46,992 nt of DNA from an uncultured Gammaproteobacteria bacterium (GTDB taxonomy: Bacteria > Pseudomonadota > Gammaproteobacteria > GCA-001735895), in assembly GCA_937894085.1 (NCBI GenBank), contig CALCSG010000216.1, positions 1-46,992 on the forward strand, written 5' to 3'. The notes under the pieces are model-generated. The model had not been told where the DNA came from. It did not search any database and worked only from the letters and a program-made list of their open reading frames with translations. Positions 1-46,992 of this stretch are shown here, one piece after another; the first letter of the stretch is position 1; every line of letters starts with the position of its first letter. Position numbers and translations under genes: made by a program.

Positions 1-78
1 GACTTACGACTTACGACTTACGACTTACGACTTACGACTTACGACTTACGACTTATAACTTATGGCTTATGACTTAAC
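1..78 (+). repeat. Heptamer tandem array (ACTTACG type), runs off left edge
   Basis: After one base, seven exact head-to-tail copies of ACTTACG fill positions 2-50. Degenerate units ACTTATA, ACTTATG, GCTTATG and ACTTAAC follow, still in 7-bp phase, to position 78. The array continues beyond the left edge, so its true length is unknown. The ATG at 62-64 that starts the 5'-nucleotidase gene lies inside a degenerate unit. The same heptamer family occurs in the same orientation at 9278-9508. Confidence 0.95.
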
Positions 79-982
79 AAATTATCTCGTTATCGGCATT
101 TCATCCCGCGCTTTATTCGACTTAAGCATGGAGAATGAAATTTACGAAAAACAGGGGCTGGAAGCTTACTGCCAGTATCAGCTTGAACACGAGAGCGATA
201 TTCTACAGCCTGGTACCGGTTTCGCGCTGATAGAGGCCATGCTAAAAATTAATCAGATCGATCGTGAACACCGACATATTGAAGTGGTGATCGTATCCAG
301 AAATTCGGCAGATACCAGTTTACGGATATCAAACTCCATTGATTCCTACAATCTGGATATCACGCGGGCGGCATTTACCGGAGGTGAACCTGTGGCAAAA
401 TATTTAAACGCTTTTGATGTCGATTTATTTTTATCCGCTACTGAAGAAGATGTACAGGCCGCCGTGGAGTCACAGGTCGCTTCTGGATTAATATATGACG
501 GCCCCTCTCAGAGTAACGGCAAAGCACTGCAGCAAATTCGCATAGCTTTCGATGGCGATGCGGTTTTATTTTCTGAAGAGTCGGAGAATATTTATCAGCA
601 ACAGGGTCTGGAGGCATTTATCGCACATGAAAAATTGAATGCCAAGCTGCCATTACCGGAAGGACCTTTCGCCAAATTATTAAAAACCCTGTCTTATTTA
701 CAATTTCAGCTAGATTCAGTCAGTAAAGGCCCGACATTGATTAGAACAGCATTAGTGACAGCCCGAAACAGCCCGGCACATGAGCGGGTTATTCGCACCT
801 TGAGAGCATGGAACGTGAGAGTCGATGAAACTTTTTTCCTGGGGGGGGTTTCCAAGGATCAGGTTCTGGCTGCGTTTGCACCACATATCTTTTTTGATGA
901 CCAGCATCGCCATTGTGACGAAGCATCAAAAGTGGTACCTACAGCCAGAGTACCTTACCCAAAGAGAGAAAAAGCTGATTGA
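62..982 (+). CDS. 5'-nucleotidase (cytosolic NT5C1-like family)
   Basis: The 306-residue product resembles the cytosolic 5'-nucleotidase family (PF06189), which removes phosphate from nucleoside monophosphates. Two similar halves are visible: LVIGISSRALFDL with a nearby IYEKQGLEAY in the N-terminal half, and IRIAFDGDAVLF with IYQQQGLEAF in the second half. AFTGGEPVAKYL and FFLGGVSK are also paired. The start at 62 is forced: an in-frame TAA lies at 56-58 and the conserved LVIGISSRALF block begins at about residue 9. There is no Shine-Dalgarno sequence, because the leader is heptamer repeat. Converges on the DksA gene. Substrate preference (AMP, IMP or other) is not deducible. Confidence 0.85.
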   Translation: MAYDLTNYLVIGISSRALFDLSMENEIYEKQGLEAYCQYQLEHESDILQPGTGFALIEAMLKINQIDREHRHIEVVIVSRNSADTSLRISNSIDSYNLDITRAAFTGGEPVAKYLNAFDVDLFLSATEEDVQAAVESQVASGLIYDGPSQSNGKALQQIRIAFDGDAVLFSEESENIYQQQGLEAFIAHEKLNAKLPLPEGPFAKLLKTLSYLQFQLDSVSKGPTLIRTALVTARNSPAHERVIRTLRAWNVRVDETFFLGGVSKDQVLAAFAPHIFFDDQHRHCDEASKVVPTARVPYPKREKAD

Positions 983-984
983 TT

Positions 985-1005
985 TGCCGGACTTTATATC
1001 CGGCA
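985..1005. terminator. Hairpin between convergent genes
   Basis: A 7-bp perfect stem (TGCCGGA / TCCGGCA) with a 7-nt loop lies directly after the nucleotidase stop and before the end of the convergent DksA gene. Neither strand has a good T tract after it, so it is at best a weak bidirectional terminator. Confidence 0.35.
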
Positions 1006-1045
1006 GGATTTATCAATTCAGCCCCATTCAATTCAGGCGTTTATA

Positions 1046-1462
1046 TCAATCATCCCTGTGTTGCTTTTCCAGTCTTTCATGCTTTTCCTGTGCTTCTATA
1101 GTCAAAGTAGCGATAGGCCTGGCTTCCAGCCGGTTAATACCAATCTCTTCTCCGGTATCAGCACAATAGCCATATGACCCGTCTGCAATTCGAGACAAAG
1201 CAGAGTCAATTTTGTTAACCAGTTTACGATAACGATCTCTGGTACGTAGCTCCAGTGCCGCGTCCGTTTCCAACGTGGCCCTGTCATTAATATCCGGCTC
1301 CTGCCAGTTTTCTTCCTGTAAATGTGAAATGGTATTATCCGATTCCTGTAATAACTCTGTTCGCCAATTGCGTAATTTCAATCGAAAATACTCCAATTGC
1401 GTGGGTGACATATAATCTTCGTCGGAAGAAGGCTTATACCCCTCCGCTAATTCAATGGTCAT
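1046..1462 (-). CDS. dksA: DksA/TraR-family transcription factor, single-cysteine type
   Basis: A 138-residue DksA-type protein, the family that enters the RNA polymerase secondary channel and works with ppGpp. The N-terminal coiled-coil region (about residues 20-100) is followed by GYCADTGEEIGINRLEARP and ATLTIEAQEKHE, which align with the DksA zinc-finger region. Of the four zinc-ligand cysteines in E. coli DksA only the first remains; the others are Thr, Thr and Ala, as in zinc-independent DksA2-like or alphaproteobacterial forms. The start at 1462 was chosen over one at 1534 because AGGAGG lies seven bases upstream and the extra residues do not look like DksA. No second DksA copy is visible in the window. 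Confidence 0.88.
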   Translation of the reverse strand: MTIELAEGYKPSSDEDYMSPTQLEYFRLKLRNWRTELLQESDNTISHLQEENWQEPDINDRATLETDAALELRTRDRYRKLVNKIDSALSRIADGSYGYCADTGEEIGINRLEARPIATLTIEAQEKHERLEKQHRDD

Positions 1463-1642
1463 CCAGTGTCCTCCTGAAAACCCTAAGGTGAAAAATTGGG
1501 CAGGCAGTATAGGCAGGTTTACGTATGACAACAAGCTGATAATGACTTTTCATTATGAAAAATTTATCATATTGCTCAAAAATGAATAATCTTTGCTTTT
1601 TAATCAACTTTCAGCGGAACACTGAAGCCTGAATTGAGATTT

Positions 1643-2512
1643 TCAGGATAAAAGCTCCTTCATTTTCTGCCCGAGCCTGGAAGGCGAATTGACCGTGGCC
1701 ACGCCCGCTGCTTCTAACGCGGCAAATTTTTCATCCGCAGTACCCTTACCACCAGCGATAATCGCTCCGGCGTGTCCCATACGCTTGCCTGCCGGTGCAG
1801 TCACCCCGGCAATATAAGAAGCAACCGGCTTGGAAAAGTGATTTTTAATATACTCGGCCGCCTGTTCTTCTGCATTACCGCCAATTTCACCGACCATAAC
1901 CACCCCCTCAGTTTCATCATCCTGCTCAAACAACTCAAGGCAATCAATGAAATTCATGCCCTGAATAGGATCACCCCCTATGCCGATACAGGTAGTTTGC
2001 CCCAGACCGTTCTGAGTGGTCTGATGAACCGCTTCGTAAGTCAGAGTTCCAGAACGCGAAATAATACCGATGCGACCTTTTTTATGAATAGCACCAGGCA
2101 TAATTCCTATTTTACATTCACCTGAAGTTATAATGCCCGGGCAGTTGGGGCCAATCAGATAACTATCGGAATGCTCTAGCGCAGCTTTTACTTTTAGCAT
2201 ATCTAACACAGGGATATGTTCAGTAATACAGACAATAACTTTTATACCGGCATCTGCTGCTTCCAGAATGGCATCTGCACAAAAAGGAGCTGGCACATAA
2301 ATCATCGTGGCCTCTGCACCGGTTTGCTGGACCGCATCGGAAACGGTATTAAAAACCGGTAAATCTAGATGAGTTTGCCCCCCCTTACCCGGAGTAACAC
2401 CACCGACCATTTTTGTGCCATAAGCAATAGCCTGTTGCGAATGGAAACTACCCTGCTTTCCAGTAAACCCCTGGCACAATACGCGTGTTTCTTTGTTTAT
2501 TAATATACTCAT
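1643..2512 (-). CDS. sucD: Succinate-CoA ligase alpha subunit
   Basis: 289 residues, the usual length for SucD. It carries the N-terminal CoA-binding Rossmann fold ([12 protein letters not shown] near residue 14) and the [17 protein letters not shown] motif with the phospho-acceptor histidine at about residue 247. With SucC it interconverts succinyl-CoA and succinate with formation of a nucleoside triphosphate in the TCA cycle. The gene overlaps the end of sucC by four bases (ATGA), so the two are translationally coupled. No other TCA genes flank the pair here. Confidence 0.97.
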
Positions 2513-3678
2513 AACTGACCTCCAATCGCTGCAACGGCTTTTTGAGCGCCGTCCTGCAAGTCTTCAGCTGAAATAATATCTACATCACTTTCTGCCAGCA
2601 GAGCCTTGCCCTGCTCAACATTTGTACCTTCCAGCCTGACGATGACAGGAATACTCACACCGACTTCTTTCACCGCACGTATTATGCCATCGGCAATCAG
2701 GTCACAACGCACGATACCACCAAATATATTCACTAAAATAGCCTTTACTTTCTGATCAGACAAAATCAGTTTAAACGCTTCGGCTACTTTTTCTGCCGTT
2801 GTACCGCCCCCAACATCGAGGAAATTGGCCGGTTCACCACCCTGTAGCTTTATTTCATCCATGGTGGCCATCGCTAACCCGGCCCCATTCACCATACAAC
2901 CAATATTGCCATCCAGCGGTACATAATTTAATCCATGCTCATCGGCTTCCAGTTCGCGTGCATCTTCCTGGGTTTTATCGCGTAATTCGACCAATGCTTT
3001 TTGACGATACAGCGCGTTATCGTCGATACCAACCTTGGCATCCAGCGCCATCAGGTTACCCTGCTTAGTAACAATTAAAGGATTAATTTCTATCAGGCTC
3101 ACATCATGTTGTATAAATATCTGATACAGACTATTCATGATCGACGCTAACTGTTTTATTTGCTCACCGGCCAGATTCAGGCCAAAAGCTATCTGACGGG
3201 TTTGATAAGGCTGCAGACCGACTATAGGATCAACTTTCACCTTCAGTATTTTTTCCGGTTGCGTTGCTGCAACCTCTTCTATATCCATGCCACCTTCAGT
3301 GGAAGCCATGAAAACGATTCGCCTGCTAGACCGGTCAATTAATGCGCCCAGATAAATTTCCCTGCCGATGTCAGACAATGACTCAACCAGTATCCGACTG
3401 ATTGGCAGGCCGACACTGTCAGTTTGATGAGTAACCAGATTTGAACCCAGAAAGTCTTCTGCAACCTGTGCCAGTTGCTGCTCACTGTTGACAATCTTAA
3501 CTCCACCAGCTTTACCCCGACCACCGGCATGCACCTGTGCTTTCACAATCCAGCTATCACCACCTAGTTGTCGGGCAATGGCTATAGCCTGCCTGGAGTC
3601 GAATGCAGCCTCTCCGTCAGGAACAGGAATATTAAACTGACGAAAAAGAGCCTTGGATTGATGTTCGTGTAAATTCAT
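2509..3678 (-). CDS. sucC: Succinate-CoA ligase beta subunit (ADP/GDP-forming)
   Basis: 389 residues beginning [12 protein letters not shown], the standard SucC start. An ATP-grasp domain is visible with the glycine-rich [12 protein letters not shown] segment near residue 50, and the C-terminal ligase domain contains [10 protein letters not shown]. It is the nucleotide-binding subunit of succinyl-CoA synthetase and is the first gene of a two-gene operon with sucD. The ribosome site is weak (GGAACC). The 325-bp upstream region is shared with the divergent pil genes. Confidence 0.97.
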
Positions 3679-4003
3679 AATGGTTCCAAAATTGATTCAG
3701 TAATCCAACCCGGCAAAACAGTTAACTACTACCTGAATCCGTAACTTCATGACAGTTCCTAGTACAAGCCATTGATTCTACAGCGGTTTAAAAAATGTAC
3801 ACTTAACCTATGGGTGAAGCTCAAATTTTTTAATTCCACTGTAAAATCAATATCATGCACCATAATTCTGCCCTGTAGCTACAGATTCAAGTAATAACTT
3901 TCGTCATTGTAACTGATTTATCCAGGCTCATTGTTATAACAGGAAAATAATCATAGACTAGCGAAGATACTCCCCACAACCAATAATTTTTTATTATGAC
4001 GAT
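3679..4003. other. Divergent intergenic region sucC / pilus genes
   Basis: 325 bp without an open frame worth calling. It must hold the promoters for sucCD (leftward) and the small CxxC gene with pilSR (rightward), but no convincing sigma-70 or sigma-54 match and no strong palindrome was found by eye. Confidence 0.5.
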
Positions 4004-4243
4004 ATGATTATTCGCTTATTACTGTTATTTTTAATTGTATGGTTTTTATTCTGGCTATTAAAAAAACAATTTTCAGGTGACAGCTCACCCAAAACAGAAA
4101 CTAAAACTGAAGAGCTGGAAGACATGGTGGCCTGCAGTTATTGTGGCACTCATGTGCCGGAATCATTAGGTGTTCGAGCGGCTGATAAATTTTACTGCTG
4201 CCAGCAACATGCAGACCTTGATACGCATGAAAAAGATAAATAA
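4004..4243 (+). CDS. Small membrane protein with CxxC zinc-ribbon-like tail (PP0621-like)
   Basis: 79 residues: one N-terminal membrane segment (about residues 3-20, very rich in Leu, Ile, Phe and Trp), an acidic linker, then CSYCGTHVPES and YCCQQH, which look like two halves of a metal site. It resembles the PP0621 family often found just upstream of pilS-type sensor genes in gammaproteobacteria. The gap to pilS is only 6 bp, so the two are probably co-transcribed. Function is unknown; a role in pilus regulation is inferred from position only. Confidence 0.75.
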   Translation: MIIRLLLLFLIVWFLFWLLKKQFSGDSSPKTETKTEELEDMVACSYCGTHVPESLGVRAADKFYCCQQHADLDTHEKDK

Positions 4244-4249
4244 CACCAG

Positions 4250-5845
4250 ATGGATAATTCTGTAAACATAAAGTTTGGTTTCAAACCTCGCTCTGACAAC
4301 TGGACATCTCTACGTTTAATCAACATCTTCCGGGTCGGTTTTAGTGCTATCTTTTTTAGCCAGAGCTTTGTGCAGGAATCACCTTTACTAATCATCCAGA
4401 ATCTCAACCTGTATGCCTGGACCAGTTCAGCCTATTTGTTGTTTTCACTGGTTTTAATGCTGGCATCATGGATTGATCGAAGAAGTTTTCAGAAACAGAT
4501 AACAGTTCAAATCTACATTGATATTATTGCCATCATATTATTGATGCACTGTTGCGGTGGTATTTCCAGTGGATTAGGCTCTCTATTAATCATTGCTATC
4601 GCGGTTACAGGCCTGCTCGGCAAAGACTCTCTGGCGACGATTTTTGCATCTCTGGCTTCGTTCGGTTTATTAGGAGAGTACTTCTACTCGTTATATTTCA
4701 CTAGTTACGATGTTTCATCTACTAAAGCAGGCTTACTCGGCGCCGCATTATTTGCCACCGCACTGGTTACCCAATCCTTAACCCGCAACATACGCTCCGG
4801 CGAAGCTTTAATACAGCAACAGAAACTGGATGTTGCCAACTTATCAGCATTAAATACTGAAATTCTGCAAAATATGCAATCTGGCGTTATCGCTCTGGAT
4901 GGCAACGACCAGGTCAGGCATATTAATGATACTGCAAAAAACATGCTTCCCTCCAGATTTAACAGTTATTACAAGGCCCTGGCAGTGCCGTTTAATATTC
5001 AAACCATCCTGCCTAATATTTATAATGCTTTACTGGACTGGCGCGACTCACCAGAGTTGTCGACCAGTTTACTCACTTACGAAAAAGGCAATAATGACAT
5101 CCAGATTAGTTTTCACGACCTGAAATCGACCTCTCACCAGGGCACCCTGATTTTTCTAGACGATGTGTCCAAACTCAAACAGAAAATGCAGCAGGCAAAA
5201 TTAGCCTCTTTGGGAAAATTAACGGCCAATATAGCCCATGAAATAAGGAATCCGTTAGGTGCCATTTCGCATGCAGCTCAATTACTGGCAGAAAATACAG
5301 ATCTACCACCTACCGATCAACGCCTGACAGAAATTATTAAACAACATTCGAAGCGAATAAATGACATCATTGAAGATATCATGCAAATATCCAGAGGCAG
5401 GGTCGCCAGTCGGGACAACATCGACCTTAATACATGGATTCATAATTTTATTGAAAGCTTTTGTCTTAGCGGTGAAGCCAGCAAAGAATGCTTTGACCTG
5501 CAGATGGATAGTAGCGATCTACAGTTCGAATTTGACAGTGGTCACTTAAACAGAATACTCACTAACCTGTGCAGCAATGCTAAAATTCATGGCAACCCTG
5601 ATAAACCGGTCACCATTAAAATTTATAAAAATGAAAACCAGACTATAAATATAGAAGTTACCGATCAGGGTGCGGGAATAGCTTCAAGCGAACAGGATAA
5701 AATTTTTGAACCATTTTACACCACCAGCCATAAAGGTTCCGGTCTTGGACTATATATAGTGGGTCAGCTGTGTGATTTGAACGACAGTAAAGTATCAGTC
5801 AATACCAACGAATATGGCGGCACCAGTTTCATTGTCAGCAAATAG
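4250..5845 (+). CDS. pilS: Sensor histidine kinase PilS
   Basis: 531 residues. About six membrane segments occupy residues 25-175, followed by a PAS-like linker (about 200-310), a HisKA domain with phospho-acceptor His330 in IAHEIRNPLGAIS, and an HATPase domain with DQGAGIASSEQDKIFEPF and GSGLGLYIV near the C-terminus. In other bacteria PilS senses pilin levels in the inner membrane and controls phosphorylation of PilR, which then activates pilA through sigma-54. The adjacent pilR and the sigma-54 site at pilA support that assignment. No strong ribosome site; translation may be coupled to the preceding small gene. Confidence 0.93.
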   Translation: MDNSVNIKFGFKPRSDNWTSLRLINIFRVGFSAIFFSQSFVQESPLLIIQNLNLYAWTSSAYLLFSLVLMLASWIDRRSFQKQITVQIYIDIIAIILLMHCCGGISSGLGSLLIIAIAVTGLLGKDSLATIFASLASFGLLGEYFYSLYFTSYDVSSTKAGLLGAALFATALVTQSLTRNIRSGEALIQQQKLDVANLSALNTEILQNMQSGVIALDGNDQVRHINDTAKNMLPSRFNSYYKALAVPFNIQTILPNIYNALLDWRDSPELSTSLLTYEKGNNDIQISFHDLKSTSHQGTLIFLDDVSKLKQKMQQAKLASLGKLTANIAHEIRNPLGAISHAAQLLAENTDLPPTDQRLTEIIKQHSKRINDIIEDIMQISRGRVASRDNIDLNTWIHNFIESFCLSGEASKECFDLQMDSSDLQFEFDSGHLNRILTNLCSNAKIHGNPDKPVTIKIYKNENQTINIEVTDQGAGIASSEQDKIFEPFYTTSHKGSGLGLYIVGQLCDLNDSKVSVNTNEYGGTSFIVSK

Positions 5846-5865
5846 CAGGGAAAACAAAAAACATA

Positions 5866-7194
5866 ATGATGAATAAACAATCGGTGTTAGTGGTGGATGA
5901 TGAACCCGATATTCGCGAATTACTGGAAATAACACTGATGCGGATGGGCCTGAATGTCGCATGCGCCGAAGATTACACCAGCGCCACAAGGTTACTGCAA
6001 ACTCAATCATTTGATTTTTGCTTAACTGATATGAAATTACCGGATGGTGATGGTATTTCGCTGGTTGAATTTATCCAGCAACACAAACCCGATATGCCGG
6101 TTGCTGTGATCACCGCGCATGGCAACATGGAACTGGCCATTAAAGCGATGAAAGCTGGAGCCTATGATTTTGTCTCAAAACCCGTTTCATTAGATAAATT
6201 ACGCAGCCTGATAGAAAATGGTATACAAACCTCAAGCACTCCAGCTATCCATGACCCCCAATCCCGTTACCAGATTATCGGGCAGTCAAAACAGATTATA
6301 GAATTAAGAAATACCATTCAAAAATTTGCCCGCAACCAGGCACCTGTTTTTATTGACGGTCAATCAGGCACCGGAAAAGAACTGGTGGCACGCCAGATTC
6401 ATGCCCAGGGAGCCAGGTCAAAAGCACCTTTTATAGCTGTCAACTGTGGCGCTATACCCGGAGAATTAATGGAAAGTGAGTTTTTCGGTCATATAAAAGG
6501 CAGCTTTACCGGGGCTATACAGGATAACCCCGGATTATTCCGCGCAGCTCAGGGCGGCACACTGTTTCTGGATGAGATTGCCGACCTGCCCCTGGCCATG
6601 CAGGTTAAACTATTACGAGTTATACAGGAGAAAAGTATTCGTCCAGTGGGTGCACATCATGAAGAGAGCATTGATGTTCGCATTATTAGCGCTTCCCATA
6701 AAAACCTGTCTGAACTAGTTACAACAGGACAGTTCAGACAGGATCTGTATTACCGTATTAACGTTATTGGAATATCTGTTCCTGCACTCCATGAACGCAG
6801 CGAAGATATAGAATTACTCGCTGAATATGTTTTACAGAAAATTTCCAGGGAAAATAATGCCAGTTATTCTCTGCACACATCCGCACTCTCCGCGCTTAAA
6901 ACTTATCACTTCCCCGGCAATGTCAGAGAACTGGAAAACATCCTGGAAAGGTCATGCGCGTTAACTGACAACTCCTGCATTCAGGAAGAGGACCTACATT
7001 TACCCGAACAGCAAAATGCAGTCACAAATGGTGTCAGCCTGTTAGACAGAACAACAGAACTGGAAACAGAAGAACTGGAAAAAGCGTTAACCCGTAACAG
7101 ATGGAATCAATCCGCCGCCGCCAGGCAGTTAGGAATTACACTCCGACAACTGAGGTATCGCTGTGAAAAGCTGGGTTTGACAAAAAAAATGTAG
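5866..7194 (+). CDS. pilR: Sigma-54-dependent response regulator PilR
   Basis: 442 residues with the NtrC-like three-domain plan: receiver domain with acidic pocket DDE (11-13) and phospho-acceptor Asp55; AAA+ domain with Walker A GQSGTGK (165-171) and the sigma-54 contact loop GSFTGA (212-217; the commonest form is GAFTGA); and a C-terminal Fis-type helix-turn-helix (NQSAAARQLGITLRQLRYR). It should activate the sigma-54 promoter found upstream of pilA about 2.5 kb downstream. It is separated from pilS by 20 bp. Accessory genes follow instead of pilA. Confidence 0.94.
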   Translation: MMNKQSVLVVDDEPDIRELLEITLMRMGLNVACAEDYTSATRLLQTQSFDFCLTDMKLPDGDGISLVEFIQQHKPDMPVAVITAHGNMELAIKAMKAGAYDFVSKPVSLDKLRSLIENGIQTSSTPAIHDPQSRYQIIGQSKQIIELRNTIQKFARNQAPVFIDGQSGTGKELVARQIHAQGARSKAPFIAVNCGAIPGELMESEFFGHIKGSFTGAIQDNPGLFRAAQGGTLFLDEIADLPLAMQVKLLRVIQEKSIRPVGAHHEESIDVRIISASHKNLSELVTTGQFRQDLYYRINVIGISVPALHERSEDIELLAEYVLQKISRENNASYSLHTSALSALKTYHFPGNVRELENILERSCALTDNSCIQEEDLHLPEQQNAVTNGVSLLDRTTELETEELEKALTRNRWNQSAAARQLGITLRQLRYRCEKLGLTKKM

Positions 7195-7231
7195 CCCATA
7201 AACTGACAGAGACAATCAGGAGAATCCTTCA

Positions 7232-7822
7232 ATGCCATCATTACAGAAAAAAAGATTTTTGAATGAAAGTGAATACTTAGAAGGAGAGCTAATTAGTGAG
7301 TTTAAACATGAATTGATTGATGGTGAAACATATGCGATGGCTGGAGCCAGTGCAAATCATGAACGAATATCAATGAATATTTCTAGTGAGTTTAGAATAC
7401 ATTTAAAGAACTCAAGCAGCGAGCCCTTCGGCTCCGATATGAAAGTAAAAATCGCATCTAATTTTTTTTACCCCGATGTAATTGTCGATTGTGAATTTAA
7501 TGAGGAGACCCCTTACTTTACGACCACACCAAAACTCATCGTCGAAGTGCTGTCAAAATCCACCCGTCGTACCGATGAAACCATCAAGCGTAATGCTTAC
7601 CTTAATACCCCCAGCTTGCAGGAATATGTATTACTTGAGCAGGATATAGTTGACGTGGAAGTTATCAGGAGATCAGAAGGCTGGCAGTCACGACATTACT
7701 TCATGGGAGATGAAGTAACTTTTGAATCAATCGGCCTAACCCTGACAGTAGAAGAAATCTACCATCGAGTCAAAAATGAAGATGTTATTGAGTTTCTCAA
7801 TCAGAAAACAGATATTCAATGA
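7232..7822 (+). CDS. Uma2-family (DUF820) putative nuclease
   Basis: 196 residues matching the Uma2/DUF820 family, which has a restriction-endonuclease-like PD-(D/E)XK fold. Visible signatures are FKHELIDGETYAMAGAS near the N-terminus, the core YPDVIVDC then PKLIVEVLSKSTRRTDE, and KRNAYLNTPSLQEYVLLEQ. A good ribosome site (AGGAG, 8-nt spacing) precedes the start. The biological role of the family is poorly known; members are common in cyanobacteria and patchy elsewhere, and are often regarded as mobile. It sits in the accessory stretch that separates pilR from pilA. Confidence 0.85.
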   Translation: MPSLQKKRFLNESEYLEGELISEFKHELIDGETYAMAGASANHERISMNISSEFRIHLKNSSSEPFGSDMKVKIASNFFYPDVIVDCEFNEETPYFTTTPKLIVEVLSKSTRRTDETIKRNAYLNTPSLQEYVLLEQDIVDVEVIRRSEGWQSRHYFMGDEVTFESIGLTLTVEEIYHRVKNEDVIEFLNQKTDIQ

Positions 7823-7842
7823 GTATTCAAGAGGTATGTTAC

Positions 7843-7938
7843 AGGGGTCGGAGTCAGTTTTAATTCCAGTTTACTCGTTTTTCAATATCAGAATGTGCCT
7901 CAAACTTACTACTATCGAACTAACTGACTCCGACCCCT
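7843..7938. repeat. Short inverted-repeat element with GGGGTCGGAGTC ends
   Basis: A 96-bp element with perfect 17-bp terminal inverted repeats (AGGGGTCGGAGTCAGTT and its complement at 7922-7938). It has no coding capacity and no obvious target duplication. GGTCGGAGTC-type ends resemble repeats mobilised by REP-associated tyrosine (RAYT/Y1) transposases, which is inference only. A weaker relative lies at 33411-33505. Confidence 0.85.
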
Positions 7939-8010
7939 TCGTTCTTTCTGTGTAGTTCCGTGGCTAACTTAGTGCCTGAATATTTCCTGTAAACATTCAC
8001 ATAATTTAAT

Positions 8011-8292
8011 CTAAGTCTTTTTTTCTATGACACCCAGTTTTTTTATCAGTCTGGACTTGTCGATCGCTCGCGTTTGATCCAGCAATATCAACCCGTCCTT
8101 TCCTTTAAAGTTACAAGCTATCCTGAACGGAAACTCAAAGCCTTTAGTGGTCATAGGAGAAACCAGTACCGTAGATAACGGTCCCATCTCATCAGGAGAA
8201 ATTATCACACAAGGTCTCGTTTTATTAATCTCTCTAGCTTTAGTCGGGTTACGCCCTACAAGCCAGACTTGAAAACGGTTTATGTTTACCAT
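8011..8292 (-). CDS. MazF/PemK-like mRNA interferase toxin, C-terminally shortened
   Basis: 93 residues with the MazF core: VWLVGRNPTKAREINKTRPCVIIS, then STVLVSPMTTKGFEFPFRI and DGLILLDQTRAIDKSRLIKKLG. Family members usually cleave mRNA and are about 105-115 residues long. Here the frame stops just after an A7 run, and in the +1 frame the DNA reads DLD-stop-IM-stop-MF, resembling a lost C-terminal helix. The antitoxin region upstream is broken (see 8286-8540). The core is intact, but the toxin may well be inactive, which would allow loss of the antitoxin. Confidence 0.75.
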   Translation of the reverse strand: MVNINRFQVWLVGRNPTKAREINKTRPCVIISPDEMGPLSTVLVSPMTTKGFEFPFRIACNFKGKDGLILLDQTRAIDKSRLIKKLGVIEKKT

Positions 8293-8540
8293 TTTAAATC
8301 ATCAGAAATAAGATCCGCATCAAGTCATTCATGATCAATGCCATCTCCTGAACCGCTATTTTTTAAAGTAGCTTCAATTGATTCCTTCCAGCCATGCCTG
8401 GGAGCTTTAATTGCTGACACTAAGAGCCCTTTCATTAACAACCGTCAACGCTAACTCCTGACCCCCCAGGCATGCCTGTTCAATAAATGGTTCGGGCTGG
8501 GGGGCTGGCAATCAAGGAACCCACAACTTTCTTGACAAGC
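8286..8540 (-). pseudogene. Decayed MazE/AbrB-type antitoxin
   Basis: Reading the minus strand from about 8540, fragments of an AbrB-type antitoxin appear in shifting frames: LVKK-GSL (usually LVKWGNSL), then EPFIEQACLGGQELALTVVN, then a frame change near 8425, then VSAIKAPRHGWKESIEATL and, after one in-frame TGA near 8325 (probably an old Trp codon), LDADLISDDLKW ending at a TAA that overlaps the toxin ATG. At least two frame changes and one stop are needed to read it through, so it is a pseudogene. Position and overlap with the toxin are exactly those of a MazE antitoxin. Confidence 0.72.
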
Positions 8541-8559
8541 GTTAACCTACACATATTAT
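8532..8559 (+). promoter_or_regulatory. Sigma-70 promoter of vapBC
   Basis: TTGACA at 8532-8537 and TATTAT at 8554-8559 are separated by 16 bp, a near-consensus sigma-70 promoter. It lies about 30 bp before the antitoxin start. Confidence 0.7.
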
Positions 8560-8570
8560 ATATGTATAGG
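8546..8570. promoter_or_regulatory. Palindromic operator of vapBC
   Basis: A 25-bp imperfect palindrome (outer arms CCTA / TAGG, inner arms ACATAT / ATATGT) covers the -10 element and reaches the ribosome site. This is where a ribbon-helix-helix VapB would be expected to bind for autorepression. The match is visual; binding is inferred. Confidence 0.6.
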
Positions 8571-8587
8571 AGGCCAGAGAAACAGAG

Positions 8588-8857
8588 ATGATGATGCAAA
8601 GATCACAGGTATTTTTACGCGATGACCAAAAAAACTCATTACGTACTATTTCCGCCAGGACTGGGCTGAAACAAAGCGACTTGATTCGTCGAGGCGTTGA
8701 CCTGATTATTGAGAAAGAACAACAGCAGGTTAAAAACTGGAAAAAAGCACTGATTCAAGCTCGAGGTATATGGAAAGACAGAGATGATCCAGGCTTTTCC
8801 CAGGCAGAAATTAGACGCGACCTGAAAAAACGGCACGAAACGTTATTCTCAGAATAA
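8588..8857 (+). CDS. vapB: VapB-type ribbon-helix-helix antitoxin
   Basis: 89 residues. The N-terminal part (MQRSQVFLRDDQKNSLRTIS, then TGLKQSDLIRRGVDLIIEKE) is a ribbon-helix-helix DNA-binding domain: a short beta strand with an alternating pattern, then two helices. The charged C-terminal tail would wrap the toxin. Three ATG codons in a row (8588, 8591, 8594) make the exact start uncertain; AGGAGG at 8568-8573 lies 14 bases before the first. Stop and next start overlap (TAATG), the usual coupling in toxin-antitoxin operons. Confidence 0.85.
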   Translation: MMMQRSQVFLRDDQKNSLRTISARTGLKQSDLIRRGVDLIIEKEQQQVKNWKKALIQARGIWKDRDDPGFSQAEIRRDLKKRHETLFSE

Positions 8858-9222
8858 TGCTGTTAGATACCTGTATTATTATAGACTACCTGCGTCAAAA
8901 ACCTGCAGCCGTTACCTATCTTGAGGGGCTGAATATAGTACCTGGCATTACCACGGCAACAGTTGCAGAATTATTTGCCGGAGTAAAAGGCAATAAAGAA
9001 AGGGAGATAATAGAAACTTTAGTAAGCTCTTTTGAAGTCTATGATCTCGATACGGGTATTGCAAAAGAGGCAGGTCTCATTTTACAAAAATACAAACCCT
9101 CCCATGGGCTAGACTTGATAGACTCTATAATAGCCGCAACGGCTTTGACTCACTCATTAGAACTAGCAACCCTGAACCTAAAGCATTTCCCAATGTTCCC
9201 TGGACTGAAACCACCCTACTAA
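8857..9222 (+). CDS. vapC: VapC-type PIN-domain ribonuclease toxin
   Basis: 121 residues forming a complete PIN domain. The acidic metal-binding residues of the family are in place: Asp4 in MLLDTCIIIDYL, Glu38 in TVAELFAG, and Asp86/Asp89 in GLDLIDSIIAATA, with the late TLNLKHF segment. VapC toxins cleave tRNA or rRNA; the target here is unknown. Overlaps the antitoxin stop by one base. In contrast to the neighbouring MazF-like module, both genes of this pair are intact. Confidence 0.88.
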   Translation: MLLDTCIIIDYLRQKPAAVTYLEGLNIVPGITTATVAELFAGVKGNKEREIIETLVSSFEVYDLDTGIAKEAGLILQKYKPSHGLDLIDSIIAATALTHSLELATLNLKHFPMFPGLKPPY

Positions 9223-9277
9223 ACAGACTCACTACTCCATCCATTAGGTCCGTGAACGGTATATCACTAAACTTTCA

Positions 9278-9508
9278 ACTTCTGAATTCTAACTTCTGAC
9301 TTCTGACTTCTGACTTCTGACTTCTGACTTCTGAATTCTGACTTCTGACTTCTGAATTCTGACTTCTGACTTCTGACTTCTGACTTACGACTTCTGACTT
9401 CTGACTTCTGACTTCTGACTTCTGACTTCTGACTTCTGACTTCTGACTTACGACTTCTGACTTACGACTTCTGACTTACGACTGCCGACTTATGACTTCC
9501 GACTTATC
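9278..9508 (+). repeat. 33-copy heptamer array (ACTTCTG type)
   Basis: 231 bp consisting of exactly 33 head-to-tail 7-bp units with no break in phase. ACTTCTG dominates (about 22 copies). Variants are AATTCTG/AATTCTA near the left, ACTTACG interspersed in the right half, and ACTGCCG, ACTTATG, ACTTCCG, ACTTATC at the right end. ACTTACG is the unit of the array at the window start. The array ends 18 bp before a TGTC/GACA palindrome upstream of pilA. Confidence 0.97.
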
Positions 9509-9526
9509 TTCCCAAACCGACACTAA

Positions 9527-9541
9527 TGTCAAAGTTTGACA
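9527..9541. promoter_or_regulatory. Putative PilR-binding palindrome upstream of pilA
   Basis: TGTCAAAGTTTGACA is a perfect 7-bp inverted repeat around one central base, with a further TTGACA at 9559-9564. PilR sites described in Pseudomonas contain TGTC-type cores located roughly 100 bp upstream of the sigma-54 promoter. This one lies about 120 bp before the -24 element. Confidence 0.6.
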
Positions 9542-9645
9542 AAATTGTTAAGCAAATATTGACAAAGTACATTTTTCACGCATGAAATTTCCCCGAAAAA
9601 AACTTAAACCATTGAATTATAAGGATTAACAATTTTTTGAAAATA

Positions 9646-9662
9646 TTGGCACGACATCTGCT
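9646..9662 (+). promoter_or_regulatory. Sigma-54 promoter of pilA
   Basis: TTGGCACGACATCTGCT matches the -24/-12 consensus YTGGCACGRNNNTTGCW at every defined base except one (C for the first T of TTGC), with the required 10 bp between GG and GC. The start of transcription would be near 9672, giving a leader of about 70 nt. Confidence 0.9.
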
Positions 9663-9740
9663 TTACTATTACCATGAATCGGCTGCTCCGCTTCAACAAG
9701 CTTAAGGCTTAATCAATTTTTTAAACGAGGAATGTATAAA

Positions 9741-10154
9741 ATGATGAAATTAAACAAACAACAATCTGGTTTTACACTGATCGAATTAATGATCGTTGTA
9801 GCAATTATCGGAATTTTAGCTGCAGTAGCACTGCCTGCTTACCAGGATTATACGGTTCGTGCTCGAGTTACTGAAGGTCTGTCACTGGCATCAGGTCTTA
9901 AAACGGTCGTAGCTGAGAATTATGCTAATGATCCAGACTCTGCAGCACTCTGCCTTGGAGCTAATACGGCTGTGGCTGGACATGTTGCATCTATTACCTG
10001 TGCTGCCGCTACAGGCGCTATTTTAGTAACTATGGACGCTGTAGCAAGAGACGTTACTATCACGCTAACACCTACATTTGTTGTAGGCGCACCAGTTGCA
10101 TGGACCTGTGTAGGCTCAGACAATACATTAGTACCTGCAGAGTGTCGCGCATAA
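9741..10154 (+). CDS. pilA: Type IV major pilin
   Basis: 137 residues with a short basic leader ([10 protein letters not shown]) cut by the prepilin peptidase before [20 protein letters not shown], the classic methylated-Phe N-terminus with Glu5. The C-terminal globular part holds four cysteines (in AALCLG, ITCAA, WTCVG and AECRA), the last two probably forming the D-loop disulfide. The start at 9741 is preferred to the ATG at 9732 because GAGGA (9727-9731) is then correctly spaced. It is transcribed from a sigma-54 promoter and followed by a strong terminator, so it is monocistronic and separate from pilBCD. Confidence 0.95.
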
Positions 10155-10185
10155 AAAGTAGCCCCACTTAAGTACCAATACTTTA

Positions 10186-10216
10186 GCCCTCTACAAAATT
10201 TGTAGAGGGCTTTTTT
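10186..10216 (+). terminator. Rho-independent terminator of pilA
   Basis: A 12-bp perfect inverted repeat (GCCCTCTACAAA / TTTGTAGAGGGC) around one base is followed at once by six Ts, 31 bases after the pilA stop codon. Confidence 0.93.
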
Positions 10217-10405
10217 ATTGTAATTCATATAAAAATATGTAATGAAAAAAATCAAGATATTAAAATGACATTTTATCTCATTCCCTGACAATTCAAATAC
10301 ATTCAAAATATTTTATCCATACAAAACCCCACAAAACATAAAAAACTATAATATACTCAAGCTTAAACAGGAATTATCTGAATATAAAATCAACTTTAAT
10401 ATGAC

Positions 10406-12121
10406 ATGACTACCGACCAATCAGCACCATTAACAGGATTAGCCCGTAAACTGGTTCAGGACCAGGTTTTATCGGAAGACGCAGCGCATGATGCCATTAA
10501 ACAGGCTAATGCAGAAAAAATATCATTTAATAGCTATCTTATTAAGAACGATATCGTTTCGTCCACCGTCATCGCGATGGCTTCTTCCCAGGAATTCGGC
10601 TTACCTGTTTTTGATTTAAGTTCATTAGACTCTGAACATGCAGCGATCACCCTGGTCAGTGAAAAACTAATCTCAAAACACCATGCGGCACCGCTTTTCA
10701 AACGCGGCAATCGTTTGTTTGTCGCTATATCCAATCCTACCAACATGCAGGCACTGGATGAATTCAAGTTCCATACCGGCTTATCCACTGAAGCCATACT
10801 GGTACAGGAAGACCAGCTGGATATCTTCATCACCAAAGCCTTGTCAGCGATGGATGACGATATGGATGACATGCTGCTGGATGATGATCTGGAAAATCTG
10901 GACATTGAAGCCGGTGAAGAACAGGAAACCGATGCACCCACGCAAAATGATGCCAATGATGCGCCTGTTGTAAAATACGTTAACAAAATATTAGTTGATG
11001 CAATTAATAAAGGGGCTTCTGATATTCATTTTGAACCTTATGAGAAGCGCTACAGAGTTCGTTACCGGGTGGATGGCATTCTGGCAGAAGTAGCCTCTCC
11101 GCCTATCAGCATCGCAGCAAAACTGACTGCCCGGGTAAAAGTTATGTCTCGTATGGACATAGCTGAACGGCGGGTTCCCCAGGATGGCCGTATTAAATTA
11201 AAATTATCCAAAAAGCGGGCCATCGACTTTCGTGTGAACTCCTGCCCGACATTATTTGGTGAAAAAATTGTATTACGTATCCTGGATGCTTCCAGTGCAA
11301 AGCTGGGAATAGATGCACTGGGTTACGAACCTGAACAAAAAGAAAGATACATGGATGCTCTTGCCAACCCGTATGGCATGATCCTGGTCACCGGCCCGAC
11401 TGGTAGTGGTAAAACAGTATCACTATATACAGGATTGAATATTCTTAACGTACCAGAAACCAATATTTCGACAGCAGAAGACCCGGTTGAAATCAACCTG
11501 GAAGGTATCAACCAGGTTAATGTTAATACCAAAGTCGGTTTAACTTTTGCCGAAGCCCTACGTGCCTTTTTACGTCAGGACCCGGATATAGTCATGGTCG
11601 GTGAAATACGTGACCTGGAAACCGCAGAAATTGCGATTAAGGCTGCTCAAACCGGTCATCTGGTGCTTTCAACATTACACACCAATGATGCCCCACAAAC
11701 CCTGACACGTCTGATGAATATGGGGGTACCTCCCTTTAATATCGCCACTTCAGTGTCTTTGATAATTGCCCAGCGTCTGGGTAGGCGATTATGTAAAAAC
11801 TGTAAAACAACAATTGATTTACCGGATGAAGTATTACTGGAAGAAGGTTTCACTCAACAGGATCTGGATGAAGGTTTTACTGTCTACAAGCCAGTGGGAT
11901 GTGATCAATGTACCGATGGTTATAAAGGACGGGTAGGTATTTACCAGGTCATGACTATATCTGAAGAAATGACACGCCTGATCATGAACGGAGCTAACTC
12001 CATTGACCTCGCGGACCAGGCTCAAAAAGAAGGCATAGATGATTTGCGTCGTTCAGCATTGAAAAAAATTAAACAGGGTATAATCGGACTGGAAGAAGCA
12101 AACCGGATCACCAAGGATTAA
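10406..12121 (+). CDS. pilB: Type IV pilus assembly ATPase PilB
   Basis: 571 residues, the usual size. An N-terminal MshEN-like domain (about 1-150) precedes an acidic linker (about 155-175) and the GspE/PilB ATPase: Walker A GPTGSGKT at about 330-337, Walker B LRQDPDIVMVGEIRD, His box GHLVLSTLHTNDAP, and a zinc tetracysteine (CKNCK and CDQC). It powers pilin polymerisation from the cytoplasmic side of the inner membrane. The ribosome site is not obvious, so the start is moderately sure. First gene of pilB-pilC-pilD-coaE. Confidence 0.95.
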   Translation: MTTDQSAPLTGLARKLVQDQVLSEDAAHDAIKQANAEKISFNSYLIKNDIVSSTVIAMASSQEFGLPVFDLSSLDSEHAAITLVSEKLISKHHAAPLFKRGNRLFVAISNPTNMQALDEFKFHTGLSTEAILVQEDQLDIFITKALSAMDDDMDDMLLDDDLENLDIEAGEEQETDAPTQNDANDAPVVKYVNKILVDAINKGASDIHFEPYEKRYRVRYRVDGILAEVASPPISIAAKLTARVKVMSRMDIAERRVPQDGRIKLKLSKKRAIDFRVNSCPTLFGEKIVLRILDASSAKLGIDALGYEPEQKERYMDALANPYGMILVTGPTGSGKTVSLYTGLNILNVPETNISTAEDPVEINLEGINQVNVNTKVGLTFAEALRAFLRQDPDIVMVGEIRDLETAEIAIKAAQTGHLVLSTLHTNDAPQTLTRLMNMGVPPFNIATSVSLIIAQRLGRRLCKNCKTTIDLPDEVLLEEGFTQQDLDEGFTVYKPVGCDQCTDGYKGRVGIYQVMTISEEMTRLIMNGANSIDLADQAQKEGIDDLRRSALKKIKQGIIGLEEANRITKD

Positions 12122-12127
12122 CATCAT

Positions 12128-13345
12128 ATGGCTAAGAAACCAGTAGAAAAAATTAAATTCACCTATCAGGGTACCGACCGCAAAGGTAAAAAGGTAAAAG
12201 GTGAAATTTTTGCCTTTAACGATGCCCTCGCCAAGGGAGAGCTTCGTAAACAGGGCATTAATCCGCTTAGAGTGAAAAAAAAGCCGCAACCTCTTTTTGG
12301 CGGTAAGTCTAAAATAACACCTTCAGACATAGCAATATTCAGTCGACAGATGGCCACTATGATGAAATCAGGTGTTCCACTGGTCCAGTCCTTCGATATC
12401 ATCGGTACTGGTCATGAGAACCAGGCCATGCAGAAAATGATTCTCGCCATTAAGGCTGATGTCGAAGGTGGTTCTACTTTTGCCGATGCATTAAAAAAAT
12501 TCCCGTTGTATTTCGATGATTTATTCGTCAATTTAATTAATGCCGGCGAACAATCCGGTGCGCTGGAAACCATGCTTGATAAGTTAGCCACTTACAAGGA
12601 GAAAACAGAAGCACTGAAGGCTAAAGTCAAAAAAGCCATGACTTATCCGATATCAGTGTTGGTCATAGCCTTTGTGGTAACAGCCGTATTGTTAATTTTT
12701 GTGGTTCCTCAGTTTCAGGAAGTTTTCTCAAGCTTCGGAGCGGCACTACCTGCCCCTACTTTATTTGTCATTGCCTTATCTGAAGGCATGCAATCTTCCT
12801 GGTGGATGTTTATATTAGCTATTGGTTTTTTTGCCTGGGGTTATAAACATATGCATGCCAAATCAGCCGAATTTCGCAAACGGGTTGATCAACTCACCCT
12901 CAGGTTACCTATTATCGGTCTTATCTCGACAAAATCAGCTATCGCCAGATTTGCCAGAACTCTGGAAACTATGTCAGTCGCTGGCGTACCGCTGGTTGAA
13001 GCGATGGATTCTGTAGCTGGCGCGACCGGCAATATTTTATATCAGGAAGCAACTCTCGATATCAGAAATGAAATTTCCGGTGGTACCAATTTACAGACAG
13101 CTATGAAGTCAACCGGGCTATTTCCTAACATGGTTATCCAGATGGTTTCAATTGGTGAGGAGTCGGGGTCGCTGGATGCCATGTTAAGCAAGGTAGCTGA
13201 CTTTTACGAAGCAGAAGTCGACAACCTTGTAGACAACCTGTCCACATTAATGGAGCCTATTATCATGTCGGTTCTTGGTGTTCTGGTTGGTGGATTGATC
13301 GTCGCCATGTACCTGCCAATCTTCCAGTTAGGCTCAGTTGTTTAA
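12128..13345 (+). CDS. pilC: Type IV pilus inner-membrane platform protein PilC
   Basis: 405 residues, matching the family length. Two repeated GspF-type cytoplasmic domains are visible (IAIFSRQMATMMKSGVPLVQ and IARFARTLETMSVAGVPLVE) together with three membrane segments, near residues 170-195, 215-235 and the C-terminus. It forms the platform that couples PilB to pilus growth. It begins 6 bp after pilB. Confidence 0.95.
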   Translation: MAKKPVEKIKFTYQGTDRKGKKVKGEIFAFNDALAKGELRKQGINPLRVKKKPQPLFGGKSKITPSDIAIFSRQMATMMKSGVPLVQSFDIIGTGHENQAMQKMILAIKADVEGGSTFADALKKFPLYFDDLFVNLINAGEQSGALETMLDKLATYKEKTEALKAKVKKAMTYPISVLVIAFVVTAVLLIFVVPQFQEVFSSFGAALPAPTLFVIALSEGMQSSWWMFILAIGFFAWGYKHMHAKSAEFRKRVDQLTLRLPIIGLISTKSAIARFARTLETMSVAGVPLVEAMDSVAGATGNILYQEATLDIRNEISGGTNLQTAMKSTGLFPNMVIQMVSIGEESGSLDAMLSKVADFYEAEVDNLVDNLSTLMEPIIMSVLGVLVGGLIVAMYLPIFQLGSVV

Positions 13346-13353
13346 AGATTCAC

Positions 13354-14223
13354 GTGATAACTCAAACTATTTCTTTTTTTGAACAGAATATCTGGTTTTT
13401 TTACAGTTATATTACCTTCATAGGATTACTGGTAGGCAGCTTCCTGAATGTTGTCATTTATCGACTGCCTATCATGATGCAACGTGAATGGCGTAGTGAT
13501 TGTCTGGAATTTTTAAAGCAGCCCTCAGAATCCAAGGACGAACCTTTAAATCTGTTACTGCCACGCTCACGTTGTGGCGAATGCGGGCACAAAATAACGG
13601 CTCTGGAGAACATTCCAATAATCAGCTACCTTGTATTAAGGGGAAAGTGTTCATCCTGCCATACGCCTATTTCAATCCAGTACCCTCTGGTTGAACTTTT
13701 TACCGGCTTTATTTCATTTTTCGTGGCCTGGCATTTTGGTGTTAGTTTGCAGACCTTGATGGTATTGATATTTAGCTGGAGTTTAATTGCTGCCAGCGGC
13801 ATCGATGTGAGTCACAAATTATTACCCGATAGTATCACCCTGCCCTTGCTTTGGCTGGGTATCCTGCTCGCTTATTTCAATGTTTTTATCGACCTGGAGT
13901 CCAGTGTTATCGGTGCCATGGCTGGATACATGAGCCTGTGGTCCGTTTATATTATTTTTAAAATCATTACCGGTAAGGAAGGTATGGGACATGGAGATTT
14001 TAAACTACTGGCCGTGCTAGGCGCCTGGATGGGCTGGAAGATACTCTTTGTTATTATACTAACCTCTTCACTGGTCGGTGCCACGGTCGGTATTACTATG
14101 ATTCTATTGAAAAAAACTTCTCGAGCTACGCAAATTCCTTTTGGACCCTACCTGGCTGCCGCTGGCTGGATTAGTCTATTTTATGGTGACCAGCTTAACC
14201 GCTTTTATTTCTCCTTTCTTTAA
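13354..14223 (+). CDS. pilD: Prepilin leader peptidase / N-methyltransferase PilD
   Basis: 289 residues with a GTG start 8 bp after pilC. A pair of CxxC motifs (RCGECGHKI and GKCSSCHTP) forms the zinc loop of the N-terminal methyltransferase domain, and the two catalytic aspartates are in DVSHKLLPD and GMGHGDFKLL. Multiple membrane segments fit the inner-membrane aspartyl protease. It removes the PilA leader and methylates Phe1. Its stop codon overlaps the coaE start (TAATG). Confidence 0.95.
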   Translation: MITQTISFFEQNIWFFYSYITFIGLLVGSFLNVVIYRLPIMMQREWRSDCLEFLKQPSESKDEPLNLLLPRSRCGECGHKITALENIPIISYLVLRGKCSSCHTPISIQYPLVELFTGFISFFVAWHFGVSLQTLMVLIFSWSLIAASGIDVSHKLLPDSITLPLLWLGILLAYFNVFIDLESSVIGAMAGYMSLWSVYIIFKIITGKEGMGHGDFKLLAVLGAWMGWKILFVIILTSSLVGATVGITMILLKKTSRATQIPFGPYLAAAGWISLFYGDQLNRFYFSFL

Positions 14224-14825
14224 TGTTCAGGGTTGGTCTCACAGGCGGCATTGCATCAGGAAAATCTACCATCAGCCGACTATTCTCAGATCTGGGAATC
14301 ACGGTTATTGATACTGATATCATCAGTCACCAGCTTATGCAGATAAATCAAGCCGCCTATATCCAGGCTAAACAGCATTTTGGAATTGATATTCTGAATG
14401 AAGATGGCAGCATCCAACGCTCAATATTACGCCAGATTATTTTTGACCAACCGCAACAGAAAGAATGGCTGGAAAAAATGATCCACCCGTTGATCCGACA
14501 AGAAACCGTGGAACAGATTAACAATGTCGCAAGTGGAGATTATGTTTTGATTGTCGTTCCTCTAATGTTTGAAACGGGGTTCAATCAATTAGTCGACCAC
14601 GTAATTGCCATAGATTGTCCTGCTGAAACTCAGCTCAAACGTCTGCTAGAAAGAGACAAAATCGACAGCCAATTGTCGCAGAAAATGATTGCTGCTCAAA
14701 TGGATAATCAATCTAGATTATCAAAGGCCGATAGTATCTTGCAAAACTCTGATAACCGAAACCGCAGGCAGGATGTTCTACAGATTCACCTTAAATTAAT
14801 TAAACTAGCACAGCATTCAACTTAA
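14223..14825 (+). CDS. coaE: Dephospho-CoA kinase
   Basis: 200 residues with the P-loop GLTGGIASGKST at the N-terminus and the conserved DTDIISHQL and VVPLMFETG segments; the last step of coenzyme A synthesis. It overlaps pilD by one base. The pilD-coaE pairing is common in gammaproteobacteria and reflects shared transcription, not function. yacG, often the next gene, is absent; a 223-bp MITE begins 12 bp after the stop. Confidence 0.96.
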   Translation: MFRVGLTGGIASGKSTISRLFSDLGITVIDTDIISHQLMQINQAAYIQAKQHFGIDILNEDGSIQRSILRQIIFDQPQQKEWLEKMIHPLIRQETVEQINNVASGDYVLIVVPLMFETGFNQLVDHVIAIDCPAETQLKRLLERDKIDSQLSQKMIAAQMDNQSRLSKADSILQNSDNRNRRQDVLQIHLKLIKLAQHST

Positions 14826-14836
14826 AATTACCTGAA

Positions 14837-15059
14837 ATGGCTCTGTATGAAAATCATGTAAAACTACTCTATACCGAAACTACTGTCATTCCGGCATGCT
14901 TTAAGCCGGAATCCATTACAGATATGGCACTTTTTAAAGCTTTAGCTTCGCTATTAATGGATTTCATCCTTAGATCTGTTAACGGTGCGTCCATGCACCA
15001 CTACTCCCGCTAAAGGCATGCGGGAATGACGACATTACATGATTTTCATACAGAGCCAT
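14837..15059. mobile_element. MITE-like non-coding element with target duplication
   Basis: A 223-bp element bounded by perfect 25-bp terminal inverted repeats (14837-14861 and 15035-15059). It is flanked by a direct repeat ATTACCTGA (14827-14835 and 15060-15068), with one intervening base on the left, consistent with a 9-10 bp target duplication. Inside are two further hairpins, ATTCCGGC/GCCGGAAT at 14888-14912 and TCCCGC/GCGGGA at 15005-15025. These belong to the same sequence family in opposite orientation, making nested inverted repeats. There is no transposase, so mobilisation would be in trans. Confidence 0.88.
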
Positions 15060-15278
15060 ATTACCTGATTACTCCGTATACTCAACCTGAAGCAACCTTT
15101 CTTTGCGTTCTTGGCGCCTTAGCGAGAGTAAAGCTTCAAAATGATTAATAACTGAATCGCAGGAGAAATCAGGCAAAATTAACCCATCTATACCACAGGA
15201 TCTACTTTTTAAGAGATATCTGGGTGTTTTTTTTATTGATCAGTTATAATTCGAATAATTCCCCACATTCAACGAAGC
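15060..15278. other. Spacer between MITE and zapD
   Basis: 219 bp without a gene. It contains a lone CTTTGCGTTCTTGGCG-type repeat remnant near 15100 and, at 15181-15234, an ACCCA...TGGGT arm pair followed by eight Ts, a possible terminator for coaE. The zapD promoter must lie in the last 50 bp (TATAAT near 15245), but no -35 element is evident. Confidence 0.4.
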
Positions 15279-16055
15279 ATGACGAATAATACCTTTATCT
15301 TTGAACAACCTTTGAATGAAAGAATTCGTGTCTTTCTACGTATCGAAGCATTGATAGAACGTTTGAATTTTTTCATCCAGCAAAATAATGACCACTCCAG
15401 CTATCATGCATTATTAACGGTTTTAGAATTGACCGCATTAGTTGAACGTGGCGATATCAAACAGGAAACCATCAAGGAACTTGAACGTCAGCATAAAGTT
15501 TTAAAAGCTTTAATTTCACATCAAAACGTCGATAAAACAAGGCTCGAACTGACATTAAGCAAAATTAAACACGCCCTGAGCAATATGCATGCAATGGATG
15601 GCAGAATGGGGGAACACCTGAAAAAAGTAGATTTTCTGCTGGCCATCAAACAACGAGCCTCTATCCCCGGCGGCAGCTGTGATTTTGATATACCTCAATT
15701 GCGTTACTGGTTAAATTTAAATTATGAAAACCGGGTAAAAGATATTAAACGATGGGCAAATCCTTACTATCAACTTAACGATGTGATCGATTTGATATTA
15801 AGCCTTATTCGAGACAGTGCTCTGGCTGAAAAAGTAGTTGCTAAGAATGGTTTTTTTCAAAATACTCTGGATACTTCTCTGTCTAATCAGATGTTGCGTA
15901 TAGAGCTAAACTGCCAGGGCAATATTTTCCCGGAGATAAGTGCTGGAAAGCATCGTTACAGTATCCGCATATTACAGGCACAGGAAACTGCTGATCAGCT
16001 ACCGGTTCAATTAAAACAGGATATCGAGTTCAAATTATTTCTCTGCGCTCTGTAG
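15279..16055 (+). CDS. zapD: Cell division protein ZapD
   Basis: 258 residues matching the ZapD (DUF1342) family, an almost all-helical protein that cross-links FtsZ filaments at the division ring. The N-terminus FEQPLNERIRVFLRIEAL is diagnostic, as are PGGSCDFDIPQLRYWLN and the C-terminal NQMLRIELN block. It is slightly longer than the usual ~250 residues. In many relatives it sits with coaE and yacG; here coaE is upstream but a mobile element intervenes. Converges on the mutT/thiE gene with an 18-bp gap. Confidence 0.93.
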   Translation: MTNNTFIFEQPLNERIRVFLRIEALIERLNFFIQQNNDHSSYHALLTVLELTALVERGDIKQETIKELERQHKVLKALISHQNVDKTRLELTLSKIKHALSNMHAMDGRMGEHLKKVDFLLAIKQRASIPGGSCDFDIPQLRYWLNLNYENRVKDIKRWANPYYQLNDVIDLILSLIRDSALAEKVVAKNGFFQNTLDTSLSNQMLRIELNCQGNIFPEISAGKHRYSIRILQAQETADQLPVQLKQDIEFKLFLCAL

Positions 16056-16073
16056 GTAGCAGTAGCAACATAA

Positions 16074-17057
16074 TTATTGACTCCAGAAATCAGTACTACC
16101 AGCCACACCTATCGCACCCTGATACCTCGCAACGGATAAATCTTTGCGGTCAATATTTCCTTCAGCAAAGACAGGAATCCGGGTTTGTAAAGCTACATTT
16201 TTAAAACGATGCCAATCCCGGGTGATTTTTTGCGGATCTTCGATTGATTCACATGAGGTTGATAACAGGATAAAATTACAATTCGTTTCCTCAGCTAATT
16301 CTAGCTCTTTACTATCCCGGCAGCCAACCGACAAAAAACTGGATTCGTCAAAAGACAAATTGGTTAGTTTTTTGATCGAGCAAGCATCAATATGTCTTCT
16401 GTCAAAGGATTCAAACTGTTTTGACTGCAAACTGTTCAAATCAGCGCGAGTTATTATTAATTCAGCGTTTGTAGAGTCACAGATTTCTTTTAATTTGGTA
16501 GCGACATCCAGATAACGTTTATTGTCGAGATAATGAGAGCGAAACAATACCAGTGGATATATATGCATTTGCATCATTTTTTGAAAATGCTGTAACGAAC
16601 TATCAACTATCAATGAAGTTAATTCCGGGGTAATTAACAGCTCTGAAGGTAGCATCAGGGCCTGTAATACAGGTAAATCGGCCTCCGGGAACGGATACTC
16701 TGAAAGCTCTTCCAGATCAAGCCACTTTGACAGCTGACCCTCACGACCATGAGCCCGTCCACTGTAATCTTTCACTTCCCACACATCCAGAAAGATATTT
16801 TTATCCCTGTACTGATGAGTTAACGAATGGAATGGCAGTGCTGACAATACCCGGATACCGGTTTCTTCTTCAAGCTCTCGTTGTAGCGCATGAAACCGGC
16901 TTTCACCCTTTTCCAGCTTGCCACCGGGAAATTCCCATAAATCTTCAAGGTGCTGCCCTTTTTGACGCTGGGTGAAAAATAACTTTGATGGATTCCTGGG
17001 ATGGCGGATTATCCCTGCGACGACATGAATAGTTTTATTAACTTCTGTATTCGGCAT
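16074..17057 (-). CDS. mutT: Nudix hydrolase (MutT) fused to a ThiE-like domain
   Basis: 327 residues in two parts. Residues 1-135 are a Nudix hydrolase with a full Nudix box (GGKLEKGES, then RELEEETGI), expected to remove oxidised nucleotides such as 8-oxo-dGTP. Residues 150-327 resemble the thiamine-phosphate synthase barrel but are divergent: FLSVGCRDSKELELA, NCNFILLST and VFAEGNIDRKDL are recognisable while typical phosphate-site motifs are weak, so enzymatic activity is doubtful. This fusion is common beside argJ and secA in gammaproteobacteria. The start overlaps the argJ end by 20 bp. Confidence 0.9.
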   Translation of the reverse strand: MPNTEVNKTIHVVAGIIRHPRNPSKLFFTQRQKGQHLEDLWEFPGGKLEKGESRFHALQRELEEETGIRVLSALPFHSLTHQYRDKNIFLDVWEVKDYSGRAHGREGQLSKWLDLEELSEYPFPEADLPVLQALMLPSELLITPELTSLIVDSSLQHFQKMMQMHIYPLVLFRSHYLDNKRYLDVATKLKEICDSTNAELIITRADLNSLQSKQFESFDRRHIDACSIKKLTNLSFDESSFLSVGCRDSKELELAEETNCNFILLSTSCESIEDPQKITRDWHRFKNVALQTRIPVFAEGNIDRKDLSVARYQGAIGVAGSTDFWSQ

Positions 17058-18249
17058 TAATCTTTACATAATCATATGACAAATCTGTCGTCCATATTGT
17101 CGCCGACTGTTCACCGATATTTAGATTAACCTTGATCAGAATGTCCTGCTGTTGCATGACTGCACTACCTTTTTGTTCCGTATAATCTTTATGTGGTAAA
17201 CCTTTTTCAACCAGGCATACTTCATCCAGATAGAGATCCACCCTGTCTATATCCAGTTCAGAGATATCTGCCCGGCCTATTGCAGCCAGAATCCGCCCCC
17301 AGTTAGCATCAGAAGCAAACAGGGCTGTTTTTACCAGAGGAGAATGCGCTATGGTATAAGCAAGTTCACGAGCATCGTCGACAGTAGCGGCCTGTTCTAC
17401 CTGAATTTCAATAAATTTTGTGGCACCTTCTCCATCACGGATAATAGATTTAGCCAACTGACTAAACACTTCGTTGAGCATCGACATAAATTCGACGTTT
17501 TTACTATCCACCACCTGCCCACTACCACCGGTAGCGATTAACAAACAGGCATCATTGGTAGAAGTGTCTCCATCAACCGTAATCGAGTTAAAAGAAGTAT
17601 TCACTACCCGATTAAGGCAGTTATCCAGTTCTTCCTGATCTATTTGGGCATCAGTAGCTACATAAGCAAGCATGGTGGCCATATCCGGTTTAATCATGCC
17701 CGAACCTTTACAGATCCCTGTAATAGTCACTGTTTTTTTATTGATTTTTAACTGTTTGCTGACAGCCTTCGGTAAGGTATCTGTAGTCATGATACCTCGT
17801 GCGGCTGCCATCCAGTTTGTTTCACTCAGGTTACTCAGCAAACCAGGTATCGCAGAAGTAATTTTTTCTAGTGGTAACTGCGCACCGATTACACCTGTCG
17901 AAAAAGGCAGTATAGAACATTCAGATAAACCGGTTTTTTCTGCCACAGCAATGCAGGTTTTAACACTGTTCAGTATTCCTTCATTTCCTGTTCCTGCATT
18001 TGCATTACCCGAGTTAATCAACAGGTAGCGTATAGTTTCTACTGATTCCAGGTGACTTTTCGCAACAGTAACCGGGGCTGCACAAAATTTGTTAGTTGTG
18101 AAAACTGCTGCTACAGCTGACTTTTCATCCAGTTCCATAAGAACCAGATCATCAACGGTGGCGTCTTTCTTTATCCCACTATGACAGGAAGCTAATTTAA
18201 TGCCCTTAATTGGGTGTAATATCCCTGGCGCTGATAGACCAACACTCAT
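17038..18249 (-). CDS. argJ: Bifunctional glutamate N-acetyltransferase / ornithine acetyltransferase
   Basis: 403 residues, the family length. The self-cleavage site is visible as KPDMATMLAY, with the Thr that becomes the new N-terminus of the beta chain, and the oxyanion region lies at FSTGVIGAQLP. ArgJ recycles the acetyl group between acetylornithine and glutamate in arginine synthesis. It is placed between secA and mutT with a 12-bp gap from secA, so probably co-transcribed. Confidence 0.96.
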   Translation of the reverse strand: MSVGLSAPGILHPIKGIKLASCHSGIKKDATVDDLVLMELDEKSAVAAVFTTNKFCAAPVTVAKSHLESVETIRYLLINSGNANAGTGNEGILNSVKTCIAVAEKTGLSECSILPFSTGVIGAQLPLEKITSAIPGLLSNLSETNWMAAARGIMTTDTLPKAVSKQLKINKKTVTITGICKGSGMIKPDMATMLAYVATDAQIDQEELDNCLNRVVNTSFNSITVDGDTSTNDACLLIATGGSGQVVDSKNVEFMSMLNEVFSQLAKSIIRDGEGATKFIEIQVEQAATVDDARELAYTIAHSPLVKTALFASDANWGRILAAIGRADISELDIDRVDLYLDEVCLVEKGLPHKDYTEQKGSAVMQQQDILIKVNLNIGEQSATIWTTDLSYDYVKINAEYRS

Positions 18250-18261
18250 TTTGATGTTTCT

Positions 18262-20988
18262 CTAGGTTAATTTGCCGTGGCATTGCTTAAACTTTTTACC
18301 TGAACCACACCAACAGGGCTCATTTCTTCCCAGCTTCTTATCTTTTCGCACAAAAGGCTGATGAGCGTCTTCAGGCTCCTGAGGACTTTCGGACAGAATA
18401 TTTTCAGCCGCAGCATGTTGCATTTGTATATCTTCATTATCCGGGTGACTTTGCTCAATCGCAGTAACATCTTCCTCACTTTGAACCCGAATACGAGTTA
18501 TGATGGTAACAGCCTCAGTTTTGATATTTTCAAGCAAAGTCTGAAACATTTCAAAAGACTCACGTTTGAATTCCTGGATAGGATTTTTTTGAGCATAGCC
18601 GCGCAGGCCTATACCCTGGCGTAAGTAATCCATGGCAGCAAGATGTTCTTTCCAGTGGCGATCAAGTACCATCAACATGATTTCTTTTTCATAGCGACGC
18701 ACTAAATCCGCACCGACCTGTTCTACTTTCTGTTCATATGCGTGCTCAAAATAATCACAAATCTTTTGCAGAATCGTTTCATCGGTTAAATGATCATCTT
18801 CATCAATCCATTGTTGTACTGGTAACTCTTCACCAAACTCATGACTTAAGAAAGCTGTCAAACCTTCGATATCCCATTGCTCATCAATACTGCCAACAGC
18901 AACATATTGACGGAAAACATTCTCCATCACATCCAGCCGCATATCTTTAATGGCCTGTTCGATACTGTCTGCTTTTAACAGGTCATCACGTTGTTGATAG
19001 ATTACTTTACGTTGATCATTGGCAACATCATCGTAATCCAGCAAATGTTTACGAATGTCAAAGTTATGTGCTTCCACTTTTCGTTGGGCATTTTCTATTG
19101 CTTTAGTAACCCAGGGATGTTCAATCGCTTCACCTTCTTCCATACCCAGCTTTTGCATTAAACCGGCAACTTTACCAGATGCAAAAATACGCATAAGGGT
19201 ATCTTCCATCGACAGGTAAAAGCGAGAAGAACCGGGATCACCCTGACGTCCCGCACGGCCCCTTAACTGATTATCTATACGGCGTGATTCATGGCGTTCT
19301 GTACCGATAATATGCAAACCACCAGCTTCCAGTACCTCAGCATGTCGACGCTCCCATTCACTTTTAAATGCGTCACGTTTTTCTTTTTTATCTTCAGGAA
19401 TTTCATTCAAGTGAAATTCATAATTTCCGCCCAGAACTATATCCGTACCGCGTCCTGCCATATTGGTCGCAATAGTTACCGCACCAGGCAATCCTGCATC
19501 GGCAATAATACCGGCTTCACGCTCATGGTGTTTTGCATTTAAAATTTCATGCTTTATTTTATCCTTATCCAGTAACCCGGACAGATATTCTGAAACTTCG
19601 ACTGAAGTCGTACCCACCAGAACCGGTTGCTTTCGCGACACACAGTCCTTGATATCTTCAATGACTGCTTTATATTTTTCTTTGGCCGTTAAATAGATCA
19701 GGTCGCCTTTGTCCATTCTGATCATTACTTTATCGGTAGGCACTACAACGACTTCGAGACCATAAATCTGTTGAAATTCGAATGCTTCTGTATCGGCTGT
19801 TCCCGTCATACCCGATAATTTGTTATAAAGACGAAAATAATTCTGAAAAGTGATGGATGCGATGGTCTGGTTTTCACTCTGAATTTCGACCGACTCTTTC
19901 GCTTCAATCGCCTGATGCAAACCTTCTGACCATCGACGTCCAGCCATTGTGCGACCGGTAAATTCATCGACAATGACAATCTGGTCACCCTGAACGATAT
20001 AATCCACATCTTTATGGTAAATAATATGAGCTCTCATGGCAGCATTCAGATGATGCACCAGGGAAATATTAGCGGAGTCATAAAGGCTTTCACCAACCGT
20101 TAATAAACCAGCTTCCACCAGTAGACTTTCAGCTGTTTCATGACCTGCTTCCGTTAAAAACACCTGTTTCGCTTTTTCATCAATCGTGTAATCACCCGGA
20201 CCTTCCTCGTCTTCATCAGAATCGTCACCTATCGTCACTGCAACAGGCGTTAATCTAGGAATTAGCGTATTAATTTTTTTGTATAACTCAGAACTATCAC
20301 TGGCCTGCCCGGAAATTATTAGAGGCGTTCTTGCTTCATCAATAAGAATTGAGTCCACTTCATCGATAATTGCAAAATTTAATTCTCTTTGAACACGCTC
20401 TTCCAGTGAGAATGACAGGTTGTCATGCATATAATCAAAGCCGAACTGATTATTTGTACCATAGGTAATATCAGCTTTGTAAGATTCACGCTTTTGATCA
20501 TAATCCATCGTGCTTAACACGACACCAACACTCATCCCCAGGAAATTATAAAGCTTACCCATCCACTGACTATCACGTTCTGCCAGATAATCGTTTACCG
20601 TGACGACATGCACACCTTTATCGCTGATTGCATTAAGGTAGGCCGCCAGGGTGGCAACCAGTGTTTTACCTTCACCCGTTTTCATTTCAGTGATTTGATT
20701 ATTATTCAAAATCATTGCACCGATTAACTGCACATCATAATGCCGCATACCTAGTACCCGACTTGATGCTTCCCGACAGGTTGCGAATGCTTCCGGTAGA
20801 ATTTGCTCAAGGGCTTCCCCCTGCTTATATCGTTCTTTATATTCAGCTGTTTTTTCTGCTAGCTGTTCATCTGTTAAAGCCTGCATTTCGGCTTCGAGTG
20901 CATTTACTTTAGTAACAGATTTTCTGAGTATTTTTATAATTCGGTCATTTCGACTACCGAAAATTTTTCTGAAGGTTTTTGACAGCAT
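18262..20988 (-). CDS. secA: Preprotein translocase ATPase SecA
   Basis: 908 residues. Walker A is in [16 protein letters not shown], the DEAD box in [14 protein letters not shown], the helicase motif [13 protein letters not shown] in the second ATPase domain, and the C-terminal zinc finger [14 protein letters not shown] binds SecB and lipid. The start at 20988 ([12 protein letters not shown]) was chosen over an in-frame ATG at 21057 because the extra residues are absent from the family. It drives protein export through SecYEG. The ribosome site is weak, perhaps reflecting translational control as in E. coli. Confidence 0.97.
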
Positions 20989-21263
20989 GAGTTTAGGCGT
21001 AAAAGCGGTTAGAAAAGAATTAAGATTATTAGATATAAACGAAACATTATAATTCAAGCTAAAAGCTGTGGATATCGCTATTTAACCTCGAATTCATAAA
21101 AATTAATGAAAAGCTTGAAGCTTTAAAAATGAACTGCAGGCTGCCCTGACACAATAATCAGGCTAACCAGTGTTTTTTAAATGCAGTTTGATAGTAACAT
21201 TATGGCGAGTTTACCAATGATCTTATAAAACTAATTAATTTCCAGGTATGCCAGGTACAGCGT

Positions 21264-22181
21264 TTAGTTGGATGCATTAATAAATTTCATCGGATCAACT
21301 TGCTGACCATCTTTTAAAACTTCAAAATGCACATGTGGGCCAGTCGAACGGCCCGACGAGCCAATTTCAGCAATCTGAAATCCTTTTTCAACCGTATCGC
21401 CCACTGAAACCAGTAAACTAGAGTTATGTCCATAACGGGTGGTGTAACCATTACCGTGATTAATATCAACAACCTTTCCATAACCGTAACGAGTTCCTGA
21501 GAATGTCACCACACCTTTTGCCACTGCTATCACGGGACCAGACATTTTTCCGGCAAAATCAATCCCCTTATGCATTTCTCTCTTGCCAGATATGGGATGA
21601 GTTCTCATTCCATAATAAGATGAAAGCCAGCCATTAGTAATCGGTCTACCGCTAGGTTGAACCTCTTTCAATAAATTACGACTCATTAGCAAATCTTCTA
21701 AAACCAGCAACTGATTTTCTCTGTCAGACAAATCAGCTGACAGACTATCTATAGCTATATGTAATTCAGAGCTATCAACCGTATTTTCCTGCCTGGTTTC
21801 AGGGCCACCAACAGCTGGAATCTGATCAAAGTCAAATTCACCTTTATCTATTTTAGCCATATGAATCAATTTTTGACCTAAGGCATCCAACCGGTTTACA
21901 TGCGCCTGAAGTAAACCAAGCCTTGAAGATAAAACTTCAATACTGGCATCAGATTCCTGTCTTAAATCATTAAGATCAAGTTGCTGCTGATGTATATTTT
22001 TTTTCCACTTTGAAACGCTAAGACTTTGATTCGGAGTTGATTGTGCCATCTGGTAACCTAAATACCCAATACCTCCACAAAAAGCACCTAGCGACAAAAA
22101 TAAAAGTAGATAATGATAAGGCTTGCACATTCCTATGCTACAGAGTGTTCCTTTATTAGCAGAAAGAAATATGATATTCAC
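21264..22181 (-). CDS. M23-family (LytM) peptidase, membrane anchored
   Basis: About 305 residues. After a short N-terminus (NIIFLSANKG) there is one membrane segment, a coiled-coil-like stretch, and a C-terminal M23 domain with HPISGKREMHKGIDF, then GNGYTTRYGH and the metal ligands HVHFEVLKDG. It is likely a periplasmic peptidoglycan hydrolase or an envelope scaffold. A GTG start at 22181 is preferred: a longer frame would run into lpxC, NIIFLSANKG resembles the start of related proteins beside secA, and AGAGG lies upstream, though 12 bases away. The alternative ATG at 22130 has very poor spacing. Confidence 0.85.
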   Translation of the reverse strand: MNIIFLSANKGTLCSIGMCKPYHYLLLFLSLGAFCGGIGYLGYQMAQSTPNQSLSVSKWKKNIHQQQLDLNDLRQESDASIEVLSSRLGLLQAHVNRLDALGQKLIHMAKIDKGEFDFDQIPAVGGPETRQENTVDSSELHIAIDSLSADLSDRENQLLVLEDLLMSRNLLKEVQPSGRPITNGWLSSYYGMRTHPISGKREMHKGIDFAGKMSGPVIAVAKGVVTFSGTRYGYGKVVDINHGNGYTTRYGHNSSLLVSVGDTVEKGFQIAEIGSSGRSTGPHVHFEVLKDGQQVDPMKFINASN

Positions 22182-22197
22182 GGTTATGCGAGACCTC

Positions 22198-23109
22198 TTA
22201 TATGGCTTCAATAGGTTGAGCGTAAGAAATTGGAGCTGTCGAACTATCTTCAAATGTAACCTCTTCCCAGGCTTCTTTATCACTCATCAGTGCCAACAAA
22301 AGTCTATTGTTTAGCTCATGCCCTGATTTATGGCCTGAAAACTGACCAATCAGACTATGACCCAACAGGTACAAATCACCAATAGAGTCCAGTATTTTAT
22401 GTTTGACAAATTCATTGTCATAGCGCAGACCATCTTCATTTAAAATTCTGTAATCATCCAGTACAATGGCATTTTCCTGGCTTCCACCCAGTGCGAGATT
22501 ATTTAATCTCAAATGTTCAATATCTTTCTGAAAACCAAATGTCCTGGCCCGACTCACTTCTTTCACAAATGAAGTTGTTGAAAAATTTATTTCGCAGATC
22601 TGCTTTTCAGCCGTAAACAGAGGATGATCGAAATCTATTTCAAAACTTACTTTAAAGCCATTAAATGGCTCAAATTTCACCCATTTATCTTTATCTTCTA
22701 CCTTTACGGTTTTTTTGATACGTATAAATTTTTTGGCCGCAGACTGCTCAACAATACCGGCTGATTGAATCAGGAAAACAAAAGGTCCGGCACTTCCATC
22801 CATAATTGGAACTTCTTCAGCACTTAAGTCTATATATGCATTATCAATTCCAAGCCCAGCCATTGCAGATAATAAATGTTCGACTGTCGATATACGTGCG
22901 CCATCCTGGGTTAAGGTAGTAGATAATTTAGTATCACCTACATTTTCAGGGCGAGCTAATATTTCTATAGGGTCATCCAGGTCTATACGACGAAATCTAA
23001 TACCTGAATTAACGGGGGCTGGGCGTAATGTTAAATAAACTTTTTTGCCCGTATGCAAACCAACACCCATGGCGCGGATCACATTTTTCAGTGTGCGTTG
23101 CTTGATCAA
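22198..23109 (-). CDS. lpxC: UDP-3-O-acyl-N-acetylglucosamine deacetylase
   Basis: 303 residues, standard length. The zinc-site histidines are in [16 protein letters not shown] and in [16 protein letters not shown], and [15 protein letters not shown] carries the general acid region. It catalyses the committed step of lipid A synthesis in the cytosol. In most gammaproteobacteria ftsZ lies directly upstream; here the neighbour is instead a PilZ/stator operon, so the division cluster has been broken at this point. A YejM-like gene 18 kb away may be functionally linked. Confidence 0.97.
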
Positions 23110-23255
23110 AGAAATATCCTGAAATAAAAAGAAAGATATTAAGGCTATCTTAGATAACTTTTATATCTGTTAATTATGGCTTATAAATCCTGATTAATCA
23201 ATCCACTAATCAGCAGCGTTGCCCCGTACATCGATGATTCATGCGACTAAGCTGA
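23110..23255. other. lpxC upstream region with long-loop inverted repeat
   Basis: A perfect 9-bp inverted repeat (CTAATCAGC at 23206-23214 and GCTGATTAG at 23251-23259) with a 36-bp loop covers the stop codon of the PilZ gene. It could mark the end of that transcript, but there is no T tract. The lpxC promoter should lie between it and 23110. Confidence 0.35.
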
Positions 23256-23624
23256 TTAGCGGTTTCGAATCTGGCTTTTCTGTACATCCAGCACGTAGGC
23301 ATGAATCATTTCCTGTGCTGAAGCTGAAATTTTAGTAAATTCACAGCGACATATATCCCGTTGCTTGGCAACCACTCTAATAGTGACTGGAAAGACTATA
23401 TCCTCACTGGCCATAGTCAGTGTTCCTGCAGCTGTAACACCTTCCTTAAAGTTACTACTACGAAAACAACATCCTGTACCACTGATATTCACAAGATAAC
23501 AGGAATTACCGGCTGCTTTTAGCAATATTGGTCGACCACTGTCAGGTCTTATGCGAAATGCATCCCGATGATCATTGTCATCACCAGCAAACTCCAGATC
23601 ATTTTTCTTTTTTCTCCAGAACAA
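23256..23624 (-). CDS. PilZ-domain cyclic-di-GMP-binding protein
   Basis: A small PilZ domain of about 122 residues. Both c-di-GMP-binding motifs are present: RxxxR as RDAFR and the N/DxSxxG motif as NISGTG. It is third in the motA-motB operon and overlaps the end of motB. A TTG start at 23624 is preferred because AGGAGG (23637-23632) sits 7 bases upstream and the overlap with motB is then only 26 bp; an ATG at 23666 is possible but overlaps by 68 bp. By analogy with YcgR-type proteins it may brake or tune the stator in response to c-di-GMP (inference). Confidence 0.82.
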   Translation of the reverse strand: MFWRKKKNDLEFAGDDNDHRDAFRIRPDSGRPILLKAAGNSCYLVNISGTGCCFRSSNFKEGVTAAGTLTMASEDIVFPVTIRVVAKQRDICRCEFTKISASAQEMIHAYVLDVQKSQIRNR

Positions 23625-24348
23625 ACTCAACCCTCCTATTAATTGCTCTATTTTCAGCTGTGTCATTCGGCACCAGGGGAATGAAGTCAGCATAACCCGT
23701 CGCGCTCATTCTTTCAGGGTCCAGACCCTGTTGAATAAAATAACGCAAAACTGTTGTTGCCCTGATTGCTGACAACTCCCAGTTTGATGGAAACTGTTCT
23801 GTTTCTATCGAAAGATCATCAGTATGCCCCCTGATAGCAATAGAATAATCAGGGTTTTCTCTAAATATCTGCATTAAATTATTAAAAATAACTTCTGCAC
23901 TTTCCTTCAGATTAGCCTCTCCTGAAGCAAATAAAAACCTGCCGTCAATACTTATATTAATTTGATCTCCGACCAGCTCCAAAGACATACTTTTAGAAAG
24001 GTCCGTGTTTTCAAGCATACTTTGTATATCAGAATAAACCTTGGGATTCAGTGTTTGAATTACGTCCGGTGACGGATTCAAACCCAGCATATCTTCAACC
24101 GCTTTAAGCGGTTCAGGGTCTCTTCCCGCTCTTGCAGCATAGTCAATTACGCTTATCTGCTCTCCCTCCCCATCCAGAACACTTATGTCTGAAATTCGAG
24201 CTCGAAAAGCCTTATCATCATAATCCGCCAGCGTATATAACAATATAAAAAACACCAGAATTAGTGTCATCATATCGGCAAACGTCACAATCCAGCTATT
24301 GCTATTATCATCCTGCTCGAATTGCTCCAGTAAACTCGAACCATCCAT
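23599..24348 (-). CDS. motB: Stator protein MotB (OmpA-domain)
   Basis: 249 residues: one N-terminal membrane helix containing the essential ion-carrying aspartate (WIVTFADMMTLILVFFILLY), a periplasmic linker, then an OmpA-type peptidoglycan-binding domain (IAIRGHTDD, WELSAIRATTVLRY, NRAINRRVEFVLE). With MotA it forms an ion channel that powers flagellar rotation or another rotary machine. It begins one base after motA. No other flagellar genes are in the window. Confidence 0.92.
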   Translation of the reverse strand: MDGSSLLEQFEQDDNSNSWIVTFADMMTLILVFFILLYTLADYDDKAFRARISDISVLDGEGEQISVIDYAARAGRDPEPLKAVEDMLGLNPSPDVIQTLNPKVYSDIQSMLENTDLSKSMSLELVGDQINISIDGRFLFASGEANLKESAEVIFNNLMQIFRENPDYSIAIRGHTDDLSIETEQFPSNWELSAIRATTVLRYFIQQGLDPERMSATGYADFIPLVPNDTAENRAINRRVEFVLEKKEK

Positions 24349-24349
24349 A

Positions 24350-25126
24350 TCACTGATTCCGCTCGTTTAAGGTCTGCATCGGTTTTCTCTTTTTGGCAGG
24401 CACAAACGAAGAAAGCTTTTCATATACAGACAAGGGGTTATTATCCTGCAAAATACTCACCGCCCCCTGGAAAATTATTTCAAAATTCATCACTTCTGCC
24501 ATTGTTCGCGATCGTAATTTGCCGGCAATAGGTAAAAATATAACGGTTGCCAGTAGCGTTCCGTAAAATGTCGTTAACAGCGCAACAGCCATTGCAGGCC
24601 CCAGGTTTTCCGGATCTGCCAGCAATGAAAGCATTTGAATCAAACCGATTAATGTCCCTAACATACCAAAAGAAGGGGCATATAAAGCCATTTTCTTGAA
24701 AACATCCTGCACAATAAAGTGACGCATTTGCATCGATTCAATTTCAGTCCGCATGGCTGAACGCAAAGTCTCCTCATCCGCTGCATCTGCTATTAAGGTA
24801 CATACTCTTTTCAAAAATGGAGAATTAGTTTTCACATCGACCAGACTGAGCAGACCTTTCCTACGACTGATTGTCCCTAGCTTGATCATCGTATTGATCA
24901 ACTCCTGTGAATCCTGTTTGGGCGAAGAAAACACAAAGTAAGCACTTTTAAAAGCATTCAAAACATCCCTGGATTGAAAAGTCAGCAGCGTCGCCGCCAT
25001 GGTTCCACCCATGACAATCATCGCACCCTGTACATTCATGAAATTGTGAATATCCCCACCTAAAAATATGGCAGAGACAATCAACCCAATTCCAGAAATT
25101 ATGCCTATCAAAGAGGCTAAATCCAT
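24350..25126 (-). CDS. motA: Stator protein MotA/PomA
   Basis: 258 residues with four membrane segments (about 5-25, 32-50, 150-170 and 185-205). Family signatures are GIGLIVSAIFLGGD at the N-terminus and APSFGMLGTLIGLIQML with GPAMAVALLTTFYGTLLA in the third and fourth helices. It resembles the PomA/MotC type rather than E. coli MotA. It pairs with the downstream motB; whether protons or sodium ions are used cannot be told reliably by eye. Confidence 0.92.
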   Translation of the reverse strand: MDLASLIGIISGIGLIVSAIFLGGDIHNFMNVQGAMIVMGGTMAATLLTFQSRDVLNAFKSAYFVFSSPKQDSQELINTMIKLGTISRRKGLLSLVDVKTNSPFLKRVCTLIADAADEETLRSAMRTEIESMQMRHFIVQDVFKKMALYAPSFGMLGTLIGLIQMLSLLADPENLGPAMAVALLTTFYGTLLATVIFLPIAGKLRSRTMAEVMNFEIIFQGAVSILQDNNPLSVYEKLSSFVPAKKRKPMQTLNERNQ

Positions 25127-25367
25127 ACTCTTATGCCTGTTATGTGTGTCACGTGAAAATATCCGGATACATTCAGGATATATCTAATTTCAAAAAGCTG
25201 TTATTTTTATCGGCTTTGAATATATATACTTTAGCTGCTTACTCATAAAATTCCACTTTACTCTATACAAATGCTGTCAAATATAATTCCCTGCGCTAAT
25301 AGCCTTTATTCATGAATAGTTCAATGTGATAATAAGCCTTTAATTATGCAATTTACCGGGAATAACT

Positions 25368-25694
25368 ATGGTCGCTAGAAATAGAGCACGAACAGAAGAA
25401 GAATTTATTTACCTGATCAACCAGGCATTAGATGAAATCTTCGATCTTCGCGCAGCCATTGAATACGACGAAGAGTTTATGGATAACGCACCAATGATTG
25501 TAGAGCCACTGAATAACGGATTAACCCGCCTGCTGAATGCCGTTAAATCTGGTGAATATACACCCGGTGAAGGAGACTATGTCGAATTTCTGCATTTGCT
25601 AAAAAATACTGATCAGCGTGCTATTCCTTTCTGGTCTGTTTTAAAACTTATACTGGATACTCACAATGAAGGTTATCAGGGGCTGGACGAATGA
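25368..25694 (+). CDS. Conserved-looking hypothetical protein (acidic, helical)
   Basis: 108 residues, acidic and predicted mainly helical (TEEEFIYLINQALDEIFDLR, then IEYDEEFMDN). There is no signal peptide, membrane segment or known motif. Coding is supported by its 4-bp overlap (ATGA) with the following gene. Divergent from motA. Function not recognised. Confidence 0.7.
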   Translation: MVARNRARTEEEFIYLINQALDEIFDLRAAIEYDEEFMDNAPMIVEPLNNGLTRLLNAVKSGEYTPGEGDYVEFLHLLKNTDQRAIPFWSVLKLILDTHNEGYQGLDE

Positions 25695-26404
25695 TAAACA
25701 AAGACTCTCCATTCTATGGGCTTGAAGTTGAAGATAACCCGGTACTGGAAGTCACCGCTCAGGAACATACTCTGCAACAGAATCTTGATCAGTACATGCA
25801 GCACTTTAATGCACTTGCAGCTAATAGTAATGAGCTGGAAAAAGCCAAACTGATGCTCGATATCGCAGAATGCCACCTGGGACTCGATCAGCAAAAAGAA
25901 GCGCATGACTGGGCAGAAAAAACTTTCCAGACATTTATCAGTAATAGAGAATGGCAACTGGCTGTAGATTGTTGTGACATTATTTACAACAGTGGTCAGG
26001 ATGATTCACTGATAGCTCTGGGGAATGGCATCTGGTTAGCGGTTACTTTCCCGGTGGACCCGAATATTAGTGTACAAATGTTACATCATATAGTCGATGA
26101 GACGCCGGATGACTCAGATGGCGCTGCGGTGGCTGCTATGCTCGCACATTACCTGGCTGAAACTCGAGCAGATGATAAAGATCATAAAAACCTGACATTT
26201 TTAACTAACCAGATAACCGCTCAGGTGGCGAAACGACACCGGGGTATTGCTGATGAAAAAACCATGCAGACCTGGATAAAAATGTATGAACTGGATGATG
26301 TAACTAAGTTATTACCCAAAATGGCCATAATTCTGGATACGATAGTGGGAGAAAACTGGTGGTACGACCGCGATGAGATTCGTAGTCAGTTACCGGTAAA
26401 CTAA
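25691..26404 (+). CDS. Hypothetical helical-repeat (TPR-like) protein
   Basis: 237 residues, soluble and almost entirely helical. The segment ELEKAKLMLDIAECHLGL followed by KEAHDWAEKTFQTFIS resembles tetratricopeptide-type pairs (alanine spacing, bulky hydrophobics), but no full TPR set is clear. The C-terminus is Trp- and acid-rich. It is coupled to the preceding 108-residue gene, so the two probably act together. Function not recognised. Confidence 0.7.
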   Translation: MINKDSPFYGLEVEDNPVLEVTAQEHTLQQNLDQYMQHFNALAANSNELEKAKLMLDIAECHLGLDQQKEAHDWAEKTFQTFISNREWQLAVDCCDIIYNSGQDDSLIALGNGIWLAVTFPVDPNISVQMLHHIVDETPDDSDGAAVAAMLAHYLAETRADDKDHKNLTFLTNQITAQVAKRHRGIADEKTMQTWIKMYELDDVTKLLPKMAIILDTIVGENWWYDRDEIRSQLPVN

Positions 26405-26414
26405 ATAAAGATTG

Positions 26415-26762
26415 TTTCACCACGAAGACACGAAGTTCACGAAGAAGAACAGCTAAAGTAACCGGATAACTCAATTATTGCTATTATTTTTCTGATTACA
26501 GCCGAGACTGCGCCAGTTATTATTTTGCGCAAATTCAAACTAAAGTGTCCAGTTAGTGAGGTGTCAGAGTTGGTCATCTCAAGATTAAATCGAAGTTTTT
26601 CTCATGTTGTTACTGAAAACCAGTAAATCCAGTGTTACTGCCGAATTCTATATCAGAAATTCAGATAATGGCTGAAGGACAGGGGGAGTCAGGTATCATT
26701 TTGATAAAAATTATTGCCTTTCAAAATTTTACCTTCGCGATCTCCGTGTCTTCGTGGTAAAT
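26415..26762. repeat. Palindromic repeat element with ACCACGAAGACACG ends
   Basis: Imperfect 30-bp inverted ends (25 of 30 positions pair) at 26415-26444 and 26733-26762, sharing an exact ACCACGAAGACACG core, bound a 348-bp non-coding stretch. Similar CCACGAAGACACGAAG sequences are widely seen as dispersed repeats in bacteria (general recollection, not searched). The 406-bp gene-free interval 26405-26810 is essentially this element. Confidence 0.75.
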
Positions 26763-26810
26763 ATCTTTTGATTTTTTATTTACGTTAAGTAGATACAATG
26801 AAATAACAAT

Positions 26811-27014
26811 TTAAACGCTACAACTACCGGTTTGATCATAAACAGACATTACAGACTTCAACTCCTTGATAACTGTTTTTTGCTCATCTCTGTTCAGTTT
26901 GAGAAGCTCTCCACAATTCTGCTGAGCTTTTTTATCGTGCAGAATCGCATTGACATATCGACAACCACGTTCACAAATTGAATGAGTGACGCGATCAATC
27001 CGAGAGTTTTTCAT
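26811..27014 (-). CDS. Small cysteine-containing hypothetical protein
   Basis: 67 residues from the ATG at 27014 (a GTG at 27023 is in frame). It starts KNSRIDRVTHSICERGCRYVN, has a CxxxC pair, a later NCGELL and ends VYDQTGSCSV. The pattern looks like a conserved small gammaproteobacterial protein, but no family name is recalled. Purine-rich AAGGGTGGG precedes the ATG. The four cysteines could bind metal or a cluster; this is conjecture. Confidence 0.6.
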   Translation of the reverse strand: MKNSRIDRVTHSICERGCRYVNAILHDKKAQQNCGELLKLNRDEQKTVIKELKSVMSVYDQTGSCSV

Positions 27015-27117
27015 TAATCCCACCCTTAGTTACTTTAGGTAAAAAAAGAAGTATACCCCTACAAAGTCCATTAGAAAATGATAATATTGCTTTTTTAAGA
27101 ATTAACTGGAGTCTAAT

Positions 27118-27510
27118 GTGAGTTTCCGCACCATACAATTATCTGGCATGAAAATAAGTAACATTGAAAGTGATGGCGATACTGCCAGTATCGAAATTTC
27201 TTATGCAATTATTATCAAAAACATGGATGACGCCGAACAGGATACTCGCTGGTATGGCAAAGCTCTGATGAAAATCAGTGAACTGGTTATAGATACTGAT
27301 GAGTTACCAGAATTTCCTGCCACCGTTAAAAGTGCCGATATCAAAGACAACCAGATAACCTATCGTGATGAGTCAGCGATTCCACTCAAAACCCATGGCA
27401 ACGTCGGAATTACCCTGCAGTTTGAAAATTTTGATTCACCCGTTAAATTCATCGGTGAACAAATGGATTTTGATCTAACTGAGCACGAAAAATATATAGA
27501 ACATATATAA
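27118..27510 (+). CDS. Hypothetical protein (beta-rich, 130 aa)
   Basis: 130 residues with a GTG start preceded by GGAG at suitable distance. The alternating pattern (TASIEISYAIIIKNMDD, then ITLQFENFDSPVKFIGE) suggests a single beta-rich soluble domain. There is no signal peptide. It is acidic, especially at the C-terminus. No family recognised. It stands alone between the small Cys protein and orn. Confidence 0.65.
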   Translation: MSFRTIQLSGMKISNIESDGDTASIEISYAIIIKNMDDAEQDTRWYGKALMKISELVIDTDELPEFPATVKSADIKDNQITYRDESAIPLKTHGNVGITLQFENFDSPVKFIGEQMDFDLTEHEKYIEHI

Positions 27511-27597
27511 CCGCCGATGAATTTAGTGAGGAAAAGTCATTTATGGCAGATTTCCTTCATGACCACCTGAGTCCGGCAGGTCATTCAATATCAGGAT

Positions 27598-28143
27598 TTA
27601 CAAACGCATAAATGTTTCGCGGTAGTAAACCATCTCATCTATCGATTCTTTGATATCATCCAGAGCCAGATGCGCGCCTTTTTTATTGAATCCTGTCAAC
27701 AAATCCGGTTTCCATAATCTCGCCAGCTCTTTTAACGTACTGACATCCAGGTTTCTATAATGAAAAAATGATTCCAGCTCAGGCATTAACCTGGCCATAA
27801 ACCGTCGATCCTGACAGATACTATTGCCACACATCGGAGATTCCCCTGCTGGAACGTAGTTCTTAAGAAAATCAAGCGTATTCTGCTCGGCCTGTGCCAT
27901 CGAAAACTGACTATTTTTGATCCGCTCAACCAGTCCGGATTCACCGTGATGTTTGGTATTCCACTCATCCATGCCACCTAAGATTTCATCTGGCTGATAA
28001 ATGGCAATCACCGGCCCCTGATCAAGAATATTCAAATCTTTATCTGTCACGATGGTTGCTATTTCTATAATTTGATCCTGCTGAGGCTCCAGGCCGGTCA
28101 TTTCAAGGTCGATCCAGATTAAGTTTGTGGTATTAACTGTCAT
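27598..28143 (-). CDS. orn: Oligoribonuclease
   Basis: 181 residues, the standard Orn length, starting with [23 protein letters not shown] (first two acidic residues of the DEDDh exonuclease core in IDLEMTG). [16 protein letters not shown] and [13 protein letters not shown] follow, and the late [13 protein letters not shown] holds the last catalytic residues. It degrades nanoRNA dinucleotides, including pGpG from c-di-GMP breakdown, which may connect to the PilZ protein nearby. Confidence 0.96.
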
Positions 28144-28309
28144 GTATTTTCTCTAAAAGTTGGAAGGAAACTGTGAGTACGACTATTTATAGTGACTTTT
28201 CCAGATTCCACTTAATTATGGGAGTAAGCATTACCCACCAGTCACTCATAGTTATTTTCTTATGAAATTACAGTAAACTATAGCAACCTGAAAACTATTT
28301 AGAAACTTA

Positions 28310-29548
28310 ATGCATACATTTACCCTGATATTTCTGGCTTTCCTGTTAGCCTCGGTATTGACCAGGCTATGGCTTTCACAACGTCAAATCAAGCATATAC
28401 AGGCACATAAAAATAAGGTGCCAGATGCTTTTGCCGAAAAAATAACCCTTGAAGAACATCAAAAGGCTGCCGACTATTCAACAACAAAATTGAAACTTGG
28501 TCGGTTTACCCTTGCCTGGGAAACTCTCTGGTTACTGACCTGGACACTCGGCGGAGCGCTTGGCATGGTAGATGGCTGGTGGTTACAATATGAACTCTCC
28601 CCGTTATGGACTGGTATCAGTGTCATTCTCAGCATGACTGTTTTAATGAGCCTGCTGGATTTACCTTTTTCGCTGTATTCAACCTTTGTCATTGAAGAAC
28701 GTTTCGGTTTCAACAAGACGACCTTTAAAACATGGATTACAGACCTGCTTAAATCGACCGCATTAATGCTGGTTATTGGCGTACCGCTTATCGCTGTCAT
28801 TTTATGGCTGATGAACCAGGCAGGACCAAACTGGTGGATTTATGCCTGGTCGGTATGGACCGCGTTCAGCCTGTTAATGATGTGGGCCTACCCTGCCTTT
28901 ATTGCCCCTATTTTCAATAAATTTACAGCGCTGGAAGACGAATCACTGAAATCCAGAATAGATGCGTTACTACATCGCTGTGGCTTTAAGAGTAAAGGTG
29001 TCTTTGTGGTTGATGGTTCTAAACGTTCAGCCCATGGAAATGCTTACTTTACCGGTTTTGGTAGTAATAAACGTATCGTATTTTACGATACCCTGCTGGA
29101 GTCCCTGTCTGAAAATGAAGTTGAAGCTGTACTGGCCCATGAACTCGGACACTTCAAACGTAACCATATTAAAAAATCTCTGGTGATTTCCGTTTTAATG
29201 ACCCTTGGCGGATTCGCATTACTGGCATGGCTGATGAATTCCCCGTGGTTTTATTCTGCTATGGGTGTAAATATGCCATCAACCCACACCGCTCTATTGC
29301 TATTTATGTTCATTATGCCAGTATTCTCTTATTTCATAAGTCCGCTATTCTCTGCCATGTCTCGTAAACATGAGTTTGAAGCGGATGACTTTGCCAGGCA
29401 GCAGAGTGATTATCGAGCGCTGGTATCAGCTTTGGTCAATATGTACCGAGAAAATGCCAGCACGTTAACTCCCGATCCTATACACTCGATGTTTTATGAC
29501 TCACATCCTCCAGCATCGATTCGAATTGCTCACCTCGAAACTAATTAA
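28310..29548 (+). CDS. M48 family zinc metalloprotease (Ste24/CAAX type)
   Basis: 412 residues with about six to seven membrane segments. The metalloprotease signature is HELGHFKRNH and the third zinc ligand lies in KHEFEADDFA, both typical for Ste24p-like M48 peptidases. N-terminal features (FGFNKTTFKTWITDLLK) also match the CAAX-prenyl-protease-1 N-terminal domain. In bacteria these act in membrane protein quality control. It is divergent from orn and first in a row with the cytochrome, phhB and rsgA. Confidence 0.92.
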   Translation: MHTFTLIFLAFLLASVLTRLWLSQRQIKHIQAHKNKVPDAFAEKITLEEHQKAADYSTTKLKLGRFTLAWETLWLLTWTLGGALGMVDGWWLQYELSPLWTGISVILSMTVLMSLLDLPFSLYSTFVIEERFGFNKTTFKTWITDLLKSTALMLVIGVPLIAVILWLMNQAGPNWWIYAWSVWTAFSLLMMWAYPAFIAPIFNKFTALEDESLKSRIDALLHRCGFKSKGVFVVDGSKRSAHGNAYFTGFGSNKRIVFYDTLLESLSENEVEAVLAHELGHFKRNHIKKSLVISVLMTLGGFALLAWLMNSPWFYSAMGVNMPSTHTALLLFMFIMPVFSYFISPLFSAMSRKHEFEADDFARQQSDYRALVSALVNMYRENASTLTPDPIHSMFYDSHPPASIRIAHLETN

Positions 29549-29562
29549 TCAGGAAAATTCAT

Positions 29563-29832
29563 ATGAGAAATATCATTTTATTTTTAGTCGCTACAGGGTT
29601 TACAGCTTCAGCTATTGCTGTAGATATAAAGAACGGTGATACATTACACGCTGACAATTGCACCAGGTGCCATGACACTTCTGTTTACACTCGGGCAAAT
29701 AAAAGAGTCAAAACTTTACCCAAGCTTGGTACTCAGGTACGCATGTGCAAAGATAACCTGGGAATCACCTGGTTTGATGATGAAGTTGAAGATGTAACGG
29801 GTTTTTTAAATACAAATTACTATCACTTTTAA
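29563..29832 (+). CDS. Small periplasmic cytochrome c
   Basis: 89 residues: a signal peptide of about 19 residues (hydrophobic core then AIA), and a heme attachment site CTRCH at residues 33-37. Only one further Met is near a plausible axial-ligand position (VRMCKDN). It likely carries electrons in the periplasm. The stop overlaps the phhB start (TAATG), an odd partner whose meaning is unclear. Confidence 0.85.
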   Translation: MRNIILFLVATGFTASAIAVDIKNGDTLHADNCTRCHDTSVYTRANKRVKTLPKLGTQVRMCKDNLGITWFDDEVEDVTGFLNTNYYHF

Positions 29833-30125
29833 TGCCTTCAAAGCTGAGCAGTGAAAATATTCAAACCAGTCTGCGACTACTACATGCAGACTGGTCATTG
29901 GATACTGACTCAGGTGTCATTCGACGTATAGTTAAATTTGATGATTTTTATCAAACCATGGCTTTTGCCAATTCTGTCGCCTGGATATCACACCGGCAAG
30001 ATCATCACCCTGACCTGTTAATCACTTATAAAACCTGCCGGGTTGATTTATTTACCCACTCGGTTAAAGGCTTAACTGAGAAGGATTTTATCTGCGCCAA
30101 AGCCATCGATAGCCTTTTGACATAA
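29832..30125 (+). CDS. phhB: Pterin-4a-carbinolamine dehydratase
   Basis: 97 residues with the family signature HRQDHHPDLLITYKTCRVDLFTHS reduced to its key parts: HRQDHHPD and the later DLFTHSVKGLTEKD. It dehydrates pterin carbinolamine and in some bacteria is linked to phenylalanine hydroxylase; no hydroxylase gene is nearby. It overlaps the cytochrome gene by one base and lies 4 bp before rsgA. Confidence 0.92.
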   Translation: MPSKLSSENIQTSLRLLHADWSLDTDSGVIRRIVKFDDFYQTMAFANSVAWISHRQDHHPDLLITYKTCRVDLFTHSVKGLTEKDFICAKAIDSLLT

Positions 30126-30129
30126 AAAC

Positions 30130-31092
30130 ATGGCAAAGCGCAAACTCAGTCACCAGCAGAAAAGACGCATACAAAAAGCCCAGCTATCCGTTAACCTGGA
30201 TGATGACAACACCCACCAGGGGTTAGTCATCTCTCACCATGGTGGTGAAGTAGAAATCCAGCCAGACACAGCCAATATTTCGAATATCCACTGTAAATTA
30301 CGTACCAACCTTGGCGTTATCGTGTGTGGCGATCAGGTTTATTATCGCGAGGAAAATAATGGTCTGAGTATTATAGCGATCAGACCCCGACAGAATCTTT
30401 TGCAAAGACTGGATGGTTTCGGGCAGTTAAAAGCCGTTGCCGCCAATGTGACACAATTACTTATCTGTCTGTCGATAACGCCTGAACCAAATCTATTTTT
30501 ACTTGATCAATACCTGTTATCAGCTGAACAACAGCACATTGATGTAGTCATCGTGTTAAACAAGATAGATCTGGTTGATGAGCAGAATTCCGACCCTTTT
30601 GACTTGAAAAAAATATACCAGCCAATGGGTTATGACGTGATACATACCAGCATCATAAAAAACATCAATATCGATGCGTTACAAAAACACTGCATTGACC
30701 ATATTAATGTCATTAGCGGTGTGTCAGGTGTTGGCAAATCATCAATTACCAAAGCTATCCTGCCCGAAACGGAGATTCCCATTGGAGAAATTTCAGAAGT
30801 GAACCAGGAAGGAAAACACACCACCCGCACCAGTCGACTGTACCACCTGCCATTGGGTGGTTTGTTAATAGATACTCCAGGAGTACGTGGCTTTAATCCA
30901 GTATTTGATAAAAATATTCCGATCGCATCAGGTTTCAGAGAAATCAACAAGCTGGCCCAACTTTGTCAGTTTAGCAACTGCAAACATACCCATGAACCCA
31001 AATGTGCAGTCACCAAAGCACTCAAATTGGGAGAAATCAGTCAAATAAGATACGATAATTACTTAAAGCTGTTGCAGGAAAGCGAGAAATAA
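30130..31092 (+). CDS. rsgA: Ribosome small-subunit-dependent GTPase A
   Basis: 320 residues with a circularly permuted GTPase: NKIDLVDE (G4) comes before the P-loop GVSGVGKSS and DTPGVRGF (G3). An N-terminal OB-fold (about 35-100) precedes it and a C-terminal zinc motif (CQFSNCKHTHEPKC) follows. It matures the 30S subunit. In many relatives it sits beside orn, as here with a few genes between them. Confidence 0.96.
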   Translation: MAKRKLSHQQKRRIQKAQLSVNLDDDNTHQGLVISHHGGEVEIQPDTANISNIHCKLRTNLGVIVCGDQVYYREENNGLSIIAIRPRQNLLQRLDGFGQLKAVAANVTQLLICLSITPEPNLFLLDQYLLSAEQQHIDVVIVLNKIDLVDEQNSDPFDLKKIYQPMGYDVIHTSIIKNINIDALQKHCIDHINVISGVSGVGKSSITKAILPETEIPIGEISEVNQEGKHTTRTSRLYHLPLGGLLIDTPGVRGFNPVFDKNIPIASGFREINKLAQLCQFSNCKHTHEPKCAVTKALKLGEISQIRYDNYLKLLQESEK

Positions 31093-31106
31093 CTAGCATA
31101 GAGCCT

Positions 31107-32204
31107 TTGATTCAAAAGAGCCCACCATCCGTGTTAAAAGATAGCTTAAATAATATACATATCAGTTCCGAAAAAATTCTGGTTACTCCCCAGGCTTTAA
31201 AACAGGAATTGCCGATTTCTGATCACGTACTCAACAATATCAGGAATTCCCGTCAACAAATTGCCGATATCATCCATCATAGAGATCACCGATTGTTAGT
31301 CATTTGTGGCCCCTGCTCCATTCACGATATTGATGCTGCAAAAGAATATGCTTCACGTCTGAAAAAACTGCAACTTGAACTTGCTGACAGTTTATATATC
31401 GTTATGCGTGTTTACTTTGAAAAGCCTCGTACCACGGTGGGCTGGAAAGGGTTGATTAATGATCCTTATCTGGATGGCACATTTAATATAGAGGATGGAC
31501 TTCGAATAGCACGCAAATTATTAATTGACTTTGCCGAAATGGAACTCCCTATGGGTACCGAAGCGCTGGACCCCATCAGCCCGCAATATCTCGGAGAGTT
31601 TTTCAGCTGGTCGGCGATAGGTGCACGCACTACCGAATCACAAACACACCGTGAGATGGCCAGCGGTCTATCCATGCCGGTCGGGTTTAAAAATAGCACC
31701 AACGGTAGCCTGGGCACAGCCATAGATGCTCTGAGAGCGGCTGCCTCCAGCCATAGCTTTATGGGCATCAATCAACAGGGCCAGGTAGCTGTTATTCAAA
31801 CAGAAGGCAATCCTGATGGTCATATCATTATGCGTGGCGGAAAAAGCTGCAACTATGATTCGGTGCAAATAGCACTGGGTGAAGACAAGTTAAAAGCCGC
31901 CAATGTCAACAGCGCCTTAATGGTCGACTGTAGCCACAGTAATTCAAACAAGGATTATACTCGTCAACCTTTAGTCGCATGCGACGTCATGAACCAGATA
32001 CTGGAAGGTAATCAATCCATTATTGGCATCATGCTGGAAAGCCATCTTAATGAGGGTAACCAGTCATCATCACAGCCACTGGAAGCAATGAAATATGGTG
32101 TATCCATTACTGATGCCTGTATTAACTGGGACACAACAGAAGACCTTTTACGCAAAATGGCCAAAAAATTAGCCAAAAAATTGCAACAGCGAGTTAAAAG
32201 TTAG
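31107..32204 (+). CDS. 3-deoxy-7-phosphoheptulonate (DAHP) synthase, class I
   Basis: 365 residues similar to AroF/AroG/AroH. Motifs include LLVICGPCSIHD, RVYFEKPRTTVGWKG and HIIMRGGKSCNYD, with metal ligands in DCSHSNSNKD. It condenses PEP and erythrose-4-phosphate at the start of aromatic synthesis. The TTG at 31107 gives the length shown; a GTG at 31131 would give a start SVLKDSLNNIH without the first eight residues and is about equally likely. Which of the three isozymes (feedback type) it is cannot be told. Confidence 0.93.
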   Translation: MIQKSPPSVLKDSLNNIHISSEKILVTPQALKQELPISDHVLNNIRNSRQQIADIIHHRDHRLLVICGPCSIHDIDAAKEYASRLKKLQLELADSLYIVMRVYFEKPRTTVGWKGLINDPYLDGTFNIEDGLRIARKLLIDFAEMELPMGTEALDPISPQYLGEFFSWSAIGARTTESQTHREMASGLSMPVGFKNSTNGSLGTAIDALRAAASSHSFMGINQQGQVAVIQTEGNPDGHIIMRGGKSCNYDSVQIALGEDKLKAANVNSALMVDCSHSNSNKDYTRQPLVACDVMNQILEGNQSIIGIMLESHLNEGNQSSSQPLEAMKYGVSITDACINWDTTEDLLRKMAKKLAKKLQQRVKS

Positions 32205-32331
32205 TCTAGGTTAATTTTCCTGCATTCCCTTTTAGTGCATGTTTCTAGCTTTATTGACTTGCTAAAGTTTCTGAGTAAGTATTCATTTAATCTCAAGCTA
32301 TAACTCTATAAATTCCTAAAAGGAGGATAAA

Positions 32332-33402
32332 ATGACACAGGTACTGGATGTAGTAAAAGCCGGCGTAGTGACTGGTGATGACGTACAAAAAGTTTTTCAG
32401 GTTGCCAAAGACGAAGGATTCGCCATACCGGCAGTCAACGTAGTTGGTTCCAACTCTGTTAACGCGGTAATAGAAGCAGCCGCCAAAGCGAAATCACCGA
32501 TCATGGTTCAATTCTCCAGCGGTGGCGCTGGCTTTTATGCAGGAAAAGACTGCCCGGCCGACAATCCTATGGTGTTAGGTGCTGTTTCCGGAGCCCTGCA
32601 TGTACACGCCATGTCTGAAGCTTATGCTGTACCTGTCATTCTGCACACTGATCACGCTGCGCGAAAATTATTGCCCTGGATCGACGGTATGCTGGATGCC
32701 GGTGAAGCTTATTATGAAAAACATGGCAAACCACTATTCAGTTCGCACATGATCGATCTCTCTGCCGAATCTCTGGAAGAGAATATAACCATCTGCGAGA
32801 AATACCTGCAGCGAATGAGTAAAATTGGCATGACGCTTGAAATTGAATTAGGGGTAACCGGCGGTGAAGAGGATGGCGTGGATAATACGCATCTGGATAA
32901 CGCATCTCTTTACACACAACCGGAAGACGTCGCCCTGGCTTATGAACGTTTAAGTGCAATCAGTGATAAATTCACCATCGCCGCTTCGTTTGGTAATGTT
33001 CACGGTGTGTATAAACCCGGCAATGTCCACCTGACACCAAAAATTTTAGACAATTCACAAAAGTATGTGCAGCAAAAATTTTCGACTGCCGATCGCCCAC
33101 TGAACCTGGTATTTCATGGTGGTTCAGGCTCTGCTCGTGAAGAAATTCGTGAAGCCATTTCTTATGGTGTGATCAAAATGAATATAGATACCGATACTCA
33201 GTGGGCAACCTGGAAAGGTGTTCATGACTATGAAGCAGATCATCATGACTACCTGCAAAGCCAGATCGGTAACCCCGAAGGAGATGAAAAACCGAATAAA
33301 AAAATCTACGATCCACGCATGTGGTTACGTGCCGGTGAAGTTGCTATGGTGAAGCGACTGCTAGAAGCATTCGAAGATCTCAACTGTATCAACCGAAACT
33401 AA
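32332..33402 (+). CDS. fba: Class II fructose-bisphosphate aldolase
   Basis: 356 residues. Zinc-site segments HTDHAARKLL and later AASFGNVHGVYKPGNVHL and LVFHGGSGS are all present, as expected for FbaA-type class II aldolase, which cleaves or forms fructose-1,6-bisphosphate. It has a very strong ribosome site (AAAGGAGG, 7 bases before ATG), in keeping with high expression. A palindromic element follows 8 bp after the stop. Confidence 0.96.
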   Translation: MTQVLDVVKAGVVTGDDVQKVFQVAKDEGFAIPAVNVVGSNSVNAVIEAAAKAKSPIMVQFSSGGAGFYAGKDCPADNPMVLGAVSGALHVHAMSEAYAVPVILHTDHAARKLLPWIDGMLDAGEAYYEKHGKPLFSSHMIDLSAESLEENITICEKYLQRMSKIGMTLEIELGVTGGEEDGVDNTHLDNASLYTQPEDVALAYERLSAISDKFTIAASFGNVHGVYKPGNVHLTPKILDNSQKYVQQKFSTADRPLNLVFHGGSGSAREEIREAISYGVIKMNIDTDTQWATWKGVHDYEADHHDYLQSQIGNPEGDEKPNKKIYDPRMWLRAGEVAMVKRLLEAFEDLNCINRN

Positions 33403-33410
33403 GGAAAACA

Positions 33411-33505
33411 GGTTCGGGGTCGAATACAAGGATAATAAGGAAACTGGAGTTGTTGATTAAAACTGTCCAGTTAAGCAAAACTCAACCTTTCGACTCCGAC
33501 ACTTT
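33411..33505. repeat. Imperfect inverted-repeat element behind fba
   Basis: GGTTCGGGGTCGAA (33411-33424) and the complement of a GTGTCGGAGTCGAA-like arm near 33490-33503 pair at about 11 of 14 positions. An inner pair of arms, AACTGGA / TCCAGTT, sits between. The ends resemble those of the 7843-7938 element. It may also serve as the fba transcript end, although no T tract follows. Confidence 0.6.
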
Positions 33506-33589
33506 TCAGCATCTGTAGAATATGAAGTGCATTGATCAGGGCGTATAGAACTTAACCAAATTTAAACTGAAATTTACAGGCAAAGCCTG

Positions 33590-34096
33590 TCAATATTTTT
33601 CCAGCATAGCCGGATCAAATGAATCCGTAGAGAGACTCAACCTGACTTCCTGCATACGCCCTTCAAGCGCCTTTATCTTTAGAACAAGGTTTTCAATCGT
33701 GATGGTATTGTCATCCAGTTCATACAATTGTTTAGAACCTTTATACTGAAAATTCATGATAATCATGGCATCGAGGTCATTCTCTTCGAGCTTCGCTTCT
33801 ATTTTGCGTTGTTTACGATAAATCCGATTCAATATTTGCTTTAAATCCCATACATACACCACTTCAAACAAAAAAGGATGGCGGCGTAATTTACTCAATA
33901 CAAAGATGACTATAATGGCTGCAACAGCTACTCCGCCAAGATTAAACCAGAAATGCGGTGCTTCAGGAGTACTGAAAACCTGAATTAGCAGCGATGAAGT
34001 AATTAGCGTGAGGAAAAGCAGGGCTACAACAATTCCGCCAAATACGATTTTTAGATGCCTGCTATATCTGGATTTATCTATTTCTTTTAATTTCAT
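33590..34096 (-). CDS. DUF3087-family membrane protein
   Basis: 168 residues: two membrane segments (about 17-38 and 52-70) separated by a short loop, then a cytoplasmic helical domain (HPFLFEVVYVWDLKQILNRI, KLEENDLDAMIIMNFQYKGS). The pattern matches the uncharacterised DUF3087 family of gammaproteobacteria. Function unknown. A compact hairpin ACAGGC-AAA-GCCTGT (33576-33590) overlaps the stop codon and may end transcription. Divergent from pcm. Confidence 0.85.
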   Translation of the reverse strand: MKLKEIDKSRYSRHLKIVFGGIVVALLFLTLITSSLLIQVFSTPEAPHFWFNLGGVAVAAIIVIFVLSKLRRHPFLFEVVYVWDLKQILNRIYRKQRKIEAKLEENDLDAMIIMNFQYKGSKQLYELDDNTITIENLVLKIKALEGRMQEVRLSLSTDSFDPAMLEKY

Positions 34097-34314
34097 ACCT
34101 GAACCAGTTTTAAAACCACCGAGGTTATTAAAGTTACAAATTTAGCTTAAACAATAGTAAGCCATCAAAAACCTTCTCTTACCTTATTTGTGTAAAGCCA
34201 AGAGTCTTTTGCAGTAAATATAACTTAAAATGACCCGATACATTGACATCATTACAAGAATTCGTAACCTCTGTCGACTGATGAATAGTCGGTCTGAATC
34301 GAGAGCACAAAAAA

Positions 34315-34944
34315 ATGAGTAATCTTGCACAAGCTAAATTTAATATGATTGAACAGCAAATTCGCCCCTGGGAGGTGCTCGATACCCAGGTACTGGATGT
34401 GTTTAATACTATAGAACGTGCTCATTTTGTACCTGAACAATATAAAGGTCTGGCTTATGCTGATTGCCAGTTGCCGGTTGTCGAAGGTGAATCCATGTTA
34501 CCTCCTACAGTTGAAGGTCGTATGTTGCAGGCTCTCAGACTTAAACCCAGCGATAGTGTGCTGGAAATAGGTACCTGCTGTGGTTACATAACAGCCTGCC
34601 TGGCCTCATTAGCAAACCACGTGACCAGTCTCGATAAACATACAGAAGCCACTACAATGGCGTCCGACAGGTTACAGCAAAATAATATTACTAATGTTGA
34701 GCTACAGACTATACAATCACTCGCAGATGTCACCGTTACAGAACGTTATGACGCCATCGCTATCGGTGCCGGTTCTTTAAGCAGCGTACCTCAAAATTTA
34801 AAGAATGCTCTGGTCATCGGTGGCCGACTGTTTGCTATCACCGGATCATCACCTGCCAAGCAGGCTCAGCTTATGACACGGGTAAATCAGACTGAGTGGA
34901 AAGTGGAAAATTTATTCGAAACTGATATTCCAGATATCAGCTGA
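34315..34944 (+). CDS. pcm: Protein-L-isoaspartate O-methyltransferase family
   Basis: 209 residues with the PCMT-type N-terminus (AKFNMIEQQIRPWEVLD) and SAM-binding motif VLEIGTCCGYITACLASLA. The canonical motif is VLEIGTGSGYQTA, so two glycine-loop positions are changed to Cys. In many gammaproteobacteria this protein heads a pcm-rhodanese-tolC group, as here. It may repair isoaspartate or methylate another substrate. Confidence 0.9.
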   Translation: MSNLAQAKFNMIEQQIRPWEVLDTQVLDVFNTIERAHFVPEQYKGLAYADCQLPVVEGESMLPPTVEGRMLQALRLKPSDSVLEIGTCCGYITACLASLANHVTSLDKHTEATTMASDRLQQNNITNVELQTIQSLADVTVTERYDAIAIGAGSLSSVPQNLKNALVIGGRLFAITGSSPAKQAQLMTRVNQTEWKVENLFETDIPDIS

Positions 34945-34959
34945 TTATCTGCACCGAAC

Positions 34960-35274
34960 ATGCAGCGTTACAGTGCCCATCAGCTGGCAGGATACCTTAA
35001 GTCCCATACTCCACGCTTAATCGATGTACGCGAACCCTGGGAATTTGACATCTGTCAGATTGAAAACAGTGAATTATTACCGATGGGCAGGGTTCCATCC
35101 TCACTGCAGCTATTTCATGAATCAGCAGAATATGTAATTATATGTCATCATGGTATTCGAAGTATGCAGGTCATAAACTTTCTGACACATCATGGCATCC
35201 ACAACACCATTAATCTTGATGGTGGAGTAGATGCATGGGCCAGGGAAATTGATTTATCAATGCCGGTATATTAA
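34960..35274 (+). CDS. Rhodanese-like sulfurtransferase
   Basis: 104 residues, one rhodanese domain with RLIDVREPWEFDICQI and the active-site loop CHHGIRSMQVINFL containing the catalytic cysteine. It is cytoplasmic, as no signal is seen. It lies 15 bp after pcm and 52 bp before tolC, a conserved arrangement; the sulfur donor and acceptor are unknown. Confidence 0.92.
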   Translation: MQRYSAHQLAGYLKSHTPRLIDVREPWEFDICQIENSELLPMGRVPSSLQLFHESAEYVIICHHGIRSMQVINFLTHHGIHNTINLDGGVDAWAREIDLSMPVY

Positions 35275-35326
35275 AAGTCGCTTAAACAACGTTTAGAAAC
35301 TTTCTCCAAATTATTGAGATAACAAC

Positions 35327-36640
35327 ATGAAACAACACATCAGTTTTTTGCTGACCTGCAGCCTGTTTACAATATTCAGCACTTCTATCAAGGCAATGGA
35401 TCTTATCCAGGTACAGAACCTGGCCTATGAACAGGATGCCCAGCTGATGATTGCCCGAAGCAATCTTGAGTCAACCCGTTATTTACTACCTCAGGTTCAA
35501 TCTGCAAATAAACCACAAATCAATTTAGATGCAAATGCCACCTATCAGGATACAGGTAACACTCTTACTTATGACGATAAAGTCAGCAGCCTGGGTTATA
35601 CCTTAAGTCTGCAGCAAAGCCTTTACAACAGTGAAACTATCGCCCAGTCGAATGCTGTCGAAGCTAATATCTTACAATCTGAAGCCGAATATAAGGCCGC
35701 CCAACAGGATTTAATTGTTCGAACCACAGAAGCCTATTTTAATATTTTATCAGCAGAAGACAGTGTTGAGTTTGCCCAGGCTGAAAAAAATGCGATTGGG
35801 CGCCAGCTTGAACAGGCTAAAAAACGTTTTGAAGTCGGGCTCATTGCCATCACTGACGTAAAAGAAGCACAGGCCAGCTATGACTTATCGGTCTCTCAGG
35901 AAATAATCGCTAATAATGCGCTGGATAATGCTCGTGAAGCACTGCAGGTCATTATCGGACAACCGCTAACTGAAGCACTGAATAAACTGGGAGATGGTGT
36001 TGAATTAATTATCCCGCAACCGGCAAAAGGTTCAGCCTGGGTAAAACAGGCCCTGAAAAATAACCTCAACCTGGTCTCAACCGAGGCCGCCCTGCAGGCA
36101 GCCAATGAAAATCGTAAAATTGCAAAGTCAGCTAAAAAGCCAACTGTTAACTTCATTGCCAGTTATGGAGGAAATACCATAGATAGTGATACTTCAGGTA
36201 ACTATGACACGGATAATTTAACACTCAGCGTTCAACTGAATATGCCTCTCTATACTGGTGGAAGAACCAGTGCGGCTATCAGCAAGGCGGAAGCTGATTA
36301 CGCCTCTGCTCAAAATAATTTGTTATTGCAAAAGCGTTTGACTGCGCAACAAACCAGTACCGCATTTTTAGCTGTAGTGTCAGGCATAGGACAGGTTAAT
36401 GCACTGAAACAGGCATTAATTTCTACTACAGCAGCGCTGGAAGCCACTGAAGCAGGTTTCGATGTTGGCACACGAACCTCGGTCGATGTTTTAAATTCTT
36501 TGCGTGAAACCTACGGCTCTAAACGAGACTATGCCTCTTCACGCTATAACTACCTGATTAATACGTTAAAATTAAAACAGGCTGCAGGTCTGCTGTCAGC
36601 GGATGATATTCCAGCCCTTAACCAGTGGTTAATTAAATAA
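35327..36640 (+). CDS. tolC: TolC-family outer membrane efflux channel
   Basis: 437 residues with a signal peptide (about 1-23, ending near IKA) followed by two OEP repeats of about 200 residues each, rich in coiled-coil heptads: AKKRFEVGLIAITDVKEAQA in the first and EAGFDVGTRTSVDVLNSLRE in the second. These paired motifs are diagnostic for TolC. It provides the outer membrane exit for tripartite pumps and type I secretion. It is third in the pcm-rhodanese-tolC group. Confidence 0.95.
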   Translation: MKQHISFLLTCSLFTIFSTSIKAMDLIQVQNLAYEQDAQLMIARSNLESTRYLLPQVQSANKPQINLDANATYQDTGNTLTYDDKVSSLGYTLSLQQSLYNSETIAQSNAVEANILQSEAEYKAAQQDLIVRTTEAYFNILSAEDSVEFAQAEKNAIGRQLEQAKKRFEVGLIAITDVKEAQASYDLSVSQEIIANNALDNAREALQVIIGQPLTEALNKLGDGVELIIPQPAKGSAWVKQALKNNLNLVSTEAALQAANENRKIAKSAKKPTVNFIASYGGNTIDSDTSGNYDTDNLTLSVQLNMPLYTGGRTSAAISKAEADYASAQNNLLLQKRLTAQQTSTAFLAVVSGIGQVNALKQALISTTAALEATEAGFDVGTRTSVDVLNSLRETYGSKRDYASSRYNYLINTLKLKQAAGLLSADDIPALNQWLIK

Positions 36641-36687
36641 TTAATGATAGCCTGACGGTTTTCCACAGATAACTTCACAATTCGGAT

Positions 36688-37614
36688 ATGGCAAAACACA
36701 AATCAACGCTGTTTCGTGCTACCGATTATCTGCACCCGAAATACTGGTTAATGTGGCTCACTTTTGGATTATTAAGATTTATTACTCTGTTCCCCTACTC
36801 TGTTCACCTGAGCGTCGGACGCATTTTAGGTCGAATAATTCATCGGATAGCTGGCAGGAGAGAGCACATTGTTGATACCAATCTGCAACTTTGTTTCCCG
36901 CGAAAAACATCTGCAGAGCGTAATCAAATTAAAAATAGTTCGTATGAAAATCTGGGAATTTCATTACTTGAGCTGGCCATGTGCTGGTGGTGGAAGCCGC
37001 AGCGGCTAAAACCACTGGTCGAAGTACGCGGCCTGCAACATGTTGAAAAATGCCTGCAAAATAAGCAGGCCGTTATTCTACTTAGCGGACATTTTACTTC
37101 TCTCGAACTGGGCGGACGCCTGCTGGCTCTTTTATTGCCTTTTCAGGCGATGTATCGCACCCAGAAAAACCCGCTTTTTGACAGTCTTTTATTTACCAAG
37201 CGCAGTGGCTACCTGGTAGATGTTATTTCGCGCAAAAATACACGTCGACTGATCAAAGGCATTAGAAACCTGATCCCCACATGGTACGCACCCGATCAGA
37301 ATTTTGCACGTGAACGTAATGTCTTCGCGCCTTTTTTTGGTGTGCCGACCGCCACCATTACTGCCAGCTCCCGTCTGGCTGAATCAGGAAATGCGGTCAT
37401 GTTACCGTATTATCCCGAACGAAAATCCGATGGCAGTGGTTATATTTTATGGATTGAACCACCGCTAGAAAATTTCCCCAGTGGCGACGACCTCACCGAT
37501 GCGACTGCCATCAACTTATCAATTGAAAAGTTTGTACTGAAAAACCCGGATCAATACATGTGGGTGCATCAACGTTTTAAAACCAGGCCACCAGGTGAAC
37601 CCAAAATTTACTGA
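36688..37614 (+). CDS. lpxL: Lipid A acyltransferase LpxL/HtrB family
   Basis: 308 residues with an N-terminal membrane segment and the catalytic HX4E motif in LSGHFTSLELGG, then AMYRTQKNPLFD and APDQNF (family motif). It transfers a secondary acyl chain to Kdo-lipid A precursors. The stop overlaps the waaA start (TGATG), so lpxL and waaA are coupled. LpxL versus LpxM type cannot be separated with certainty, but the length and the waaA linkage favour LpxL. Confidence 0.92.
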   Translation: MAKHKSTLFRATDYLHPKYWLMWLTFGLLRFITLFPYSVHLSVGRILGRIIHRIAGRREHIVDTNLQLCFPRKTSAERNQIKNSSYENLGISLLELAMCWWWKPQRLKPLVEVRGLQHVEKCLQNKQAVILLSGHFTSLELGGRLLALLLPFQAMYRTQKNPLFDSLLFTKRSGYLVDVISRKNTRRLIKGIRNLIPTWYAPDQNFARERNVFAPFFGVPTATITASSRLAESGNAVMLPYYPERKSDGSGYILWIEPPLENFPSGDDLTDATAINLSIEKFVLKNPDQYMWVHQRFKTRPPGEPKIY

Positions 37615-38840
37615 TGCCTGTATCCAGACCAGCATTTAGTTATCGCCTGCTCTCCTTTACACTTTTACCAATATGGTTTTTTCACGCTGCCTGGCAGGCC
37701 TTAAAAAACCATCAGCTTGAATATTTATGGCAACGCTCAGGTTTCTTCCCGGACAAGGAATGTAAACAGCAGCTGTGGATACATGCTTCATCAGTTGGCG
37801 AAATTGAATTAATTAAACCTCTGGTACTGTCTTTACACAAAGATCAGGCCATTTTAGTCACTACTTTTACTGTCACCGGTTACCAGCATGCCTTACGCAT
37901 TCTGCCAGATAACGTAACAGTAAGAGCCTTGCCCATAGACCTGATGCCTATCAGTCAACATTTTATTCGGCGATACAATTTCAAACTGGCGTTAATAGCA
38001 GAAACTGAACTGTGGCCAGAGACACTGTATCAAACTGCAAAAAATGGGATTCCTCTAGTTCAAATTAATGCCAGACTTTCCAGTAAATCTCTAAACACTT
38101 CAAACTGGAGCAATAAAATATTACGGCAAACTTTAGGTTATTTTGATCAATACCTTACCCGTACTGAACAGGACGTGACTAATTTAGTATCCATGGGAGT
38201 ACCGTTAAATAAAATAACCGTCGCTGGGAATTTAAAATACGCTCACATAGCGTCAAACAGTCATGACAAGTTGATAAAACAGCCCTATATTTTATTTGCT
38301 TCTACCCATCATCCAGAAGAAAATTTATTTGCAGGTCTCATCAATACTTTACAGCTTACCCAATTAATCGTCATCGCACCTCGTCACCCGCAACGAGCAA
38401 AAGATATCCTGAAAAGCCTGCAACCACTCGGCCTGACGATAAAACAACGCAGCCTGGGACAGGCCATCACAGATGATACTCAAATCTACCTGGCCGATAC
38501 TCTGGGGGAATTAAAAAACTTCATGGCATTTGCCGATCTGGTCATTATGGGTGGATCATTCGAAGAAACAGGTGGACATAATGTGCTGGAACCTGTGCGG
38601 CTGGGTAAAGCCGTTATCACCGGCCCAAGCGATCAAAACATTCGGCAGGACATTGCTTTATTACTAAAACATGACGCCATTGTTCAGGTTAAGGGCATCG
38701 AGCAGTTAGCAATAACAATAAGTTATATATTGCAGTATCCGGCAGCACTGGAAAAACTCTCCAATAATGCGAAAAAGGTCATGCAGGCACAAAATCACAT
38801 TCTTCAAAACTATTTAGACGTAATAAAAGGCTACCTGTAA
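37614..38840 (+). CDS. waaA: 3-deoxy-D-manno-octulosonic acid (Kdo) transferase
   Basis: 408 residues with an N-terminal anchor and the glycosyltransferase family 30 signatures WIHASSVGEIE, TTFTVTGYQHA and EETGGHNVLEPVRLGKAVITGP. It adds Kdo to lipid IVA. Converges on kdkA with a 10-bp overlap of the two ends, which places the Kdo kinase directly beside the Kdo transferase. Confidence 0.95.
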   Translation: MPVSRPAFSYRLLSFTLLPIWFFHAAWQALKNHQLEYLWQRSGFFPDKECKQQLWIHASSVGEIELIKPLVLSLHKDQAILVTTFTVTGYQHALRILPDNVTVRALPIDLMPISQHFIRRYNFKLALIAETELWPETLYQTAKNGIPLVQINARLSSKSLNTSNWSNKILRQTLGYFDQYLTRTEQDVTNLVSMGVPLNKITVAGNLKYAHIASNSHDKLIKQPYILFASTHHPEENLFAGLINTLQLTQLIVIAPRHPQRAKDILKSLQPLGLTIKQRSLGQAITDDTQIYLADTLGELKNFMAFADLVIMGGSFEETGGHNVLEPVRLGKAVITGPSDQNIRQDIALLLKHDAIVQVKGIEQLAITISYILQYPAALEKLSNNAKKVMQAQNHILQNYLDVIKGYL

Positions 38841-39538
38841 CCTTCAATCAATTGCTGCCATTGAGTCAGGCTAAAATTGAAAGCTAAACCCTGCTTATGC
38901 CTTGAGGTCTGTATTTTTTTTAATGAACGTAACAGGCGTTGAATATTATTATCAGCAGCTGTACCCAACGGCGATACGATTTTAGCTTTATCAAAATCAA
39001 TAATACTGAACTGCCCGTTGTCATCGATAAGAATATTATTGGCGTTTAAATCAGCATGAAAGATATCTGCCTGATGTAGACGTTTAATTACCCCTCCGAG
39101 TTCAAACCACTGTTGATCAGCTAGTGTACTGTCAAATAACCAGCCTGCCAACGTACCTGAATTGTTGATAAAACGGCTAATGATGGATGCACGATAAAAC
39201 AGGCCGTTTTTTTGCACACAAAATGCCACCACTTCCGGCACAGGCAAAAGCTTTTGGAATGCATGCTGGGTAACCTGCTGTTCCTGATAAGGCCGACTAT
39301 TTTTCAGCCCTGTCCATAAATACTGATCACGTAAAAAACGGGCTATTAATCCACCTCGTAAATAATGCCGTAGAACATAAAACTGACGCTGAATAGTTAT
39401 TTTCTGGCTGGCTCCCCGGCCACCGGTTAGTGCTTCGGAATTATTTTTGGTATGCCAGTAAGACAACTCAAAATCCCTCTGAGTGAACTGGTAGTCAATG
39501 GTTTCCAGCTGTTTAATAATGAGTTGATTAATTGGCAT
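38831..39538 (-). CDS. kdkA: 3-deoxy-D-manno-octulosonic acid kinase
   Basis: 235 residues of the protein-kinase-like KdkA family: TGGRGASQKI near residue 38, the catalytic loop HADLNANNILI at 161 and the metal site DFDKAK at 181. KdkA phosphorylates Kdo at O-4 in species with a single Kdo residue, suggesting a core of the Haemophilus type. Divergent from gmhA with a 91-bp spacer. Confidence 0.93.
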   Translation of the reverse strand: MPINQLIIKQLETIDYQFTQRDFELSYWHTKNNSEALTGGRGASQKITIQRQFYVLRHYLRGGLIARFLRDQYLWTGLKNSRPYQEQQVTQHAFQKLLPVPEVVAFCVQKNGLFYRASIISRFINNSGTLAGWLFDSTLADQQWFELGGVIKRLHQADIFHADLNANNILIDDNGQFSIIDFDKAKIVSPLGTAADNNIQRLLRSLKKIQTSRHKQGLAFNFSLTQWQQLIEGYR

Positions 39539-39629
39539 AATTTTGAGATTTTATTGAGATGGTATTGTATCCCAGTCTTCGGTAAAGTAACGGGAACTTT
39601 ACCAGCATTCCCTGACCATAGGAAAATTA

Positions 39630-40223
39630 GTGACACAAATCAATCACAGCAATTTTATCAGGCGGACTATCCAGCAATCCATCGATTTAAAAACCAGCCT
39701 GTTACAGCACGACGATTTAATCGAAAACATCAATAAAGTAAGTAACCGCTGCCTTGAAATGTTCCACAATGGTAATCGTCTGTTAATAGCCGGAAATGGT
39801 GGAAGCGCAGCTGACGCACAACATATCGCCGCTGAATTTGTCTGCCGGTTTAATTTTGAGCGCCCCGGCCTGCCTGCTATGGCGCTGGCAACTAATTATT
39901 CTGTTATCACCGCTGCAGGTAATGATTATAGTTTTGACGATGTATTCTCCCGCGAAATTGAAGCCAATGGTAAAAGCGGCGATATTTTTATTGGCATTTC
40001 AACTTCCGGAAATTCCACCAATATACTAAAAGCCATGCAGGCCAGTCAGCAGGCAGGTATCTATACAGTCGGTCTATCAGGTAGTGGTGGAGCTATTCAA
40101 AACGAAGCAGATATTTGCCTGAATGTGCCTTCTGACTGTACCCCGCGTATCCAGGAATGCCATATCCTGATCGGCCATATACTTTGTGAAATTGTTGAAA
40201 CCAATTTATTTCCAAGACTGTAA
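39630..40223 (+). CDS. gmhA: Phosphoheptose isomerase
   Basis: 197 residues, a SIS domain with AGNGGSAADAQHIAAEF, GNDYSFDDVFSR, ISTSGNSTNILKA and a C-terminal RIQECHILIGHILCE carrying the metal-ligand Glu/His pair. It converts sedoheptulose-7-phosphate to heptose-7-phosphate for the LPS core. A GTG start at 39630 is preceded by AGGA at 6 bases. The close relative DiaA is excluded on the metal-site motif and on the LPS context. Confidence 0.88.
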   Translation: MTQINHSNFIRRTIQQSIDLKTSLLQHDDLIENINKVSNRCLEMFHNGNRLLIAGNGGSAADAQHIAAEFVCRFNFERPGLPAMALATNYSVITAAGNDYSFDDVFSREIEANGKSGDIFIGISTSGNSTNILKAMQASQQAGIYTVGLSGSGGAIQNEADICLNVPSDCTPRIQECHILIGHILCEIVETNLFPRL

Positions 40224-40231
40224 CGCTTTCC

Positions 40232-41293
40232 ATGAATGCCCTTACTTTTGATCAGCCACCAGAATCTTTGTGTATATTACGTTTGTCAGCCATAGGGGAT
40301 GTAACTCATATGTTGCCGGTTATAGCGACCCTGCAACAGCAATGGCCAGATACAAAAATAAGCTGGATTATCGGCACCATCGAATACCAGCTGGTTAAAT
40401 CTTTACCCGGCATTGAGTTTATTATTTTTAATAAGAATAACGGTTTTGCAGAATATAAAAAATTACGCAAAACGCTTTCCGGACGTCGTTTCGATGTTTT
40501 ATTAATGATGCAGGTTGCGCTGCGTGCTAATTTAATCAGCCTGTTGATTAAAGCGAAACTAAAAATTGGCTATGATAAAAAGCGGGCCAGGGATTTTCAC
40601 GGATGGTTTTGTAACCAGCAAATTGAAGGCCCGTATCGTGTGCATGTACTTGATACCTTCTTTCAGTTTATAGAAAAGCTGGGCATTACCCGACGAAACA
40701 TGAACTGGTTGTTAAAGCCTGAAGAAGCCAGTCAGCAATTTGCTCATCAACATATTAATAATCAACCGACAGTCATTATTAACCCCTGCAGCAGTGCTCG
40801 CAAAAATAACTGGCGAAACTGGCCAATACAATATTATGCGGAAGTGATAGACAGCCTGATGCAACAGGATATCAGGGTTATACTAACCGGCGGCCCGGAC
40901 TCTAATGAAATAAATTTCTCCAGGGATATAATTCAACTTTGCAGCAAACAACCAGTCGACCTCGTTGGCAAAACCAGCCTGGCACAATTACTGGCTCTAC
41001 TTGAGCAGGCCCGTTGCCTGATTGCTCCGGATACCGGCCCCGCTCATATGGGTACAGTTGCAGGTATTCCAGTGATAGGACTTTATGCCAGTAGTAATCC
41101 AGAGCGTTCCGGACCCTATAATAGTTTACAGATTACGGTGAATGCCTACCCTCAGGCGTTGCAGAAATTCAATCATAAAACGGTCGATGAAGCCCGTTGG
41201 GGACAACGCGTTCGAGATCCTGAAGTTATGAAAATGATTTCAGTTGATGACGTCATCGGCCATCTGAATTCATGCCTTGGAAATCAATCATAA
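40232..41293 (+). CDS. Heptosyltransferase (glycosyltransferase family 9)
   Basis: 353 residues. The N-terminal ILRLSAIGDVTHMLPV motif, the central NPCSSARKNNWRNWP and the C-terminal APDTGPAHMGTVAGIPVIGLYA are those of LPS heptosyltransferases. It is likely WaaC-like or WaaF-like, adding heptose to Kdo or to heptose. It begins 8 bp after gmhA, so the pathway enzyme and user are co-transcribed. Confidence 0.92.
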   Translation: MNALTFDQPPESLCILRLSAIGDVTHMLPVIATLQQQWPDTKISWIIGTIEYQLVKSLPGIEFIIFNKNNGFAEYKKLRKTLSGRRFDVLLMMQVALRANLISLLIKAKLKIGYDKKRARDFHGWFCNQQIEGPYRVHVLDTFFQFIEKLGITRRNMNWLLKPEEASQQFAHQHINNQPTVIINPCSSARKNNWRNWPIQYYAEVIDSLMQQDIRVILTGGPDSNEINFSRDIIQLCSKQPVDLVGKTSLAQLLALLEQARCLIAPDTGPAHMGTVAGIPVIGLYASSNPERSGPYNSLQITVNAYPQALQKFNHKTVDEARWGQRVRDPEVMKMISVDDVIGHLNSCLGNQS

Positions 41294-41295
41294 CT

Positions 41296-43131
41296 ATGCT
41301 GCTTAATCATCGAAGAGAACTGTTTAACTCCATTTTATGGAGTGTCTTTTTTAACGGTGTTGTTGCCAGTGTCATATCTGTTCAGGGTATTTTGACAACG
41401 GCTCTAGCCGATTCCTGGTTTACTCTGCTTTACCTGGTACTGCAACAAGTCGGGCATTTTCAACTGTTATCTTTGCTGGTCGGTTTGCCACTACTTTTCC
41501 TCAGCCTGCTTTTACCCGTTAAAAAATTAATAACTGTATTCACAGTACTTTTCTTTAGTGCATTTATTTTACTGGTGTTTATCGATTATGAAGTATTTAA
41601 ACTGTATCGATTTCATCTTAATGGAATGGTGTGGAATATGCTTACGGGTGGTGCCATGGATGAAATATTTGTATTTGATATTTCAAACATAATAACCTTT
41701 ATTTTCTTTATCGCCAGCATCATTCTGCTACAACTTGGCATGCAATACTTCATCCGCCGACGTACAGAAAAAACAAATTCTGTCAATGGCTGGTATGTTT
41801 TTCTAGTGGTTTTCCTGTTGCAGTTTGGCGGTCAGGCTATTTATGCCTGGTCCGATGCATGGTATCGAGTGGAAATCATGTCTCAGACGCGTTTTATACC
41901 TTTTCCACAGGGTATGACTATTAAACGTTTTCTACGTGACAAAGGCTGGGCACCGGACATCCCTCAGGAGCTAAAACTTAAGGCGTCTGCCAGTGGCCGG
42001 TTTAACTATCCAGTACAGGCTCTTAAATGTGCCAGCCCCGAACAGAAACCGAATATCCTGTTTATCATCTCTGATAGCCTGCGCTATGACATGTTACAGC
42101 CTGAGATTATGCCAGTATGGTCGAAACTGGCAGCAGATAGTCAGGTATTCAATTTTCATTTGAGTACGGGTAATGCAACGCGTTTTGGCGTATATGGATT
42201 ATTTAGTGGACTTTTTGCTCACTACTGGTTTGACTCTCTCAACACTCAGTCCAGTTCGGTCTTAATCGAAGAACTTAAAAATCAACAGTATGAGTTTGGC
42301 TTCTTTGCCAATGCCCGGTTGACCAGCCCGGAATTCGATAAAGCCATTTTCTCTGCCGTAAAGGATAAAATACCGGAAAAAACTAGCGGAAAAAATGTAT
42401 TAGAACGCGAATATGAAATCACCCGGCAGGCCAAAACCTTCTTTCAGAAAAACACTAATAATCCTTTTTTTGGTTTAGTCTTTTTTGATGCGCCGCATGC
42501 CTACGTGAATCCCCCACAGGATGATAAATTTAAACCCGCCCTACAATCCCTGAATTACCTAAATATTGATAATGACTCTGACCCGGTTCCATTTCTAAAT
42601 CGTTATAAAAATGCCGTACATTTTACCGATCGCTTAACCGGTGAACTGATTCAAATACTGGAACAGCAGGGTCTTATGGATAACACCATCATCATACTGA
42701 CCGGCGATCATGGACAGGAGGCAAATGAAACTCATACTAATAGCTGGGGGCATAACAGTAATTTTTCAAAATACCAGATACAGGTACCGCTTGTTATTTA
42801 CTGGCCTGGAAAAACACCAAAAACATATTCACAACTTACTTCCCATGTAGACGTAGTTCCCACACTTCTGCAGGAAGTTTTTTCCTGTTCTAATGATGTA
42901 AAAGAGTACAGTAACGGGCAATCCTTATTCGATCAGACTGAAAGAGATTTTGTACTGGTAAATAACTGGAACAATAAAGCAATAGTGAATAAAAGCAGTT
43001 TGAAAATATACCCCGATATAGGACCTGCTGAATACAGAACCTATGAAAATTACCAGATTCAGTCAAAAGAAAAGTCTAATAGCATTCCCACCTCAAAAGT
43101 CATTGAATCTATTTCGAGATTTTATAAATAA
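41296..43131 (+). CDS. YejM/PbgA-like inner membrane sulfatase-fold protein
   Basis: About 611 residues: five N-terminal membrane helices (to about residue 205; DUF3413-type) then a periplasmic alkaline-phosphatase-fold domain with ISDSLRYDML, STGNATRFGVYGLFSG, ILTGDHGQEANE and QVPLVIYWPG. The layout matches E. coli YejM (PbgA/LapC), which senses LPS and restrains LpxC degradation. Some catalytic-site residues look more complete than in YejM, so enzymatic activity cannot be excluded. The ATG at 41296 is chosen; one at 41272 would overlap the heptosyltransferase. It ends directly against the next, convergent gene. Confidence 0.85.
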   Translation: MLLNHRRELFNSILWSVFFNGVVASVISVQGILTTALADSWFTLLYLVLQQVGHFQLLSLLVGLPLLFLSLLLPVKKLITVFTVLFFSAFILLVFIDYEVFKLYRFHLNGMVWNMLTGGAMDEIFVFDISNIITFIFFIASIILLQLGMQYFIRRRTEKTNSVNGWYVFLVVFLLQFGGQAIYAWSDAWYRVEIMSQTRFIPFPQGMTIKRFLRDKGWAPDIPQELKLKASASGRFNYPVQALKCASPEQKPNILFIISDSLRYDMLQPEIMPVWSKLAADSQVFNFHLSTGNATRFGVYGLFSGLFAHYWFDSLNTQSSSVLIEELKNQQYEFGFFANARLTSPEFDKAIFSAVKDKIPEKTSGKNVLEREYEITRQAKTFFQKNTNNPFFGLVFFDAPHAYVNPPQDDKFKPALQSLNYLNIDNDSDPVPFLNRYKNAVHFTDRLTGELIQILEQQGLMDNTIIILTGDHGQEANETHTNSWGHNSNFSKYQIQVPLVIYWPGKTPKTYSQLTSHVDVVPTLLQEVFSCSNDVKEYSNGQSLFDQTERDFVLVNNWNNKAIVNKSSLKIYPDIGPAEYRTYENYQIQSKEKSNSIPTSKVIESISRFYK

Positions 43132-45144
43132 TCAATTCTGCTGATTCTTATAGTCAGCAACAATTAAATATTCTTTCAATAGTTTTCGGTAGAACTCAAG
43201 GTTAATGACCGACATTTGTTTATCACTAACGGGTTCAGATACAGGGTTTGTTAACAATTTTTCTGCATCCGCCCAGGCGTAAAATGTTTTATTTTTACTG
43301 TCGAGCATTCCCTCCTGCAAAATAAATTCACCGCTCGTAGCCCAGCCATAGGCTTCACCATCTTTCTTATCCATGAAAGGCTGTCCAAAATTATAATAGC
43401 TGGCATTTGACAGGCTCAGCTCGAAAATGGTCGGGAACAGGTCATTATGCGAACCGGGTATGTTTCTGGAAACTGCTTTCAATTTATCCATTGACTCCGG
43501 AACATAAATATACGCTGGTACAGAGTAACGCAGGTATTTTTCATTAGTAGCACTATTATCTATAAATGTCCGTTGAGGATGATCTCCTGTAGCCACCACA
43601 ATTACCTTATCCTTAAACTCACCATTTTTTATCCAGCTCATAAATTTTCCAAGCTGATCAGTCTGGTAATGATAGCCAGATAATTGAGAGAGCTTGGTTT
43701 CATCGCTATCATCAAACCCAAACACTGACGGTTTAAAAGAAGGTCTTTGATATGACTTTGGCAACCTGACCGGAGGGTGGTTATTGGTTGTCAATACAGC
43801 CGAAAACAAAGGTCGGCCACTTTGCTCTGACTGTTGCAGAGATTCCTTCAGATAATCAAAAACATATTGATCATAAACTCCCCAGGGGTTATCACTCGCA
43901 TCTACCTTAAAATGATTCTCAATCTGTGAACGACCGGTATATTGATCAAACCCCTGTATTAACCAGAAGTTATTATGGTTTCGCCATGAACTATACCCAC
44001 CACTCAAAAATAACGTTTGATAGCCCTGTTTTTTAAAAGGCAGAACATTGGATAAAGTAAACTGCGTTTTATTAGCAATAGATTGTGACAGTGGCGTAAT
44101 CGGAGAATTCATCAGCAATGACTCTATCGCTGGATTGGTGCCGTAGGTTGTAGCCAGAAACCGCGTAAAAAAATAATCCTCTTCAGCATGTCGAGCAAAT
44201 TCACCTAACACATCATTATCTGCTGATTGTGTCAGAGCAATCTGGCTGGACCAGCCTTCCATAAAAACAAAAATGACATGTGGTTTAATTTTTTCCAGCT
44301 CCACATTTTTTTCAGTCGTTTTAAATGCTGGATGTTGATCATCGTAACCAGCCTTTTCAAGCAACTGCCTGTAATTATCCAGCCGGTTAATTTTCAAAAT
44401 ATCCTGTTTAAATATTGCTTGGCTGTTGACGCCTTTATCGTGGTATGCGTAGTACAGATTAAATGCACTATTCATGACCATCGAATTTAAAAAGGTATTA
44501 TCACTGACAGAAGCATGTTTACGTTGTAATGGGAAAGAGTCCAGCGAGCCCCTGGCCAACACAGCCAATAATAGAAATGACAATAACCAGCTAAAAAGCT
44601 GAATTTTTACTGAACTGACCTTTGCAGGTTTGTATTCAAAGTGATTTACAATTTTTGAATACAGTCGAAGTACTGCAACAGTAGAAATAATAAAACCGGC
44701 AAAAAACAACAGCACCTTGTAATTATCAAAAATAGTGCTGAGGATGGCACTGGTATCATCCTCAAATAAACCAAATATCAATACGTCGATAGGTTTTTGA
44801 AAGTAGAAGATATAGCCGGTATCAACAAATATTAAATAGACAAGCAGTACCAGAAAGACCTTTAGAATCAGCCTCAAATACAATGCAAACCATTTTTTAG
44901 GAGTGAACCATGAAAGTAAAATAACAGGAAACCAGACAAAGGTAATTAAAATAGATGCCAATAGTTTGATATCAAATCTGAACCCCTTTAACAAAAACTC
45001 ATCCAGAAATGTCAAACTCCGACCAATATCCTGCAGGTCCCCAAAGGTAAAAACATTACTGATCCTGGCCAGCATTAACAGCAACATAGTTAGCACTGAA
45101 AATATCAGTATTTCATTCCATTGATTTCTAAATTGGATTTTCAT
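43132..45144 (-). CDS. LTA-synthase-superfamily phosphoglycerol transferase-like protein
   Basis: 670 residues: five membrane helices to about residue 200, then an LtaS/MdoB-type extracytoplasmic domain. Metal and nucleophile positions are in IFVFMEGWSS (Glu296), TTYGTNPAIES (Thr336), TTNNHPPV and ATGDHPQRTF. Gram-negative members transfer phosphoglycerol or phosphoethanolamine to glucans or lipids. It is followed on the same strand by a GDPD-like gene and another family member, suggesting one pathway. Substrate unknown. Confidence 0.88.
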   Translation of the reverse strand: MKIQFRNQWNEILIFSVLTMLLLMLARISNVFTFGDLQDIGRSLTFLDEFLLKGFRFDIKLLASILITFVWFPVILLSWFTPKKWFALYLRLILKVFLVLLVYLIFVDTGYIFYFQKPIDVLIFGLFEDDTSAILSTIFDNYKVLLFFAGFIISTVAVLRLYSKIVNHFEYKPAKVSSVKIQLFSWLLSFLLLAVLARGSLDSFPLQRKHASVSDNTFLNSMVMNSAFNLYYAYHDKGVNSQAIFKQDILKINRLDNYRQLLEKAGYDDQHPAFKTTEKNVELEKIKPHVIFVFMEGWSSQIALTQSADNDVLGEFARHAEEDYFFTRFLATTYGTNPAIESLLMNSPITPLSQSIANKTQFTLSNVLPFKKQGYQTLFLSGGYSSWRNHNNFWLIQGFDQYTGRSQIENHFKVDASDNPWGVYDQYVFDYLKESLQQSEQSGRPLFSAVLTTNNHPPVRLPKSYQRPSFKPSVFGFDDSDETKLSQLSGYHYQTDQLGKFMSWIKNGEFKDKVIVVATGDHPQRTFIDNSATNEKYLRYSVPAYIYVPESMDKLKAVSRNIPGSHNDLFPTIFELSLSNASYYNFGQPFMDKKDGEAYGWATSGEFILQEGMLDSKNKTFYAWADAEKLLTNPVSEPVSDKQMSVINLEFYRKLLKEYLIVADYKNQQN

Positions 45145-45193
45145 TTAATTCAATAATGTGTGTTTGAAATTCAATTGCCGAGAAACTTCAACA

Positions 45194-46030
45194 TTAATTT
45201 TCAGGGTTAACATTACAACTATTTTTATGAAAATAATTAACACTTACGCTATCACCGACTATAAAAGCCCTGACACTTTTCACCGCGAGCATTTCATCTA
45301 TCAATGATTCATCGACTGGCAAATGATAGAGAAAAACCGGAACATTTTTTAATCTAAGACGTGTCTTTGCGCCAAAAACAGGATCATCAAGTGCTCCATA
45401 ATTCATAGCCATTACACTATGATCACCAAAGTAAAAAAACATTTTGTAAACATTTATCATAAACGCCGACAGAAAAGACATACTTTCTGGCACAGGGCTG
45501 GTATCAAAGATGGTATGAAGCCCGGCTTTGCGATATTTGAAAAGATTTTTCGGAGCTTCATTTTCAACGTAAATTCTTTGCGTCAAATTATTTTTTTGCG
45601 AGATATCAAATAATCTTTGAATTGCCTGCTGAGTCTGTTCGTCGTTTAGAAATCTTAACTTTTTATAATCCAGCCAAAAATAATGATCGTCACCAACAGC
45701 TTCAAATAACTCAGCAAGGGTTAAAATTTTTCCATTTTTTAGATTATAGGGATAGTCATGAGAAACAACAAAATCCTTTAATTCAACATCATAGCGGACA
45801 TCGACTTCGACCCCCATAGCGCCCTGCTCAAATGCGGCACGGATGCTTTCGATAGAGTTTTGCTCTTTAAATGTTCGATATATTCCTCGGGCACTCCAGA
45901 CTTTATGACAATCATTATATGAATCTGAAAAATCTTTTTTTCCCAGTTGCCTATCGACATAAAACACCAGTGCAAAATAAATAACGACCAGTAGTAGGAA
46001 AAAATAAAAAAAGAATTTTAAAATTCGCAT
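45194..46030 (-). CDS. Membrane-anchored GDPD-like protein
   Basis: 278 residues: one N-terminal membrane anchor (about 4-24) then a glycerophosphodiester phosphodiesterase-type barrel. Recognisable parts are KEQNSIESIRAAFEQGAMG, the metal pair in VEVDVRYD (Glu75, Asp77) and the second catalytic histidine in VVSHDYPY (His91). The usual first histidine of HRG is Ala here (WSARG, residues 45-49). Family enzymes split glycerophosphodiesters. Lying between two LTA-synthase-like genes, it could trim or recycle glycerophosphate groups (inference). Confidence 0.82.
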   Translation of the reverse strand: MRILKFFFYFFLLLVVIYFALVFYVDRQLGKKDFSDSYNDCHKVWSARGIYRTFKEQNSIESIRAAFEQGAMGVEVDVRYDVELKDFVVSHDYPYNLKNGKILTLAELFEAVGDDHYFWLDYKKLRFLNDEQTQQAIQRLFDISQKNNLTQRIYVENEAPKNLFKYRKAGLHTIFDTSPVPESMSFLSAFMINVYKMFFYFGDHSVMAMNYGALDDPVFGAKTRLRLKNVPVFLYHLPVDESLIDEMLAVKSVRAFIVGDSVSVNYFHKNSCNVNPEN

Positions 46031-46056
46031 AACGTTAAATAGTGTTTAAAAATATT

Positions 46057-46992
46057 CTATTGATAAAGGTATTTCTTTTCTCGATAAGCATACATCGGCC
46101 ATAAAACATGAGCCCTGGCAATTTCAGCTAACCCTTCGTCAAGTTCTTTGACGTGCAGCTTTTTATCCCTGTAACTAAACTGCTTTGCCACCTTTTCAGG
46201 TACATGAATTACAACATCATTACCCTGCATATAAGCATTATTATTACCATATTGCATCAATGCCCTTCCTTCAAAACTTTCAGGTAGTGTTCGCAAATCA
46301 TGACCAATCATCGGGTGAATACTCTTTATCCCCATAAGCCCTAACAGGGTCGGAGCCAGATCTATCTGGCTGGCAACTTTGGTATAGTGTTGAGGGCTAA
46401 CACCCGGTCCGATAATAACACCCGGTATATGAAATTTATTCACCGGCACCAGCTCCGCACCAAAGACTCTTGTATCATGGTCAGCAACTACCAGAAAATA
46501 AGTGTTATTCCAGTACTCCTGTGTTTTTGCCTGCTTAAAAAACTGACCTATTGCATAATCAGCATATTTAACGGCATTATTGGCCGTATGCTTATCAGCA
46601 TCATGTAATTCAATGGTATTATCCGGAAACTCAAATGGTGAATGATTACTGGATGAAAAAGCCAGAATAAATTGTGGCTTATCTGCTGAACGGGTCAATT
46701 CATCATTAACTTTATCCAGCAGATCCTCATCTGACACTCCCCAGGTTCCACGAAACTTTTCATTTTTATAATCATTTTGATCAGTCACCTTATCAAACCC
46801 ATTGGCCAGAAAAAAACCAGCCATATTATCGAAGTGACCTTCACCACCATAGATAAACTGCGTATCATAATTGTGCTGTTTCAAAATACTGGCAATAGTG
46901 ACAAAATTTTGCTGTGCCAGGCCGAGTTTTAATACGCTTCGAGATGGCGATGGTGGAAATCCGGTAATAACTGCTTCGATTCCTCGAGCCGA
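46057..46992 (-). CDS. LTA-synthase-superfamily protein, 5' end outside window
   Basis: Partial: the reading frame is open to the right edge, so only the C-terminal ~311 residues are seen. The first visible block SARGIEAVITGFPPSPSRSV carries the sequence after the catalytic Thr of this family. FIYGGEGHFDNMAGFF, FSSSNHSPFEFP and VVADHDTRVFGAE follow and supply metal-site residues. It is a second, distinct family member in the same run as the GDPD-like gene (27-bp gap). Internal TTG or ATG starts should not be used. Confidence 0.9.
   Translation of the reverse strand, partial: SARGIEAVITGFPPSPSRSVLKLGLAQQNFVTIASILKQHNYDTQFIYGGEGHFDNMAGFFLANGFDKVTDQNDYKNEKFRGTWGVSDEDLLDKVNDELTRSADKPQFILAFSSSNHSPFEFPDNTIELHDADKHTANNAVKYADYAIGQFFKQAKTQEYWNNTYFLVVADHDTRVFGAELVPVNKFHIPGVIIGPGVSPQHYTKVASQIDLAPTLLGLMGIKSIHPMIGHDLRTLPESFEGRALMQYGNNNAYMQGNDVVIHVPEKVAKQFSYRDKKLHVKELDEGLAEIARAHVLWPMYAYREKKYLYQ

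Follow-up and report, generated by a model that had tools for sequence, protein, structure and literature searches.

VP1736 of Vibrio parahaemolyticus (PDB 3LXQ) is an alkaline-phosphatase-superfamily protein from structural genomics that was deposited as uncharacterized, and we found no paper naming it in the open-licence literature. In the same superfamily, LtaS and LtaP, the Gram-positive LTA synthase and primase, combine membrane helices with an alkaline-phosphatase-fold domain bearing the catalytic residues and have phosphatidylglycerol (PG) as likely donor, and OpgB/MdoB, phosphoglycerol transferase I of E. coli, probably uses PG as well. Phosphoglycerol also occurs on the O-chains of several Gram-negative bacteria (PMC3210612). 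The glycerophosphodiester phosphodiesterases (GDPDs), such as GlpQ and LpgD, are TIM-barrel enzymes whose canonical motif, HR-EN-ExD-HD, contains two catalytic histidines (PMC4926365). Distant relatives of the GDPD-like protein described below are adjacent to or overlap (L116), or are fused with (L114), EptA-like transferases. No report of an LTA synthase paired with a GDPD in Gram-negative bacteria was found in the open-licence literature.

The window analysed here, 46 992 nucleotides from an uncultured gammaproteobacterium, is a whole contig (C216). At its right-hand end, a single run of three genes lies on the minus strand beside genes for the lipopolysaccharide (LPS) core, as established by the open reading frame list and profile searches: LTA1 (46057..46992; PF00884, 1.3e-42), a gene for a GDPD-like protein of 278 amino acids (45194..46030; PF03009, E 6e-4) and LTA2, which encodes a 670-residue membrane protein (43132..45144; PF00884, 7.8e-24). 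The original prediction of two LtaS/MdoB-superfamily proteins around a GDPD-like protein, on one strand from position 43132 and near LPS-core genes, agrees with these coordinates and with the PF00884 matches. The contig ends inside LTA1, so that the window holds the C-terminal 311 of 643 residues of this VP1736/3LXQ-family protein; the N-terminal part is brought by a second contig (C263:7166-8166) that overlaps the first by five bases, in frame. The join probably reflects the true sequence, as judged from this overlap and from the unbroken gene order in a relative (G032); a chance match of five bases is disfavoured by the in-frame product and by that contiguous order. The extension to the right shows hldE, a PF04464 gene, a GT2 gene and waaL upstream of LTA1, and the opgGH-opgB cluster whose presence would have spoken against the original prediction is not there.

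On the other side of the run, profile searches identified a PbgA/YejM-like gene (DUF3413 plus sulfatase domain; 41272..43131, plus strand) convergent with LTA2, and the LPS-core genes for a GT9 heptosyltransferase (40232..41293, plus), a gmhA-like sedoheptulose-7-phosphate isomerase (39630..40223, plus), the Kdo kinase KdkA (38831..39538, minus) and the Kdo transferase WaaA (37614..38840, plus). A further conserved neighbour (36688..37614, plus) is a probable LpxL-like lipid A acyltransferase, named by sequence and position only. The PbgA/YejM-like protein is a third superfamily member at the locus, not counted in the original prediction; at full length it scores 225.7 bits against the NCBIfam YejM model NF038282, below the cut-off of 825, and it has the DUF3413 domain. 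Promoter and terminator scans gave no excess over shuffled sequences, and PADLOC returned zero matches to defence systems.

Gene order at the locus is identical in four related metagenome-assembled genomes, in which hldE-LTA1-GDPD-LTA2 is followed by the convergent PbgA-like-GT9-gmhA genes, mostly with short gaps or overlaps, and the proteins are 51-71% identical. The GDPD-like gene and LTA2 occur in the same five of the 41 genomes of the order, all five of which have LTA1; the value for the GDPD-like gene falling within LTA1-bearing genomes of the order is 2.8e-5, uncorrected for kinship. One genome (G024) has a decayed remnant of LTA1-GDPD. The expectation that the three families occur together was thus borne out in the close relatives, in which the carriers have all three genes together; beyond the order (Acidobacteriota, Planctomycetota, Campylobacterota, Alteromonas and Aliivibrio) it narrows to a core of LTA1 and the GDPD-like gene, with LTA2 optional. 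LTA1 is present in 16 of the 17 genomes with the GDPD-like gene, from four phyla, and in most of them the two are adjacent or nearly so. For comparison, strong LTA1 matches were found in 17 of 369 genomes sampled from the class, and the GDPD-like gene is missing from most LTA1-bearing genomes. A search of the 369 genomes for the GDPD-like protein (A4) gave, beyond two genomes of the same genus, only weak matches to ordinary GDPDs, which served as the canonical outgroup. The LTA1 proteins paired with a GDPD do not form a single clade; this is the sole use made of a quick-mode tree in which two rows (L097 and L125) look like wrong-frame picks.

Since a transferase and diesterase pair recurs in unrelated bacteria, the genes probably constitute a real but undescribed envelope module. 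Our preferred reading, to which we give a probability of about 0.5, is a periplasmic phosphoglycerol-transfer module linked to LPS-core synthesis, with the GDPD-like protein acting on the product or donor side. LTA1 would take glycerol-phosphate off phosphatidylglycerol, leaving diacylglycerol (DAG), and would pass it, via a covalent Ser/Thr intermediate on its alkaline-phosphatase fold, to an LPS-core sugar or a related surface glycan; LTA2 probably carries out the same transfer at another site or residue. The membrane-anchored GDPD-like protein would work on the product of LTA1 or on the donor side. Its most likely role is that of a metal-dependent phosphodiesterase in which H91 and the metal serve to trim or recycle glycerophosphoryl groups derived from PG, H236 perhaps substituting for the missing beta-1 histidine. 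It is the gene neighbourhood that points to the LPS core as acceptor: LPS-core-type genes flank the pair in Aliivibrio and Campylobacterota as well, and a heptosyltransferase-like gene adjoins LTA1 in L082, L083 and L087, whereas the pairs of Acidobacteriota, Planctomycetota and Alteromonas are not flanked by LPS genes. In several other genomes DgkA is encoded beside or near LTA1, as expected if DAG is released.

The label 'GDPD-like' proved right. Although the PF03009 score of the protein (20.4 bits) is below the Pfam gathering cut-off of 23.6, AlphaFold predicts a confident GDPD TIM barrel behind one N-terminal transmembrane helix (pLDDT 93.8), and in Foldseek comparisons this model matches GDPDs in the PDB with E 2e-9 and TM scores of about 0.57-0.65. 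The barrel would be periplasmic. With GlpQ, LpgD and other GDPDs it shares the metal ligands, the arginine of 'HRG' and the second histidine (E75, D77, H91, D121 and K123 are retained), but the canonical motif is incomplete in this family. Position 47, that of the first catalytic histidine, is A, S or T before RG in all 16 aligned members (alanine here), and the glutamate of the EN motif is Q, R or A in most, while ExD and the second histidine are kept. It differs further in having aspartate instead of glutamate as third metal ligand, an invariant histidine on beta-7 (H236, 16 of 16), a signature of its own (W45, W119 and E156, with C41 and C272, the cysteines also invariant), a membrane anchor and a transferase partner. 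The GDPD domains associated with EptA-like transferases share W45, W119-D121-K123, E156 and the superfamily of the partner; in contrast, they keep H47 and the normal catalytic pattern, lack H236 and are partnered by an EptA-like protein and not by LTA1, and the L116 domain scores 32.4 bits against PF03009, above the gathering score.

Because the first catalytic histidine is missing from every aligned member, hydrolysis by the GDPD-like protein is not assured, and the loss of this residue could mean a pseudoenzyme. The protein might then bind glycerophosphate in the periplasm or serve as a scaffold, a subunit that hydrolyses nothing but hands substrate to LTA1 or controls its activity; the close pairing with a single transferase and the mostly altered EN motif speak for this. 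We consider this the strongest of the alternatives and yet doubtful: E75, D77, D121, K123 and the more important H91, which pseudoenzymes usually lose, are invariant down to 40% identity across four phyla, and loss of the first histidine need not abolish activity, since LpgD H51A (H51 being the equivalent of position 47) retains significant activity, the key residue being H93 (PMC10404611), which corresponds to H91.

A further reading is speculative and on balance unlikely: the protein may be a mirror-image GlpQ, in which the histidine that activates the C2 hydroxyl has shifted from beta-1 (position 47) to beta-7 (H236), on the opposite wall. Its substrates would be sn-glycerol-1-phosphoryl groups, which PG-dependent transferases such as LTA1 would install and GlpQ cannot cleave. 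In B. subtilis GlpQ, His-43 touches the C2 hydroxyl of sn-glycerol-3-phosphate; in the sn-1 enantiomer this group would point to the side on which Tyr-259 lies (PMC7086022). This tyrosine, by derived numbering that of 'HPYTV' in beta-7, aligns with Y235, the neighbour of H236, in a register made uncertain by a one-residue insertion there in the family.

Both transferases have a PF00884 domain after N-terminal membrane helices and match the LtaS and LtaP structures. LTA1 matches VP1736 over the entire soluble domain (E 2.2e-163), and VP1736 is also the best structural match of LTA2. The nucleophile and metal residues of LTA2 are present (E296, T336, H456, D521 and H522), and the E/S/H/D/H residues of LTA1 are invariant or nearly so (alignment A5). 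The nucleophile of LTA1, predicted from motif spacing, is Ser333 and not the threonine of LtaS/LtaP, from which LTA1 also differs in its low identity, its GDPD partner, its LPS-core surroundings and a host with LPS genes. Transferases of phosphoglycerol and of phosphoethanolamine in this superfamily, to which EptA also belongs, cannot be told apart by sequence alone. LTA1 and LTA2 might transfer phosphoethanolamine or other head groups onto LPS, with the GDPD acting on ethanolamine-phosphate or general lipid by-products, and both the shared superfamily and the distant GDPD relatives overlapped by or fused to EptA-like transferases speak for this; we regard it as improbable, because LTA1 matches the LtaP/LtaS profiles and NCBIfam phosphoglycerol transferases but not EptA, and a distinct EptA-type protein is encoded elsewhere in the genome (C336).

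Very little speaks for an OpgB/MdoB-type LTA1 that decorates osmoregulated periplasmic glucans from a non-OpgGH synthase: LTA1 matches MdoB models weakly, its partial sequence falling far below the NCBIfam equivalog cut-offs (63.3/572 and 41.7/574 bits) and LTA2 lower still, the LPS-core surroundings are conserved within the order, and MdoG/OpgG was found in 0 of 16 genomes, the host included, with a positive E. coli control, so that the glucan reading was rejected. That unrelated envelope genes lie near LPS genes by chance of position is hardly credible, for although four genomes (one of Psychromonas, L023 and two from Campylobacterota) carry LTA1 and the GDPD-like gene at separate places, their co-occurrence holds without linkage and their linkage recurs in four phyla with differing surroundings.

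Although a structure is available for the VP1736 family, the open-licence literature searched assigns it no function; the conserved transferase and GDPD pair, often beside LPS-core genes, gives it a testable role and a partner. The loss of the first GDPD histidine together with an invariant beta-7 histidine, in a family paired with transferases, is a new point. We infer a GDPD re-tooled for the product of a transferase in a PG-using phosphoglycerol-transfer module for a glycan, the LPS core. If the GDPD is indeed specific for sn-glycerol-1-phosphate, it would form the counterpart to GlpQ and could be used to discriminate between the two enantiomeric phosphoglycerol polymers.

The assembly comprises 6.0 Mb in 567 contigs, of which contig C216 is the entire window. 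ORF and domain reading confirmed the original prediction that two LtaS/MdoB-superfamily proteins and a GDPD-like protein are encoded in one minus-strand run beside LPS core genes: LTA1 (46057-46992), cut by the contig end, the GDPD-like protein (45194-46030) and LTA2 (43132-45144) are separated by 26 and 49 bases, and the corresponding spacings in relatives are for the most part short gaps or overlaps. Next to LTA2, on the plus strand, lies a gene for a DUF3413-containing PbgA/YejM-like protein; before it come a GT9 heptosyltransferase gene, gmhA, kdkA (minus strand), waaA and a gene resembling lpxL. Elsewhere in the window, judged by sequence reading, small genes 5' of a pilin gene (8011-9222) resemble MazF-type and VapBC-type toxin-antitoxin parts, and a lone ORF resembling Uma2/DUF820 (7232-7822) lies among the type IV pilus genes.

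A PF00884 search of the genome located the part of LTA1 that C216 lacks, the first 47 profile positions, at the end of a second contig, C263, which shares five end bases (TCGGC) with C216; the in-frame join yields a 643-aa LTA1. This rightward extension placed an mtaB-like gene, waaL (Wzy_C), a GT2 gene, a PF04464 gene and hldE upstream of LTA1, and no opgGH-opgB cluster was met there. In the relative G032, LTA1, GDPD, LTA2 and both flanks are unbroken on a single contig; together with the content of C263, this indicates that the region upstream of LTA1 is LPS core and not opgGH. These upstream genes speak against an ordinary opgGH-linked cluster, as does the lack of MdoG (PF04349) in the 16 genomes tested (E. 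coli control positive). The PF04464 (CDP-glycerol glycerophosphotransferase-like) protein (C263, locus L006, 3864-4937), which also matches Epimerase_2, adjoins hldE, is kept by all four relatives examined, and possibly performs a cytoplasmic glycerol-phosphate or sugar step.

The order hldE-LTA1-GDPD-LTA2, followed by a convergent PbgA-like gene, is conserved in G032, G035, G039 and G040, the three proteins being roughly 51-71% identical. The co-occurrence proposed for testing also held: GDPD and LTA2 orthologs occur in the same five of 41 genomes of the order, each time with LTA1, and the three genes are not scattered in the close relatives that have them, LTA1 orthologs being present additionally in G005 and G021. 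The probability of the GDPD set falling inside the LTA1 set by chance is 2.8e-5, and that of its equaling the LTA2 set is 1.3e-6 (41 genomes, kinship ignored). In G024 (contig C36, locus L122, 6142-7578), decayed LTA1 and then GDPD pieces remain in the usual order in a genus otherwise without the pair, possibly because the pair was lost as a unit.

Beyond the order, a GDPD-alignment scan of 84,980 species genomes gave 14 loci, a lower bound because the scan depends on short exact motifs. LTA1 and GDPD are adjacent in Acidobacteriota (4-base overlap), Planctomycetota (convergent genes), Alteromonas facilis, Aliivibrio, two Helicobacteraceae and, probably, a Campylobacterales metagenome-assembled genome (MAG), with LTA1 split across two contig ends. 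LTA1 is present yet unlinked to GDPD in Psychromonas, locus L023 and the Campylobacterota G852 and G755; it was not found in G406 (locus L017), whose contig starts within GDPD. Thus 16 of 17 GDPD genomes have LTA1, compared with strong LTA1 matches (E < 1e-140) in 17 of 369 class genomes (hand count from search rows). Outside the order's five, full-length LTA2 relatives turned up only in L017, Aliivibrio and the Campylobacterales MAG.

LTA1 belongs to the VP1736 family (PDB 3LXQ, E 2e-163), with LtaP/LtaS next closest; LTA2 is more distant, its best matches being 3LXQ, LtaP and LtaS. DgkA adjoins LTA1 or lies at most two genes away in L117, L086, L094, L091 and L092, as would follow from diacylglycerol release; in L082, L083 and L087 a heptosyltransferase-like gene, by sequence reading, precedes LTA1. 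These neighbours point to, without proving, phosphatidylglycerol (PG) as donor and the LPS core as acceptor. The PG head group is sn-glycerol-1-phosphoryl.

The AlphaFold model of the GDPD-like protein is a barrel (pLDDT 93.8) after an N-terminal helix, and its nearest structural neighbours are GDPDs. We aligned 16 family members with eight ordinary GDPDs and two intermediate relatives. Position 47, the canonical HRG His, is A, S or T in all 16 members, in which E75, D77, the third metal ligand D121 (replacing E), K123, the second His H91, H236 in strand beta-7, and C41 and C272 are invariant; the two cysteines would be compatible with a periplasmic disulfide. In the ordinary GDPDs, position 47 is His and position 236 is T, E or D. 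The intermediates (L116 and L114) have His at 47 and T at 236, and share the W45, W119-D121-K123 and E156 signature with the family. L116 (3920-6299; Vibrionaceae, G506) is a normal-HRG GDPD overlapping an EptA-like gene, whereas the family here pairs with LTA1; in L114 (2674-5202; small Campylobacterota genome G618) an EptA-like transferase is fused to a C-terminal GDPD-like domain, and the counterpart region in G664 is broken into two ORFs. The His-lost members form a single clade (support 95/97), so the loss represents one event and not a repeated correlation.

In Staphylococcus aureus LpgD, the first-His equivalent activates the 2-hydroxyl and speeds cyclic-phosphate formation but is not absolutely essential, the second His being the key residue (PMC10404611). 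In Bacillus subtilis GlpQ, which does not cut intact LTA, the first His (43) touches the C2 hydroxyl, whereas that of an sn-glycerol-1-phosphoryl group would face the opposite wall, Tyr-259 included (PMC7086022). With the 5t91 chain offset by 25, Tyr-259 falls in the beta-7 motif HPYTV and aligns with Y235, adjoining H236, where the register is uncertain owing to a one-residue insertion in the family. We hypothesize that a GDPD with the beta-1 His lost and a beta-7 His gained, present only in the LTA1-paired clade, might suit the sn-1 enantiomer.

The original reading as a phosphoglycerol module is thus partly supported: the conserved unit stands, in order and co-occurrence, and the full mechanism, with transfer of phosphoglycerol from PG to the LPS core or a related glycan and the GDPD acting on the product or donor side, is an evenly balanced proposition. 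LTA1 and GDPD very probably function together (probability about 0.85). The components are of known kinds; the open-licence papers searched contain no description of the LTA1-GDPD pairing or of the altered GDPD.
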